DNA of 64,000 nucleotides. Source: Henriciella sp. (GTDB taxonomy: Bacteria > Pseudomonadota > Alphaproteobacteria > Caulobacterales > Hyphomonadaceae). The translations under genes and the position numbers were made by a program. The DNA is taken from contig JABSQA010000003.1 in the NCBI GenBank assembly GCA_013213825.1, positions 1 to 64,000 on the forward strand. The letters run 5' to 3'. The notes beneath the pieces are model-generated. The model had not been told where the DNA came from. It searched no databases and worked only from the letters and a program-made list of their open reading frames with translations. Shown one piece after another: positions 1 through 64,000 of the stretch (the first letter of the stretch is position 1; the number at the start of each line of letters is the position of its first letter).

Positions 1-261
1 GCGTCTGTCTGGATCTGTGCGGTCCTCCGGGACCAAAACATAGCCGCCGACAAATTCGTCCGGGTCATAGGCGGGCGCTTGAGCGTGAAACGGGCACACA
101 TAAGGTGTGAATGTCGGCTCGAACGTATCCCAGGCTGGGTGTACTTGATCTGGCAGGGTTACCGGATCGATCAGCGGTTCTACCTGGTCCTGTGCTTCGG
201 TTATACCCGCCATCGCAACCAGCAAAATCGCAATGATGAAGGTCTGCCAGATTTTGTTCAT
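1..261 (-). CDS. Secreted alpha/beta hydrolase-like protein, N-terminal part only (runs off window start)
   Basis: Minus-strand reading from ATG at 261: MNKIWQTFIIAILLVAMAGITEAQ (signal peptide), then ...GGYVLVPEDRTDPDRR, resembling the entry motif of secreted peptidase-like alpha/beta hydrolases. Confidence 0.5.
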   Translation of the reverse strand, partial: MNKIWQTFIIAILLVAMAGITEAQDQVEPLIDPVTLPDQVHPAWDTFEPTFTPYVCPFHAQAPAYDPDEFVGGYVLVPEDRTDPDRR

Positions 262-315
262 GCCCCACTCCCTTTACGACCCCCATTCTCGGTGCGGGTC
301 TCTTTCACAGGCAGC

Positions 316-1347
316 CTAGTCGTCTGGACTGACTTGTACAACGCGGCGGCCAAAATTCTCACCCCGGAATAGACCGCAGAACGCCTCTGGCATGGTTTCG
401 ATACCGCTAAAGCGCTCCTCTTTGAGCTTCAGCTCACCTTTGCCAATCAAACCAGCCATTTCATTCAATGCTGTAGGAAACTCGCGCGCAAAGTCGAACA
501 CGACCAAGCCATGCATCAGCACGCGGTGGGTGATGAAGGGTTTGGTATTGACGATGCCCGGTGTCTCGTCTGGTGACAGATTATAGTCCGCGACCTGTCC
601 GGAAACGCAAATCCGGCCGTTCAGACGCATTTTTGGCAACACGCGGTTGATCATCGCATTGCCGACATTATCAAATAAGAGATCCACGCCTTTTGGCATC
701 GCCTCATCAATGGCCGTGTCTAGGTCCGGCGTTGTTTTGTAATTTATGGCCGCATCAAAACCAGCCTCTTCGACGAGCCAACGGCATTTCTCGTCGCTGC
801 CGGCAACACCTACGACTTGCGCAGCGCCGCCCGCCTTGGCCAATTGCCCTGCGGTGGCACCCACAGGACCCGCCGCAGATGTGATCAAGACGCGATCGCC
901 CTCTGAAAATTTCGCGACGGATTTTAGCCCAAACCAGGCCGTTAAGCCTGGAACACCTAATACGCCAATCCACAAAGAGAGAGGCAGCGCGACAGCGTCT
1001 GGCACTTTGCCAATAAACCCTTTTCCAGACTGTATTGTGTGGGTGCGCCAACCGCCTGCGCAAAAGACTTTTGTGCCGACCGGGTAATCGGCATGTTCTG
1101 AGGCATCGACGACACCGACGCTGAAGCCATCAATGGTCTTGCCGAGAGGGAGCGCGGCGGCATAGCTATCTCCACCGGAAAGACGGGATCGCGTTCCAGG
1201 GTCGACTGAATTCCAAATATGGCGCACGCGGAATTGCTCGGGATTAGGAACGGGGACGGGTTTTTCCACAATCTCGAAATCATTCAGACGCGGGGGGCCA
1301 TCACAATAGCGCTTCAAAACCACTTGTTTCATGAGCTCGGTCAACAC
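316..1347 (-). CDS. NADP-dependent oxidoreductase, MDR (curA-like) family
   Basis: ORF 343 aa; MDR Rossmann segment VLITSAAGPVGATAGQLAKAGG and DLLFDNVGNAMINRVLPKM. Confidence 0.88.
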   Translation of the reverse strand: MLTELMKQVVLKRYCDGPPRLNDFEIVEKPVPVPNPEQFRVRHIWNSVDPGTRSRLSGGDSYAAALPLGKTIDGFSVGVVDASEHADYPVGTKVFCAGGWRTHTIQSGKGFIGKVPDAVALPLSLWIGVLGVPGLTAWFGLKSVAKFSEGDRVLITSAAGPVGATAGQLAKAGGAAQVVGVAGSDEKCRWLVEEAGFDAAINYKTTPDLDTAIDEAMPKGVDLLFDNVGNAMINRVLPKMRLNGRICVSGQVADYNLSPDETPGIVNTKPFITHRVLMHGLVVFDFAREFPTALNEMAGLIGKGELKLKEERFSGIETMPEAFCGLFRGENFGRRVVQVSPDD

Positions 1348-1533
1348 ATTCCTCCACGATCGCGAAAACTGGACACGGACCCCGCATGAAATACGTCCAT
1401 GGCGCGGAGTCTATGTGCGACGCTGCGTCAGTCATCCAAAATCAGCAAAGCTAACGGCTAAAACCAGTTGTTCTCAGGCTCTTGTGAGCCTATTTCACGC
1501 CCAGATAAAATCTGTGAGAATTGAGTTATCCTA

Positions 1534-2436
1534 GTGACCTCCCTGACCCATCTCGATCGGCTTGAAGCCGAATCTATTCATATCATACGTGAAGTTGCGG
1601 CCGTGGCTGAAAATCCAGTCATGCTTTACTCGGTCGGAAAAGATAGTGCGGTGATGCTGCACTTGGCGATGAAGGCGTTTTACCCGAGCGTACCGCCTTT
1701 TCCGCTGATGCATGTCGATACGACTTGGAAGTTTCGCGAAATGATCGCTTTCCGCGACCGCAAGGCCGCTGAGATCGGAATGGATTTGATTGTGCATTCC
1801 AATCAGGAAGGCATTGATGCGGGCGTTGGCCCCTTCACGCACGGATCTTCGCGCCATACTGACATTATGAAGACCCAAGCGCTGAAACAGGCTTTGGACA
1901 AATACAAGTTCGATGTCGCCTTTGGCGGAGCGCGCCGCGATGAAGAGAAATCACGCGCGAAAGAGCGGGTCTTCTCGTTCAGAACCGCGGAACACCGTTG
2001 GGATCCAAAAAACCAACGTCCCGAACTTTGGAACCTCTACAATGCGCGGATCAATCCAGGCGAAAGCATTCGTTGCTTCCCGATCTCGAATTGGACGGAG
2101 CTGGATATTTGGCAATATATCCGCCGCGAACAGATTGAGATTGTACCACTTTATTATGCCGACAAGCGTCCCGTGGTCGAATGGGAAGGCAGTCTGATCA
2201 TGGTCGATGATGACCGCGTGCCTCCCGAACTGGCGAAAACGGCGGTCGAAAAATCCGTGCGGTTTCGGACACTCGGATGTTACCCGCTCACCGGCGCCGT
2301 GGAAAGCACCGCGGATACGTTGGAAGATATTATCCAGGAAATGTTGCTGACCACTTCATCAGAGCGCCAAGGCCGCACGATTGACCGGGATCAATCGGCG
2401 TCGATGGAAAAGAAAAAGCAAGAGGGTTATTTCTAA
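1534..2436 (+). CDS. cysD: Sulfate adenylyltransferase subunit 2
   Basis: ORF 300 aa; PP-loop [39 protein letters not shown]; overlaps cysNC by TAATG. Confidence 0.95.
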
Positions 2437-4343
2437 TGTCCCATATCGACTCCCTCATCGCTGAAGACATCTCCGCTTATCTCGAGGCGCACGAAAACAA
2501 GTCCCTCCTTCGTTTCATTACCTGTGGCAGTGTAGATGATGGCAAATCGACATTGATTGGCCGCTTGCTTTATGATTCCAAAATGATCTTCGAAGATCAG
2601 CTTGACGCCCTTGAAAGCGACTCGAAGAAACACGGGACCCAAGGTGAGAATATCGATTTCGCGCTTCTGGTCGATGGTCTGTCTGCCGAGCGCGAGCAGG
2701 GTATCACGATAGATGTCGCCTATCGGTTCTTCTCCACCGACCGACGCAAATTCATCGTGGCGGATACGCCTGGCCATGAACAATATACGCGCAATATGGC
2801 GACAGGCGCATCAACGGCCGATCTCGCTATTTTGATGATTGACGCGCGCAAAGGCGTTCTAACCCAGACGCGACGCCATAGCTTCATTGCAAGTTCGCTT
2901 GGCATTCGCAAACTGGTCCTGGCGATCAATAAGATGGATTTGGTCGACTATGATGAGGCGGTTTACACTCGCATCGAGCAAGACTTCTTGGAATTTGCTG
3001 AAGAATTATCGGCGGGCATCGAAATCCAAGCCATTCCAATGTCGGCCTTGGCCGGGGATAATATCACCGAGAATTCTGAAAATATGACCTGGTATCAAGG
3101 TCCACCTTTGATGGAATATCTCGAAACGGTCCCGGTGGATGATCAGCGTGTGAGCGCGCCATTTCGGATGCCTGTTCAGTGGGTCAATCGGCCCAATCTC
3201 GACTTTCGCGGATTCTCGGGACAAATCGCCTCTGGTACGGTGAAGCCTGGTGACCGGGTCAAAACGCTACCGAGCGCGAAGGAGACCGTGATTGAGCGGA
3301 TCGTCGTACATGGCGGCGATCTGAAAGAAGCCGTCGCGGGCCAATCGGTCACGCTGACCTTCGCCGATGAAGTCGACACCTCGCGTGGCGATGTGATTTG
3401 TGCCGCTGGCGAGCCCGCTGAAGTCGCAGACCAGTTTCAAGCGCGCGTCTTATGGATGGCCGATGCGGAAATGCTACCAGGACGCCGGTATCTTTTGAAG
3501 ATTGGCGCCAAGACGGTGACTGCGACCGTGCTCGATCTTAAATTCGGGATCGACGTCAACACGCTACAGGACAAACCTTCCAAGACGCTGGGATTGAACG
3601 ATTTCGGCGTCATCACGCTAGCGCTGGATCAGGCCATTGCGTTCGATCCTTATGACATCAACCGTGAGACGGGTGGCTTTATTCTGATTGACCGGATGAC
3701 CAATAATACGGTTGGACTGTGTCTGCTCGATTTCGCCTTGCGTCGCGCCGGTAACATTCACTGGCAGGCTTTGGACGTCGACCGCACCGCTTTGGCAACG
3801 CAGAAAGAACAGAAACCCGCGGTGCTTTGGTTCACCGGTCTGTCTGGGTCGGGCAAGTCGACCATTGCCAATGCGCTACAACAGAAACTGTTCGCCATGG
3901 GCAAGCATACTTTTGTGCTGGATGGGGATAATGTCCGACACGGTCTCAACCGGGATCTTGGTTTCACCGATGCCGACCGAGTGGAGAATATTCGTCGTGT
4001 CTCGAACGTTTCTAAATTGATGAGTGATGCGGGGCTGATCACCTTGGTCAGCTTCATCTCGCCATTCCGGTCGGAACGACAAATGGCGCGCAATATGATG
4101 GCCGAAGGCGAGTTCGTCGAAATTTTCGTCGACACGCCGCTTTCCGTTGCGGAAGAACGAGATGTTAAAGGTCTGTACAAGCGGGCGCGTGCCGGGGAGA
4201 TCAAAAATTTCACCGGGCTAGATAGTCCGTACGAAGCGCCGCAGAATCCTGAAATCACTATCAATACAGTGCAGATGAGCGCCGAGGATGCAGCGGATCA
4301 AATCATTAATTGGATGCGCGAGCGCGGATGGTTTGAGGTCTAA
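2436..4343 (+). CDS. cysNC: Bifunctional sulfate adenylyltransferase subunit 1 / adenylylsulfate kinase
   Basis: ORF 635 aa; GTPase motifs GSVDDGKST and [12 protein letters not shown] plus C-terminal APS kinase [17 protein letters not shown]. Confidence 0.95.
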
Positions 4344-4352
4344 GAAAGCGCG

Positions 4353-6158
4353 TTAGGTTGCCAACGCTTCTTTCTTTTCCTCGATTTCCATCCAATCCAG
4401 TTCGGCTTGTTCCAATTCTGCGCGCGCGGCTTCCAGGCGGGTATTGATGCGTTGGAATTCGTCTGGATTTTCATTGAATAGATTTGGATCGGATAGACCG
4501 TTTTCGAGCTCAGAAATTTCGGATTCTAAGCGCGGCATGGCCTCTTCAACTTCTTTCAGACGGTGCTGATCTTTGAAGCTCAGTTTTGTTGGTTTCTTAT
4601 CGCTGCTCGTTTTTGGCTTCGCGGCTTTGGGCTTTTTCTCTGCCTTGCGGGCTTTGCCGGGCTGACCTTTAATCTGCGACTGCGCGTCGCTCCAACCACC
4701 AGCGGTTTCGACCCATGCGCCTTCCCCAAGCGGCACGAGGCATGATGTCACCGTCGCGTCGAGAAAGGCGCGGTCGTGGCTGACCAAGATCAAAGTGCCC
4801 TCAAAATTGAGCAGCATGTCTTCGAGCAAATCCAAGGTTTGCATGTCGAGATCATTGGTCGGCTCGTCGAGCACCAGAACATCTGTCGATTGCGCCAAAG
4901 CGATTGCCAGGGTGAGGCGGTTGCGTTCACCGCCAGACAGCGCAGCTACGACTTGTCGCAACTGGTCCGGTTTGAAGAGGAAGTCTTTGGCATAGGCGGC
5001 GACGTGACGTTGTTTGCCTTGCACCATGATACTGTCGCCGCCTTGCGGCGCTAAAGCTTCCCAAAGTGTATCCTTCGGTCGAAGCGTATCACGGGTTTGA
5101 TCGAGATAAGTGATGCGCAGGGCGGGGTTGAGTTTGACATTGCCGCTATCGCGCTCGAGCTCGCCCAGCATTAACTTCAACAATGTGGTTTTACCGACGC
5201 CATTGGGACCAATCAGACCCACCCGATCGCCACGCAAAATTTTGAAGTCTAAGCCCTCGACGATTTTGAGATCGCCATAGGCTTTGCTGAGTCCGAACGT
5301 CTCAATCACTTTTCGCGACTGATGCCCGGCATCTTCCGCACTGATCCCAGCTTTGGCTTTTTGGGCGACAATGGCAGCTTTACGTCGAGCGGCTTCCGCG
5401 CGCATGGCTTTCAGCTTGTGGAGGCGGCCCATATTCCGCGCCCGTCGTCCTGTGACACCGCGCTGCAACCAATGCTCTTCAGCTTTCAATTGGGTTTTGA
5501 GTTTCTCAAGCTGGCGGATCTCAGCCTCTTCAATCTCTTCCGCCCAGCGCTCAAAATCGCCGTAACCTTTTGGGCTTTTTAGCACCACGCCATCGCGCAA
5601 CCAAAGCGTGTTGGTTGTGACATTCTCCATAAATCTGCGATCGTGACTGACCAGGAGGACTGCGCCGTTAAACCCCATCAAGCGGGTTTCCAGCGTCTCG
5701 ATCATTGGCACATCGAGATGGTTGGTCGGTTCGTCGAGCAAAAGAATTCCGGGAGCAACCGCAAAGGCTTTAGCGAGCGCGGCGCGGCGGATCTGCCCGC
5801 CAGATAGGATGTTCGGGGTCGCGCTGGGATCAACACCAAAATGGCCGAGCTCGGCTTCGGCCTGCCAAGCTTCGGCGCCGCTTGATTGCGCGTAGTCGAG
5901 AACGGTCTGATAGTCACTTAAGTCAGGTTCTTGGTCGACCTTGGTGATCACGGTGCCAGGGTGGATCCAAAGTTCACCATCATCTGGTTCGTGACGCCCA
6001 GTGATGAGGCGCATCAGGGTCGACTTACCAGCACCATTGCGCCCGACCAAAGCCGCACGCTCGCCCTTTGCCAATGTGAAGGTCACGCCCTCGAAAAGGG
6101 GTTTCCCACCAAAAGCGAGACGGACATCTGTCATGGTTAGAATTGGTAAGGCAGACAT
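4353..6158 (-). CDS. ABC-F family ATP-binding cassette protein (Uup-like)
   Basis: ORF 601 aa; two Walker A (GRNGAGKST, GPNGVGKTT), two signature motifs, C-terminal coiled coil. Confidence 0.92.
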   Translation of the reverse strand: MSALPILTMTDVRLAFGGKPLFEGVTFTLAKGERAALVGRNGAGKSTLMRLITGRHEPDDGELWIHPGTVITKVDQEPDLSDYQTVLDYAQSSGAEAWQAEAELGHFGVDPSATPNILSGGQIRRAALAKAFAVAPGILLLDEPTNHLDVPMIETLETRLMGFNGAVLLVSHDRRFMENVTTNTLWLRDGVVLKSPKGYGDFERWAEEIEEAEIRQLEKLKTQLKAEEHWLQRGVTGRRARNMGRLHKLKAMRAEAARRKAAIVAQKAKAGISAEDAGHQSRKVIETFGLSKAYGDLKIVEGLDFKILRGDRVGLIGPNGVGKTTLLKLMLGELERDSGNVKLNPALRITYLDQTRDTLRPKDTLWEALAPQGGDSIMVQGKQRHVAAYAKDFLFKPDQLRQVVAALSGGERNRLTLAIALAQSTDVLVLDEPTNDLDMQTLDLLEDMLLNFEGTLILVSHDRAFLDATVTSCLVPLGEGAWVETAGGWSDAQSQIKGQPGKARKAEKKPKAAKPKTSSDKKPTKLSFKDQHRLKEVEEAMPRLESEISELENGLSDPNLFNENPDEFQRINTRLEAARAELEQAELDWMEIEEKKEALAT

Positions 6159-6227
6159 GGAAACGGTGTTTGCGCTGCTACTGCGAACAGGTCAATCTTT
6201 ACGCTCAGGATCTCGTCCCGTTTGCGA

Positions 6228-7061
6228 TTACGCCTTCAGCTTATAGCCCGATCGCAGCATCCACCAAACGCCGGCCGAAGCCGCGAAAGCGACGGCGCCG
6301 CTGACCACCATGCCGGTCAGGATGTTCGAATTCGCGGCGTCCAAAAAGCCATAGCGGAAGCCATCGATCAGAAAGAAAATCGGATCAAAGTAAGCCAGCG
6401 ATTTAAACGGCTCGACCAAAACATTGATGTCGTAAAATGTCCCCGACAAGAAGGTCAGAGGGACAATCACGAAGTTAGAGACCGCCGCTAAGTGATCAAA
6501 CTTGTCGGCCCAGATGCCGCCCATTGCGCCAATCGCAGCCAGGAAAATGGTTGCCATTAGGCCGAACCAGATCACTGGCCAAATGTGTACTACAGAGAGA
6601 TTGGCGAGGCCGCTAAAATGAATGCCAATCGCGGCGATGAGGCCAACCATGATCCCGCGCGTGGCGGCGCCGAAGATGAAACCGATGGTCAATTCAAGGG
6701 GCGATAGCGGTGGCATTAGGAAATCCACCTGGCTGCCTTGCACCTTGGCGATGGTCAGCGAGCTGGACGAGTTTTGAAACGCGTTTTGCAGCATCGACAT
6801 GACGATCAGGCCGGGCGCCAAAAAGCTATTATAGTCTAGTCCGGCGAAATCACCGGACAATTCCCCACGATTGCCAAAGGCCAGCTTAAACACTGTCATG
6901 AACAGCAAAGTGGAGACCACCGGCGCCAAGAGCGTTTGCATCCAGACCTTCATAAAACGGCCTACTTCTCGTTTATAGAGGGTCCATAAGCCGAGCCAGT
7001 TGACCGCCCCATAAGTGCGAGGTTTCGGCGCGGATAACACAGTATGAGATGAATCGGGCAT
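6228..7061 (-). CDS. ABC-2 type transporter permease
   Basis: ORF 277 aa with multiple hydrophobic segments; LYKREVGRFMKVWMQTLLAPVVSTLLF and FLSGTFYDINVLVEPFK. Confidence 0.88.
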   Translation of the reverse strand: MPDSSHTVLSAPKPRTYGAVNWLGLWTLYKREVGRFMKVWMQTLLAPVVSTLLFMTVFKLAFGNRGELSGDFAGLDYNSFLAPGLIVMSMLQNAFQNSSSSLTIAKVQGSQVDFLMPPLSPLELTIGFIFGAATRGIMVGLIAAIGIHFSGLANLSVVHIWPVIWFGLMATIFLAAIGAMGGIWADKFDHLAAVSNFVIVPLTFLSGTFYDINVLVEPFKSLAYFDPIFFLIDGFRYGFLDAANSNILTGMVVSGAVAFAASAGVWWMLRSGYKLKA

Positions 7062-7108
7062 GACCGCACATTTAAGAGGTGACTCGCGCTTTGGCGATAG
7101 GTTAAAAT

Positions 7109-7149
7109 CTATCCACAGCTGCTACTATATATTGATTGGCTGTGGACAG
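7109..7149. promoter_or_regulatory. Inverted pair of DnaA-box-like sites upstream of gcrA
   Basis: TCTATCCACAGC (7108-7119) and GCTGTGGACAGA (7139-7150) form an inverted repeat with 11/12 identity; core resembles TTATCCACA. Confidence 0.45.
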
Positions 7150-7260
7150 AGGTTATCAGCATCTTGTGTTTCATTTCGCCCCTGCTACGATATATAGCGT
7201 TAGAGCGGGGCTGGTGGCGACGCTCATATCAATATCTAGGGGCTGCCAAAGAGCGGGGTT

Positions 7261-7794
7261 TTGCGCATGGCGTGGACTGAAGATCGAGTAGAAGTACTAA
7301 AGAAGCTATGGGCAGAGGGTCATTCGGCCAGCCAAATAGCCAAAGAACTCGGCGGCGTAACGCGCAACGCCGTCATCGGAAAGGTACACCGTTTGGGACT
7401 TTCTGGGCGGGCAACGCCGTCGCGTCCGGTCAAACGTCCACCGCGTTTGGCGCGTCCGAAGCCGCGCGTGCAACCAGATGGCAGCGTCATCACGCCAAAA
7501 CCACAGCGTGTTGTGGCTGAACCAGACCTCAAACAGGTCGAAAAAACAGCCATGCTCACGACGCTACCACCACAACCTCTCGCAGATGGCGAAGCGGCCA
7601 CCATTTTGACCTTGCGCGACAGCATGTGCAAATGGCCGATTGGCGACCCAGCTGATCCCAAATTCGCGTTTTGCGGCCGTAAAGCCACATGTGGCCCCTA
7701 CTGCGCGGAGCATGCGAAGATCGCATTCCAGCCTGCAAAGAAGCGCGAAAAGAAAAAAGCCGATTACGACTATGTCCGTAAGATTGCTGGCTAA
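7261..7794 (+). CDS. gcrA: GcrA cell cycle regulator
   Basis: ORF (start about 7267); MAWTEDRVEVLKKLWAEGHSASQIAKELGGVTRNAVIGKVHRLGLSGR and C-terminal CKWPIGDP...FCG...PYCAEHAKIAFQP. Confidence 0.95.
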   Translation: MRMAWTEDRVEVLKKLWAEGHSASQIAKELGGVTRNAVIGKVHRLGLSGRATPSRPVKRPPRLARPKPRVQPDGSVITPKPQRVVAEPDLKQVEKTAMLTTLPPQPLADGEAATILTLRDSMCKWPIGDPADPKFAFCGRKATCGPYCAEHAKIAFQPAKKREKKKADYDYVRKIAG

Positions 7795-7827
7795 TTGCCG
7801 CGAGGCATTTCGGTGATGAAAGCAAGG

Positions 7828-7857
7828 CGGCTCGGGATCTCCCGAGCCGTTTTTTCT
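7828..7857 (+). terminator. Rho-independent terminator after gcrA
   Basis: CGGCTCGGGA-TC-TCCCGAGCCG followed by TTTTTTC. Confidence 0.9.
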
Positions 7858-7951
7858 TTGTTTTGACGCATGACGCGCTTTGAGGGAGTCGGCAGTTAAC
7901 GACCCTAGCTCTTAAACAAACCAAGCGGTTTTCATATTTGACTTCCCTGAT

Positions 7952-9193
7952 TTGACGATTTCCCGCATAGCCCGACAAATGCTGAGTTTTCTGCGTGATA
8001 ATGGGCGATGGATTTCAGGGGGCTTCTTGCTCACCTTCTTTTCGTCATTTGGGCAAACCTTTTTTATCGGTCTGTCGGGCGAGGAGCTGCGGGCCAAGTT
8101 CCAGCTGACCGATGGGGAATTTGGCGGCATCTATATGATCGCCACGATTGGCAGCGCGCTGACCTTGCCGTTTTTGGGGCGAACCTTGGATCACATGCCG
8201 GGTTGGAAAGTTGCGCGATTTGTCATTCCGGCTCTTGCAGGCGCGTGTCTGCTCATGGCCTTCGCACCGTCAATTTTGGTTTTGGTGCTCGCCCTCTATT
8301 TATTGCGTCTCTTCGGTCAGGGCATGATGACCCATACGGCATATACCGAAATTGGTCGTTGGTATGTCGCCAATCGCGGTCGCGCGACGTCACTGATCGT
8401 CCCAGGACATCAGACCGGCGAAGCCTTGTTGCCCATTGGTTTTACAATCGTTGCGGTTGGCCTGGGGTGGCAAGCGGGCTGGCTGATCGCAGCAGGCCTT
8501 CTACTGCTCTTCGCCATGCCGATGATCCTATCGCTCTGGCGGGTTGAGCGTACGCCGCAAGCCAGCGATCCAGATCTCACGCAAGCGCGCCTTGGCCCAG
8601 ATAAAACGGTCGCACAAGTGGCTGCGGATCCGATCTTTTATGCCTTATTGGTCGGTGTGCTCGCACCGCCCTTTATTGGGACGACGATCTTTTTCCACCA
8701 AGACTATCTGATCGAATTGCGGGGATATGATGCGCTCGCCTTCGCCGCAGCCTTTCCGATCATGGCGATCACGACGGTCGTCTTTTCTCTGATGAGCGGT
8801 CAGCTGATTGATCGGTTCGGCGCTATTCGTTTGCTGCCATTCTATTTGATCCCGCTTTGTTGTGCCTGTCTTACGGTCGGCTTGCTGACGCCCTTATGGG
8901 GCATTTATGCTTTCATGTTTCTGGTCGGCGTGAGTTATGGCTTTACCGCACCGCTGATCGGAGCCTTGTGGCCAGAGGTTTACGGGGTTCGGAATTTAGG
9001 CTCTGTGCGAGCCATCGCGGTCGCTGCAGGTGTTGCGTCGACGGCGATTGGGCCTGGCCTAACTGGCTATCTTATCGATCGCGGGGTCACTTTGCCGACG
9101 CAAATGCTGTATCTCAGTGGCTGGTGCATCGTAGCGAGTGGAGTCTTAGCTCTGGTCTCGCCGGTTATTCTGCGGCGGACTGCTGAAGCCTAA
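7952..9193 (+). CDS. MFS transporter
   Basis: ORF 413 aa; about 12 hydrophobic segments; internal FLGRTLDHMPG and LMSGQLIDRFGAIR loops. Confidence 0.88.
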   Translation: MTISRIARQMLSFLRDNGRWISGGFLLTFFSSFGQTFFIGLSGEELRAKFQLTDGEFGGIYMIATIGSALTLPFLGRTLDHMPGWKVARFVIPALAGACLLMAFAPSILVLVLALYLLRLFGQGMMTHTAYTEIGRWYVANRGRATSLIVPGHQTGEALLPIGFTIVAVGLGWQAGWLIAAGLLLLFAMPMILSLWRVERTPQASDPDLTQARLGPDKTVAQVAADPIFYALLVGVLAPPFIGTTIFFHQDYLIELRGYDALAFAAAFPIMAITTVVFSLMSGQLIDRFGAIRLLPFYLIPLCCACLTVGLLTPLWGIYAFMFLVGVSYGFTAPLIGALWPEVYGVRNLGSVRAIAVAAGVASTAIGPGLTGYLIDRGVTLPTQMLYLSGWCIVASGVLALVSPVILRRTAEA

Positions 9194-9212
9194 TCGAGCG
9201 CGCGCTCAAAAA

Positions 9213-9256
9213 GAAAAGACCGCTGCGGACCGATTAAATCGATCAGCGCAGCGGTC
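9213..9256 (-). terminator. Rho-independent terminator between convergent MFS and porin genes
   Basis: GACCGCTGCG (9218-9227) ... CGCAGCGGTC (9247-9256), flanked by an A-rich tract that is T-rich on the minus strand. Confidence 0.75.
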
Positions 9257-9313
9257 AGTCAAACCCCGCCCAAGACAGGAGGGCAACAGGCGGGCTTGAA
9301 GCCTAAATCAGGC

Positions 9314-9970
9314 TTACAAAGAACGGCTGACGGTCAGAACAACCCGTTCGTCAGCGTTTGGATCACCGTCAACATCAGACCCCCAGAAGCGTAGGTCAAA
9401 GTCGACATATTCGGTGCTCAGTGTCGCGCCGAGTGAATAGTTTGTGTACTCATCGAAGCCGTCGAGATAGTTGCCGACCGTGGCGTCAAAGCCGAGCGTG
9501 TCGGTCGCGCTGAAGCCAGCAGACAGGTCGAGATAGACGGTCTCATTGTCTGGGTCGACATAGAGGTAGCCGCCGAGTGAAACAGCGTCGAATGTGTAGC
9601 CGAGACCACCATATACTTCGACAAAGTCGAGATCATCTGTGTCTGGATAGATATAGCCGATAACACCGACATCCCAAGACAGGCCCGCCTCTGTTTCGCC
9701 AGCAAAACCGCCATATAGGTCAAGCTCCATATTGGCGCCGCCAAAATCGACGATCGATGCCCATGTGCCCGCGTAGAACGCGCCATTAGCATAATCAAAG
9801 CCACCTTGAATGGCTGGGTTTTCGCTGTTCTGCGAGAATCCGCGCCAGACATAATCGGTGGTCAGGGCAACATTGCCCGAAAACTCACCTTCAGCGATCG
9901 CTGCAGGGGCTGTAAACGCACCAGCGACCATTGCGAGCGCCAGACCTCGTGAAATCATTTTTCCCATCAA
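9314..9970 (-). CDS. TorF-like putative porin (Gcw_chp type)
   Basis: ORF 218 aa; signal peptide, FSGNVALTTDYVWRGFSQNSENPAIQGGFDYANGAFYAGTWAS. Confidence 0.88.
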   Translation of the reverse strand: MMGKMISRGLALAMVAGAFTAPAAIAEGEFSGNVALTTDYVWRGFSQNSENPAIQGGFDYANGAFYAGTWASIVDFGGANMELDLYGGFAGETEAGLSWDVGVIGYIYPDTDDLDFVEVYGGLGYTFDAVSLGGYLYVDPDNETVYLDLSAGFSATDTLGFDATVGNYLDGFDEYTNYSLGATLSTEYVDFDLRFWGSDVDGDPNADERVVLTVSRSL

Positions 9971-10183
9971 TCCGCTCCTTCCAGATATTGCGATTGGTGG
10001 GCCTAAAAGAGCCGACTGCCTGGGATTTAGCCACTATAGACCAAACAGAGCGCTGTTTTTTCTGCGGATCGCACGAAATTCGTGCAGATGCGTGAATTCG
10101 CGCTCGTAAACGCGTCGGCGGCACGCAATTACACCAGTTTGTGGGTGAGCGGCGCAAAGCGTTACCCAAATGTCACCCTGTTG

Positions 10184-11137
10184 CTATTGTGCTGACAGCA
10201 GCAAAACGGCGAAATAGCGTCTCTCATCTTGCCAAGAGTGCTGCAGCTGCCAGCCCGCATCGGACAGTTGCGCCGTCAATGATTCCAAATCGAATTTGCG
10301 GGAGTTTTCTGTGTGAATGGTTTCGCCAGCTGTGAACTTGAACTGATCGGCGCCAATGGTCACGCTTTGGTCGACCAAGCTTTCGAGATGCATCTCAATC
10401 TGAGAGGCGGCATCATTCCAGACCGCTTTGTGCCGGAAGGTATCCAAGTTGAAATCCGCGCCAAGTTCGCGATTGATGCGGGTCAGGAGGTTCAAGTTGA
10501 AGGCCGCAGTGACCCCTCGGGAATCATCATAAGCGGGGATGAGGATGTCGGCTGATTTTCGCAAATCTACGCCTAGGAGAAATTGTCCATCGGCTCCCAA
10601 AAGCGCTCGCGCCGCCCGCATAAATGCGCCAATTTCCACATCATCAAGATTGCCAATTGTCGAGCCGGGGAAAAACCCAACGGGTGTACCTCTCGCTTCT
10701 GACGGCAGCCCGAACCGACCCATAAAGTCACCCACAATCGGATGCACGGGCAAGTCCGGATACTCGTTTCGCAATCCGTCTGCGGTGTCCAACAAGAAGT
10801 CTTCTGAAACGTCGATGGGCACATAACCAGCAATGCGATTCAAACTGTCGAGAAGGATACGCGTTTTCGTTGAGGCTCCCGCGCCATACTCCACCAAAAG
10901 GACGTCGGGTCCGAGCGCCTGCGCGATATCGGCCGCATTTTGCTGCAAGATCGCGGTTTCCGTGCGTGTGGGATAATACTCATCGAGTGTCGTTATCTGT
11001 TCGAAGAGGTTTGAGCCGATTTCATCATAGAAATACTGGCAGGGTAGCGTCTTCTGCAGTTGCGAGAGTCCATTCACCACGGCTTTGAAAAAGGCTGCGC
11101 GTGCACCGGACGCAACGGGATCAAATGCATCATCCAT
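10184..11137 (-). CDS. egtD: L-histidine N(alpha)-methyltransferase
   Basis: ORF 317 aa; LPCQYFYDEIGSNLFEQITTLDEYYPTRTE; adjacent to egtB. Confidence 0.93.
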   Translation of the reverse strand: MDDAFDPVASGARAAFFKAVVNGLSQLQKTLPCQYFYDEIGSNLFEQITTLDEYYPTRTETAILQQNAADIAQALGPDVLLVEYGAGASTKTRILLDSLNRIAGYVPIDVSEDFLLDTADGLRNEYPDLPVHPIVGDFMGRFGLPSEARGTPVGFFPGSTIGNLDDVEIGAFMRAARALLGADGQFLLGVDLRKSADILIPAYDDSRGVTAAFNLNLLTRINRELGADFNLDTFRHKAVWNDAASQIEMHLESLVDQSVTIGADQFKFTAGETIHTENSRKFDLESLTAQLSDAGWQLQHSWQDERRYFAVLLLSAQ

Positions 11138-12397
11138 TTAGATATCTCTTGCCAGGCGAAGACCGGAAAACTGCCAGCGTTTTTCAGGGTGAAAGAAATT
11201 GCGATAGGTTGCACGGATATGATCATCTGGGGTCGCGCAGGAGCCCCCCCGCAGCACCATCTGCCCGCTCATGAATTTGCCATTATATTCCCCCACCGCG
11301 CCGGATGCGACGGTAAAGCCGGGATAAGGCGTGAATGGGCTGGCCATCCATTCCCAGACATCACCGAAATAATAGTTCTGATCTGCGGCCGTTTGGACTT
11401 GCGGTTGGTAATAGCCTGCGCCGGCAAACGTTCCCATGGGAGCGGTCTCGCGCGCGGCAATTTCCCATTCTTGCTCCGTCGGCAACCGAGCGTCTGCCCA
11501 AGTCGCGTATGCGTCGGCTTCATAGAAGCTAATGTGCGTGACTGGGGCTTCGAGATTGACCCTTTGTGGACCGGATAGGGTCATTGTGTGCCACTGGTCT
11601 TCACGTTTGTGCCAGTACAGCGGCGCTTGCCAGGCTTCCGCCTGTGCGCAGGCAAAGCCATCTGAAAGCCAATACTGGGGAGACTCATAACCCCCCGCCT
11701 TCATGAAGCTAAGCCACTCGCCATTTGTGACCGCGCGGCTGGCCAGCTCGAATGGACGAACAATGATGGGGTGCAGCGGAGTCTCACAATCGAATGCGAA
11801 CGCTTCGCCGTCATGCCCGATTTCGGTGACGACACCATCAAATGTGTTCCACACCAATGGCGCAGCTTCGAGATTTGCGGTCTGCAAGTTCACATCTGGC
11901 TTCAGCGCGGGTTGCAGCGGATTCTGCGCGAACAGGTGAAGAATATCGGTGAGCAAGAGCTCTTGATGTTGCTGCTCATGTGCAAGCCCGAGATCAAGCA
12001 AGTCGAGCGCCTCTGAATGGTCGCGGATCAGCGATTCCATTTGGGCGTCTACATGGCGCCGATAGGCAAACACCTCATCCAATGAAGGGCGCGTAAGCAA
12101 ACCGCGTTTGGCGCGCTCATGCCGCGTGCCGACAGCGTCATAATAGGAATTGAACAAGAAGCTGAAGCGGTCATGGAACCGTATTTTATCGCCAAAGATC
12201 GGGGCCAACATGAATTCTTCAAAGAACCAAGATGTGTGCGCTAAATGCCATTTGGCGGGGCTTGCATCCGGCATCGATTGCGCAGTGGCATCAGCATCGC
12301 TCAATGTCGACACCAATGCCATCGATTGCGCGCGGACGGCACGGTAGCGCTCGAGTTCAGATGGGGAGGAAACGCGCTTTTTTATCGGTTGTGCCAT
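11138..12397 (-). CDS. egtB: Ergothioneine biosynthesis protein EgtB
   Basis: ORF 419 aa; DinB-like [17 protein letters not shown] and FGE-sulfatase-like C-terminus [38 protein letters not shown]. Confidence 0.93.
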
Positions 12398-12464
12398 ACG
12401 CGTTTGTTTCGCCTTTTACGTGTAGGGTCAACCGTGACTGATGACAGAAAGCGTCAGTAGCTCT

Positions 12465-13076
12465 TCACACTAATGTGTAGTCTGCCTGCGGGACATAAAG
12501 GCTTTGGCGGCGATGTCCCGTGAAGCTTTCATAAAGATGGAAGGCGTCGACGAGATAGGGTTCACTGCGCAGGATTTGAAAATCCTCACTCCAAGCCCGC
12601 ACGGCTTCAAGTGGGGATTGGTTGCAATAGGCGACCGTAATATGCGGCACAAATGGGTCTTGGCCGAGTGTGAGGCGAAACTGACGTGCGAGCTTGCGGC
12701 ATTGTTCCGCTAAGTCGCTGAGCGCGTCTGTCTCAGCCACTCTTGCATAAAGTGCGCGGGGTTCTTTGCGACCAACCCACCCGACACCGGACAGTTCCAA
12801 GGAAATGGCAGGCGCGCGTACAGTGTCTAACGCATCAGCGAGCTCGTGTGCGACTTCACCATCAACTTTGCCATAAAAACAAAGCGTTACGTGATAATGC
12901 TCGCGGCGGCGCCAGCGCGCGCCATAGACATCGACCCTCAAAGGTTCGAGGCGATCGGCGAGATCATCGGGGACGGGTAGGGCAGCGAATAAGCGGTGCA
13001 TGACAATTTCAGGGTGAACCTGATCAATGTTAAAACCAACAAGCCCGACCAAATCGGCCGGGTTTGCAAAACTCAA
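12465..13076 (-). CDS. thpR: RNA 2',3'-cyclic phosphodiesterase
   Basis: ORF 203 aa; HRLFAALPVPDDLADRLEPLR, HVTLCFYGKV and HITVAY. Confidence 0.87.
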   Translation of the reverse strand: MSFANPADLVGLVGFNIDQVHPEIVMHRLFAALPVPDDLADRLEPLRVDVYGARWRRREHYHVTLCFYGKVDGEVAHELADALDTVRAPAISLELSGVGWVGRKEPRALYARVAETDALSDLAEQCRKLARQFRLTLGQDPFVPHITVAYCNQSPLEAVRAWSEDFQILRSEPYLVDAFHLYESFTGHRRQSLYVPQADYTLV

Positions 13077-13090
13077 TATGAGGTCACGCT

Positions 13091-13423
13091 CTATCCTGCA
13101 AGAGCCTCGAGTTTCCCGAAATGCTCGGCTAGCAAATAGTAGAAAGTGACGCGAGATTTGTTCCCGCCTTCATCTTTCAATGCATCGCAAACCGTCGCGA
13201 TCGCGGCGTCTAGCTCATCATTGGTGTGCGCTAGAGACAGTTTCCCACGGCACCATTTCTCGCGCACGCGCTGTAACTCGGTGCTGTCTGAGCACGAAAC
13301 AAGTGAACTGTCCCGATTGCGCAGCGCGATGCCGAGGTGTCCGACAATCTTTTCTGCCGCGGCTTGATTATAGCCATTGGCGTATTTTTTGATGTTGTCT
13401 TCGTATTTTGAGGCGTCTGCCAT
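13091..13423 (-). CDS. DUF2853 family protein
   Basis: MADASKYEDNIKKYANGYNQAAAEKIVGHLGIALRNRDSSLVSCSD...; ATG at 13423 preceded by AAAGGGGAA. Confidence 0.8.
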   Translation of the reverse strand: MADASKYEDNIKKYANGYNQAAAEKIVGHLGIALRNRDSSLVSCSDSTELQRVREKWCRGKLSLAHTNDELDAAIATVCDALKDEGGNKSRVTFYYLLAEHFGKLEALAG

Positions 13424-13438
13424 TTGTATTCCCCTTTG

Positions 13439-13475
13439 TTGCGAGCGTTTCGTGTAATGGTTGAAACGCTCGCAA
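13439..13475. repeat. Perfect 13-bp inverted repeat in the leader of the DUF2853 gene
   Basis: TTGCGAGCGTTTC (13439-13451) / GAAACGCTCGCAA (13463-13475), 11-nt loop. Confidence 0.9.
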
Positions 13476-13528
13476 GAAAACTGCCTTCTGGCGGGGGTAA
13501 AGTCAAACGAGGACAGGCCTGTCATTGG

Positions 13529-14584
13529 TTAAGGACAGGGCGATGGTTGCTCTGCGTGGAGGGTGTTCACAGCCTCTTCTAACTCGTCGGTCCAGGGCAG
13601 ATCGAAGGCGTCGATACAGATTTCCAGCTGTTCCATTGTCGTGGCGCCAATAATCGTCGAGCCCATGAACGCGCGCGTATCGCAGAATTTTAGCGCCAGT
13701 TTGGTCGGGTCGATACCGTGCTTGTCGGCCAATGCGAGATAGGACTCTGTCGCCCGCAATCCTTGCGGGCTTTCATAACGCTGCAAGCGCTGAAACAGTT
13801 CTTTGCGTGAGCCTTTCGGCAACGCGCCATTGCGGTACTTGCCGGTTAAATAGCCTTGTGCCAGCGGTGAATAGGCCAATAAGCTGATCTCTTCCCGGAC
13901 ACACACCTCTTCCAGGCCACCATCTTCGAAAGTTCGATTGACGAGATTGTAGGCATTTTGAATGGAGGCCATGCGCGGGAGTGCACGGGCATTGCTTTCT
14001 GCCAAAAACCGCATGACCCCAAATGGGGTTTCATTCGAAACGCCGACATGACGAATGCGCCCGGCTTTTACATGCGCGTCTAGATGCGACAGGATTTCCT
14101 CAAACGGTTCGTACGGATACCCGTAAGCCTTTGAATCTATTTTGTTTCCAAACATTGACGTAGGACGGGCTGGCCAATGTAATTGGTACAGGTCGATATA
14201 GTCGGTTTGCAGCCTTTTCAGGCTTTTCATCACGGCTTCATCGACTTGGTCCTTGGTGTGACGCGTCCAAGTGACATCGGCATCACGCGTCCATAGCTGT
14301 TTGGATAGGCCGGCGATTTTGGTTGCGAGAATGACCTCCTGACGGCGGCCCGTCTTTTGAAACCAGGTGCCGATAATGCGCTCAGTTGACCCTTGGGTTT
14401 CGGCTCTGGGCGGTACCGAATACATTTCCGCAGTGTCCCAAAAATCGACCCCCCGATCCATGGCATAGTCCATTTGGGCGTGGCCTTCAGCTTCTGTATT
14501 TTGCTCGCCCCATGTCATGGTGCCGAGACAACAAGAGCTGACCATCAAATCTGTACGCCCCAAGCGCCGTCGCTCAATCGTCAT
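13529..14584 (-). CDS. Aldo/keto reductase (Tas-like)
   Basis: ORF 351 aa; MTIERRRLGRTDLMVSSCCLGTMTWGEQNTEAEGHAQMDYAMDRGVDFWDTAEMY. Confidence 0.92.
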   Translation of the reverse strand: MTIERRRLGRTDLMVSSCCLGTMTWGEQNTEAEGHAQMDYAMDRGVDFWDTAEMYSVPPRAETQGSTERIIGTWFQKTGRRQEVILATKIAGLSKQLWTRDADVTWTRHTKDQVDEAVMKSLKRLQTDYIDLYQLHWPARPTSMFGNKIDSKAYGYPYEPFEEILSHLDAHVKAGRIRHVGVSNETPFGVMRFLAESNARALPRMASIQNAYNLVNRTFEDGGLEEVCVREEISLLAYSPLAQGYLTGKYRNGALPKGSRKELFQRLQRYESPQGLRATESYLALADKHGIDPTKLALKFCDTRAFMGSTIIGATTMEQLEICIDAFDLPWTDELEEAVNTLHAEQPSPCP

Positions 14585-14730
14585 AGGAATTTCCTCATTA
14601 CTTGATCGCTAAAACCGATAGGCACGGAATCTTGTCCTGACCAGCCGGTTGTTCTTGAAAAGCGATAAAAAAGAGCACATAATATAGGCAATCCGTGCGC
14701 TCGTGTGCGGGCCTTTGAAAAGAGGAAGAA

Positions 14731-15495
14731 ATGAACCAATTCAATACGTCTGCGGCGCATGGCCGGACAATGGATGCCAGCGTCAATGAGGGCCTCCGCT
14801 CGTTCATGCTTGGCGTCTACAATAAACTGGCTCTTGGCATCGCCCTGTCCGGTATTATTGCTTATGTCGCGGGATCTGTCGCACCGATTAGCATGGCGAT
14901 CTATACGCCACCGCTGACCTATATCGTTATGTTCGCCCCTGTCGCGCTCATCTTTGGCTCCATGTTCTTGATGAAAAATCCCAGCCCAACGGGCAGTGCG
15001 ATTCTCTATTGGGCGATTGTTGTCGCACTCGGCCTGTCCATGGGGGTCTACTTCCTGATGGCAAATCTTGGCCTTGGTGGCATGTCGCATTTCGTCATCA
15101 CCAAAGCTTTCTTGGCGACGGCAGCGACCTTTGCAGGCCTCTCTCTGTTTGGTTATACGACAAAGCGTGACCTGGGTCCGATCGGCACATTCGCCATTAT
15201 GGGACTTTGGGCGACATTCATTATCGGCCTGTTATTCTTCATCCTGCCGATGATTTTCCCAAGCATACCATTCTTTGAATTCGGTAGCCCGATGCAGCTG
15301 ATCATTTCCGGTGGCTTTGCGCTCTTCTCTGCCATCTTGGTCGCTTGGAACACGCAATCTTTGAAGGAAACCTATTTCCAGCTGGGCGGTGACCAGCGGG
15401 GAATGGCCGTCGCAACCAATATCGGCGCGCTGAACTTCTTCATCTATTTCGTCAACATTTTCCAATTCTTCCTGTCGCTCTTGTCCAGCGACTAA
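14731..15495 (+). CDS. Bax inhibitor-1/YccA family protein
   Basis: ORF 254 aa; seven hydrophobic segments; LRSFMLGVYNKLALGIALSGIIAY, FEFGSPMQLIISGGFALFSAILVAWNTQSLKETY. Confidence 0.92.
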   Translation: MNQFNTSAAHGRTMDASVNEGLRSFMLGVYNKLALGIALSGIIAYVAGSVAPISMAIYTPPLTYIVMFAPVALIFGSMFLMKNPSPTGSAILYWAIVVALGLSMGVYFLMANLGLGGMSHFVITKAFLATAATFAGLSLFGYTTKRDLGPIGTFAIMGLWATFIIGLLFFILPMIFPSIPFFEFGSPMQLIISGGFALFSAILVAWNTQSLKETYFQLGGDQRGMAVATNIGALNFFIYFVNIFQFFLSLLSSD

Positions 15496-15520
15496 TCTCA
15501 GATTGGATCTGTTTTGAAGA

Positions 15521-15550
15521 AGCCCCGGCCAATTGGTCGGGGCTTTTTTG
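15521..15550 (+). terminator. Rho-independent terminator after the Bax inhibitor-1 gene
   Basis: AGCCCCGGCC-AATT-GGTCGGGGCT followed by TTTTT. Confidence 0.88.
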
Positions 15551-15580
15551 ATGTTGCCTCTTGCAGTGCCGAATGACTTG

Positions 15581-15595
15581 GAACATTATGGCAAC
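15581..15595. promoter_or_regulatory. Candidate LexA (SOS) box upstream of mmcB
   Basis: GAAC-ATTATGG-CAAC, one mismatch to the alphaproteobacterial GAAC-N7-GAAC pattern, 17 bp before the mmcB ATG. Confidence 0.45.
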
Positions 15596-15611
15596 AAACT
15601 GGGAGGCAATC

Positions 15612-16043
15612 ATGCAGGCAGAGACACTCGACCCTGGCGCGGCTGAGATCGCACGTGGCGTGTTAAGGCTCCTGCATGATTATGGCTTTGCTGGCGTCAC
15701 CGAGATGACTTTGGCCAATGGTCGCCGCGCGGATGTGGCTGCGATTGGGCCAGGAGGCGAGATTTCGATTGTCGAGATTAAATCCTCTGTCGCCGATTTT
15801 CGCAGCGATCAAAAATGGCCGGAATATCGTCCTTTTTGCGATCGGTTTTACTTCGCCGTGAGCCAAGGGTTTCCGCAGGAGCTGATTCCTGAAGACACAG
15901 GATTGATCATTGCTGACGCCTATGGCGGGGCGGTCATACGCGAGCCGGATATTGAGAAGCTCGCAGCAGCTCGCCGCAAGGCCGTGACATTGCGATTTGC
16001 GCGGTTGGCCGCGACGCGTTTATGTCAACCGGCCTTGGCCTGA
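15612..16043 (+). CDS. mmcB: MmcB family DNA repair protein
   Basis: ATG at 15612 after GGGAGG; ARGVLRLLHDYGFAGVTEMTLANGRRADVAAIGPGGEISIVEIKSSVADFRSDQKWPEYRPFCDRFYFAV. Confidence 0.9.
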   Translation: MQAETLDPGAAEIARGVLRLLHDYGFAGVTEMTLANGRRADVAAIGPGGEISIVEIKSSVADFRSDQKWPEYRPFCDRFYFAVSQGFPQELIPEDTGLIIADAYGGAVIREPDIEKLAAARRKAVTLRFARLAATRLCQPALA

Positions 16044-16099
16044 AGATTGTCTGATATGCGGACTGGACTCTCCCTCTATCTGGACCTAGCTGCTGCGCT

Positions 16100-16537
16100 A
16101 TGAGCCATGCTTATCCCCTTGGAAAAACCGCCCGTGATGCGCTGAAAAATGCGCAGGCGGCGGCCCGCACGCGGTACGAAGCTGAGGAATTGGCTGAAAA
16201 CGTCGCGATTGCGTCTTTGGAAACGGAGTGGATTACACCAGCGGAGAAGGATCTCGCGAAAATTCTCGAACAGGCTGAGACCAATCCCGGTCATGGCTTC
16301 GTTCAGAATTACGAGGATGGGGCTGGCAATACCGTCCTGGCGGTGACCTATTGGAAACTTGCGAAAACGCCTAAAAAGCCAAAGCCTAAACCGCGACCGA
16401 TTCAAGATCCGGATCCCAATCAAGAAGATCACACAGACGATCTATATTTCAAATCGGGCCGAACGAAAAAAAGCCGACGCAAACGCTTTGTCGATCCTAA
16501 TCAAATGGATTTGTTCGGGGCCGCGAAAGACGATTAA
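16100..16537 (+). CDS. Hypothetical protein with C-terminal QMDLF (clamp-binding-like) motif
   Basis: ORF 145 aa; Lys/Pro-rich linker, ends RKRFVDPNQMDLFGAAKDD. Confidence 0.75.
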   Translation: MSHAYPLGKTARDALKNAQAAARTRYEAEELAENVAIASLETEWITPAEKDLAKILEQAETNPGHGFVQNYEDGAGNTVLAVTYWKLAKTPKKPKPKPRPIQDPDPNQEDHTDDLYFKSGRTKKSRRKRFVDPNQMDLFGAAKDD

Positions 16538-17100
16538 GCGGGCTTGAAGGTGAGCGCGACACCATTGTTACAATAGCGCAAGCCGGTTGGCGCCGGTCCA
16601 TCATTGAAAACATGGCCATGATGACCGCCACACCGGGCGCAATGATACTCCGTGCGCGTCATCCAGAGTTTATTGTCTTCCTTAAAACCAAGCGTCCCTG
16701 GAATGTAGTCGTAGAAGCTCGGCCAACCGGTTCCGCTATTATACTTCGTGTCGCTTTCGAAGATGGCTAAGTCGCAGCCGGCACAATGAAACACGCCTTT
16801 TCGCTTTTCATCATTGAGCGGTGATGTGAAGGCCCGTTCGGTCGCTTCTTCACGCAACACCCGAAAAGCAAGAGGATCCAATCTTTGCTTCCATTCCTCT
16901 TCCGTGAGCGTCCGCCACTCACTGCCCGAGAAATCGGTCACAGCCGTGTCGGCAAATGCCTTACCGCCATTGCCCGCGCCTGAACAGGCGGTGATCAGCG
17001 CCGCTGGCGCCGCCAAAAGGAAGGCGCGACGCGGCATGAACATCATCTTGTCTCTCATCATAATCTTCAAATAAGTCGTCCGCGCGAGAGGTCTACTCAC
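16534..17100 (-). CDS. msrB: Peptide-methionine (R)-S-oxide reductase, exported/lipoprotein form (true start probably downstream of 17100)
   Basis: GVFHCAGCDLAIFESDTKYNSGTGWPSFYDYI...YHCARCGGHHGHVFNDGPAPTGLRYCNNG; N-terminal RRAFLLAAPAALITAC. Confidence 0.93.
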   Translation of the reverse strand: MSRPLARTTYLKIMMRDKMMFMPRRAFLLAAPAALITACSGAGNGGKAFADTAVTDFSGSEWRTLTEEEWKQRLDPLAFRVLREEATERAFTSPLNDEKRKGVFHCAGCDLAIFESDTKYNSGTGWPSFYDYIPGTLGFKEDNKLWMTRTEYHCARCGGHHGHVFNDGPAPTGLRYCNNGVALTFKPA

Positions 17101-17219
17101 GATGACCTCAATTTCCTGTTAGGCAGCGGCTGCAAAACGTCGCGATTGCCTCTCGCAAAATAAAGCATTTGCGATTAGGGAGCGGGAGCCTTTGAGACGA
17201 ACATATTGCGAGAGATCTA

Positions 17220-17480
17220 ATGACTGAGCCGATGAATGACAATTTGAGCGAAACCGCCCGCGACAAGCTGCGTCTGACGGTTGAACGCATTGAACGGCTT
17301 GAGGAAGAGAAGAAAGAAATCGCTGAGCAGATCAAAGAAGTTTATGGCGAAGCCAAAGCGCTGGGCTATGACACCAAGGCGTTGCGCACGGTGGTCAAAC
17401 TGCGCAAGCAAGATCGTCAGGAACGCCAAGAACAAGAAGCGATTTTGGAAGTCTATCTCGACGCGCTTGGCGAACTCTAA
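17220..17480 (+). CDS. gapR: DUF2312 / GapR family nucleoid-associated protein
   Basis: [51 protein letters not shown]. Confidence 0.93.
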
Positions 17481-17524
17481 GCCTGACGCTTGATTAACCG
17501 TGTCGGAACCCCGTAGATAAGGGC

Positions 17525-18010
17525 ATGCCGCGCGACGTTGACGAAAAAAAGAAACGCAAAGCTCTGCGGAAGATCCGCAAGGCGGCGATGTTGGCTGAGC
17601 AAGGCTTAGGCCCGCCCCTTTCTGATTGGGAAAAGCAGTTTTTAGAGGAAGTTGAAGAGCGGATAGAAACTTACGGTTCGGCCTTTCATGATCCTGAGAA
17701 AGGCGCAGCTGATGAAGCGCTTTCCTCCTTGCAGCACATCAAATTGCGCGAAATTGACAAAAAAGCACGCGGCAAGGCCAAGTCTGGGTTCGGGGCCAAA
17801 GGCGGCTTTAAGCGCAGAACCGCGCCGCGCGTTCGCCAAATCGACGAGGACGTTGAAGACACATCGCCACCGCCGACTCGATCCAGCACGCCTCAACTGG
17901 TCCGTGCCAGCGACATGCCATCAAACGAGCCCGCACCAACGGAGCGTACGCCCCGCCCAAAATCCCGTCCGAATCTGAAAGTGATCAAAGGTGGTGCAGA
18001 TCGCGATTAA
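17525..18010 (+). CDS. Hypothetical charged protein
   Basis: ORF 161 aa directly after gapR; helical N-terminus and low-complexity Pro/Arg C-terminus ending RPNLKVIKGGADRD. Confidence 0.65.
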   Translation: MPRDVDEKKKRKALRKIRKAAMLAEQGLGPPLSDWEKQFLEEVEERIETYGSAFHDPEKGAADEALSSLQHIKLREIDKKARGKAKSGFGAKGGFKRRTAPRVRQIDEDVEDTSPPPTRSSTPQLVRASDMPSNEPAPTERTPRPKSRPNLKVIKGGADRD

Positions 18011-18064
18011 TCCATATTGTATATTAGTGCGTATAGAAAATAAACACGTCTAGGAATCCGCTTT

Positions 18065-18919
18065 ATGAAAACCGTCGTCATCACCGGCGCCTCGACCGGC
18101 ATTGGCCGCAGTGCCGCAGAACATTTGGCCGCGAAAGGCTGGCAAGTCTTTGCCGGTATTCGCAAACCGGAAGACGGTGAGGCGCTCCTCGCAGCGGATG
18201 AACGGATCAAGCCAATCTTGTTAGACCTGACCACTCCGGAGCAGGTCGACGCTGCGGTGGATACGATCCGCGCAGCCTTGTCCGGCCAAAAGCTGGCGGG
18301 CTTGGTCAATAATGCCGGGATCGCCAATATGGGGCCCTTGGCGGTACAGCCGCTTGACCAATTCAAATCGCATTTTGACGTCAATGTTTTTGGATTATTA
18401 CGCGCCAGCCAAGCCTTCGTACCATTGCTGGGTATGGACGAGTCGCTGAACGGTCCGGGTGGCCGGATCATCAATATTACCAGCGTTGGCGGACGCCTCG
18501 CTTCGCCTTTCCTTGGTGCATATACAGCCACCAAGCATGCGGTCGAAAGCATGACAGACAGTTTGCGCCGAGAGCTCGTCATTTTCGGCATCGACGCGAT
18601 CGCGATTGGGCCCGGTGCAGTCAAGACGCCGATATGGGATAAAGCTGAAGCGGATAATAGCTCCAACCCTTATTCCAATTCCCCTTGGGCAGCGCCAATC
18701 GAAAAGTTTAGCGAGACCATGTTAGAGGGCGGGCGTACCGGGTTAGATCCATCGATCATTGCGGAAACGATCGAAACCGCATTGACCGCGGCCAAGCCCA
18801 AAGCGCGTTATGCACCGGTGCCCGACAAATTGACCAATTTCACCTTGCCCATGTTGCTCCCCAAGCGCGTTGTCGATGGCTTCTTCTGGAAACGTTTTGG
18901 GATGACGCCGAAATCCTAA
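18065..18919 (+). CDS. SDR family oxidoreductase
   Basis: ORF 284 aa; VVITGASTGIGRSAAEHLA, NNAG, YTATKHAVE. Confidence 0.93.
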   Translation: MKTVVITGASTGIGRSAAEHLAAKGWQVFAGIRKPEDGEALLAADERIKPILLDLTTPEQVDAAVDTIRAALSGQKLAGLVNNAGIANMGPLAVQPLDQFKSHFDVNVFGLLRASQAFVPLLGMDESLNGPGGRIINITSVGGRLASPFLGAYTATKHAVESMTDSLRRELVIFGIDAIAIGPGAVKTPIWDKAEADNSSNPYSNSPWAAPIEKFSETMLEGGRTGLDPSIIAETIETALTAAKPKARYAPVPDKLTNFTLPMLLPKRVVDGFFWKRFGMTPKS

Positions 18920-19380
18920 GCCTTGTGATAGGGCAAACCGGCTTGCAAGCTGACAGCGCGATAGAGTTGTTCGGTCAGCATCACTTTGACCAAACGATGG
19001 GGCCAGGTTTGCGGGCCAAAGGCCAATGTCTCTGGGCAGGCAGCGCGTACCGCGTCTGAATAGCCTTCCGCCCCGCCGACTACAAAACAAAGCTGTCCCA
19101 TTCCATCATCGCGCCATTTGGCGATCTGGCTAGAAAGCTTCATCGAGCTCCATTGAGGACCATGCTCGTCCAATCGAACCACTTTCGCCCCGCTCGGTAG
19201 CGCGGCGAGTAGACGCTCACCTTCAGCCTGCAGGCCTCCACCACTGGCTAAATCGATGAGTTTCAGAGATCGCAGTCCAATGCCCGGGCCTGCTTTGTTG
19301 AAGCGGCCAACATAGTCATCCACCATATCCTTTTCCGGACCGCTTTTCAGCTTTCCGATAGAAATCAAACGAATGTGCAT
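18916..19380 (-). CDS. rlmH: 23S rRNA (pseudouridine1915-N3)-methyltransferase RlmH
   Basis: MHIRLISIGKLKSGPEKDMVDDYVGRF...CFVVGGAEGYSDAVR...WPHRLVKVMLTEQLYRAVSLQAGLPYHKA. Confidence 0.95.
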   Translation of the reverse strand: MHIRLISIGKLKSGPEKDMVDDYVGRFNKAGPGIGLRSLKLIDLASGGGLQAEGERLLAALPSGAKVVRLDEHGPQWSSMKLSSQIAKWRDDGMGQLCFVVGGAEGYSDAVRAACPETLAFGPQTWPHRLVKVMLTEQLYRAVSLQAGLPYHKA

Positions 19381-19398
19381 GAGGCGGCGCTGCGGCGC

Positions 19399-19848
19399 TT
19401 ACACGTCAGACGGACGGTGACCGCTATCACCCGCCCATATCTTTTCCAGATTGTAAAAGGCGCGCACTTCAGGACGGAAAAGGTGAACAATCACGTCGCC
19501 CAAGTCGATCAGAACCCAATCGGCATTTGGCAGGCCTTCAAGCTTCGGCGACTGACCCGTTTTCTCCTTCACCTTCTGCGCCAGATGATCCGCAATTGCG
19601 CTCACATGCCGGGCTGAGCGACCGGATGCGATGATCATAATATCTGCGAGTGAGGATTTTTCCGTTAGATCAATAACGGTCAAGTCTTCGGCTTTGTCAT
19701 CTTCCAAAGAGGCGATGATGATGTCTGAGAACGCGCGGATGTCTTCAATCGTCGCAGCGCGGGCCGAATTTGTCTCAGTTTTTACAGCGGGCAGGGCGAA
19801 GCTCCATAGGGTTGTTTGTGTGATCAACTTAACATGCGTCGCGAGCAT
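19399..19848 (-). CDS. rsfS: Ribosome silencing factor
   Basis: SLEDDKAEDLTVIDLTEKSSLADIMIIASGRSARHVSAIADHLAQKVKE...DWVLIDLGDVIVHLFRPEVRAFYNLEKIW. Confidence 0.93.
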   Translation of the reverse strand: MLATHVKLITQTTLWSFALPAVKTETNSARAATIEDIRAFSDIIIASLEDDKAEDLTVIDLTEKSSLADIMIIASGRSARHVSAIADHLAQKVKEKTGQSPKLEGLPNADWVLIDLGDVIVHLFRPEVRAFYNLEKIWAGDSGHRPSDV

Positions 19849-19964
19849 GGCCTAGGGTGAATCCGCAACAGTGACTGGGAATCTGTAATTGTTGCACCGC
19901 GGCGTATGCAGTTACAGTCCACAATCCGCTTGCCACACAATGCTCCTGTTTTTAGCGTCTCGCC

Positions 19965-20822
19965 ATGCCTTGGCGAAGAATTCTCTTTGGTTTTGTTGCA
20001 ACCTTTATACTCGGTGTGAGCGTAGCGATATTCGTACTCGCGCACCGTACCCCGGACGCGCAGGTGCGGACCGAGATCTATCGAGGTGTTTATCTCACGG
20101 TCGAAGACCTACCGGAGACGCATGAAGCGCGTGGCAAGGTCATGATTGTCGAGGTACACTGGGATACGCCGGGGGTTCGGATTGAAAACCGCCCGTTCGA
20201 TTTTGATGTCCGCTCAGATGATCCGACCGGTGCACATTATAAGTTGCAATTCGCAGATGCGGCTTTGTGGCGGAGTGGGGCTGCTGTGTTGATGAATACG
20301 TGCTTGTTTCATCCCGGATCTATCACCAGCGCAATACCTGGAAAAGCGGTACGATCAATAGAAACAATGGTCGTGGATGGCGAGGTATCTCATCTGCATG
20401 AGCATTCTTATCTGCTCTATTGGGATGCCGCCATGGCGGCTGAATTTTTGCTCGAAAAACCTCCCAGTGCTGACAGTTTAGATCGCGCGACGCTTGGGCT
20501 CGGCGTGCAGGGCGTACAAGTGAGAAATAATCAACCCGTGCCAATCGCTCTGAGCAGTGTGGACGAAGTTTTTGCGCGAACATTTATCGGCATAGATCCG
20601 GAGGCGCGTGTCCTTTACTTAATGGCATTCGAGCATGTGTCGGGGCACTATATGATAGATCGCGCGGTCAGAGCAGGCGTCGTTTTTGGTGGGCAGCTCG
20701 ATTCCGGCAGTTCCACCAATATGCTGATTGGTCCCGATGCGCGCGGCGTCGGCGCCCATAGTGGCATCCGCAATCTTCGACCTCTTGGTCCTTATATGAT
20801 GATTTTTGCGGACCCTCTTTGA
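19965..20822 (+). CDS. Phosphodiester glycosidase (NAGPA)-like exported protein
   Basis: N-terminal TM; RTFIGIDPEARVLYLMAFE...GVVFGGQLDSGSSTNMLIG...IRNLRPLGPYMMIF pattern. Confidence 0.5.
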   Translation: MPWRRILFGFVATFILGVSVAIFVLAHRTPDAQVRTEIYRGVYLTVEDLPETHEARGKVMIVEVHWDTPGVRIENRPFDFDVRSDDPTGAHYKLQFADAALWRSGAAVLMNTCLFHPGSITSAIPGKAVRSIETMVVDGEVSHLHEHSYLLYWDAAMAAEFLLEKPPSADSLDRATLGLGVQGVQVRNNQPVPIALSSVDEVFARTFIGIDPEARVLYLMAFEHVSGHYMIDRAVRAGVVFGGQLDSGSSTNMLIGPDARGVGAHSGIRNLRPLGPYMMIFADPL

Positions 20823-20831
20823 GGCCGAAAC

Positions 20832-21320
20832 CTATTCTTCCGACACAAAACGACCCGCCGCGCGGTCTTTGCGGACCTGATCGGCGGGGAACACATGTCC
20901 ATTCATCGCCAAATAGACGCCAGGCGGTTGTAGGCGCGCCGCGCAAATTGCGAATCCGACATTAAAAATGGCGTCAGTTGATCGCAAGCGCGCTGGTTGC
21001 ATCGCGCCGGTCAGGACAATCGTCTTGTTCTCTATGCCCATTAAGTGTTGGCCGGTCTGGGCCATGGTATCTGTGCCATGCGTCAGCAATATGTGCCGAC
21101 ACGCCGACTGATCAACCGCATCACGTATCAAGTCGCGATCAGGATCGGTCAGCTCGAGGCTATCTTTTTTCATCAATGAGGTCAGCTCATAATCGATACC
21201 GACATTGGCCTCGCGTAAAATAGCGTCCAGTGGCGACTCGCCGACTTGGAATTCGGACAAAGCGTCGAAATAGACTTTGTCAATCGTGCCGCCTGTAGTG
21301 AAGATGTGAAGGTCTGTCAT
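20832..21320 (-). CDS. Short asparaginase-domain protein
   Basis: MTDLHIFTTGGTIDKVYFDALSEFQVGESP and HILLTHGTDTMAQTGQHL. Confidence 0.82.
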   Translation of the reverse strand: MTDLHIFTTGGTIDKVYFDALSEFQVGESPLDAILREANVGIDYELTSLMKKDSLELTDPDRDLIRDAVDQSACRHILLTHGTDTMAQTGQHLMGIENKTIVLTGAMQPARLRSTDAIFNVGFAICAARLQPPGVYLAMNGHVFPADQVRKDRAAGRFVSEE

Positions 21321-21407
21321 AGCCCGCCTCCGATCTCGAAACGATCATCAAGTGTGTGAAGATTTCTTGCCCATATAAGAACTGTCTTAACCTGGCTATG
21401 GTTTCAT

Positions 21408-22077
21408 GTGCGCATGAAAAAATTAGTGTTGGGGACACTAATTTGCCTCGCTGCGTGCGGTGAATTTGAACCAAAATTCGGAAGTCCAGAAGATCATGCG
21501 GTGCCACAGATCGTACCGGATGAATTGGGCCTGAAACGGTCACGGGTTTTAATCAGCCCAGGTCGGCACATTCGTTTCTTAGAGCCAGATGACTGGGAAT
21601 TGTATGAGTATGATTCTGTCCCCCATTTTTCTTACTTTCAGGGTGAACGCAAACCCGATCAAGAACGTTATCTTGACGGTATTTTGTTCCATCCAAATGC
21701 CAGAGTGGTTTGTCGCGTAATTTCGGAGTTTACGCCCATAGGTTCTGATATTGAACAACGCGTGGCGGAAGATCTTGATGACCAAATTCACTTTGTTTTT
21801 TTTGCAGGGCTCTTGGGGAAGCCTGCTTGATGGATTTATCGATGATACTTGGTTGCAAGCAGGTGATCAGATGACTGCTGCACCCATGCACGAGATGCAA
21901 TGGTATTTCGTTCTGTTTGATACTGATTACCCAGCCCTCGGATTCGGCGTCGCTGACACGACCGACCGAACGTCAACGCACGCCTTTTGCTATTGGGTGG
22001 ACGGCGCGCGCGGTGACAATGAGCTCGAATTGCTCAGGCAAGTGCGCGCCGCAGTTCGCTTCGTTGGGGTTGGGTGA
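21408..22077 (+). pseudogene. Frameshifted (or slippage-expressed) lipoprotein gene, paralogue of the next gene
   Basis: ORFs 21408-21830 (frame 0) and 21751-22077 (frame +1) join if one T is removed from T8 at about 21795-21802, giving ...EDLDDQIHFVFLQGSWGSLLDGFIDDTW...; both halves align with the 22074-22805 product. Confidence 0.7.
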
Positions 22078-22805
22078 GGCTCCAAGTGTTGAGATCCTAC
22101 TCAATCGGCTTGCTGGTGCTCTGGTTGGCAACCTCAATTCTGTCGCAGACAAGCGCGGCTGAAACTCCATTTGAGCGGCGTTTCGTGACGCAAGAACGGT
22201 CGGATTTCGCGGCTGAGAATGCCGTGCCGGGTATATTGAGCGACATTGGTATGATCTCTATCCAATCGCCGCCTGGATGGCGCTTATTCTACGAACCGCA
22301 TCATGTGAGAAATGCGAAAAGAACGAAAATCGCAAGACCGGGTCCGCTCGGAAGCCTGGATCGCCTCCTGGCTGTTTTTTATCATCCATCGAGCGATCTT
22401 CTTTGTGATCTTTCCGTAAACATCGACCGACCGCAAAGGTTTAGAATGACCGGCTTCGGGTCTGAGCATGGAATCACCCTTTCACCTGCGGCAAACTACG
22501 AGATTATGCAGAGAGATCTTTCGATGACCGTATGGATATGGATGCGGGAATTTGGTCGGTTCACACATTTCGGTACATCTCAAACGGGACGAACCTCACA
22601 GCCGAATCTGGTCGCTGCAGCGTGGCAGTATGAGAGCGAAGACGGCTCTCTCTCAGAAGGGATCGGCACAACCAACTTGATCAATAGCACCTTTGTTTTG
22701 ACCTTTTGTCATTGGCCAAAAGGGCAGCCGCGGGGCCCGGATGGTATACAGCGTCTCAAAGAGCTCCGCGATAGCGTGTTCCTTCTACCGCTCGATGAAA
22801 ACTAA
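22074..22805 (+). CDS. Hypothetical secreted protein (intact tandem paralogue)
   Basis: ORF 243 aa with signal peptide; VPGILSDIGMISIQSPPGWRLFYEP...FYHPSSDLLCDLSVNIDRPQRF. Confidence 0.75.
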   Translation: MRLQVLRSYSIGLLVLWLATSILSQTSAAETPFERRFVTQERSDFAAENAVPGILSDIGMISIQSPPGWRLFYEPHHVRNAKRTKIARPGPLGSLDRLLAVFYHPSSDLLCDLSVNIDRPQRFRMTGFGSEHGITLSPAANYEIMQRDLSMTVWIWMREFGRFTHFGTSQTGRTSQPNLVAAAWQYESEDGSLSEGIGTTNLINSTFVLTFCHWPKGQPRGPDGIQRLKELRDSVFLLPLDEN

Positions 22806-23413
22806 GACGATTGCAATTGGCGAAGCTGGGTCGACGACACGGGATTGAGCGGTGCGGGCAGGTAGACCCAGGCTGGTGCGTTTCGTGCTGGTAATGCCAA
22901 TGCGGCATGGTCTGGTAAGCGACGTGTTTTAAGCAGTTTCGCGAACGGGCTAACACGCGCTGCGAGTTCAAAGCCCGGCCGTGCGACGACGGCGACGGGC
23001 ACCAGCTCGGTCAGCTTTTGCCAGTCTTTCCAATAGTGAAAGGTCATCAAACTGTCGCCGCCCATAATCCACACCAATTGGGCCTCACGGCAATGTCGTT
23101 TGAGCAACTCAACCAGGTCAATTGTGTATCTGAGGTTCAGTCTCTTTTCGACATCACTGACGCGAAACTTACGGTGATGACGGGTGAGGGTTTCGACTGC
23201 GGCAAACCGCGCGTCATAGTCGCTCGGCGCCTCTTTTAGAGGATTGCCGGGCGTCGGGAACCACCAGACCTGGTCGAGCCCGAGATGTTTCATCGCGGTC
23301 TCAGCGACGTGCAAATGCCCGCTATGTGGGGGATCGAAACTGCCGCCGAACAGCCCGATGCGCGCACGTATGCTGCGCGGCGGCAAAAAGGCTGCAGGTC
23401 GAGAATATGTCAT
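22802..23413 (-). CDS. nadD: Nicotinate-nucleotide adenylyltransferase
   Basis: IGLFGGSFDPPHSGHLHVAETAMKHLGLDQVWWFPTPGNPLK...VWIMGGDSL. Confidence 0.95.
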   Translation of the reverse strand: MTYSRPAAFLPPRSIRARIGLFGGSFDPPHSGHLHVAETAMKHLGLDQVWWFPTPGNPLKEAPSDYDARFAAVETLTRHHRKFRVSDVEKRLNLRYTIDLVELLKRHCREAQLVWIMGGDSLMTFHYWKDWQKLTELVPVAVVARPGFELAARVSPFAKLLKTRRLPDHAALALPARNAPAWVYLPAPLNPVSSTQLRQLQSS

Positions 23414-23437
23414 AAGGGCTTTATCGCCTTGTCGCCG

Positions 23438-24724
23438 TTAAGGACGGGTTTGTCCGTCGCCGCGAACGACATATTTGAATATGGTCAACTGCTCAGCCCC
23501 CACCGGACCACGCGCGTGAATGCGACCGGTCGCGATGCCGATTTCGGCGCCCATGCCAAACTCACCGCCATCGGCGAATTGTGTAGAGGCATTATGGATC
23601 AAAATGCCGGCATCAATTTCTGCAAAAAAGCGCTCTGCCGTGGCGGTGTCTTCCGTGATGATGCACTCCGTATGGCTGGTGCCATAGGTCGTGATGTGCT
23701 CAATCGCGCCCGCCAAGCCGTCGACCACGCGCACAGAAATCGTCGGCGCCAAATATTCGGTCCGCCAATCTTGTTCTGTGGCGACACGCATGTCCGGATA
23801 AATTGCGCGGGCGGCATCATCCCCGACCATCGCGCAGCCTGAATCTTTCAGCGCACTCGCGATCGCAGGCAGCAAGGAGTCCGCGACGTGTTGGTCAATC
23901 AGCAAGGTCTCCGCCGCGCCGCAAATTCCTGTCCGGCGCATCTTCGCATTGACGGTGATGTCGATCGCCATCTGTGGATCGGCCGCGGCATCGACATAGA
24001 CATGGCAGAGGCCTTCCAAATGACCGATCACGGGGATGCGGGCTTCTTCTTGCACGCGCTCAACCAGGCTTTTGCCCCCGCGTGGAACGATCACATCCAG
24101 ATTGCCGTTTAGGCCAGACAGCATGTAGCCAACGGCTGCTCGGTCTTTGGTCTGGACCAATTGCACCGCATCTGCCGGCAAGCCGACCGCGCTTAAGCCA
24201 GCACGAAGGGCATCCGCGATGGCCATTGCAGAGTGCAAGCTCTCGCTGCCCGCCCGCAACAGGGCGGCATTGCCAGAGCGGACACATAAAGCAGCCGCGT
24301 CTGCGGTGACGTTTGGACGGGCTTCATAGATGATGCCAATAACGCCAAGCGGAGTCCGTACCCGGGCGATATCCAGCCCGGAGGGTACGGTCCAGCGCGC
24401 GATCTCACTGCCAACGGGATCTGGTAGTTCAGCCACTGCGCGCAGCGCATTGGCGATGCTTTGCACGCGATCAGATGTCAGGGCGAGACGATCCATCATC
24501 GCATCCGTGAGGCCTTTCTCGCGACCGCCAGCAAGGTCTTGTGCATTAGCCTCTAAGATTGTCGGCTCAGCCGCGTTGAGCGCGTCAGCCATGGCGAGAA
24601 TAGCTTGGGTGCGTTCATCTGTACCCGCCTTGGCGAGTTTGCTTGAGGCAAGGCGTGCGCGCCGCCCCATGTCGAGCAACGTCGCCTGCAAATCTTCTGT
24701 CGGTGTGTGCAATGTATCGGCCAT
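23438..24724 (-). CDS. proA: Glutamate-5-semialdehyde dehydrogenase
   Basis: ORF 428 aa; TPLGVIGIIYEARPNVTADAAALCVRSGNAALLRAGSE, HLEGLCHVYVDAAAD. Confidence 0.96.
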   Translation of the reverse strand: MADTLHTPTEDLQATLLDMGRRARLASSKLAKAGTDERTQAILAMADALNAAEPTILEANAQDLAGGREKGLTDAMMDRLALTSDRVQSIANALRAVAELPDPVGSEIARWTVPSGLDIARVRTPLGVIGIIYEARPNVTADAAALCVRSGNAALLRAGSESLHSAMAIADALRAGLSAVGLPADAVQLVQTKDRAAVGYMLSGLNGNLDVIVPRGGKSLVERVQEEARIPVIGHLEGLCHVYVDAAADPQMAIDITVNAKMRRTGICGAAETLLIDQHVADSLLPAIASALKDSGCAMVGDDAARAIYPDMRVATEQDWRTEYLAPTISVRVVDGLAGAIEHITTYGTSHTECIITEDTATAERFFAEIDAGILIHNASTQFADGGEFGMGAEIGIATGRIHARGPVGAEQLTIFKYVVRGDGQTRP

Positions 24725-24783
24725 GGCGTGCTTCTGCCGGATTTATCGCGCGGGAGCAATGAGGGATTCTAATCCCTGACTGC

Positions 24784-26244
24784 TTAACCGCGCCAGAATT
24801 GACGGGTCATGAGAACGAAGACCGCGGTAAACTCTAAGCGTCCGAGCAGCATCGCGATGGCGCAGATCCACTTGCCGCGATCGGTTAAGTCTTGAAACGT
24901 CCCCGCTGGACCAATTTCCGCGCCAAGGCCTGGACCAACATTGGACACGCTGGTCGCGGCGCCAGAAATCGCCGTGAGCGGGTCTTCACCTGTGAGACTG
25001 AGCAAGATTGCAGCGACGATAAATGTGGCGAGGTACAAGAACACAAATACCATCACCGATTGCAATGTATCATTGTCGATGACCTTACCGCCATAACGGA
25101 TGCGCACGACCCGGTTTGGACTGACCATTTGCTGCGCGTGCGCCAGCACGGCGCGGAAACTGATCTCCAAACGGAACATCTTAATCCCGCACGCCGCCGA
25201 ACCGGCGCAACCGCCCAGAAAGATCGTGATCAAGAAGATCATCACCACGGGCTCGCCCCAGCTGTCATATGGTGCCGTGGCGTAGCCTGTCCCGGTCATC
25301 ACCGAGACGACATTGAACAAGGTCTCGATAAACCCGCCCAGCGGGCTGATAATCACATAATCCTGATCCGCGAGCACGCGCAGGAAGAAGACCAGAAGCG
25401 TAATGCCAGCGATGAGGCCTATAAAGAGTCGGGGTTGCGGATCCGTGAGGAGGGGTTTGAAGCGGCCATGGATCATGGCCAGTGCGAGCAAGCTGAACGG
25501 CAGCCCGGCAATGATCATGAACATGATCGCAACAGGAATAGCGGCCGGGGCTTCTTCCAAAAACGCCCCAAACGACGCGTCCGACGTCGAGTAGCCACCA
25601 GCCGCGACTGTGGTCATGGCGTGCGCGATGGCGTCGAATGCGTCCATGCCGCTCAGCATATAAGCGGTGGCGCAAGTGGCTGAAATGAACAGATAGATCA
25701 TGCCGATCTGCGAGGAGACCTCGCTGATACGGGGCACGAATTTTCCGGACACATCTGAGCTTTCAAGCTGGAACAATTGCATCCCGCCAACGCGCAACAT
25801 TGGCAAAATTGCAATCGCGGTCACGATAATTCCAATGCCGCCAAACCATTGTAGGATGGCGCGCCACAATAAAAGGCCCCGTGGTTGAAACTCCAGCCGG
25901 TCCATTACGGTCGATCCGGTGGTTGTCAGTCCGGAAATGCTTTCAAACATGGCGTCGGTGAAGCTCATCCCGATGCCCATGAAAGGAATGGCTGCCATGG
26001 CCGGAAGGACGACCCAAACCGCAACGGTCAGCAGAAACGCTTCGCGTGCACCGGTGCGTTGCTTATGTCCGCCGGAGAGGATGATCAAACCGCCCCCAAA
26101 TAAGAGCAACATGGTCGCGCTGGCGGCGAAGACGGGCCACTCCTCGCGCCCGTCTGCGACGTCTAAAAGCCAACACGGTATCATGGCCGCGCCGAGCAGG
26201 GCGGTCATGATGCCAATGGCAAGAATGACGACTCGTAATTGCAT
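24784..26244 (-). CDS. trkH: TrkH family potassium uptake protein
   Basis: ORF 486 aa; FESISGLTTTGSTV, AGGYSTSDASFG, MTGTGYATAPYDSWG, FLGGCAGSAACGIKMFR. Confidence 0.92.
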   Translation of the reverse strand: MQLRVVILAIGIMTALLGAAMIPCWLLDVADGREEWPVFAASATMLLLFGGGLIILSGGHKQRTGAREAFLLTVAVWVVLPAMAAIPFMGIGMSFTDAMFESISGLTTTGSTVMDRLEFQPRGLLLWRAILQWFGGIGIIVTAIAILPMLRVGGMQLFQLESSDVSGKFVPRISEVSSQIGMIYLFISATCATAYMLSGMDAFDAIAHAMTTVAAGGYSTSDASFGAFLEEAPAAIPVAIMFMIIAGLPFSLLALAMIHGRFKPLLTDPQPRLFIGLIAGITLLVFFLRVLADQDYVIISPLGGFIETLFNVVSVMTGTGYATAPYDSWGEPVVMIFLITIFLGGCAGSAACGIKMFRLEISFRAVLAHAQQMVSPNRVVRIRYGGKVIDNDTLQSVMVFVFLYLATFIVAAILLSLTGEDPLTAISGAATSVSNVGPGLGAEIGPAGTFQDLTDRGKWICAIAMLLGRLEFTAVFVLMTRQFWRG

Positions 26245-26374
26245 GTATCCGTGGGGCTAGGCCGAAAAAGCTGAAAAGGCGTGTACTTTTGGCAACGCAG
26301 ACGTGTTTTGCGCATACAAATAAAGGGCCAGTGTGGAAAAAATCTGCAAAAAAGTGCAATTTTTTGCCGGTCAG

Positions 26375-26398
26375 GAGTCTTGGTTAACCAATTGTAAA
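26375..26398. promoter_or_regulatory. GANTC site and CtrA-like half site upstream of mraZ
   Basis: GAGTC (26375-26379) followed by TTAA-CCAATTG-TAAA (26384-26398). Confidence 0.35.
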
Positions 26399-26515
26399 AA
26401 AAGAGTTTTGTATAGGTTAACAGAACCGTCATATGGTGCGTTCCGGTATATTTCTGGTTTGTTCTGTTTTGGTTTCGTCAATGCGGCCTTGTGGACAGCA
26501 GGGAATCACCAAGTT

Positions 26516-26550
26516 GCCCATTTGAATCCAAGCTGTCCCATGTTATCCCA
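26516..26550 (-). promoter_or_regulatory. Putative MraZ operator: four boxes with exact 10-bp period
   Basis: Minus-strand reading TGGGA-TAACA-TGGGA-CAGCT-TGGAT-TCAAA-TGGGC: four TGGGN-like boxes with 5-bp spacers. Confidence 0.7.
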
Positions 26551-26607
26551 TATCAGTACATGCTGAATCCAAGAGATTTCGGCTGGGGCGAAGGATGGGA
26601 GTTGGGC

Positions 26608-27099
26608 GTGTTTGTCTCGACCTATGAGACATCGTTGGATAGCAAAGGACGGGGTTCTGTGCCCGCGGCTTTCCGTCATGCCTTGCAGGGTGGCGCGCGC
26701 ATTTTGCTGTATCCAGCTTTAGATGGCTCTCCTTGTTTAGAGGGCGGTGGTGATGCGCTGATGCAGCAGAACCAGGCCACGCTATTGCGGATGAGTCCTA
26801 ACACAACCGCGCGGAAAGTGTTCTTGAATCGCACGGTTTCGAAAGCCGTTGAACTAAAGCTTGATGATACGGGCCGGATTAAAATTCCCGAAAAACATCT
26901 CGCAATGGCAGGTATTCAAAAGGACCTGGTTTTCGTCGGCGCCATGGATCGCTTCTATCTGTGGGAGCCAGACCGCTACGCCGCTTATGATGCTGAAATG
27001 GAATCGCAGCTGGATGATGTGCAGGGCGATTTTGAAGGCTCGTTTAACGCCGCCTTCGCGGCGCCCGGTATTCGCGGTGTGGTCGGGGAGAGCGATTAA
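26608..27099 (+). CDS. mraZ: Transcriptional regulator / division protein MraZ
   Basis: GTG start at 26608 after GGATGGGAG; FVSTYETSLDSKGRGSVPAAFRHAL...LDDTGRIKIPEKHLAMAGI. Confidence 0.92.
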   Translation: MFVSTYETSLDSKGRGSVPAAFRHALQGGARILLYPALDGSPCLEGGGDALMQQNQATLLRMSPNTTARKVFLNRTVSKAVELKLDDTGRIKIPEKHLAMAGIQKDLVFVGAMDRFYLWEPDRYAAYDAEMESQLDDVQGDFEGSFNAAFAAPGIRGVVGESD

Positions 27100-28091
27100 T
27101 GAGCCATATTCCCGTCCTTCTGCCGGAAGTGATTGAGGCATTGGCGCCGCAAGATGGCGAATCCTATGTCGATGGCACGTTTGGTGGTGGCGGGTACGCC
27201 ATGCGCGTGCTCGAGGCCGCGAATTGCAAACTTTACGGCATCGATCGTGATTTCGACGCGATCAGTCGCGCCGAAGCCATGGCTGAGCAAGAACCACGTC
27301 TGACCCCTCTGCTCGGTCGCTTTGGTGATATGGATGCCTTGCTCTTGAGCCATGGCATCGAAAGTGTCGACGGCGTGATGCTGGATATCGGCGTTTCATC
27401 CTTTCAAATCGATCAGGGCGCGCGCGGTTTTTCCTTCATGCGGGATGGGCCGCTCGATATGCGCATGGGCCAGACCGGGCCGAGCGCCAAAGATGTCGTC
27501 AATCAAATGGCGGCGCAGGACCTCACCGCAATCTTCCGCCAGCTCGGTGAAGAACGCCAAGCCAAACGCATTGCCAATGTGATCGTTGCCCAACGAAAAG
27601 AAAAAGCGTTTGAGACCACCGCCGAGCTCGCAGATTGCGTTGAGCGCGCGGTTGGTGGGCGTCGCGGTAAGAAAACCCATCCGGCGACGCTGACCTTCCA
27701 GGCCATTCGCATGTATGTGAATGATGAGCTTGGTGAACTCGCCCGCGGCTTGGCGGCGGCTGAGAAACTCCTGCGTGCGGGTGGACGTCTTGTCGTGGTG
27801 ACCTTCCATTCGTTGGAAGACCGGCTGGTCAAGAATTTTATGCGCACCCGCTCCGGTGCCGTCAGCGGCGGTTCCCGCTACATGCCTGAGGTCAATAAAG
27901 GACCAGAGCCGAGCTTCGATCTCACCCGTCGCAAAGCGGTTGAGCCCAGCGAAGCGGAGACGTCTGTAAACCCGCGCGCACGGTCCGCCCGTTTGCGCGT
28001 GGTCACCCGGACGAAAGCGCCAGCCTGGGCGGAGCCCGTGGATACAGGCCTGCGTCTGCCACCGCTTAACGCATTGGAGGTGGCGTCATGA
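27099..28091 (+). CDS. rsmH: 16S rRNA (cytosine1402-N4)-methyltransferase
   Basis: ORF 330 aa; HIPVLLPEVIEAL...DGTFGGGGYAMRVLE...LVVVTFHSLEDRLVKNFMR. Confidence 0.96.
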   Translation: MSHIPVLLPEVIEALAPQDGESYVDGTFGGGGYAMRVLEAANCKLYGIDRDFDAISRAEAMAEQEPRLTPLLGRFGDMDALLLSHGIESVDGVMLDIGVSSFQIDQGARGFSFMRDGPLDMRMGQTGPSAKDVVNQMAAQDLTAIFRQLGEERQAKRIANVIVAQRKEKAFETTAELADCVERAVGGRRGKKTHPATLTFQAIRMYVNDELGELARGLAAAEKLLRAGGRLVVVTFHSLEDRLVKNFMRTRSGAVSGGSRYMPEVNKGPEPSFDLTRRKAVEPSEAETSVNPRARSARLRVVTRTKAPAWAEPVDTGLRLPPLNALEVAS

Positions 28092-28429
28092 GCAAACGCG
28101 CTTTCTTCTTTGGATTGGCCGTCGTGGCGCTGCTCATCTTTAGTCTCTACCGGGCCAAATATGGGGCTCAAGAGACGGTTGCTGAGATCGAGATGGTCGA
28201 GCAACAGATCGAGTTGGCGCAATCGGAACAAGCCGATCTCTTGGCTGAATTCGCGCACCGATCGCGTCAGGAATGGATTGAGGAGTTCGCCCGCCGTGAG
28301 CTGGGCATGGTGCCCGCCCGAGCGGAGCAATTCGTGCGAACGGTAGATTTAGACGGCCGTGTTGGCCCTCCCACGGAGCTGCCTGACGCGAGCGTGCAGA
28401 CAGATCGGGAGGCGCCGCGTGCGAACTGA
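28088..28429 (+). CDS. ftsL: FtsL-like septum protein
   Basis: Single N-terminal TM plus coiled coil, located between rsmH and ftsI. Confidence 0.75.
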   Translation: MSKRAFFFGLAVVALLIFSLYRAKYGAQETVAEIEMVEQQIELAQSEQADLLAEFAHRSRQEWIEEFARRELGMVPARAEQFVRTVDLDGRVGPPTELPDASVQTDREAPRAN

Positions 28430-28448
28430 ATCTGGATCTGAAATCACC

Positions 28449-30083
28449 ATGGGTGGCGGCGGTATGCGCACGCGCATCGTCTCCATCTGCTTGTTGGCAG
28501 TGTTTGGCGTGATCGGTGCCAAAGGCCTCATTGTGGCTTTAGAGGGCTCGGGTGCAGAGGCGAGAGTAGCAAGTGCCACCAGTCTGAAACCTGCGCCACG
28601 CCGCGCCGATATTGTTGATCGAAATGGCGATTTGTTGGCGACATCTGTGACGGCCTATTCCGTGTTTGCCGATCCCCGTGCCATCGGCGAACCTGAACTG
28701 ATTGCACAAGAATTGGCCCGCGTTCTGCCTGACTTGAATATCGAGACGATCACAGCCCGCCTGTCCAATAATGAGCGTGCCTTTGCCTGGATTGAACGCG
28801 GAATCACACCGCGCCAACGCCAGGCCGTGTTCGAGCTTGGTCTTGAGGGTATCGGCTTTCGCGAAGAGTCGCGCCGGGCCTATCCGCGCGGAACATTGGC
28901 GGGTCACGTCCTTGGCTTTGCTGGCGCTGATGGCCAGGGGCTCGGCGGGATTGAATTCGCCATGGATGACCGGCTGAGCGGCAATGAAGATCCGCTATTT
29001 TTGACCATAGATGCGAATGTCCAATTCAGTCTCGAAGCGGAGTTGGCTGCGGCGGTGGGTGAATATGAAGCGGAAGCTGGCGCTGGCATCGTCCTCGCTG
29101 CCCAATCGGGCGAAGTTCTCGGCATGGCGAGTTGGCCGCCTCTCGATCCGCACAAGGCGGCAGAGCTAAGCCGCGATGACCCAGCCTTGCTCGACCGGGC
29201 GAGCGGCGCAATCTATGAACTGGGTTCCGTATTCAAGCCGCTAACGGTCGCAGGCGCATTGGATGCTGGCGCGGTGCGACCGGGTGATCGGTTTGATGTA
29301 CGAGAGCCGCTGCGCATTCGCGGGCGTCAAATCCATGATGATCATCCAATTGTCGGGCGTCCAACACCGCGTGAGATTATCGCGGATAGTTCAAATATCG
29401 GCACCGTGAAAATCGCATGGCAAATGGGCTCGCGGCGTCAGCAAGAATTCTTTGGGTCGCTGGGTCTGTTTTCGCGTTCGCCGATCGAATTGGCGGGGAG
29501 TGCCCGTCCGCTTCTGCCAGAGCAGTTTGACGAATTGCATAGCGCGACCGCGAGCTACGGACATGGCATAGCGGTCTCGCCAATTGCTTTTACGAGCGCC
29601 TATGCCTCGCTTGCGAACGCCGGAGAGGTGATCGCGCCGACCTTGCTTTTGGCACCAGAGCGGAAGCGCAATCCGAAACGCGTCATGGCCGCCCCCACCG
29701 CTAATCTCGTCACCCGCATGCTGCGCGAGGCCGTCGTGGATGGCACCGGCGAACGCGCTGATGTAGGCGGCTATCGCGTCGCCGGTAAAACTGGAACGGC
29801 CGAAAAACCCATTCCTGGCGGCTATTCCGAGACCGAGAATATTTGCAGCTTCGCCGCCATTTTCCCAGCAGATAGCCCTGAATATGTCGTATTGATCGTG
29901 CTGGACTCTCCTAAGGCTGGAGCGGATCGTGGCCGGGCGGCGGCATGGAATGCAGCGCCCACGGCAGGTCGGGTGATTGAACGGATCGCACCCCTTTTAG
30001 GGGTCGAGCCAAGATTCGATGAGCCCGTGCCGAATGCCCCTCGTATCCGCTCCGTCGCAGATAGGAGAGGTACGACACTATGA
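28449..30083 (+). CDS. ftsI: Class B penicillin-binding protein (FtsI/PBP3)
   Basis: SVFK, SSN and KTGTAEKP active-site motifs; start at 28449 or GTG 28419. Confidence 0.93.
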   Translation: MGGGGMRTRIVSICLLAVFGVIGAKGLIVALEGSGAEARVASATSLKPAPRRADIVDRNGDLLATSVTAYSVFADPRAIGEPELIAQELARVLPDLNIETITARLSNNERAFAWIERGITPRQRQAVFELGLEGIGFREESRRAYPRGTLAGHVLGFAGADGQGLGGIEFAMDDRLSGNEDPLFLTIDANVQFSLEAELAAAVGEYEAEAGAGIVLAAQSGEVLGMASWPPLDPHKAAELSRDDPALLDRASGAIYELGSVFKPLTVAGALDAGAVRPGDRFDVREPLRIRGRQIHDDHPIVGRPTPREIIADSSNIGTVKIAWQMGSRRQQEFFGSLGLFSRSPIELAGSARPLLPEQFDELHSATASYGHGIAVSPIAFTSAYASLANAGEVIAPTLLLAPERKRNPKRVMAAPTANLVTRMLREAVVDGTGERADVGGYRVAGKTGTAEKPIPGGYSETENICSFAAIFPADSPEYVVLIVLDSPKAGADRGRAAAWNAAPTAGRVIERIAPLLGVEPRFDEPVPNAPRIRSVADRRGTTL

Positions 30084-31522
30084 TTTTAAGGGAGCTCTTC
30101 CCAGATTATTCTGGGCCAGGCGCAGACGCTGAGATTACCGGAATTACAGCCGATAGCCGCCAAGTGCAGCCAGGTTTCGTGTTTGCTGCAATGCAGGGCG
30201 TTGCCGCGGATGGCCGAACCTTTATTCCCAGTGCGATTGAGGCGGGTGCCATTGCGGTGCTCGGAGAGAACCTGCCGGAAATTGCGGGCGCCGCAGCCGT
30301 GCAAGTGTCCAATGCGCGCTTGGCGCTGGCGCAAGCGGCGGCCAATTTTTATCCCGCGCAACCCCAACACATCGTTGCGATTACGGGCACCAACGGAAAG
30401 AGCTCAACTGTCGATTTCCTGCGCCAGATTTGGAGCAGCGCCGGTCTTGGCGCGGCCAGTATGGGTACGCTGGGGGCGATTGGTCCAAGCGGGAATATTG
30501 ATCTAGGGCATACGACACCGGATCCCGTGGCCATTCACGCGACTTTGCAAAAACTCGCTGAAGATGGCGTTTCGCACGCGGCGATGGAGGCGTCTTCACA
30601 TGGGCTGGCGCAATTCCGGCTGGATGCGGTGAACCTTTCGGCGGTGGCCTTTACCAACCTGACGCAAGACCATCTCGATTATCACAATACGATGGATGAG
30701 TACCGCGCGGCCAAACTGCGCCTATTTAGCGAATTGGCGCCGAAAGGCTGCCCGGCTGTCGTCAATGCCGATAGCGATCAACGTCTATTCTTTGAGGCCG
30801 CCGCGCAAGACGCTCGCCTGGATCTGATCTCGGTCGGATGGCGCGGCGTCGATCTGAAGATTGAAGAATTGATGCCAAAGGCCATTGGGCAGCGTATTTT
30901 CCTCGATTGGCGGGGCGAGAAGGCCGCAATCGATTTGCCGCTGATTGGTGAGTTCCAAGCTTTGAACGCATTGACCGCTGCCGGACTAGCACTGGCAGGC
31001 GGTTTGGACTTGCAGTCGGTTGCGACGGGCATGTCTATTCTAAAACCGGTAAAGGGTCGCTTGGAATTTGTTGGCGAGTCTAATGACGGTGCGGGCGTGT
31101 TCGTAGATTATGCGCATACGCCTGCAGGTTTGGATGTTCTCATTCGGGCTGCGCGTCCGCACACAGCGGGTCGTCTCGTCGTGGTCTTTGGGTGTGGCGG
31201 AGATCGCGATCGCGGGAAGCGGCCGCTTATGGGTGAAGTTGCGGCCAAACATGCGGACGTCGTGATTGTGACCGATGACAATCCACGCAGTGAAGATCCA
31301 GCAGCGATCCGTAAAGAGGTTCTGGTCGGCGTGCCGAATGGGATTGAAATTGGCGATCGTGGCAAGGCTATTGATCAAGCCATCGCGGATCTGAAAAAAG
31401 GCGATACGCTTCTGATCGCGGGCAAGGGTCATGAGACCGGTCAGATCATTGGTGACACCGTCGTACCATTTAGTGATCAAGAGGCGGCCCGCGCGGCGCT
31501 GGCGGGAGGCGCCCATGTTTAA
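30080..31522 (+). CDS. murE: UDP-MurNAc-L-Ala-D-Glu:meso-DAP ligase
   Basis: ORF 480 aa; ITGTNGKSSTVDFLRQIW, DNPRSEDPAAIR (DNPR meso-DAP motif). Confidence 0.96.
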   Translation: MILRELFPDYSGPGADAEITGITADSRQVQPGFVFAAMQGVAADGRTFIPSAIEAGAIAVLGENLPEIAGAAAVQVSNARLALAQAAANFYPAQPQHIVAITGTNGKSSTVDFLRQIWSSAGLGAASMGTLGAIGPSGNIDLGHTTPDPVAIHATLQKLAEDGVSHAAMEASSHGLAQFRLDAVNLSAVAFTNLTQDHLDYHNTMDEYRAAKLRLFSELAPKGCPAVVNADSDQRLFFEAAAQDARLDLISVGWRGVDLKIEELMPKAIGQRIFLDWRGEKAAIDLPLIGEFQALNALTAAGLALAGGLDLQSVATGMSILKPVKGRLEFVGESNDGAGVFVDYAHTPAGLDVLIRAARPHTAGRLVVVFGCGGDRDRGKRPLMGEVAAKHADVVIVTDDNPRSEDPAAIRKEVLVGVPNGIEIGDRGKAIDQAIADLKKGDTLLIAGKGHETGQIIGDTVVPFSDQEAARAALAGGAHV

Positions 31523-31941
31523 GGCATCCGGCGTCCGTCAGACTTTTTTGCAGGACATGAGACTCTTCCGAGATTCATCCACAGATTTACGACCTGTCGG
31601 TTCAATAGGGCTGTCTGCCCTAGCGGCACCTTCGCGGCATTTTTCGCCTATTAGGCGAGAAGTTCGTTTGATCCCAATGGCTTGCATCCGCCGCGAGCGC
31701 GCATGTGGTTTTTATGTCCCTGTGGAAGCCCATGGAGAACGAATAGAGTCCGTTGGCGAGGTCAATCCCCAGCTGTCAAATTCTAACCGAAAAGACACGC
31801 ATAAAGACAACATCCCGCCCTTGTTTAATCGTGCGAATACCTGCCGAATACGGTCATTCGCAGACCAGCAGCGACAAAAGAGTGCTGCGGCAGACGATGG
31901 GTTGATGGACCGCGGCGCAGAATGTGCTGCAGGGGGTATTG

Positions 31942-33135
31942 ATGTTATTTGAATTGCTGGCGACTGAAGAAGGGCCACTTCGACTTTTCAATTACCTGAC
32001 GTTCCGCACGGGACTGGCTTTGGTGACTTCGTTTTTGGTCACTGTGATCATTGGTGGCTGGTTGATTGACGTGCTTCGCGCGCGCCAAGGCAAAGGCCAA
32101 CCGATCCGTGATTTGTCGCTGGAAGCGCAAATGGCCAAGCAGGGCACCCCGACAATGGGCGGCTTTCTGATTTGGTTTGGGTTGATCCTTGGTACGCTTC
32201 TCTTTGCAGATCTAAGCAACCCATACATCTGGGTGGTTTTGGTCGTGTCTCTGTCTTACGCCTTTCTCGGTTTCCTGGATGATTATGCCAAGGTCACCAA
32301 GCAGAGCACCGATGGTGTTTCAGCGCGCTTGCGCCTTGGAACAGAGTTTCTCGTCGCCGCGGCCGCGGGCGCATTTATTATGGGCTTGCACGGCGCGCAT
32401 ACGCCACTCGGACATGCCGAATGGGGGGCGCTCAATCCGCTGGCGGAGTGGATTGCCGGGTTTGCTCCAGAAACATCGGTAGAGCGCAATGAGGCGTCGT
32501 TTTCGGGCGGCGTCGCCATCCCGTTCGTGAATGATTATTTCTATCCGCTCGGCGGCTTCTTCATTGTTTTCGCGTGTATTGTGATCGTTGGCTTTGCCAA
32601 TGCGGTGAACTTTACCGATGGCTTAGACGGTCTCGCCATCGTTCCGATCATGTTTACCGGCGCCGCGTTCGCATTGATCGCTTATCTTACGGGTAACTTT
32701 GTCTTCGCCGGATATCTCGGCATTCAATTCACGCCTGGCGCAGGTGAAATGGCAGTCCTGATGGGCGCAATGATGGGCGCTGGGATGGGCTTCCTTTGGT
32801 ACAATGCCTATCCCGCGAAAGTGTTTATGGGCGACACCGGATCGCTCGGTCTTGGCGGGCTGATCGGTGTGGTCGCGGTGGCGATTAAGCACGAGTTCGC
32901 GCTCGCGGTGATTGGCGGCCTATTTGTCCTCGAGGTGCTGTCCGTTGTCCTGCAAGTCAGCTGGTTCAAAATCACCCGTCGTCTGACGGGCGAAGGCAAG
33001 CGTATCTTCCTGATGGCGCCCTTGCATCACCATTTCCAGAAGAAGAATTGGCCCGAAACGCGCGTTGTCGTGCGGTTCTGGATACTCTCGCTCTTATTCG
33101 CCCTCGCGGGCCTTGCCACACTGAAGTTGAGGTAG
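31942..33135 (+). CDS. mraY: Phospho-MurNAc-pentapeptide translocase
   Basis: [56 protein letters not shown]. Confidence 0.96.
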
Positions 33136-33145
33136 CGCCCATCTT

Positions 33146-34567
33146 ATGATCCCGATCACCGAATATGCAGGGCGCGATGTCGCCGTCTACGGCCTCGGCC
33201 GCACCGGGTTGGCCGCGGCCAAAGCCCTGGCGGCGGGCGGTGCGCGCGTGCATGCATGGGATGATGGGGAAGCGGCGCGATTGAAAGCGGAATCTGAAGG
33301 GGTTGCCGTCAGCGATATCAATAAACGCGACTGGCAAAAATTCGCAGCTTTAGTCCTATCGCCCGGCATTCCGTACAAATTCCCTCAGCCGCATCGCCTG
33401 GTGCGAATGGCGGAGATGATGAATGTCCCGGTTGTCGGTGATATGGAATTGTTTGCCCGAGCCGTGCAGGCTTTGCCGGAAAAAGGGCGTCCAAAAATTG
33501 TTGGCATTACCGGCACGAATGGAAAGTCGACAACCACAGCCCTGATCGGCCACATCCTGCGCGAAGCCGGACGTGACGTCCGCATTGGCGGGAATATCGG
33601 CACTGGCGTACTGGACATGGCACCCCTCAATGCCAACGCGATTTACGTTCTGGAGCTGTCGTCTTACCAGCTCGACCTGGTGGATAGTCTGCGCTGTGAC
33701 GTCTCAGTATTCTTGAACATTTCGCCTGACCACTTGGATCGGCATGGCGGGATGGACGGCTATGTCGATGCCAAAAAGCGCATTTTTGCCAATCAGCGTC
33801 CACGCGATGTCGCGGTGATCGGAATCGATGACCCATACACGCAAGCCATTGCCATGAGCCGTTTGCGGCCTGGGGATGCTCGGGTTGTTCAAATCAGCTC
33901 AGAATTCGGTTTGGCGCGCGGGGTGAGCGCTGTAGATGGCCATCTTTATGACAGCACAGGCGGGCAGGCCATTCGCGTCGGTGATTTGGCCGAGGCCGAG
34001 GCGCTACCCGGGCGACATAATTTCCAAAACGCTGCGGCTGCCTATGCGACTTGCCAAGCGCTCGGTGTTGCACCGGGCCGCATCATGGCGGCGATCCAAT
34101 CCTTCCCGGGCTTAGAGCACCGTATGGAACGCGCCGGTGAGGTTGAAGGCGTTCGCTTTGTTAATGATAGCAAAGCCACCAATGCCCAAGCCGCAGAACA
34201 AGCGCTGAAGACCTGGCCGAAAGTCCATTGGATTGTCGGCGGCGTCGCTAAAGCGGAAGGCATTGCACCCCTCGAGCCTTGGTTTGACCGGGTTGAGAAA
34301 GCCTATCTGATTGGCGAAAGCGAAGCGGCATTTGCGAAGACTCTGAAAGGCAAAGTTGAGGTGGTCAGCTGCGGCACGCTCGAAGCTGCAACGCAAGCCG
34401 CCTTTGATGCCGCAAAGGCGTCAGGCGAGGCCAATCCCATTGTTCTTCTCTCTCCCGCGTGTGCAAGTTTTGATCAGTTTAAAGATTTCGAAGCACGTGG
34501 TGATGCATTCAAGGACTTCGTGCGCAGGCTCGCCGCGCAAGTCGAACCGCAAAAGGAAGCTGTATAG
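33146..34567 (+). CDS. murD: UDP-MurNAc-L-alanine:D-glutamate ligase
   Basis: ORF 473 aa; VYGLGRTGLAAAKAL, ITGTNGKSTTTALIGHIL, LSPACASFDQFKDFEARGDAFK. Confidence 0.96.
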   Translation: MIPITEYAGRDVAVYGLGRTGLAAAKALAAGGARVHAWDDGEAARLKAESEGVAVSDINKRDWQKFAALVLSPGIPYKFPQPHRLVRMAEMMNVPVVGDMELFARAVQALPEKGRPKIVGITGTNGKSTTTALIGHILREAGRDVRIGGNIGTGVLDMAPLNANAIYVLELSSYQLDLVDSLRCDVSVFLNISPDHLDRHGGMDGYVDAKKRIFANQRPRDVAVIGIDDPYTQAIAMSRLRPGDARVVQISSEFGLARGVSAVDGHLYDSTGGQAIRVGDLAEAEALPGRHNFQNAAAAYATCQALGVAPGRIMAAIQSFPGLEHRMERAGEVEGVRFVNDSKATNAQAAEQALKTWPKVHWIVGGVAKAEGIAPLEPWFDRVEKAYLIGESEAAFAKTLKGKVEVVSCGTLEAATQAAFDAAKASGEANPIVLLSPACASFDQFKDFEARGDAFKDFVRRLAAQVEPQKEAV

Positions 34568-34576
34568 GAGCGCGTC

Positions 34577-35701
34577 ATGGTCGAAGTTGCCCTCCGCCCC
34601 CGGTCTGCAACGGGGCGTCTGCTAGAGTGGCAACGCGGCTTAGACTGGCCGATTTTGATGTCGGCGGTGCTCTTATTGTGCGCAGGATTACTCTTATCCT
34701 TAGCCGCGGGACCACCGGCGGCGGAGCGGCTTGGCTATTCGGACAGTTTCTTCTTCGTCAAACGGCACGCCATGTTCGTCGGTGCCGCTGTAACCGTCAT
34801 GGTTGGTGTAAGCGTGCTGGAGCGCGTTTGGGCGCGCCGATTAGCGGCCTTGGTGTTTGTCGGGTCGCTGGCTTTGCTCGCTTTTATTTTGGTGTCTGGC
34901 TACGAAGCCAAGGGCGCACAGCGATGGATTCGGTTTGGCGGGTTTAGCTTGCAGCCATCGGAATTCGCAAAACCCGCCTTGATTGTTCTCACTGGCTGGT
35001 TGCTGGCGCAGCGCCAAATCTATCCGAAAGGCCCTTGGGCAGCGATCACCTTGGTCTTTTTTTGCGTGACGCTTGGCTTCTTATTGTTGCAACCAGACGT
35101 TGGTCAGTCCGCGCTGCTTGCTGCCGCATTTGTGATCACGTTTTTCGTTTCTGGTTTGCCGTGGCGGTGGGCTGCCATTTTTGCCGGCGGCGGCGCGGCT
35201 TTGTCAGGCCTGCTGTATGCGACCCTGCCGCATGTCCGGTTTCGGGTGAACTCATTCATCAACCCGACGGAGTATGACACGTACCAAATCGACAAAGCCT
35301 CTGAAGCGATTGCCCGTGGAGGGCTGTTCGGGGTCGGCCCTGGCGAAGGGACCATCAAGACCGCATTGCCGGATGCGCACACAGATTTCATCTATGCCGT
35401 CATGGGCGAAGAGTTTGGCTATGTCGCAGCTGTGGGATTGATCTTTGTTTTCGGCTTTATCGTCTGGAAGGGCCTGCGTGCTGCGGCGCGACTGTATGAT
35501 CCATATCCCCGCGCCGCCGCGACCGGATTATTTGCGCTTTTTGGTCTTCAGGCCGCCACAAATATCGCCGTAAATGTCAGTCTGATCCCGCCTAAGGGGA
35601 TGACCTTGCCGTTCATCTCTTATGGGGGGTCTTCAATGATTGGCACCGCGCTGACCTTGGGCTTGGCGTTGGCGCTCATTCGACGCGGACAAGTGAGATA
35701 G
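34577..35701 (+). CDS. ftsW: Lipid II polymerase / division protein FtsW
   Basis: ORF 374 aa; SEDS motifs SLQPSEFAKPALI, GPGEGTIKTALPDAHTDFIYAVMGEEFG, PFISYGGSSMIG. Confidence 0.95.
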   Translation: MVEVALRPRSATGRLLEWQRGLDWPILMSAVLLLCAGLLLSLAAGPPAAERLGYSDSFFFVKRHAMFVGAAVTVMVGVSVLERVWARRLAALVFVGSLALLAFILVSGYEAKGAQRWIRFGGFSLQPSEFAKPALIVLTGWLLAQRQIYPKGPWAAITLVFFCVTLGFLLLQPDVGQSALLAAAFVITFFVSGLPWRWAAIFAGGGAALSGLLYATLPHVRFRVNSFINPTEYDTYQIDKASEAIARGGLFGVGPGEGTIKTALPDAHTDFIYAVMGEEFGYVAAVGLIFVFGFIVWKGLRAAARLYDPYPRAAATGLFALFGLQAATNIAVNVSLIPPKGMTLPFISYGGSSMIGTALTLGLALALIRRGQVR

Positions 35702-35741
35702 GTATCCGGAGCGTATGGTTCATCAGATCACAAAAAGTAGC

Positions 35742-35816
35742 CTCATCCTGAGCGAAGTCGAAGGACGAGGCGGGCTACAGGAGCACAAATCATCCTTCGA
35801 CTTCGCTCAGGATGAG
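35742..35816. repeat. REP-like palindromic element
   Basis: CTCATCCTGAGCGAAGTCGAAGGACGA (35742-35768) and TCATCCTTCGACTTCGCTCAGGATGAG (35790-35816), 27-bp arms with one mismatch. Confidence 0.92.
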
Positions 35817-35836
35817 CGCTGCGCATGGGGTAAATT

Positions 35837-36928
35837 ATGACCACTAAACCCCTTGTCGTGATCGGTGCTGGTGGCACGGGTGGCCATATGTTTCCGGCGG
35901 CGGCTTTTGCTGAAGAAATGGCGACACGTGGCTGGGAAGTCGGCCTCATCAGCGATGATCGCGGTCTGCGCTATGCCGAGACTTTTCCCGCCAGCTGGAA
36001 GATGGAAGTCAAAGCCGCGAGCCCTAATATTCGCAAACCATGGACCCTTCCCGGCACGGCTCTGAAACTTCGTGCGGGGGTGAACAGCGCGGTGCGTCGG
36101 TTCAAACAAAAACAGCGGCCAGCCCTGATTGCGGGCTTTGGCGGCTATCCCGCTTATCCGGCGCTGTCTGCAGGTCGGCGGCTCGGCATTCCGCTGCTGA
36201 TCCACGAGCAAAATGCTGTGCTTGGCCGGGTTAATCGCGCTTTTGCGAAACAAGCGAGCGTGGTTGCGTCTGGCTTTGCGCGGCTCGATCGATTGCCGGG
36301 CGGCGCTAATCATCAACCGATTGGCAATCCAGTCCGTGCGCCGATTGCGGCGGTACGGGATGTGCTGTTTCCCAGCATGGACGATGAGCTGACCATATTT
36401 ATCACGGGGGGCTCGCAAGGGGCGCGCATCCTCGGCGAAGCCATTCCGCTGGCCATTGCCAATCACATTCCAGCTCCGCTCCGCGTGCGTTTGCATGTGG
36501 TGCAGCAAGTTCGCGAGGAACAGCTAGAGGCGGTCCGCGCCATCTATGACAAGGTCGACGTCAAAGCGACGTTGCAGCCCTTCTTCTCTGACATGCCAGA
36601 CCGTTTGGCGGCAGCGCATTTGGTGATCGCGCGATCGGGTGCCGGGACGGTGAGCGAGATTGCCGCGGTCGGACGGCCTTCGATTCTGATCCCGCTCAAG
36701 ATTGCCATGGACAATCACCAGGAGGCCAATGCTGAGGGCTTGGTCGATGCAGGCGGTGCGGACATGTTGCTCGAGGACAATCTCTATCCAAACTTGCTCG
36801 GCGAATTGATTGCCGTTCGGCTTGGCGATGCCAATGATCTAGCTGTGCGCGCAGCGGCGGCGAAGGCGCTCGGCAATGTGCGGGCGGCGCAGGATTTGGC
36901 GGATCTGGCGGAGCAGGTGGCAGAGTGA
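35837..36928 (+). CDS. murG: UDP-GlcNAc:MurNAc-pentapeptide-PP-lipid GlcNAc transferase
   Basis: ORF 363 aa; [55 protein letters not shown]. Confidence 0.96.
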
Positions 36929-37335
36929 GCATGTCCGGGAACAAGGGACCGTCGCTCATAAAAACCGTGAACTTATTATACTGGATTGCATTACCCATTC
37001 TGGCATTTGCCTTCGTAAGGGTGACCCACCTCGAGCTTCATACCGGGCTACCAAAAACGGATTACTGGTCGGAGATTGGTTTGGGGCTGCTCTACGGCGT
37101 AGCGATGACTTTTATAAACGTTACGCCAATCTATTTTCGATTCCTAATGGAGGTTCGCGGTCGAAAGACCGTCTATCTCCTAAAGGTATATCTCATTGGT
37201 ACAACATTAGTGGGATTGTGCGTTTCCCTCGTCTGGCAATCGTCAGTTCTGCAAAGCGACATAATTGGATATGTGGGGTTCGTATTGTGCGGATTTAGCA
37301 TCGGCGTAGGACGCCTCATTTTGCCCAACGCGTAA
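36925..37335 (+). CDS. Hypothetical membrane protein inserted between murG and murC
   Basis: ORF 136 aa, start overlaps murG stop; four hydrophobic segments; more AT-rich than neighbours. Confidence 0.65.
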
Positions 37336-37345
37336 CCAATTTAAC

Positions 37346-37828
37346 TCAAGCCGCGTCACACCGATGCGTCTCATACATCTTCGCGTCTTTCAGCCACGTC
37401 CAGCCAAAGGCTTCGTCTGAGTCGCCATGCGCTTCGCGATGCTTCAGCCGCGCCAGAGCTTCCTCCAGCGTGGGCTCATGCCCTTCCGGTACCCACCACA
37501 TGACAAAATGCATGCCACCAAGGACTTCGAACCACTCTTCGCGGCGCTCGTAGAATTGCTTGTGCACCGTTCCCCAAACGAATTTTTCGAGACTCTCAAC
37601 ATCTTCCCAGACCGTTAGGTTCGACACGAATTGTGGGTCGCCATCAATCTTGGCTTCGGTATTGCCCGTGCCAGGTTCGCCTGAGCCTTCCATCATCCAG
37701 ACAAAGCCGGGCATCCGTTTGCCCAGGCCATTGATAAAGTCCAAATTGTCCATGAAGTCTTTGACCCGTGGATCATCCGTTGGAGCGATCAAACGGCCAA
37801 TATTCAATTCAGCTAAATGCATTGTCAT
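37346..37828 (-). CDS. DUF3291 domain-containing protein
   Basis: ORF 160 aa; HLAELNIGRLIAPTDDPRVKDFMDNLDFINGLGKRMPGFVWMMEG...LTVWEDVESLEKFVW. Confidence 0.85.
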   Translation of the reverse strand: MTMHLAELNIGRLIAPTDDPRVKDFMDNLDFINGLGKRMPGFVWMMEGSGEPGTGNTEAKIDGDPQFVSNLTVWEDVESLEKFVWGTVHKQFYERREEWFEVLGGMHFVMWWVPEGHEPTLEEALARLKHREAHGDSDEAFGWTWLKDAKMYETHRCDAA

Positions 37829-37971
37829 GTTCGCTCCTTTTTTTGGCCATTTCTGATAGGCACAGACCGGGTATGGATACCAGACCTCATTTCGATTTCA
37901 GCCCTGAGCTTGCCTCATCGCCCGCGAACGCGGTAACGCCATTTCAACCACTCTCTGAGCATTGGACTGTG

Positions 37972-39381
37972 ATGAAACCTTCTCCAACCCCGTTTCCGCT
38001 TGGCCCCGCCCATCTTGTCGGCATAGGCGGCATTGGCATGTCCGGCATTGCTGAGATCATGATGAACCTGGGCTACCAGGTCCAAGGCTCTGATGTTTCC
38101 GAAAGCGCGAATGTGAAACGTCTGCGCGAGCGCGGCGCGGTCGTACACATTGGACACACGGCAGAGAATGTCGCGGGGACGAGCGCGGTGATCATTTCGA
38201 GCGCGATCAAAGACGATAATGTTGAAGTCCAGGCAGCGCGCGCGGCAGGGATCCCGGTCGTTCGCCGTGCCGATATGTTGGCGGAGATTATTCGCCTGAA
38301 ATGGACTGTCGCGGTCGCAGGCACGCATGGCAAGACCACAACCACGACCATGGTGGCGGCTTTGCTGGATGGCGCTGGCATCGATCCCACCGTCATCAAT
38401 GGCGGCATCATCAATGCTTATGGCTCGAATGCGAAAGCCGGCGATGGCGACTGGATTGTGTTGGAAGCCGATGAATCCGACGGCACTTTTATGAAAATTC
38501 GACCGACAATCTCCATCGTCACCAATATGGATCCAGAACACATGGAGCATTATGGCTCCATGCAGGCTCTGCGCGACGCGTTTGATACCTATGTCGGCAA
38601 TATTCCGTTTTATGGCTTCGGCGTTCTTTGTACGGACCATCCAGAAGTCGCGTCTATGGTGGCGCGTGTCTCAGACCGGCGGATCATTACCTATGGCTTC
38701 AATCGCCAAGCTGACGTGCGGGCGGTGAATTTGCAGCCTTCGTCTGAAGGTGTCTGTTTTGACGTCATGATCCGGGCTCAGCTGAATGCGACGGGGCGCG
38801 TGATTGAGCAGGTCTTCTTGCCCATGGCCGGCGAACACAATGTTTCCAACGCGCTCGCTGCCATCGCGGTCGCGGTCGAGCTTGGCGCCACGAATGAGCA
38901 ATTGCGCGACAGCCTCAAAGCGTTTGATGGCGTCAAACGGCGCTTCACCAAAGTCGGTGAATGGAATGGTGTGAAGATTATCGATGACTATGCCCACCAT
39001 CCAGTAGAGATCATGGCCTGCCTCAAAGCGGCGCGCGCCATTCAGGGCCAGGGCCGAGTCATCGCTGTCTCGCAGCCGCATCGCTATTCACGTTTGAACG
39101 ACCTGTTTGATGATTTTGCCCAATGCTATCGCGAAGCAGATATCGCGCTGAACACGCCGGTCTTCGCCGCCGGGGAGCCGCCGATTGAAGGGATCGATCA
39201 CGCCGCTTTGGTCGACAGTATGAAAGGGCATGGTCATAAAATGGCCCAAACCCTTGATGACCTGGAAACCTTACCGAACCTGATCCGCGACATCGCGGAA
39301 CCCGGCGATATGGTTGTATGTATGGGCGCGGGGAGCATTTCTGCACACGCAAATGCCCTGATCGAAAAGCTCGAATCCTAA
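37972..39381 (+). CDS. murC: UDP-MurNAc:L-alanine ligase
   Basis: HLVGIGGIGMSGIAEIMMNLGYQVQGSD, GTHGKTTTTTMVAALL, DDYAHHPVEIMACL. Confidence 0.96.
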   Translation: MKPSPTPFPLGPAHLVGIGGIGMSGIAEIMMNLGYQVQGSDVSESANVKRLRERGAVVHIGHTAENVAGTSAVIISSAIKDDNVEVQAARAAGIPVVRRADMLAEIIRLKWTVAVAGTHGKTTTTTMVAALLDGAGIDPTVINGGIINAYGSNAKAGDGDWIVLEADESDGTFMKIRPTISIVTNMDPEHMEHYGSMQALRDAFDTYVGNIPFYGFGVLCTDHPEVASMVARVSDRRIITYGFNRQADVRAVNLQPSSEGVCFDVMIRAQLNATGRVIEQVFLPMAGEHNVSNALAAIAVAVELGATNEQLRDSLKAFDGVKRRFTKVGEWNGVKIIDDYAHHPVEIMACLKAARAIQGQGRVIAVSQPHRYSRLNDLFDDFAQCYREADIALNTPVFAAGEPPIEGIDHAALVDSMKGHGHKMAQTLDDLETLPNLIRDIAEPGDMVVCMGAGSISAHANALIEKLES

Positions 39382-39483
39382 GACTTATGGTAAACTGATC
39401 CCCGCCAATTTTGGGTTAGGCGGTCGGATCTTGTAAAAGCCTGCCTGGCATAATCTGCTCTCGGTGGTGAGAGGGATTCGCCC

Positions 39484-40050
39484 GTGCGTGCGAGATGGTT
39501 TGTAGCTCTTTCTTTGGGAGTTGTTGCGGCGGCGATGCCAGTCATTGCGGACATTCGCGATGATGAGCCTGTCTTACGTTTACGCCTGACCGACCCAATC
39601 CTAGACGCCGCGCCGAAACCTATCTTACGTCCTCGCCTAAGCGAAGATGTCACCGCCCGTTCTGCGCCTATGCCAATGCCGGTTGTGACTTTGGAAGAGG
39701 TCGGTCGGGTCAGTAAGCTCGCCTATATTTCGACGCCGCATCCGAATCTCGTTGTTGCGGTCGGGGCGACGGAGGATCGCTCTGAACTTGGGCGGCAAAT
39801 CGACCGGGCGATTATGGATATGACCCCCGAGAACAGCCTTTACGACATGGATCAAGACAGCATGCCCTTTATCGGCTTCGGTCTTCGCGCGGGTCAACAG
39901 CACCAAGGCTGGGCTGTTGATGCGACAGTCGGTGCCGGCCTGATCAATGAAGCCGAGACGGCCCGCCTGGCGGAATGGTCTTATTCAGAGGCATCAGATC
40001 GATTAGAACCAGAAGCGCGCGCCCATGTTCGCCTTCGATATCGCTTCTAA
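39484..40050 (+). CDS. Hypothetical exported protein, possibly outer-membrane associated
   Basis: ORF 188 aa; signal peptide; C-terminus HVRLRYRF ends in aromatic residue. Confidence 0.6.
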   Translation: MRARWFVALSLGVVAAAMPVIADIRDDEPVLRLRLTDPILDAAPKPILRPRLSEDVTARSAPMPMPVVTLEEVGRVSKLAYISTPHPNLVVAVGATEDRSELGRQIDRAIMDMTPENSLYDMDQDSMPFIGFGLRAGQQHQGWAVDATVGAGLINEAETARLAEWSYSEASDRLEPEARAHVRLRYRF

Positions 40051-40052
40051 GT

Positions 40053-40730
40053 CTAATTCAAAATCTGCGCGGTGACGCTATCCGACGCCGCATTCGCGGC
40101 CTCGATCGCGGCGTGAACTGAGGTCATCACAGCCTCAGTCGCGCTGGATGAGAGGCATTGGCCCGCGGCGATCGATGCGATCCGGTCTGCATTCTGCTCT
40201 AGCTCCGCCGCATCGAAATTATAGCTGAGAAGATCAACCGCGTGCGCAAGCGCGATGGTTAGGCACAATGTTTCATCCACCGATGCACGCTCGCTGAACA
40301 TGGCCTGCGCCATTTCGGCTTTGAGATGTGTCTCTAAGACGGGCGAGGCTTCTGGCCAGACCGTTCGGGAGAACAGTCCAAACACGCGAGTCCGTTCTTG
40401 CGACAAAGCGCCGAGATGACAAAGTTCATCCGCCAGCGTGGCTATGAAGTCTTTCTGATTGGCCAGCTCAGCAAGCCAATGGGAGAGCGGCTGCGGCGTC
40501 GCGGCGCGGCCGATCTCTGAGTCGCACATGCTGAGAAACGCCCCCAGGTTTTCACTGTGTCGTAGTGGGATCGCCCGACCGGTCTGGGTTTCAAGTTCGA
40601 GACAGCCACGTAAGAACAATTCGGCCAGGGCCGCGCCAGTTAAGGCAGGTTGATAATAAGCTTTCTCCGTTTTGCCCGTTTCATCATTCAAAGATAGAAG
40701 AAGGATCGCTTGAGGAAGTGTGATGTCCAT
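40053..40730 (-). CDS. GOLPH3/VPS74-like (GPP34 domain) protein
   Basis: MDITLPQAILLLSLNDETGKTEKAYYQPALTGAALAELFLRGCLELE matches the bacterial GPP34 N-terminal pattern; start at 40730. Confidence 0.72.
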   Translation of the reverse strand: MDITLPQAILLLSLNDETGKTEKAYYQPALTGAALAELFLRGCLELETQTGRAIPLRHSENLGAFLSMCDSEIGRAATPQPLSHWLAELANQKDFIATLADELCHLGALSQERTRVFGLFSRTVWPEASPVLETHLKAEMAQAMFSERASVDETLCLTIALAHAVDLLSYNFDAAELEQNADRIASIAAGQCLSSSATEAVMTSVHAAIEAANAASDSVTAQILN

Positions 40731-40827
40731 ACGTTTCTCTAATTGAGGGTGGATCTCAGCGCGTATCACGCTCCAATCCACCCACATCGGCCCTTTTCGA
40801 GCGGCGTGACAAGCGTTAGTCGACCCT

Positions 40828-41757
40828 ATGACGTTCGATTTGACGAAGATGCCTGAAACTCGCGGCAAACTGATGAAGGATGCATCATTGGCGCCCTATA
40901 CGTGGTTTCGCGTGGGCGGGCCGGCTGATTGCTTGTTCCTGCCGGCGGATGAGGCTGATCTCGCGAGCTTTCTCGCCGCCTTGCCGAAATCGGTGCCGGT
41001 GACCGTGCTCGGCGTCGGGTCGAATACAATTGTGCGCGATGGTGGCATAGAAGGTGTCGTCGTACGGTTGATGGGGGCGTATTGGGGACAAGTAAAAATT
41101 GATGGCGGCATGGTTCGGGCCCGGGCGGGCGCCCTTGATCTGAATGTCGCTAAAGCCGCGGCAAAAGCGGGCGTCTCGGGGCTCTCATTCCTGTCCGGCA
41201 TTCCAGGTTCGATCGGGGGCGCGGTGCGCACCAATGCAGGTTGTTATGGCTCTGAGCTTAGCGATGTTGTCACCGCCATTGATGGCATCAGTCGCGCAGG
41301 ACAACCTATTCACCTGACCCGTGAAGAAATTGGATTCTCCTACCGGCACACAGATTTTGCATCGGACATTATCGTGACGCGCTTACACTTGCAGGGCACC
41401 CCTGATGGCGACTCTGAACAGCTTGCAGACGAGATTGCGGCGCACCAAAAGCGGCGTGCAGAAACCCAACCGATCAAAGACAAAACGGGTGGCTCCACGT
41501 TCGCCAATCCGGATCCGCCAGGGACCCCCGATGCGCGATCGAGCTGGAAGCTGATCGACGCGGCGGGCTGTCGAGGTCTACGTGTTGGAGGGGCGATGGT
41601 CAGTGAGAAGCATTGCAATTTCTTGATCAATACCGGTGAGGCAAGCGCGGCAGATATTGAAGCTCTGGGCGAATTGGTGCGCGCGCGTGTCCTTGCTCAT
41701 TCCGGCGTGGATCTACGTTGGGAGATCCGCCGGATCGGTCGATTACAGGCCAACTAG
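40828..41757 (+). CDS. murB: UDP-N-acetylenolpyruvoylglucosamine reductase
   Basis: [61 protein letters not shown]. Confidence 0.96.
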
Positions 41758-43793
41758 AATGTGCCTTTGAGGCGCAATGTCAGAATGCCACCAAAGTTTC
41801 GACTGCGATCCTCAATCCGCACGAGATCACCGGTGCGGTTCGGGTCAAAGACGAGGCGGTTGAGCTCATCATCGCTGTCGAGGAGGTTGGCGTAGAAGAG
41901 CGTGCCGGTCATCCCGAAAATATCTTTGTGTTCGACAAAGCCCCAGGCAAACCCTTGGGGTTGATTGAACAAGGTCCGAACATCGCTACGGAAGCGCGGG
42001 GATTGTTCAAATTTCTCGTAATTGATGCCCCAAGCCCAATCCGTGTTCGGGATGTCATGCCGGAAATTGAGTTCGTAATAGTAGATCGTGTTTTGATTGA
42101 AATCGCGCGTTTCGCCGGTCAAAGGATCATCTAAGAACGTGTCTTGAAGGAAGACTTCATATTCGAGCTGCGCACCGCTCCAGCCGAGCTTGTCAAATTT
42201 CAAGGTGCCTTCAATTTCCATCGCTATGCGCGCGGCATCATCAATATTGCCCGGCCCTTCACCGCTGCCAATTGGCACCTGATCGACCAAGTCCTCAATT
42301 TGCTCACCGAAGACCTCAGCTGTGATCGCGCCCCATTCGCCAAAGTCCCGTTCGACCTCTAACGCAGCGCGCCATCTTTGATCGGGGACGATATCAATAT
42401 TACCGGTCTGATCATCGCCTTGGTTGAGATCCACATTAGAGACGAAATCAAAGAAATTGAGCTGACCAACTTCGCGCGAGACAGAGATATTGACGTTGGT
42501 TTTTTCGTCCATCGTCCAAGCGAGCGATGCGGATCCTTTGGGGCGCGTAAAGTTACGCGTTTGGCTGTTCGCACCGTCGGACATGATCTCAGATTGTTCA
42601 GCGCCAAGTGAAACTTGTAAGCGCAAGTCTTTATTCAATTGACGTCCGTGCGTGACGAAAGCCTCGCCGCGTTTCTCTTCCACGCGGACACCAGGATTAT
42701 CCATATCGATGCGTTCGACACTCTCGAACGTGGTGCCGCGAAACAGCATGGCATCGCTTTCCAGCGTGTTGAACGCGCCCTCGAGGGAGAATTGCCAGTC
42801 GGAATTGTTGGCGCCCGACAGATTGTATTCGCCGCGCAATATGCTCTCACTTTCCTCGACCACACGATCGAAGATTTGATTGCGTAAGTTTTGGCCATCA
42901 ATATCGGCACCAAAGAAGCGCGACCGGGTCGGACTGTGCTCGTTGCGCTGCAAGCCGATTAATTTCAGTCGGCCTGGGCCAACGCCAAGTTCATAGTCGC
43001 CGCTGACTTCGCTATTCCATTCATTCTCTTTGAATTGAAAGACGGTCTGACGAATCAGCGTGCCATCAGGAGAGAAGACGGAGCTGGTTTCGCGTTCATC
43101 TGGTTCCCACAAATTATACTCGGCATTGAGATTGGCGATATGGCCATTGCTCGGTTTCCAATTCAAACCGCCATTGAAGCCGACAAAATCCGCAATGAAG
43201 GTGCCGTCTTCTTCCCGATACTCGATGAGATTGCCGTCGCCGTCGAAGATATTTTCGCGGCCAGCCGCCGCGCCCCGACCCGGTTCTGTTTCGACGCCTA
43301 GATTCCAACCCAGGGTACCGGATCGACCATTTACCGAAAACTCAAACCACTCATAAGCAGGGGGCAGGTTCTCACGGAACCGGCTGCGAACCGACCAAGT
43401 ACCTGTGATGCCTTCAGCTTCGGCGATGACATTGGCGACTTGTCCGCTCAATCCTGGGATATCAAGATTGGCACCTTCTACAATCTCAATGCGATCGACA
43501 TTGGTTGCGGGGATTCGCGCCAAAGCTTGGCGTGCGCTGGTCGACTTTGAAGAAATACGCTGACCATTGATCAAGATATTTTCTTGCGCCTGGCCGAAGC
43601 CACGTTGTCCGTCGCTCCCTGAAATGCTGAAGCCGGGAATCTGCGAGATCATGTCGAGCGCTGTGCGCGGTGCAAATTGTTCGAAATCTTCGATCGAAAA
43701 GACCCGCGTATCCTCGCTGGAAGCCGCCGGCAATTGTGCATATGAGGGGAGAGGTATGCCAACGAGCATCCCAGCGAGGAAAGTGTATTTCAT
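41754..43793 (-). CDS. TonB-dependent receptor
   Basis: ORF 679 aa; signal peptide, plug domain ([38 protein letters not shown]...VDRIEIVEG), C-terminal F. Confidence 0.92.
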
Positions 43794-43833
43794 TATTTAC
43801 GCCCAAGAATATATGCGATCCCGATGCGCTTCG

Positions 43834-43849
43834 TGTTACATATGTAACA
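43834..43849. promoter_or_regulatory. 16-bp perfect palindrome upstream of the TonB receptor
   Basis: TGTTACATATGTAACA; related GTTACATTTGTAG at 43921-43933. Confidence 0.6.
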
Positions 43850-43980
43850 AGAAGCTACAACCCCTTGGGGAAAATTTTTTTCAAAATGATTGGAATTTCC
43901 GCGGAGGTCGCTGCGGCTGCGTTACATTTGTAGTGATTTATGTCCGAATTGTGGCCGGTTGAACAGATTTAATCTCTCTC

Positions 43981-44243
43981 AAGCTCTGCAATTCTGACGC
44001 TGTGAGATGCACGGAAATGCGTCTGACAAGGTTTGTGCGGGAAACTGCGACGCCCTTAAGAGAGTTTTACGACTTTACTGCAAAATTGTCGGCTCATGGA
44101 TCGCGCCGCGTGGTGACCGCCGATCTGTTTGATGGTGTCAAAAAAGCTGCCCTAAGTGCAGCAATGAATGCGCATCAAGCGTTGCGGCAAGCCTGGCTCG
44201 ACGTGATCCAAGTCATTTTGGTGATGCGACTCGAGGACGAAAT
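43981..44243 (+). pseudogene. ddl: C-terminal remnant of D-alanine--D-alanine ligase
   Basis: Frame 1 reads CTEMRLTRFVRETATPLREFYDFTAKLSAHGSRRVVTADLFDGVKKAALSAAMNAHQALR, matching the Ddl segment xTEIxP..EFYDFxAKYxxGGSxHVVPA...AxxAHxALG; immediately upstream of ftsQ as in intact clusters. Confidence 0.75.
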
Positions 44244-45065
44244 ATGCCCCGCGGAAAAGGCAAAAACTCTGCCCCTGCTGAGGATATCGTGTTGGAACGG
44301 ACGCAAATCGCTTCCGTGATTTTCGGCATGGTCATGGTGATTGCATTGATTGTTGCGGGCGCGGCGAGGCTGGGCGGGTCTTTGTCACAGATCGGCAAAC
44401 GTTGGGGCAGTGCGGTGGATGGCGCGTCGCGATCTGTCGGTCTCTCAGTCGGCACAGTTGAAGTGATCGGACTGGAGCATGTTCCCGCGGTGGCCCGGCA
44501 GATCAAAACAGCGGCGATGATCGAGCCCGGAGAGAATATGTTCCGCGCGGATCCGCATATCATTCGCCGCCGAGTCGAAGACACCCAATTGGTCACCAAG
44601 GTCCGGGTCTACCGTCTCTGGCCTGATACGGTCATGATCTATGCCCACGCGGCGGAGCCGACAGCGCTTTGGAATGATGGCGAGCGGTGGGCCGTGGTTG
44701 ACAGTTTGGGGCGTATTATGACGCGCGCCAAGGCCGTGGATCATAGCCACTTGATCAAAACGACCGGCGCCGGTGGAGCTGAAGCGGTCCCTGCATTGGA
44801 AAAGGCCTTTGCCTTAGCGCCAGAGCTTCGATCGCACGTCAATTATGCGCGCCGCGTGGCCGAGCGTCGCTGGGACTTGGTGCTGAAATCCGGCGCTGTC
44901 ATGAAGCTGCCCACCGATGAGAGATTGTCCGCAAGTCTCCTTTTTTACGCGAAGATTGAGCCCTTGGCCGAACTGGCGCAACGTCCGATCAGCATCATCG
45001 ATTTGCGCGTGGCAGGCCGGGTATTTTTGACACCAAAAACAAATCAAATGGGGGGAGCAGCCTAA
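44244..45065 (+). CDS. ftsQ: Cell division protein FtsQ
   Basis: ORF 273 aa; N-terminal TM, POTRA-like VEVIGLEHVPAVARQIKTAAMIEPGENMFRADPHIIRRRVEDTQLVTKVRVYRLWPDTVMIYAHAAEPTALWNDG. Confidence 0.9.
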   Translation: MPRGKGKNSAPAEDIVLERTQIASVIFGMVMVIALIVAGAARLGGSLSQIGKRWGSAVDGASRSVGLSVGTVEVIGLEHVPAVARQIKTAAMIEPGENMFRADPHIIRRRVEDTQLVTKVRVYRLWPDTVMIYAHAAEPTALWNDGERWAVVDSLGRIMTRAKAVDHSHLIKTTGAGGAEAVPALEKAFALAPELRSHVNYARRVAERRWDLVLKSGAVMKLPTDERLSASLLFYAKIEPLAELAQRPISIIDLRVAGRVFLTPKTNQMGGAA

Positions 45066-46360
45066 TGGCGACGAGTGAACAGCGATTGAAACCAAGGCAT
45101 GTTGGCAAAGCGGGCACTGTGGTTGCTGCGCTTGATATTGGCTGTTCCAAAATCGCCTGTTTGATCGGTCGTGTTGATCCTGGCAGTCGGTCTGGTTTCT
45201 CTTTCATGGGCGGGGGGCGCCAACAAAGTCGTGGTTTCAATGGCGGCGGCATCACCGATATCGAAGACTGAGAACGCTCGATCCGCCTGGCGGTGGAGGA
45301 TGCGGAGCGCGAAGCGGGCGAACGAATTGACCGCGTTATCTTGGGAATCACAGGTCCCAAAGTCGATAGCCAATTGGCCGACGCGGAAATCGAACTCGGG
45401 CAACGCGAGATTAGCAGCAAAGACGTACAAAATGTCTGGGCCGAAGCGCTGAATAAGGTCGTGCCCAAGGATCGCGAACTCTTAGGCGCTTATCCCGTCA
45501 TGTATGGTGTGGATGATCAGGATGATATTCGCGATCCCGTCGGCATGATCGGCGATCGTGTTCGCGTATTGTTGAACATCGTCACGGCGCCCAAATCGCT
45601 TGTAAAGAACCTCAAAGAATGCGTGATGCGCGCACATCTTGGCATTGAACGCATCGTTCCTTCTGCCCTGGCGAGTGGTGCGGGGACATTGATTGAAGAC
45701 GAAATCGACAATGGCGCCATTTGTATCGATTTTGGCGGCGGCGTGACCTCTGTGTCTGTGTTCATGAATGGAGCGCCCGCTTGGCTGGACCTGGTCAAGG
45801 TTGGCGGATCGCGTGTGACCAGTGATATCGCTCAAGGAATTGGAACAACTTTCGCGGCAGCGGAACGCCTGAAGAACCTGCACGGAACAGCGGATAAAGA
45901 TGGCCCGGGCATGGCCGAACGGATTGAAGCGCCTGTGCTTGGTGATGATGGGCGCCTGAAAGCTGGGCGTATGACCCGCGGCGAGTTGACCGCAATGATT
46001 GAGCCGCGCGTCGAAGAGGTTTTCGAAATGGTCCAGGCGCATCTGACCGCCAGTCCCCTGCGCCCGATTATGCCGAGACGGACCGTTCTTACCGGGGGTG
46101 CGAGTCAGTTATCAGGCGTTCGCGACCTGGCCGCACGCGTGCTGAAGCAGCCCGTACGCCTCGGACGCCCGATAGATGCTGACATTTTAGGTGAAAATTT
46201 CGGTAATCCGGCCTTTTCCACAGCAGCAGGTCTGATAAGCTATGAAATTAGGGGATTTGCTGACGCATCCAAGGCTGGAGGTGCGGCGGCGCTGGCCGGA
46301 TCTGAGTCCGGGCGTGGAGTGATTGCTAAGGTCTTAAATTGGATCCGCGAAAATTTTTGA
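45065..46360 (+). CDS. ftsA: Cell division protein FtsA, interrupted by an in-frame TGA at 45269-45271
   Basis: Same-frame ORFs 45065-45271 (AALDIGCSKIACLIGR...GGGITDIED*) and 45293-46360 (EDAEREAGERIDRVILGITGP...GGGVTSVSVFMNG...LTGGASQLSGVRDLAARVL). Confidence 0.9.
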
Positions 46361-46376
46361 GCGAGATGACAATGAT

Positions 46377-46421
46377 TTAAGAGTCTTTTAGGCCAAGGCG
46401 TTCATTCTGGACCCAAGACTC
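46377..46421. promoter_or_regulatory. CtrA-like box with embedded GANTC, plus a second GANTC, upstream of ftsZ
   Basis: TTAA-GAGTCTT-TTAG (46377-46391) and GACTC (46417-46421). Confidence 0.5.
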
Positions 46422-46461
46422 AGTGTAAAGCGCGTAGATTATTTGAGATCGGGAATAGGGC

Positions 46462-47817
46462 ATGACTAACGAACTCAAACCACGCATTGTCGTCATCGGC
46501 GTTGGTGGGGCTGGTGGAAACGCTGTCGACAATATGATCGAAGCCAACCTTCAGGGCGTGGAGTTCATCGTCGCCAATACGGACGCGCAGGCGATGCAGC
46601 GGTCCAAAACCGAAAACCGAATCCAGCTTGGTCTCGAAACCACTTCCGGTCTTGGCGCAGGTGCGCGGCCAGAAGTCGGCGAGGCGTCGGCACAAGAATC
46701 CATGCCTGAAATCTTGGAAGCCCTTGAAGACGTTCATATGGTCTTTGTCGCGGCTGGTATGGGCGGCGGCACCGGTACAGGCGCGGCGCCTGTAATTGCC
46801 AAAGCGGCGCATGATAAGGGCATTCTCACCATCGGTGTTGTGACCAAACCATTTGGATTTGAGGGCGCACATCGCATGGCGACCGCTGAAGCTGGTTTGA
46901 AGAATATGAAAGACGTGGTCGACACACTGATTGTTGTGCCGAACCAAAATCTTTTCCGCATTGCCAATGAGCGCTCCACATTTGCCGAAGCCTTCCGCAT
47001 GGCGGATGATGTATTGTATTCTGGCGTCCGCGGCATCACCGATTTGATGATCATGCCCGGCTTGATCAATTTGGATTTTGCCGATGTGCGCACGATCATG
47101 AAGGGCATGGGCACGGCCATGATGGGCATGGGTGAAGGCGAAGGCGAAGGCCGTGCGCTTGAAGCCGCTCGATCGGCGATCGACAATCCATTGCTCGACG
47201 ATGTGTCTATGGCCGGTGCGCAGGGTGTGTTGATCAATATCACGGGCGGCTATGACATGACCCTGTTCGAGCTCGATGAAGCCGCGAACGAGATCCGCCG
47301 CGAAGTCGACGCACATGCGAATATCATTCTCGGGTCAACATTCGATCCTGAATTGGAAGGCCGTATTCGCGTTTCTGTTGTTGCTGCGGGTGTGACGGAA
47401 CAAGCTGCGACTGTGGCCATCGCACCGAGTGTGTCGGAACCGGCATCGCAAGATATTCCTGTCGTCGTGAGCCAACCCGCGCCAAGCTCAACACCAATGC
47501 CAAGCGCTGCGCCGGAAATTGAGCCAGATCAACGTCCCGATTTTCGCGGGCGCGTCTTGCCAGCGGCGCACGTTGAGAGCCAACAAGGCAGCGATACAGT
47601 GAGTGCGGATGCTGCGTTCGCAAAGCCGGTTTCAGATAGCCCGGCCGGGTTCTCAAACCTATTTGGTTGGCGCCGTGAAGATGCCGTCGGGGACAATGAT
47701 AGCGACGAAGATAAGCCGTCTATTGTTTCGACCCCAGATGACCATCCTAAACCTGCTGATTTCGATGATGAAGACCTCGAAATCCCTGCATTTTTGCGAC
47801 GTTCGGCAAACACTTAG
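46462..47817 (+). CDS. ftsZ: Cell division protein FtsZ
   Basis: ORF 451 aa; [35 protein letters not shown], acidic/variable linker and C-terminal [13 protein letters not shown]. Confidence 0.98.
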
Positions 47818-47837
47818 AACCTAAATGAAAAGTCACA

Positions 47838-47868
47838 AAAGCCCTCCAGGCCCGGAGGGCTTTGCTTT
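47838..47868 (+). terminator. Rho-independent terminator after ftsZ
   Basis: AAAGCCCTCC-AGGCCC-GGAGGGCTTT followed by GCTTTT. Confidence 0.87.
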
Positions 47869-47956
47869 TGGGGATTGTTGCAACAAAGCGCAATAATGCT
47901 TGTGTTGAGATTAACCTAAATCCGAGTGTTTATGCCGCTCTACAGGGAGAGTAGGC

Positions 47957-48877
47957 TTGTCCAAAGTAGAGTATCAAACCACACTGAATACGACAGTGAT
48001 CTGCGCAGGTATCGGCGTGCATTCCGGCGCGCGTGCCCGGATGGTCATTAAACCTGCGCCCGTTCATACCGGCATTCGGTTCCGACGCCCCGATTTGGAT
48101 GTTTCATCTGATATTTTGGCGCGGGGCGATCACGTCACTGAAGTCCAGCTGGGAACGACTCTGACCAATGAAGATGGCGCGAGTGTCGCAACGGTTGAGC
48201 ATTTCCTCGCTGCATGCGCCGGGATGGGTTTGGACAATTTGCTGATCGAAATTGACGGACCTGAAGTCCCGATCATGGATGGATCCTCCTCCGGCTTTTG
48301 TGAGCTGTTTCACAATGCCGGACTGGTCGAGCAATCGGCTCTGCGGCGCCGCATTCGCATACTCGACACGGTCGAAGTAAAAGACGGTGTGAAATGGGCG
48401 CGTCTAAAGCCGGCTCGCGACAATATCCTGACCTTGAAAGCCAAGATCGAGTTTGAGACCAAAGCGATTGGTACGCAGCAAATGGCAATGCGCCTCGCGC
48501 CTGGGCTTTTTGCGCGTGACATCGCTTTTGCCCGCACGTTTGGATTTGCGCGCGATGTTGAGACTTTGAAAGCGATGGGCTTGGCCCGTGGCGGGTCACT
48601 CGACAATGCCGTGGTGATTGATGGCGACGATATCGTCAATCCTGAAGGCTTGCGCAGCGATGATGAGTTCATTCGTCATAAATTGTTGGATGCCGTTGGC
48701 GACTTGATGCTGGCTGGCGCACCGATTGCGGGCGTTTATGAGGCGCATCAACCAGGGCATGCTATGAATAATAAACTGGTTCGCGCCTTGTTGGATGCAC
48801 CAGAAGCATGGTGCTGGGAAACAGATGCTGAAGCGGCATTTGCCGAACCATCAGCGCGGGCGAGTGTTTCGGCTTAA
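47957..48877 (+). CDS. lpxC: UDP-3-O-acyl-N-acetylglucosamine deacetylase
   Basis: QTTLNTTVICAGIGVHSG, VEHFLAACAGMGLDNLLIEIDGPEVPIMDGSS, DEFIRHKLLDAVGDLMLAG. Confidence 0.97.
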   Translation: MSKVEYQTTLNTTVICAGIGVHSGARARMVIKPAPVHTGIRFRRPDLDVSSDILARGDHVTEVQLGTTLTNEDGASVATVEHFLAACAGMGLDNLLIEIDGPEVPIMDGSSSGFCELFHNAGLVEQSALRRRIRILDTVEVKDGVKWARLKPARDNILTLKAKIEFETKAIGTQQMAMRLAPGLFARDIAFARTFGFARDVETLKAMGLARGGSLDNAVVIDGDDIVNPEGLRSDDEFIRHKLLDAVGDLMLAGAPIAGVYEAHQPGHAMNNKLVRALLDAPEAWCWETDAEAAFAEPSARASVSA

Positions 48878-49956
48878 AGCCAACTCGGCGCGACCGTTTT
48901 CATATCGTCAAAAGATTCGATCTCAGGCTGAGGGTACTGTTCCAAAAGCCGTTCGATAATTTGATCGGCCACGCGTCCCGCCTCACGCAGAGGCTGGTAC
49001 TCCCAGTGCTCAAGCGGCGTATCGAACCAACGGGCACAGCCGCGATCAATCAAGCTTTGATGCAACCGATCAAACTTCGCCGCGCCCCCTTTCAGTCGGG
49101 CAATATGCACGGGTAGGCCATGCCAAGCGGCGTCCGATAGCATGTTTGAACTGTCCTCAGTCACCACCGCGACGTCAGAATAAAGCAGCCATGCCAAATA
49201 CGGGTTGGGACCATCGCCGTCATTCGCCCAGAAACTGGCACCGACTCGATCGGCAAATTGGCGCATCTTGGCGACAACTGAGACCGGCGTGCGACGTGAA
49301 CACGTGATACGCAATCGCCACCCCGTTTGGGCGGCTGTTTCCAGTTTCTGGATAAGCGTTTCGGTCGATTCACGATCAAAGGAATGGGCTTTGGACTTGC
49401 CACCCAAAATCACCACGGCGCTTTTCCCGCGCTCATCCGCCAGGTCCGCGAAGGCTTGACCCGCATCTTCAATGGCATCTTCTGTGAAATGTGTCGGTGA
49501 GCCCGTCATGCGGATCACATTGGCGCCAATCAGACTGTCATGCTCGGGCACAATAACCAGATCAAACTTCTCCGGGTCGGTTTTTGGATCGAGGATTTGG
49601 ACCGTCAAAGTCTTGCCACCACTCCACCTGCGCACAGCTGCCGAGTAAGGCGCGCTGCGTCGGCCCGCCGCCACCCAGAGGGTTGGCCAGGGACTCACCA
49701 ATTGCGCGCGATTGGCCTTTGGCAAGGCCTGCAGCGGAAGTGGCCAACTTGCCCCAGGTAACCAGGTCCATGGCGGTCTGGGGTGCAAGGTCAGAGGCTC
49801 CGCGCGATGCCCCTTTCCAGCAATATGTCCGATTTGCAGCCAGCGTCGGGTTTCCGATAAGGCCGCCAGGATGGCCCGCACTTGCGCGGCATTCCCAGCG
49901 CGGCCATCACTGATAGCCCAAATCGATGGGCCATGGGAAGAATCAGACGCACTCAT
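48874..49956 (-). CDS. Mitochondrial-fission ELM1-like (putative glycosyltransferase) family protein
   Basis: ORF 360 aa; WAISDGRAGNAAQVRAILAAL...VQILDPKTDPEKFDLVIVPEHD...VTEDSSNMLSDAAWHGLPVHIARLKG. Confidence 0.85.
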   Translation of the reverse strand: MSASDSSHGPSIWAISDGRAGNAAQVRAILAALSETRRWLQIGHIAGKGHRAEPLTLHPRPPWTWLPGASWPLPLQALPKANRAQLVSPWPTLWVAAGRRSAPYSAAVRRWSGGKTLTVQILDPKTDPEKFDLVIVPEHDSLIGANVIRMTGSPTHFTEDAIEDAGQAFADLADERGKSAVVILGGKSKAHSFDRESTETLIQKLETAAQTGWRLRITCSRRTPVSVVAKMRQFADRVGASFWANDGDGPNPYLAWLLYSDVAVVTEDSSNMLSDAAWHGLPVHIARLKGGAAKFDRLHQSLIDRGCARWFDTPLEHWEYQPLREAGRVADQIIERLLEQYPQPEIESFDDMKTVAPSWL

Positions 49957-50005
49957 ACCTGTCTGCGTGCCAGAATTCGTGTATCAGTTGAAGCAGAAAG
50001 GGGCG

Positions 50006-50479
50006 CTAAACGAACTTAACTTCAGCAATTTCGTACACGCGAGCGCCACCTGGGGCAGCGACTTCGGCCTCATCGCCTTCGCCTTTGCCAATTAAGGCAC
50101 GCGCGATTGGAGATGTGTTTGAAACTTTGCCTTGGGCAATGTCAGCCTCGTCTTCGCCTACGATTTGATAGGTCGACTCATCCTCTGTATCGACATCAAT
50201 CACAGTCACGGTCGCACCGAACACGATTTTGTCGCCTTTAACTTTGCTCAAATCGATCACGTCCGCGCGCGAAAGCTTGTCTTCTAATTCGACGATACGA
50301 CCTTCAATAAAGGACTGTTTTTCCTTCGCCGCGTGGTATTCGGCGTTCTCCGAGAGGTCGCCATGCTCACGCGCTTCCGCAATCGCCTGGATGATGGCCG
50401 GGCGTTCGACGGACTTCAGATTTTTCAATTCTGCATCGAGGGCGGCATAGCCCCCGGCGGTCATAGGAGTACGTTGCAT
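50006..50479 (-). CDS. greA: Transcription elongation factor GreA
   Basis: ORF 157 aa; [49 protein letters not shown]. Confidence 0.95.
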
Positions 50480-50583
50480 GAATGTGTACCGTTCTTAGGT
50501 TTTTATGCCTTTTCGACTGTCCCAAAGAAGGTTCAATCAAAAAGAAGCCCGGTCAAGTAGTCTAAAATGTTCTGCTTCGCAAG

Positions 50584-53500
50584 TTATGCTTTTTGCAGGG
50601 CGCGAACCGAAAGCGGTTTTTCGCGTATCGCGCGAATGGCCTTAACCGCCGCGAGACAGGCTGAAAGCGTCGTAAAATAGGGTATTTTTTGGATCAGAGA
50701 GGTTCGCCGGATCGATTTGGAATCTTTGCGCGATTGGGCCCCTTCCGTTGTGTTCAGCACCAGATCAATCTCTCCATTTAGGATCGCGTCTTCAATATTG
50801 GGTTTGCCTTCGAGTACTTTTTTGACGAGGCGCGCTTCGATCCCATGCTGAGAGAGAAATTCCGCTGTGCCTGCGGTGGCGACAATGTCGAAGCCCATTT
50901 CAACTAAGCTCTTCGCGGCGTCTATAATTCCGATTTTGTCAGCTTCGCGGAGCGAAATGAAGGCGGTGCCGCTGGTCGGTAGAGTTTCTCCGGCGCCAAT
51001 TTGCGCTTTGAGGAATGCGGTGCCGAAATCATCATCCCAACCCATAACTTCGCCCGTTGAGCGCATTTCTGGCCCGAGGATCGGATCCACATTGGCAAAC
51101 CGCGCGAATGGGAAGACGGCTTCTTTGACCGCGACGCGCTGTGCTTCTGCATGGCGTAAATCGAAATCGGTCAGTGACTCGCCGCCCATGATTTTAGCGG
51201 CAATGCTGGCAATCGGAGCGCCAACGGCTTTGGCGACGAAAGGCACGGTTCGGCTGGCGCGTGGATTGGCCTCGAGGACGAAAATCTCGTCATCTTTCAC
51301 TGCATATTGGATATTGATCAGTCCGGTGACTTTCAACGCTTTCGCGAGCGCAATTGTTTGTTCGCTGAGGCGTCCAATGACACTTGGTGAAAGTGTGTAG
51401 GGCGGCAATGCACAGGCACTGTCGCCGGAATGCACGCCCGCCTCTTCAATATGCTCCATGATACCCGCGACATGCACATGCGTGCCGTCGCAGAGCGCAT
51501 CGACATCGACTTCAATCGCATCTGAAAGATAGCGGTCAATGAAGAGCGAACCGTCGCCAGCCACAGATAAAGCGTAACCTGCATATTCGCGGACATCATC
51601 ATCCGAGTGGCAAATCCGCATAGCCGTACCCGACAACACGAAAGATGGACGCAGCATGACCGGATAACCAAGTTGGTTCGCTTTTTCGAGCGTCTCTTCC
51701 AAACTGCGCGCGGTTGCCGAGGGCGGTTGTTGAATGCCGAGATTGGAAAGCAATTTCGCCCATTCTTTGCGGTCTTCTGCGAGATCGATACTGTCTGGGC
51801 TGGTGCCGAGGATTGGCACACCGGCTTGGTTGAGCGGTTGGGCGAGTTTGAGTGGGGTTTGACCCCCAAATTGGACAATCACGCCTGCCAATTCGCCTTT
51901 GCTTTGTTCCTTATAGATAATCTCAGAAACATGTTCTTCGGTCAGCGGCTCGAAATAGAGTCGGTCAGACGTATCGTAATCGGTGGAGACCGTTTCTGGG
52001 TTACAATTGACCATAACGCTTTCAATGCCGATATCGGCCATGGCGAAGGCGGCGTGGCAGCAGCAATAGTCAAACTCGATCCCTTGCCCAATCCGGTTCG
52101 GTCCGCCGCCTAGAATAATCGCCTTTTTCCGGCTCGATGGATCTGCTTCACAATCGGCGGTGCTTTGCCCAAAGGCGGGCTGTTCATAGGTCGAATACAG
52201 ATAAGGGGTTTGGGCCGCGAATTCCGCAGCGCAGGTATCGATCCGCTTATAGACCGGCCGCACGTTCAGAGCATGTCGGGCCGCACGAATATCGGCTTCG
52301 CTTTGTCCCAAAATATCGCCGAGGCGCGCATCAGAGAAACCGAGGGCTTTGAGCTCCGTAAACGCGCGTGCATTTGTCGGCAAACCGTCACGACGGATAT
52401 CTTCCTCACGGGCGACGATTTGAGCGATCTGGCGCAAGAACCAAAGATCGATGCTGGTTAGCGCGTGCACATCTTCGACCGAAAGCCCCATGCGGAAGGC
52501 TTGCGCAACGATGCGCAGTCGATCCGGCGTTTGTTTGCTCAGGGCCTCGCGTAGAGCGCCGGGGCTATTAAACTCGATCTCATTGAAACCATTCAAACCT
52601 GTTTCAAGAGAGCAGAGCGCTTTCTGCACGCTTTCCTGGAAGTTCCGGCCGATCGCCATCGCTTCCCCAACCGACTTCATTGCTGTGGTCAGCACGGGCT
52701 CAGCGCCTTCGAACTTCTCAAACGCGAAGCGCGGAATCTTGGTCACGACATAGTCAATGGTCGGCTCGAACGAGGCGGGCGTCACGCCCGTAATGTCATT
52801 GTCGAGTTCGTCCAGCGTGTACCCAACGGCGAGCTTGGCGGCGATTTTGGCAATCGGGAACCCCGTCGCTTTGGAGGCCAGGGCGGATGAGCGCGATACG
52901 CGGGGGTTCATCTCGATCACGACCAGACGACCGTCAGCCGGATTGACGGCAAATTGTACATTCGAGCCGCCAGTCTCGACACCGATCTCGCGCAACACCG
53001 CCAATGAGGCATTGCGCATGACTTGATACTCTCTGTCGGTGAGTGTTAGCGCCGGGGCGACGGTAATCGAGTCACCGGTATGCACGCGCATCGGGTCAAT
53101 ATTCTCGATTGCACAAATGATGATGGCATTGTCGGCTTTGTCGCGGACAACCTCCATCTCGAACTCTTTCCAGCCCAGAAGGCTTTCATCGACCAAAATT
53201 TGCGCCACGGGTGAGGCGGCAATGCCGGATCGGCAGATCTCTTCATACTCAGCGCGATTATAAGCAACGCCGCCACCTGTTCCGCCCAAGGTAAAAGCCG
53301 GGCGGATAATGGCAGGGAGACCGACATGATCGAGCACATCCATCGCATTTTTGAGGCCGGTTATTCGGTCATAAGAGCCGTCTTCATTCTTCGGCGAAGA
53401 GACGATTTCCGCTTTTGGGTTTTCCAACCCAATCCGATCCATCGCTTCGCGGAACAATTTGCGGTCTTCCGCTTTTTCAATCGCATCGGCGCGGGCCCCA

Positions 53501-53880
53501 ATCATTTCCACGCCGTGCTTAGAAAGAACCCCCGCCTGTTCAAGGGCGAGGGCACAATTCAAAGCGGTCTGACCGCCCATGGTTGGAAGCAATGCGTCGG
53601 GCTTTTCGATCTCGATAATCTTCTCGACAAAGTCCGGCGTGATCGGCTCAATATAGGTAGCGTCTGCGAGCCCCGGATCGGTCATGATGGTCGCTGGATT
53701 GGAATTAACCAGGATGACCCGATATCCTTCGCCTTTAAGCGCTTTGATCGCCTGAACGCCGGAATAATCGAATTCACAGGCCTGCCCAATAATGATGGGT
53801 CCGGCACCGATAACAAGAATGGACTGAATATCGGTGCGTTTGGGCATCTGGTGTTCCTTCTTGTCACGCGGCGTAGACAA
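50584..53880 (-). CDS. carB: Carbamoyl-phosphate synthase large subunit
   Basis: ORF 1098 aa; [38 protein letters not shown] and second-half repeat [17 protein letters not shown]. Confidence 0.97.
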
Positions 53881-54202
53881 ACGGGTGGCCTATAACGGGG
53901 AGTCGCCATTGCGGGCAAGCGAAAAAGCGTCCTCGGGTGGGAAAACTATGTCGCAGGGGTCAAAACACCAGTGGAAGGTCCACCGGATGAGTTGACCCTT
54001 GGGCAATCGGAAATAGGCATTTCAGGTGTCGAAAAAGCAGGCAGAGCGATTGATTTACACTACGGAAATGAGGCAAGGATTGACTTCAATTTTCTCGCGA
54101 CCTGTCTAGCAGACGTGCGGCAACCGAGGGGCTTCAGACGCGCGAATGCTCGACTCTCAAATCAGTCCAGTTCATCGCCATACCGAGCGAACAGGCTCCG
54201 GT

Positions 54203-55441
54203 ATGGCGCGGAAGATCGCGATATTGTCTTATCGTTCAGATCCGAAGGTCGGTGGTCAGGGCGTCTATGTCGATTACTTATCGCAAGCCTTGGTCAATGC
54301 TGGCGCGCAAGTGGATGTGATATCAGGGCCGCCTTATCCGCAGCTTTCTAAGCAAGTGCGCTTAGTGAAACTCCCTTCCTTGGATCTATATGCGCAGCCG
54401 CATAATGGGCATTATGCGCTACGTCCGCGCCATTTGTTGAGCCCCACCGATACATATGAGTATTTTGGTCATCTCTCTGGCAAATTCGTGGAGCCATATA
54501 CGTTCGGGCAGCGGGCATTCGCCTATATGAAGCGCGCTGGGCATAAGTATGATGTGGTGCTCGACAATCAGACTCTGGCGTCTGGCATATATAAAATCGA
54601 TTCAAAGCTCGACCTGCCTTTAGCGACCACGATCCATCACCCCATCACACGTGATATAAAGCTGGCGCTGGAGTCGGCGCCAACCTGGAAGCATCGTTGG
54701 CTGGTGCGCCGCTGGTATGCGTTTCACAAGATGCAAATTCGCACCGCGCGAAAACTGCCCATGATAACCTGTCCATCGCAGGCCGCGAAAGATGATATCG
54801 TTTCTGAATTTGGGGTCGCGCCAGAGCGCATTTTTCCGATTCCGCTCGGCGTAGATCAGACGACATTCCAGCCGAATTCCGCGGTTGCTCGCGCGGCGCA
54901 GCGGATCATCACGACAGCGAGCGCAGACACGCCGCTAAAAGGCCTTCACATCCTCGTCCAAGCCTATCACCAAGTGCTGCAAAGCTTTCCAGACGCCGAA
55001 CTCATCGTGATTGGCAAATTGCGCAATGGACGGGCCAAGAAGACCATTGAGGCGCTCAATCTCGGCGATCGGGTGACGTTCAAACATAATTTAAGCCGCG
55101 AGGCGCTGGCCGAAGAGTTTCAATCGGCCACCATTGCTGTGACGCCGTCTATGTATGAAGGCTTTGGCTTGCCTGCGGCGGAAGCGATGAGTTGCGGGAC
55201 GCCGATTATCGTCACCGATGGGGGCGCCTTGCCAGAGGTCGCTGGCGATGCGGGACGCGTGGTCCCGAAAGGCGACCCCGACGCTTTAGCCCAGGAGATA
55301 AACGTTTTACTCGCCAACCCTGACTTGCAGAATGACATTGGTGCGGAATGCCTTGAGCGCGCGCAAGAGCATTTCAATTGGGAGCGGATTGCGCCGAAAT
55401 ATCTCGCCTTCTTCGAGCAGACGATTGCGGCGAAATGCTAA
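54203..55441 (+). CDS. Glycosyltransferase family 4 protein
   Basis: MARKIAILSYRSDPKVGGQGVYVDYLSQALVNAG...VTPSMYEGFGLPAAEAMSCGTPIIVTDGGALPEV. Confidence 0.92.
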   Translation: MARKIAILSYRSDPKVGGQGVYVDYLSQALVNAGAQVDVISGPPYPQLSKQVRLVKLPSLDLYAQPHNGHYALRPRHLLSPTDTYEYFGHLSGKFVEPYTFGQRAFAYMKRAGHKYDVVLDNQTLASGIYKIDSKLDLPLATTIHHPITRDIKLALESAPTWKHRWLVRRWYAFHKMQIRTARKLPMITCPSQAAKDDIVSEFGVAPERIFPIPLGVDQTTFQPNSAVARAAQRIITTASADTPLKGLHILVQAYHQVLQSFPDAELIVIGKLRNGRAKKTIEALNLGDRVTFKHNLSREALAEEFQSATIAVTPSMYEGFGLPAAEAMSCGTPIIVTDGGALPEVAGDAGRVVPKGDPDALAQEINVLLANPDLQNDIGAECLERAQEHFNWERIAPKYLAFFEQTIAAKC

Positions 55442-56163
55442 CGGCGCGGTTTAAACATCTTGGCTTGTCGGCGGGCAATCGCGTTTTAGACTTGGGCTGC
55501 GGCGAAGGCCGGCATGTGCATGGCCTATACCTGTTGGGCGGGCTTGAGATTTACGGCGTGGATCTCAATCAAGCCTCGCTCGACAAAGCCGCCGAAGGTC
55601 TTGCGACTCTGGCGACGCCTCAGCTGGATGAAACGAGCCAGGTCACCTTCGAGACCGGCGATGCGACGGCGTTGCGATTTGAAGACGGCTATTTCGATGC
55701 AGTGATCTGCTCCGAAGTGATGGAACATTTGCCGGATTATCACGCCGCGATAAAGGAAATCCGTCGGGTGCTGAAGCCGACTGGCAAACTCTGCATCTCC
55801 GTCCCGCACGCTTGGCCTGAACGCATTTGCTGGCAACTCGCGCCACCGCCAAATGGATATGCGTTTGAGCCAGGTGGGCACATTCGCATTTTTGACGAAG
55901 TCGATTTGAAAGTGTCTGTGGAAAGCCACGGATTCAAACTGTTCAACCGCCACCATGCGCATGGCATTCACGTCCCGTATTGGTGGCTAAAATGTGCATT
56001 CTGGGATCGTGAGGACGACCACCCGATGGTCAAAGCCTATCACAATTTCCTGGTCTGGGACTTGATGAAAAAACCATTCCTGTCGCGGGCATTGGACACT
56101 GTCGTTTCGCCGGTGATGGGCAAAAGCATGGTGCTCTATTTTAATGGCGTGGAGGCTCACTAA
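55435..56163 (+). CDS. Class I SAM-dependent methyltransferase
   Basis: NRVLDLGCGEGRHVHGLYLLG...DAVICSEVMEHLPDYHAAIKEIRRVLKPTGKLCISVP; start overlaps the GT4 stop. Confidence 0.9.
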   Translation: MLTARFKHLGLSAGNRVLDLGCGEGRHVHGLYLLGGLEIYGVDLNQASLDKAAEGLATLATPQLDETSQVTFETGDATALRFEDGYFDAVICSEVMEHLPDYHAAIKEIRRVLKPTGKLCISVPHAWPERICWQLAPPPNGYAFEPGGHIRIFDEVDLKVSVESHGFKLFNRHHAHGIHVPYWWLKCAFWDREDDHPMVKAYHNFLVWDLMKKPFLSRALDTVVSPVMGKSMVLYFNGVEAH

Positions 56164-57221
56164 TGGATGGTAGCTTCCAGACGACGACCGCGTCGGTTGC
56201 GTGCGATCTTCGCCCAGCCGTGCAGCGTATCTTAGATGTCCAGACAGAAGCGGGCGCGATTCCCTGGTTCGAGGACGGCCCTTGGGACCCTTGGAACCAT
56301 ACTGAAAGCGCGATGGCACTTTGTGCAGCAGGCGAGCTCAGCGCAGCGACGAAGGCGTTCGATTATCTCGCCGAACAGCAACGTTCAGACGGGGCGTGGT
56401 TTGGCGAGTATGGCAACGCGCTGCCTATGGTCGACCGGGACTATATTAGCCGTGAGAAAGCTCCGGCATTCCTGGACTCAAATTTCTGCGCTTATCCCGC
56501 TGTCGGCATCGCACACTATTTCAAAGCCACGGGTGACCTGGCGCGGACGCGAGCCTGGTGGCCGATGGTCCAGCGTGCCTTGGACTTCGTGCTCTCCCTG
56601 CAGCGCGCGGACGGGACCATTTGTTGGTCGGGCGAAGCGTTGGGCACAGATGAAGAAGATGCTCTTCTGGCCGGCAATGCATCGATCCTGAAAAGTCTCG
56701 AATGCGGCCTCTATCTGGCGGAGCTATTACAAGACCCACAGACGCATTGGCAGCGCGCCAGCAACCTGCTGCGCCACGCGCTGCAAGAAACACCAGAGCG
56801 CTTCGACCGGCGCAAAACCGGCGCGCGGTTCGCGATGGACTGGTATTACCCTGTCCTGGCGGGCGCTTTGGACTTGCCGACGGCGCGGGCGCAAATTTTC
56901 GAGCGGTGGGAGACATTTGTCACGAATGACCCAGCCTGCCGCTGCGTCTCAGATGAGCCCTGGATCACCGTTGCAGAAACCGCCGAATTGGTGCTCGCCT
57001 TGCTGGCCATAGATGAGCGAGACCGCGCGGCAGACTTGTTCACACAAGTTCAGACCTATCACGATGAAGACGGGGCGTTTTGGATGGGCTGGCAGACCGA
57101 GGAAGAGATTTTCTGGCCGCGCGAAAAGCCGAGCTGGACGCAAGCGGCTGTCATCTTGGCGGCGGATGCACTGGACGGATCCAGCGCGGCGAGCCGTGTG
57201 CTGACGCACTCATTGATCTAA
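56163..57221 (+). CDS. Prenyltransferase/squalene-oxidase-repeat-like alpha/alpha-toroid protein
   Basis: ORF 352 aa; Trp-rich repeats TEAGAIPWFEDGPWDPWNHTESAMAL, EQQRSDGAWFGEYG, SLQRADGTICWSGEA. Confidence 0.65.
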   Translation: MDGSFQTTTASVACDLRPAVQRILDVQTEAGAIPWFEDGPWDPWNHTESAMALCAAGELSAATKAFDYLAEQQRSDGAWFGEYGNALPMVDRDYISREKAPAFLDSNFCAYPAVGIAHYFKATGDLARTRAWWPMVQRALDFVLSLQRADGTICWSGEALGTDEEDALLAGNASILKSLECGLYLAELLQDPQTHWQRASNLLRHALQETPERFDRRKTGARFAMDWYYPVLAGALDLPTARAQIFERWETFVTNDPACRCVSDEPWITVAETAELVLALLAIDERDRAADLFTQVQTYHDEDGAFWMGWQTEEEIFWPREKPSWTQAAVILAADALDGSSAASRVLTHSLI

Positions 57222-57829
57222 AGACGGCGCAAAATCCGCAGACTTTTAATCGCCGCTTCCTCGACATAGAGATCTGAGGCGAGGGCGCGTTGATAAATCT
57301 CGTAAGGTGGCCGCCCACCATCATTGGGGTCAGGGAAGACATCATGAATGGCGACCAAGCCGTTCGGCATGATGTGCGGCATCCATCCGCGATAATCGTT
57401 CAACGCATGCTCCATTGTGTGCCCGCCATCAATGAAGAGAAAGCTGAGCGGCGTGCCCCAACGTTGCGCGATATCGATCGAGCGGCCGACAATCGGAATG
57501 ACGGTGCCTTCGAGGCCAGCTTTGCGCATATTGCTGCGAAAGATCGGCAGCGTGTCGATCGCGCCTGCTGCTTCGTCCCAGAGCGTCTCGTCAAAATATT
57601 CCCAGCCGGGCTGGTTTTCTTCTGACCCTCTGTGATGGTCGATCGAGAAATGTAACTCGTTCGTGGCCGCGCAGGCGGTTCCAATATAGAGCGCCGACTT
57701 TCCGCAATAGCCACCTATCTCCAGGCACGGTCCGTGCGGCGCGCGCGCAGCCGCAGCATTGAACAAAGCTTCGCCTTCTTCCGGCGCCAGGAAACCTTTC
57801 ACCTGATCTGGGTTGATGGGTAATTTCAT
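57218..57829 (-). CDS. Class I SAM-dependent methyltransferase (Methyltransf_24-like)
   Basis: GPCLEIGGYCGKSALYIGTACAATNELHFSIDHHRGSEENQPGWEYFD...FLFIDGGHTMEHALNDYRGW. Confidence 0.85.
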   Translation of the reverse strand: MKLPINPDQVKGFLAPEEGEALFNAAAARAPHGPCLEIGGYCGKSALYIGTACAATNELHFSIDHHRGSEENQPGWEYFDETLWDEAAGAIDTLPIFRSNMRKAGLEGTVIPIVGRSIDIAQRWGTPLSFLFIDGGHTMEHALNDYRGWMPHIMPNGLVAIHDVFPDPNDGGRPPYEIYQRALASDLYVEEAAIKSLRILRRL

Positions 57830-57844
57830 CTCTCGCGGGTCGCC

Positions 57845-59035
57845 CTAAAGGCCAAGCACGCGTTTGGCGATGATATTTTTCTGAATCTCATTTGTGCCGC
57901 CATAGATGCTCTGCGCGCGGGCCCCAAAATAGGTTGATACGCCCGGCGCGGCATATGCTGTATGACCCGTCCAGTCAGGACTGACACTGTCATCAAATTT
58001 GCGTTGTCCATGCGATGCTGCAACGTCGAGGTAAAGCGTGGTGATTTGCTGCGCGGTTTCGGTCGCGAGAATCTTAATGATCGATGCTTCCTTTCCGGGA
58101 CTGCCGCCATCTTTTACCGCCGATAGCACGCGCAAGACCGTCATCTCTAGACCATCGACGGCGAGTTCCGCATCCGTAAGTTTGCGCGCAAAAGCGTCAT
58201 CATCGATGAGCTTACGATTGCCGCCTGTCGGCTCTGCCGTCGCCAAGGCGCGAATATGGCTCAATTGTTTGCGTTTGCCACCTATCCGCGCATATGAGGT
58301 GCGCTCGAAGCCGAGCAGATATTGGCTATAAGTCCAGCCTTTGCCTTCTTCGCCGATGAGATAATCAGCGGGCACGCGGACGTCGTCGAAGATGACCATG
58401 TTGAGGACATGTTTGCCATCAATGGTGATGATTGGTTTCAGCGTCACGCCTGGGCGATCCATCTCGGAACAAATGAAGCTGATGCCCATTTGTTTCTTTT
58501 CTTCCTTCGATGTGCGCGCAAGGATGAAGATCCAATCTGCGTGTTGCGCTGCGCTGGTCCAAATTTTGGTACCATTGAGCACGTACTCGTCGCCATCCCG
58601 CTTGGCTGAGAATTGCAATGAGGCGAGATCTGAGCCGCTATCCGGTTCGCTATAACCTTGCGCCCAGCCCAGTGAGCCATCGCGCGTTCCGGGCAACCAT
58701 TTTTCTTTTTGAGCGTCTGAGCCAAACGTATAGAAGATCGGCCCAACATAGATGACACCCATTGGCGTCACGGTCGGAATACCGGCCCGTTCAAGCTCTT
58801 CGTCGAAGATATACTGTTCTTCTAAGCCCCAGCCCGGGCCGCCATACTCTTGCGGCCAGGCCGATGCGAGCCAGCCTTTGGCGCCCAGCGCCATTTCGGA
58901 TTTTCGCACTTCAGCGGTGGTCAGACTGGCGCCGGTGGCGACTTTGGCGCGAATGTCTTGCGGGTATTCCGATTCAAAGAATTCGCGGACGTCTTTGCGG
59001 AACGGCTCAAGGGCGGGATTAGGTGATAGGTCCAT
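57845..59035 (-). CDS. Acyl-CoA dehydrogenase family protein
   Basis: ORF 396 aa; GWAQGYSEPDSGSDLASLQFSAKRDGDEYVLNGTKIWTSAAQHADWIFILART, SIYGGTNEIQKNIIAKRVLGL. Confidence 0.95.
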   Translation of the reverse strand: MDLSPNPALEPFRKDVREFFESEYPQDIRAKVATGASLTTAEVRKSEMALGAKGWLASAWPQEYGGPGWGLEEQYIFDEELERAGIPTVTPMGVIYVGPIFYTFGSDAQKEKWLPGTRDGSLGWAQGYSEPDSGSDLASLQFSAKRDGDEYVLNGTKIWTSAAQHADWIFILARTSKEEKKQMGISFICSEMDRPGVTLKPIITIDGKHVLNMVIFDDVRVPADYLIGEEGKGWTYSQYLLGFERTSYARIGGKRKQLSHIRALATAEPTGGNRKLIDDDAFARKLTDAELAVDGLEMTVLRVLSAVKDGGSPGKEASIIKILATETAQQITTLYLDVAASHGQRKFDDSVSPDWTGHTAYAAPGVSTYFGARAQSIYGGTNEIQKNIIAKRVLGL

Positions 59036-59116
59036 AATCCTCAGTGTAACCCGACTGGCCGCGCTGAGAAGGGGTGCCCGTGCGGGAATTGGGCAAAGCC
59101 TGTGCGCTTCGCTCCA

Positions 59117-60739
59117 CTAAGATAGCATTTGAGTGAACAAGGTCTCGGGATGCTGGAACATCCAATTGCGACCCGGGTGCGCGATATGGCTGAATTCTAC
59201 GCCGAGCCTTTCCGCATCCGCTTGGCTCTCCTCGGGGCCGACACCGTGCTGTTCCACACTGTTCAGGACGCGCACCGTGCCAGCGCGCGCCAGCAATGCC
59301 TCTAAATCTGGATTGGGCAAGAATGCCGATTGCAGGTCCAACCGCGAATTGTTTCGATCCGCAGTGGCAATATAGCCCGCCATCGCTGCGAACTGATCCA
59401 GATTGGCTTCGACATAGCCTGCGTCACTGCTCTGAGCGCGGTACAACATGCGATAAAACCGTTTACCGCCAAAGGTACGTAGCATGGAGCGCAAAGTTCG
59501 AATGCCGAAATTAAAACTGGTCGATGAACTGAGGCTCATTCGCAGGAGGCCCCTAATCCAAGCCGGCTGTATGCCCTTCAACTTGTCTTGGACGTTCAAG
59601 CCGTAATTCACCAGTAAAGTTTGGCCAATCCGGGCATTGCGATCCTGTACAAGTAATGCCAGCGGGGCTGCGGTCGACAAGCCGATTAGGGTTACGTCTT
59701 CAAGCTTTAACACTCTAATGAATTCAGCAATCAAATCGGCGGCTTCGGGAAGTGTTTCCGTGGCATTCGTGTCGCCAAAGCCAGGACGAATGGGAAAGAT
59801 CAGATTGAGGTGACGGGCGCGCGCCGCTTCGATCATTCTTTGAGATGGCATATAGCCATACTCAATCGAGTGGAGGACAATCACAGGATGGCCACTGGCG
59901 GATCCATACCGGCGATACTCCATCCGTGTTCCCGGTTGTTTTAATGAAATGCGCCGTGCCGCGCTTTCATCCGAGTCTCTCAATCGTTCTGCCGAGGGCG
60001 ATCGCAATTCTACTGCATTAGCAATCTCAATCGCGGTCGAGACCGTTTCGACCAAGCTGCGACATTGCATTTTCGAGTTGAGATGTGCGACATGGGTGCG
60101 GACGGTGTTCAATTTCCCACGTCGAATTTCGGCAATTTGGTCAAGCGAATGACGCTGCATAACCAATTGTAGAATCTCGATCTCGCTTTGTGTTAGACCA
60201 TGCTGCGTCTGCAGGTGTCCTCGAACGGAAGGGCTCAGTTTGGTCAATACGAGATAGGCGATGAAGCCGGATACGCTGTCGCCTTGTATGACTGGGCAGA
60301 TCTTGACTTGGCGCTTGATGCCAAACCGGTCTGTGAGCTCAATAACTTTGGCGCTGTTTTCGGTGTTTGCGGGATGTGTTCCGAGCGAACCAATGTCTAT
60401 GCGATCCCCCTCATTCAATCCAAAGCGGTCCGACAGCGATTTTGAGATATGCGCGATTTCGCCCGTCAGTGTGATTGAGAAAACCTCGTCTGCATCGATC
60501 TCTGGATCCGGCGCGCCCGCGCTGGCAGGACCTGAGGTCTGGGCTTTATCCGACAGCAAAGCGAGCACCGACAGGAAGTCCGGCATACGTGTTGCGTCGT
60601 CTGAGAGGCGCGACCAATCCAGGCAAGCTTGAGCAAATTGATCTGGGTCTTCGCCAGCCCTTGCCAAAGACCGCAAGAGTTCGAACGCAGCTTGCGCCCG
60701 TGGCTCTGAACCGATCTCAGAGGATTGTTTCTGATCCAT
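59117..60739 (-). CDS. LuxR-type HTH protein with C-terminal alpha/beta hydrolase domain
   Basis: ORF 540 aa; HTH GLTQSEIEILQLVMQRHSLDQIAEIRRGKLNTVRTHVAHLNSKM then GSASGHPVIVLHS...IRPGFGDT...VTLIGLSTAAPLALL. Confidence 0.82.
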   Translation of the reverse strand: MDQKQSSEIGSEPRAQAAFELLRSLARAGEDPDQFAQACLDWSRLSDDATRMPDFLSVLALLSDKAQTSGPASAGAPDPEIDADEVFSITLTGEIAHISKSLSDRFGLNEGDRIDIGSLGTHPANTENSAKVIELTDRFGIKRQVKICPVIQGDSVSGFIAYLVLTKLSPSVRGHLQTQHGLTQSEIEILQLVMQRHSLDQIAEIRRGKLNTVRTHVAHLNSKMQCRSLVETVSTAIEIANAVELRSPSAERLRDSDESAARRISLKQPGTRMEYRRYGSASGHPVIVLHSIEYGYMPSQRMIEAARARHLNLIFPIRPGFGDTNATETLPEAADLIAEFIRVLKLEDVTLIGLSTAAPLALLVQDRNARIGQTLLVNYGLNVQDKLKGIQPAWIRGLLRMSLSSSTSFNFGIRTLRSMLRTFGGKRFYRMLYRAQSSDAGYVEANLDQFAAMAGYIATADRNNSRLDLQSAFLPNPDLEALLARAGTVRVLNSVEQHGVGPEESQADAERLGVEFSHIAHPGRNWMFQHPETLFTQMLS

Positions 60740-61010
60740 TTTTTTGAACTCTACGCGTTCGCTCCCAAGACCTCATTGAATGCCACTCGCGCGGTTTGTT
60801 CAAGCGTTCGAGGTGAAAAAGATCGGATTTCTACCAAATTTTGATTATTTCCGATGACGACAGAACTGCATATTCAGATCACTTGACGTTTACGTCATAC
60901 GGACCTTCGGCGCTGCCCACACCGCGTCGGAACCATTCGCCCACCGATAGATTCCCCTTTGTTTGTCGGTGGGCTTACCGTCTTGTAAAATTGATCAGAT
61001 TTGACTCGGC

Positions 61011-62192
61011 TTAGCGGCCAAGCTCGCGCATGGCGCCGTCCAGACCTTCTAAAGTCATCTCGAACATCCGGTCTGGTCCGATGAGTTCACGGATCAATTG
61101 GATCGAGCCGGTATATTCCCAGGCGCCAGATTTAACTGGATTGAGCCAGGCAAAATTTGGGAATTGTTCAACAAAGCGCTGGATCCAAAGCCCGCCAGGC
61201 TCTTCGTTCCAGTGTTCCACCGAACCGCCGGCATAGGTGATTTCATACGGGCTCATCGTTGCGTCACCTACGACGATGACTTTGTACTCGCTCGGATATT
61301 TGTGCAGCACATCCCAGGTCGGGATGACATCATTGCGTCGCCGGCGATTATCCTTCCAGAGCCCTTCATAAGGGCAATTGTGGAAGTAATAATATTCAAG
61401 ATTCTTAATCTCTGCCCGGGCGGCGGAGAACAGCTCTTCCATGACTTTGACGTGCGGATCCATCGAACCGCCGACATCCATTAATAGAAGAACAGAGACC
61501 GTGTTTCGCCGCTCGGGACGCATCTCGATATCGAGATAACCTTGGCGAGCGGTGTTTTTAATCGTGGCGTCTAGGTCAAGCTCATCTGGCGCCCCGGTGC
61601 GCGCCCATTTGCGCAAACGTTTGAGCGCGACTTTGATATTACGTGTGCCGAGCTCGACACTGTCATCATAGTTTTTGAACTCGCGCTTGTCCCAGACTTT
61701 GGTCGCGCGCCGATGCCGCGACTTATCTTGCCCGATACGAATGCCTTCGGGATTATAGCCATTGGCGCCAAACGGTGACGTCCCGCCCGTGCCAATCCAC
61801 TTATTGCCGCCTTCATGGCGTTTCTTCTGTTCCTCGAGCCGTTTCTTCAACGTTTCCATCAGCTTTTCGAATCCGCCCATGGCTTCAATCTCAGCCATTT
61901 CCTCTGGCGAGAGAAACTTCTCGGTCATTTTGCGCAGCCATTCTTCTGGCAAGTCTTGCGCTTCAATTGCGTCACCCAACGTATCGAGGCCGTTGAAGAC
62001 ATGCCCGAAAACTTTGTCGAACTTATCGATATTACGTTCGTCTTTGACCAAAGCGGCGCGTGCGAGATAGTAAAAATCCTCGACGTCACGGTCGATCACG
62101 CCTTTGTCCATCGCTTCCATTAGCGCCAGATATTCTTTCAAAGTCACAGGTACTTTGGCAGCACGAAGCTCGTTGAAGAAATTTAGGAACAT
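61011..62192 (-). CDS. VWA (CoxE-like) domain protein
   Basis: ORF 393 aa; RRNTVSVLLLMDVGGSMDPHVKVMEELFSAARAEIKNLEYYYFHNCPYEGLW. Confidence 0.88.
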   Translation of the reverse strand: MFLNFFNELRAAKVPVTLKEYLALMEAMDKGVIDRDVEDFYYLARAALVKDERNIDKFDKVFGHVFNGLDTLGDAIEAQDLPEEWLRKMTEKFLSPEEMAEIEAMGGFEKLMETLKKRLEEQKKRHEGGNKWIGTGGTSPFGANGYNPEGIRIGQDKSRHRRATKVWDKREFKNYDDSVELGTRNIKVALKRLRKWARTGAPDELDLDATIKNTARQGYLDIEMRPERRNTVSVLLLMDVGGSMDPHVKVMEELFSAARAEIKNLEYYYFHNCPYEGLWKDNRRRRNDVIPTWDVLHKYPSEYKVIVVGDATMSPYEITYAGGSVEHWNEEPGGLWIQRFVEQFPNFAWLNPVKSGAWEYTGSIQLIRELIGPDRMFEMTLEGLDGAMRELGR

Positions 62193-62360
62193 GCGGATCT
62201 CCTGACGTTCACGTTAAAGGTAACGTGCGCAGGGCAAATTTCCAAGGGTGTCGTGGCGGGAAGCGGTGTGGCTGCATTGGGGACGCCCGGGCGGACAGCA
62301 ATCGGGTGTGTCTTGCTTGCATCTCGGATTTATAGACCGGACCCTTCCAAAATGTCCGGC

Positions 62361-63443
62361 TTACATACTCCGAATGGGCGCTTTGTTCGTCTCCGGCTGC
62401 GGCTTGCCAGCGCCTTTGCCATAGCCGTGCTTTTTCAGCAGGCCCCTGAATTGATGATATGACAAGTCTAACGCCCTCGCCGCTTTGCCTTGGTGGCCAT
62501 CAAAGGCGGATAGAGCGGTGTCGATGAGACTGGTTTCGAACAGCCGTGTTTGGTCTTCAAAAGAAATATCGAGCACGGGAGGCGGCAGCGCCGCTGCGGT
62601 ATCACTGGACGGCGTTGTTTGGGCGGTTGCAGCTGCGAGACTGGCCGCCGGGCGCCAAGGTGAGTCAAAAGGATCGAGGGCGCCGCCATCAAACTGGACC
62701 GGATCTGTCTGATGTTCAGCCAAGGCGCGATACGTGATGCGTTGAGCGAAATTCCGTAGCTCCCGAACATTACCTGGCCAGTTGTGCGCTTCCATCGCTG
62801 CGATGGCCGATGGTGCAAAACCCGGAAAGTCTTCCGCCATTTCGCGGGCCATACGGCGGGCGAAGAAATCGGCCAGCAATGAAATGTCAGCGGGGCGGGC
62901 ACGCAGCGGCGGCAGCGTGACGACATCGAACGCTAAGCGATCGAGCAAGTCCGCCCGGAAGTCGCCTGTTGCGGCTTTGCTTGGTAAGTCGACATTGGTT
63001 GCCGCCACGACGCGGACATTTGTTGTGAGGACCTTTTCACCCCCAAGGCGTTGAAATTCGCCATACTCAACCACGCGTAGGAGCTTTTCCTGCACTTGCA
63101 TCGAGGCGGTCGCGATCTCGTCTAAGAAGAGAGTGCCACCATCTGCGAGTTCAAACCGGCCGAGGCGGCGCTCGGTTGCGCCGGTAAATGCACCGCGCTC
63201 ATGGCCGAATAGTTCGCTGTCCAGCAATTGCTCGGACAGGGCCGCACAATTCACTTTCACAAATGGCCCATCCCAACGCTTGGAAAGAAAGTGCATTCGC
63301 TCGCCGATCAGCTCTTTGCCGGTTCCGCGCTCACCGATGATCAGACAGGGCCGATCCAAGGGCGCCAGTCGAGAGACATGTTCTTGTGCGGCCAGCCAGC
63401 TTGGGTCTTCGCCAATCAGTTGCGGAGTTTGTTCGCCAATCAT
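62361..63443 (-). CDS. pspF: Phage shock protein operon activator PspF (sigma-54 enhancer-binding protein)
   Basis: ORF 360 aa; IGERGTGKELIGERMHFLSKRW, NCAALSEQLLDSELFGHERGAFTGA, Fis-like C-terminus; divergent from pspA. Confidence 0.92.
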   Translation of the reverse strand: MIGEQTPQLIGEDPSWLAAQEHVSRLAPLDRPCLIIGERGTGKELIGERMHFLSKRWDGPFVKVNCAALSEQLLDSELFGHERGAFTGATERRLGRFELADGGTLFLDEIATASMQVQEKLLRVVEYGEFQRLGGEKVLTTNVRVVAATNVDLPSKAATGDFRADLLDRLAFDVVTLPPLRARPADISLLADFFARRMAREMAEDFPGFAPSAIAAMEAHNWPGNVRELRNFAQRITYRALAEHQTDPVQFDGGALDPFDSPWRPAASLAAATAQTTPSSDTAAALPPPVLDISFEDQTRLFETSLIDTALSAFDGHQGKAARALDLSYHQFRGLLKKHGYGKGAGKPQPETNKAPIRSM

Positions 63444-63548
63444 TTAGTGTAAATATCAAAATATGTTGGTCAAAACAACTAAAAATAATGACGTAATAGA
63501 CGAAATAGCATTAAGTGAAAAGGACGAAAAAGAAAAAATATACAATAT

Positions 63549-63561
63549 AATCAATGCATTA
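63549..63561. promoter_or_regulatory. IHF consensus site
   Basis: AATCAATGCATTA matches WATCAANNNNTTR exactly. Confidence 0.6.
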
Positions 63562-63578
63562 TGAATTTAATTCAAAAC

Positions 63579-63594
63579 TGGCACGGTCCTTGAA
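63579..63594 (+). promoter_or_regulatory. Sigma-54 (-24/-12) promoter
   Basis: TGGCACGGTCCTTGAA versus TGGCACG-N4-TTGCW, one mismatch in the -12 element. Confidence 0.8.
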
Positions 63595-63649
63595 ATGAAC
63601 GTGGCATGGCGGCCAGAGGGGTCGCCGGCAAACAAGAAAGACAAAAACA

Positions 63650-63805
63650 ATGACCGAGCGCTCTTACGACAAAGGCTATGACGATACCCGCTACGATCAG
63701 GCCCGCCGTGAGAGTGGCCGTTTCGGCCGCTACCTCTCAACCCGCTCACCAGAGACTTGGATGTTCTTCGTCGCTGGTGTCTTCCTCGGCGGCTTCTTCT
63801 TCTAA
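63650..63805 (+). CDS. Small (51 aa) single-TM protein encoded first in the psp operon
   Basis: MTERSYDKGYDDTRYDQARRESGRFGRYLSTRSPETWMFFVAGVFLGGFFF; too short for the ORF track. Confidence 0.75.
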   Translation: MTERSYDKGYDDTRYDQARRESGRFGRYLSTRSPETWMFFVAGVFLGGFFF

Positions 63806-63881
63806 GAGCTGAAAACAGCCAAAAGAAACCGCGTTTCCTCCCACTCCCAACGAACCCCAAAAGATAAAAGGAAAAACTCTC

Positions 63882-64000
63882 ATGGGAATGTTCTCTCGTC
63901 TCGGCGATATCATTAACTCCAACATCAATGCGATGCTGGACAATGCCGAAAACCCAGAAAAGATCGCCCGCCTGATGATTCAGGAAATGGAAGACACTCT
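63882..64000 (+). CDS. pspA: Phage shock protein A, N-terminal part (runs off window end)
   Basis: [40 protein letters not shown], typical PspA start. Confidence 0.95.

Follow-up and report, generated by a model that had tools for sequence, protein, structure and literature searches.

A ddl remnant upstream of ftsQ in Henriciella as a probable surviving CtrA-controlled promoter region

In the 64,000-nucleotide stretch analysed here (the window; positions 1 to 64,000 of contig JABSQA010000003.1, from the 3.6-Mb, 276-contig draft genome of a Henriciella-like member of the Hyphomonadaceae), murB is followed by an inverted TonB-dependent receptor gene, a short piece of ddl, ftsQ and ftsA (Table 1). 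A sequence-only reading had taken this piece for a gene caught during decay, probably after insertion of the receptor gene.

Table 1. Coordinates of the features between murB and ftsQ in the window
Feature	Position	Strand	Evidence or remark
murB	40828..41757	+	Upstream end of the old murB-ddl-ftsQ order
TonB-dependent receptor	41754..43793	-	Pfam Plug; ancestral neighbour, which nine relatives have next to an intact ddl
ddl-derived fragment (Ddl residues ~204-248), no longer a gene	44050..44184	+	tblastn with the intact ddl of G006; weak Pfam Ddl_C match
CtrA-like box TTAA-N7-TTAC (TTAAGAGAGTTTTAC)	44056..44070	+	Pattern searches of Henriciella and Hyphomonas loci
Invariant 21-base run	44056..44076	+	Alignment of all eight readable loss-clade genomes
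Invariant TGCAAAAT, candidate core-promoter element	44079..44086	+	Loss-clade alignment
Invariant TGGATC, candidate core-promoter element	44097..44102	+	Loss-clade alignment; GGA codon in 54 of 55 intact ddl
Frame-switched, mostly decayed ddl 3' remainder and ftsQ leader	44185..44243	+	Pfam, alignment, frame check
ftsQ, the gene proposed to be driven by the element	44244..45065	+	Pfam FtsQ_DivIB_C, POTRA_1

Identity of the ddl fragment

The Ddl-like frame that had been noticed upstream of ftsQ is indeed present (ORF 44002-44319, + strand), and the intact ddl of a relative (G006) matched the fragment with 62% identity (tblastn, E-value of 2.5e-10). The Pfam profile Dala_Dala_lig_C, proposed earlier as a check, gave only 11.2 bits as a single frame and 15.7 bits (E-value of 0.011) when the frame was switched, both below the cut-off of 24 and too weak to prove a ddl fragment on their own. 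Its identity is settled by synteny, since an equivalent fragment occupies the same position in other species from which canonical ddl has been lost (hereafter loss genomes); together with the G006 match, this indicates that the homology is genuine and not due to chance. Only about 45-55 of the ~305 Ddl residues are left, with both the N-terminal two thirds (~200 residues), whose absence had been remarked upon, and the C-terminus gone. The previously described change of frame into the ftsQ leader proved to be real as well, and the rest of the window's assembly yielded no canonical ddl.

A mis-assembled but intact ddl might be suspected in so fragmented a draft, and in a window with an odd in-frame TGA in ftsA. 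However, the same fragment was recovered independently in seven other assemblies, including that of G041 (one contig, 100% complete), and none of these seven contains a canonical ddl, so that an assembly artefact is scarcely credible and was ruled out. The ftsA TGA itself (45269-45271; ITDIED*ERSIRL) falls where the eight relatives examined read IEALERS, with a Leu codon at that position. It is likely an assembly error because the local bases resemble a -1/+1 pair of changes, while a real lesion in this essential gene is conceivable. Further upstream, between murC and murB (39484-40868), two genes of 188 aa (+ strand) and 271 aa (- strand) are conserved in several relatives, and neither had an NCBIfam match.

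A single ancestral loss and a replacement ligase

Within a sample of 29 genomes of the genus, canonical ddl was the best Ddl match in 20, where it lies just upstream of ftsQ whenever both genes are on one contig. The remaining nine (G000, i.e., the window's own genome, and G001, G003, G008, G011, G015, G024, G041 and G042) have no canonical ddl, and all carry elsewhere an open frame of ~395-409 aa from a different Ddl branch. This ~400-aa Ddl was the best match in nine of nine loss genomes and in none of the 20 others. In a tree of FtsQ and FtsA, a branch with 100% bootstrap support separates the loss genomes from the rest, so a single loss suffices, placed in the common ancestor of these nine species of one genus. 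Across these species FtsQ is down to ~68% identical to that of the window, and the gene was thus not caught in recent decay, contrary to the sequence-only reading.

Neither did the TonB-dependent receptor take the place of the missing part of ddl. In G006, G013, G022, G019, G021, G012, G017, G043 and G004, the same inverted gene separates murB from an intact ddl, which shows that the receptor is ancestral, older than the loss, and did not displace ddl; its insertion was accordingly rejected as the cause. What stands of the earlier account is therefore a degenerate, dead piece of ddl, without the receptor as its cause and without recent decay. Even where different sequence later came to adjoin the fragment on its upstream side, as in G015 and G024, the association with ftsQ has persisted.

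The replacement Ddl of the window's genome (G000:C216, located at L001:280-1503) is 84-93% identical to its counterparts within the loss clade and only ~33% identical to canonical Ddl. It matches the full-length Ddl profile (PF07478, 117.8 bits) and scored 218.7 bits over nearly the whole of TIGR01205, below the curated cut-off of 245.65; for every NCBIfam family shown, its score stayed below the curated cut-off. This ligase presumably makes D-Ala-D-Ala. As far as the short flanks show, its flanking genes are common to the other loss genomes and not shared by the window's own, in which its neighbours are YceI-like and PadR-like. Plasmid records yielded only matches of ~30% identity (to Van-type and other ligases), which are uninformative on its origin. 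The absence of canonical ddl exactly where the ~400-aa Ddl is present resembles xenologous displacement, with the difference that the displaced gene has left behind what appears to be a regulatory piece embedded in it.

Conservation of the same bases in the fragment and in intact ddl

The fragment could be aligned for eight loss genomes, the contig of the ninth (G011) beginning inside ftsQ. Upstream of position 44055 these genomes are 23-48% identical, i.e., near random. The ddl homology then starts at an invariant block, in which 21 consecutive bases (TTAAGAGAGTTTTACGACTTT, the longest invariant run) are followed by the equally invariant TGCAAAAT and TGGATC. Invariant columns amount to 35 of 47 in the block versus 34 of 236 elsewhere (Fisher p-value of 7e-16). 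Hence, while its Ddl homology at the syntenic place and its truncated, broken frame are those of a pseudogene, the remaining sequence does not evolve neutrally.

Downstream of the block, the ddl frames are broken differently between the loss genomes. The window's ddl frame happens to be open through to ftsQ, which could point to re-use of the fragment (ORF 44002-44319) as a small protein gene. However, a stop interrupts the ddl frame ahead of ftsQ in six of the seven other loss genomes, the later homology lies in another frame in several, and there is little conservation of residues beyond the DNA block. The block is thus not conserved as protein, and re-use as a small protein gene, highly improbable, was ruled out on the frames. 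The surviving piece of ddl is thus under strong selection at the DNA level and contains a CtrA-like box, two features that the sequence-only reading had missed.

A pattern built on the 21-mer found exactly one match per genome in 28 of the 29 genus genomes, against zero for the reversed-pattern control in the same 29; the one unmatched genome, G011, has a contig that starts within ftsQ. A looser pattern matched 38 of 200 genomes of the order, once each and all of them Hyphomonadaceae. Moreover, the CtrA-like box is fixed within the intact ddl of Henriciella and Hyphomonas, where codon choice is constrained; in loci of both genera with this region assembled, it occurs a single time per genome, upstream of ftsQ. 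The leucine of the motif is encoded by the rare codon TTA in 55 of 55 intact Hyphomonadaceae ddl genes, so that this one column holds 55 of all 64 TTA leucine codons (the other nine being spread over 1374 leucine codons), and the motif tyrosine is TAC in all 55. No other segment of ddl shows as strong an excess of synonymous conservation as this motif, a level reached by eight of 5000 column permutations. TTAA and TTAC are the same in Hyphomonas and Henriciella, whereas the N7 spacer is not.

These data also bear on neutral decay, in which ddl would have been disrupted, the TonB insertion being one conceivable cause, and the fragment would be a chance leftover. The broken frames, the loss of most of the gene and the eroded flanking remnants would all fit. 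Nevertheless, chance is hard to square with a 21-base invariant run across eight species next to such diverged upstream flanks. In addition, intact ddl shows excess synonymous constraint on these very bases, and nine genomes have the receptor next to an undamaged ddl, all of which makes this explanation very unlikely.

CtrA and parallel losses in the Caulobacteraceae

The box TTAA-N7-TTAC has seven of the eight bases of an ideal CtrA site (i.e., two TTAA half-sites, 7 bases apart), only the final A being a C, and its half-sites are conserved across species ahead of ftsQ. The window's genome encodes CtrA (G000:C212, 77% identical to a Caulobacter-type query). In Hyphomonas neptunium, of the same family, the CtrA motif is TTAA-N7-TTAAC and CtrA regulates ftsAKQZ, ftsQ thus being among its targets (PMC7200025). 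On the other hand, 211 of the 222 CtrA ChIP sites in that species are intergenic, and the main text of that study does not mention ddl. The CtrA-activated ftsQA promoter of Caulobacter crescentus likewise has a CtrA box upstream of ftsQ, footprinted as CCGTTATGACGACATTAACGA (PMC3751295), and in Caulobacteraceae genomes we located this site inside the ddl coding sequence (R-Y-D-D-I-N). The Hyphomonadaceae box differs in its place, at L-R-E-F-Y and thus nearer to the start of ddl by ~50 codons, in reading TTAA-N7-TTAC, and in that its host gene is gone in the window's clade.

Six Caulobacteraceae genomes were found to have lost the ddl beside ftsQ while keeping a fragment with the footprinted CtrA site, and all six carry another Ddl elsewhere. 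G184 and G226 make up one set and G087, G156, G110 and G119 another, and an FtsQ tree requires at least two loss events among the six; relatives with both genes (e.g., G152, G160 and G212) look like an intermediate state. Together with the Henriciella loss, ddl has thus been displaced three times or more, and on each occasion the stretch with the CtrA box was spared. Among the Caulobacteraceae remnants the box has a variable spacer (TTATGACGACATTAAC, TTATCCCGGCATTAAC), as expected of a box made up of two half-sites. Just upstream of the CtrA site, the Caulobacteraceae remnants (L132-L135) also keep CTTGGTTGCCRAGNCGTAAC, a possible second control element.

The bases might alternatively serve ftsQ expression through a factor other than CtrA (i.e., another regulator or sigma-factor contacts only), or act in the 5' leader of the mRNA. 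The second half-site is indeed TTAC and not TTAA, and within the loss clade the spacer, TGCAAAAT and TGGATC are invariant as well. However, the half-sites of TTAA-N7-TTAC stay the same from genus to genus in spite of a changing spacer, ftsQ is regulated through related CtrA sites in two relatives (PMC7200025, PMC3751295), and the Caulobacteraceae losses keep exactly the footprinted CtrA site. An element independent of CtrA is thus unlikely, if less so than neutral decay.

The fragment is most probably the surviving CtrA-controlled promoter region of ftsQ(A), which arose within the coding sequence of ddl and persisted after the gene was lost; CtrA would bind it, and transcription would start from it. 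In the proposed course of events, a Ddl of a different branch would have made canonical ddl dispensable in the common ancestor of the Henriciella subclade, after which the ddl coding sequence would have been deleted and eroded. Purifying selection would have retained the stretch with the CtrA box and its neighbouring bases, since ftsQ, an essential division gene, would depend on this stretch. Within this stretch, the spacer (44060-44066) is invariant in the loss clade, while across genera only the half-sites are kept. Such invariance exceeds what two half-sites need, so that another factor or a core promoter element may contribute; the -35 and -10 elements could be assigned in more than one way, given the conserved TGCAAAAT and TGGATC.

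Promoters within ddl have a precedent in Escherichia coli, in which promoters of the ftsQAZ genes lie within the preceding ddlB. The likeness is in the position of these promoters; the differences are that CtrA is not known to play a part and that ddlB is intact. In the open-access literature, no account was found of a ddl loss that left the ftsQ promoter in place; an earlier one may exist.

Extended to the order, the parallels make it likely that a rule holds in the Caulobacterales, in which ddl has been displaced at least three times, each time leaving its CtrA-boxed stretch as a free-standing promoter, and in which an extra factor may read the spacer in the window's clade. The locus then offers a natural experiment on overlapping code: with the protein-coding job gone, the remaining bases reveal the regulatory part of the old gene. 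A further outcome is a predicted location for the ftsQ control site throughout the Hyphomonadaceae, together with an inexpensive way to test whether CtrA controls division genes in budding and prosthecate bacteria. The locus is also a warning that 'pseudogene remnants' adjoining essential genes can be live promoters.

Follow-up and report, generated by a model that had tools for sequence, protein, structure and literature searches.

FtsA is an actin-family division protein for which an NCBIfam model (TIGR01174) and solved homologues (7q6d, 7q6g and 1e4f) are available, and its gene is expected to be a single continuous reading frame flanked by ftsQ and ftsZ in the division cluster. Isolated frameshift or nonsense artefacts are known in draft metagenome assemblies, and in-frame UGA codons are a regular feature of bacterial selenoprotein genes. 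In Caulobacter crescentus, an alphaproteobacterium, FtsA belongs to the essential proteins of division and the cell envelope (PMC8262945). The window analysed here, a stretch of 64,000 nucleotides from a Henriciella (Hyphomonadaceae) draft assembly, carries an ftsA whose two halves match the FtsA family in the correct order and with the same ftsQ-ftsZ synteny, and whose product is 88-89% identical to FtsA of the nearest Henriciella; however, the gene as assembled is not continuous, and differs from those of all relatives examined in that codon 69 is a TGA and codon 68 encodes Asp in place of Ala. Were this TGA real, the cell would be producing an essential actin-like division protein either by translating through a stop or from two separate pieces, a surprising outcome; as it stands, the case mainly cautions that a solitary stop in a conserved gene from a draft metagenome assembly should be compared with the reads before it is called recoding.

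The ftsA frame occupies positions 45065-46360 of the forward strand (431 codons plus the stop), as supported by translation, TIGR01174 and structure alignment, and its translation contains one internal stop besides the terminal TGA. The internal TGA lies at 45269-45271 and, as the initial annotation had claimed, is in frame with the ATG at 45065 and flanked by the codons quoted there. The part before the stop (45065-45271 with the TGA included) encodes the N-terminal 68 residues of FtsA, including the nucleotide-binding motif LDIGCSKIACLIG, and matches positions 2-47 of the 371 in TIGR01174. The conserved and intact remainder (45272-46360, 362 residues) continues the match at positions 51-371 with 264.7 bits, which is enough for the C-terminal piece to pass the cut-off by itself. 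When the stop is read through, residues 19-394, most of the length of the protein, align with solved FtsA structures. The neighbouring genes on the same strand, identified as open reading frames with profile matches, are both intact: ftsQ (44244-45065), whose stop codon overlaps the ftsA ATG, and ftsZ (46462-47817). The downstream frame proposed earlier as a reinitiation product also exists (GTG at 45293, forward strand, ending at 46360, 355 aa), but its start is an ordinary Val codon position and no purine-rich ribosome-binding site stands upstream of it.

Comparison with relatives showed that the lesion is larger than one codon. No internal stop was found in the FtsA matches across 60 related genomes. 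Codons 68 and 69 (45266-45271) are GAC TGA in the window and encode Ala and Leu in all 27 colinear relatives of the same length, and all 29 relatives from the genus and family with a protein read at the TGA site have Leu there. The homologue motif given in the initial annotation needs one correction: relatives read ITDIEALERSIR, with Leu where the window has its stop and Ala where the preceding codon now gives Asp. Measured against the 27 same-length relatives, the window departs from otherwise invariant columns at just four places, two of which are these adjacent codons. Over the six bases of this two-codon scar, each of the nine closest relatives differs from the window at 4 or 5 positions, with matching residues on either side. 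Since two adjacent codons were altered together, a simple point change or single-base event does not account for the scar. Five substitutions would describe it; the loss of one base and the gain of another nearby would do so more economically, although this second description is not statistically compelling (8% of random scars fitted equally well in trials). Two-residue changes with at least five of six bases different in a conserved context were found at 112 of 32,204 codon pairs compared with one relative; such changes are not rare against a single relative, and clustering alone is therefore no proof. What is unusual is that both columns of the scar are otherwise invariant.

The scar lies outside any homopolymer and preserves the total length of the gene. 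A chimeric join of two strains at this point was rejected, as third-position identity does not shift clearly across either side, and so was copying from elsewhere, as the 14-base stretch around the scar has no other match in the genome at up to one mismatch; near matches to this stretch within the window were at chance level. The mean dN/dS of the window ftsA against the nine relatives was 0.054 (0.034 to 0.065 for intact relatives), with 0.032 before the stop, where it was computable in only three of the nine pairs, and 0.062 after it (intact range 0.036 to 0.074). Judged by these ratios, the gene is not in decay, and normal purifying selection acts on both flanks.

The source assembly is a 3.6 Mb draft in 276 contigs with 93.8% completeness, and its named close relatives are metagenome-assembled genomes of Henriciella and other Hyphomonadaceae, in most of which the part of ftsA after the stop is 73-89% identical. 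A second ftsA, the search for which had been suggested as a check, was looked for in the whole assembly without success; a second copy was rejected, the sole other match being MreB. Among the related genomes, G048, G056 and G060, which belong to one genus of the same order, lack a convincing FtsA match (the best E value, about 1e-5, is at the level of MreB), and FtsA may be absent or strongly diverged in that genus. In G011, a member of the same genus as the window (87% complete, 590 contigs), no ftsA match besides MreB was found, which probably reflects assembly incompleteness.

The TGA is real in the assembled sequence and probably not in the organism: the reading preferred here, with a probability of about 0.62, is a local error of assembly or consensus calling in a fragmented draft metagenome. 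A few bases at one spot would have been miscalled and by chance have placed a TGA in frame, and the true ftsA would be continuous. Four things are seen directly, namely the TGA, the normal FtsA flanks, a scar over two otherwise-invariant codons and a single ftsA, and wrong base calls are what we infer as most likely from them. Such an error is supported by the strong constraint on both sides of the stop in a single-copy gene, by the simultaneous change of two adjacent invariant codons, unlike a single nonsense mutation, and by assembly defects elsewhere, which include, besides the 276 contigs, a 10-N gap in contig C2, unknown residues in selB and a conserved gene frameshifted at a C7 run. Like draft-metagenome artefacts, the locus is a single site that no relative shares, in an essential gene, and the assembly around it is fragmented and has a conserved gene broken by a frameshift elsewhere; unlike them, it is not at a homopolymer, the kind of site where sequencing errors are common, and gene length is kept. 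A low error rate also counts against it: in a sample of about 0.59 Mb of the assembly (167 conserved proteins, 59,345 codons, compared with G028), only one other convincing break was found, the C7 frameshift in the gene of a 285-residue protein (L146 687-1569, contig C135). Alignment of the other comparable window genes to relatives revealed no genuine break, and a generally error-prone window was rejected, the other apparent stops being start-site differences, upstream extensions or antisense open reading frames. Because assembly defects exist but are rare, the probability was not set higher. A literature search on truncated ftsA or on indel errors in metagenome assemblies returned nothing directly useful.

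The initial annotation had listed sequencing error, nonsense mutation, readthrough and a split FtsA, a list that is sound as far as it goes; it missed the two-codon change, which disfavours a single-base error or a single nonsense mutation, and did not consider selenocysteine. A real and recent nonsense allele, in which a small complex mutation would have impaired ftsA either in the strain sampled or in a fraction of its population, ranks second but is unlikely. In its favour, the base calls could be correct, the genes on either side show no break, complex mutations altering several adjacent bases do exist and the absence of decay elsewhere in ftsA would fit a recent event. As FtsA is essential in Caulobacter (PMC8262945), a null consensus allele would be hard to sustain; the assembly holds no second copy, neighbouring division genes are intact, and selection would act against such an allele. 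That the TGA is both real and tolerated, with division proceeding on a two-piece FtsA or by readthrough of UGA while the gene is continuous in all relatives examined, is improbable. UGA is generally the leakiest stop, and the frame 3' of the TGA is intact and constrained, so near-cognate misreading might be imagined to give enough full-length FtsA. This is improbable, given that no in-frame stop occurs in the FtsA matches of the 60 relatives, that RNA structure after the TGA does not exceed chance (z 0.27) and that no Rfam match was found at the site, by which a special downstream RNA structure or a known RNA family was rejected. A shortened, four-pair anticodon stem of tRNA-Trp has been reported to raise UGA readthrough (PMC13092985), whereas the single tRNA-Trp of this genome carries its CCA anticodon on a stem of five pairs (TCGGT/ACCGA), and its D stem is paired. 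A suppressor tRNA was likewise rejected, as a UCA anticodon is carried only by tRNA-Sec among the tRNAs scanned. Recoding of UGA throughout the genome had already been considered unlikely on the grounds that UGA ends ordinary genes, and this view holds: TGA terminates 36 of 132 conserved genes, RF2 (prfB) is present, neither its loss nor a tRNA-Trp with a UCA anticodon was detected, and genome-wide reassignment was rejected, the stop in ftsA being the only convincing one inside an aligned gene among the 167 conserved genes, which together hold about 59,000 codons.

That the N-terminal 68 residues and a C-terminal product started at GTG 45293 combine to form a functional protein with the actin fold is very unlikely. 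The GTG lies 21 bases 3' of the stop, near enough for termination-reinitiation to yield the 355-aa product, and structure alignment would place the break near the start of a helix and not in the nucleotide-binding motif. Nevertheless, neither a ribosome-binding site nor a new start codon has evolved before a GTG that in relatives is an ordinary Val position, the restart would cost a highly conserved helix its residues 69-76, and a split ftsA was seen in none of the 60 related genomes. Least credible is that codon 69 is read as selenocysteine, even though the genome shares the decoding machinery of selenoprotein-producing bacteria, with selA, selB and tRNA-Sec (UCA) side by side at 41589-44965 of contig C222 (L194, L206 and L214), and a hairpin downstream of the TGA passes a loose bacterial SECIS rule that 3.3% of background TGAs satisfy as well or better. 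Unlike the UGA sites of bacterial selenoproteins, this one has Leu and never Cys in relatives, including the selA-bearing G001, G006, G008, G015 and G024. The hairpin (-16.1 kcal/mol) is not specific to UGA either, for orthologues with a sense codon fold comparably or better (-7.4 to -23.8 kcal/mol), and it therefore comes from the coding sequence; Leu in relatives and the lack of a stronger hairpin together make selenocysteine unlikely. No FtsA is known to use this residue.

As for the selenoproteins served by the cluster on C222, the single molybdopterin oxidoreductase match has no internal TGA. selA is patchy in the genus, occurring in 7 of the 24 other genomes of the genus that were searched, including several close Henriciella, and G023 has two selA matches, on C6 and C200, one of them partial, possibly reflecting contamination or a duplicate.
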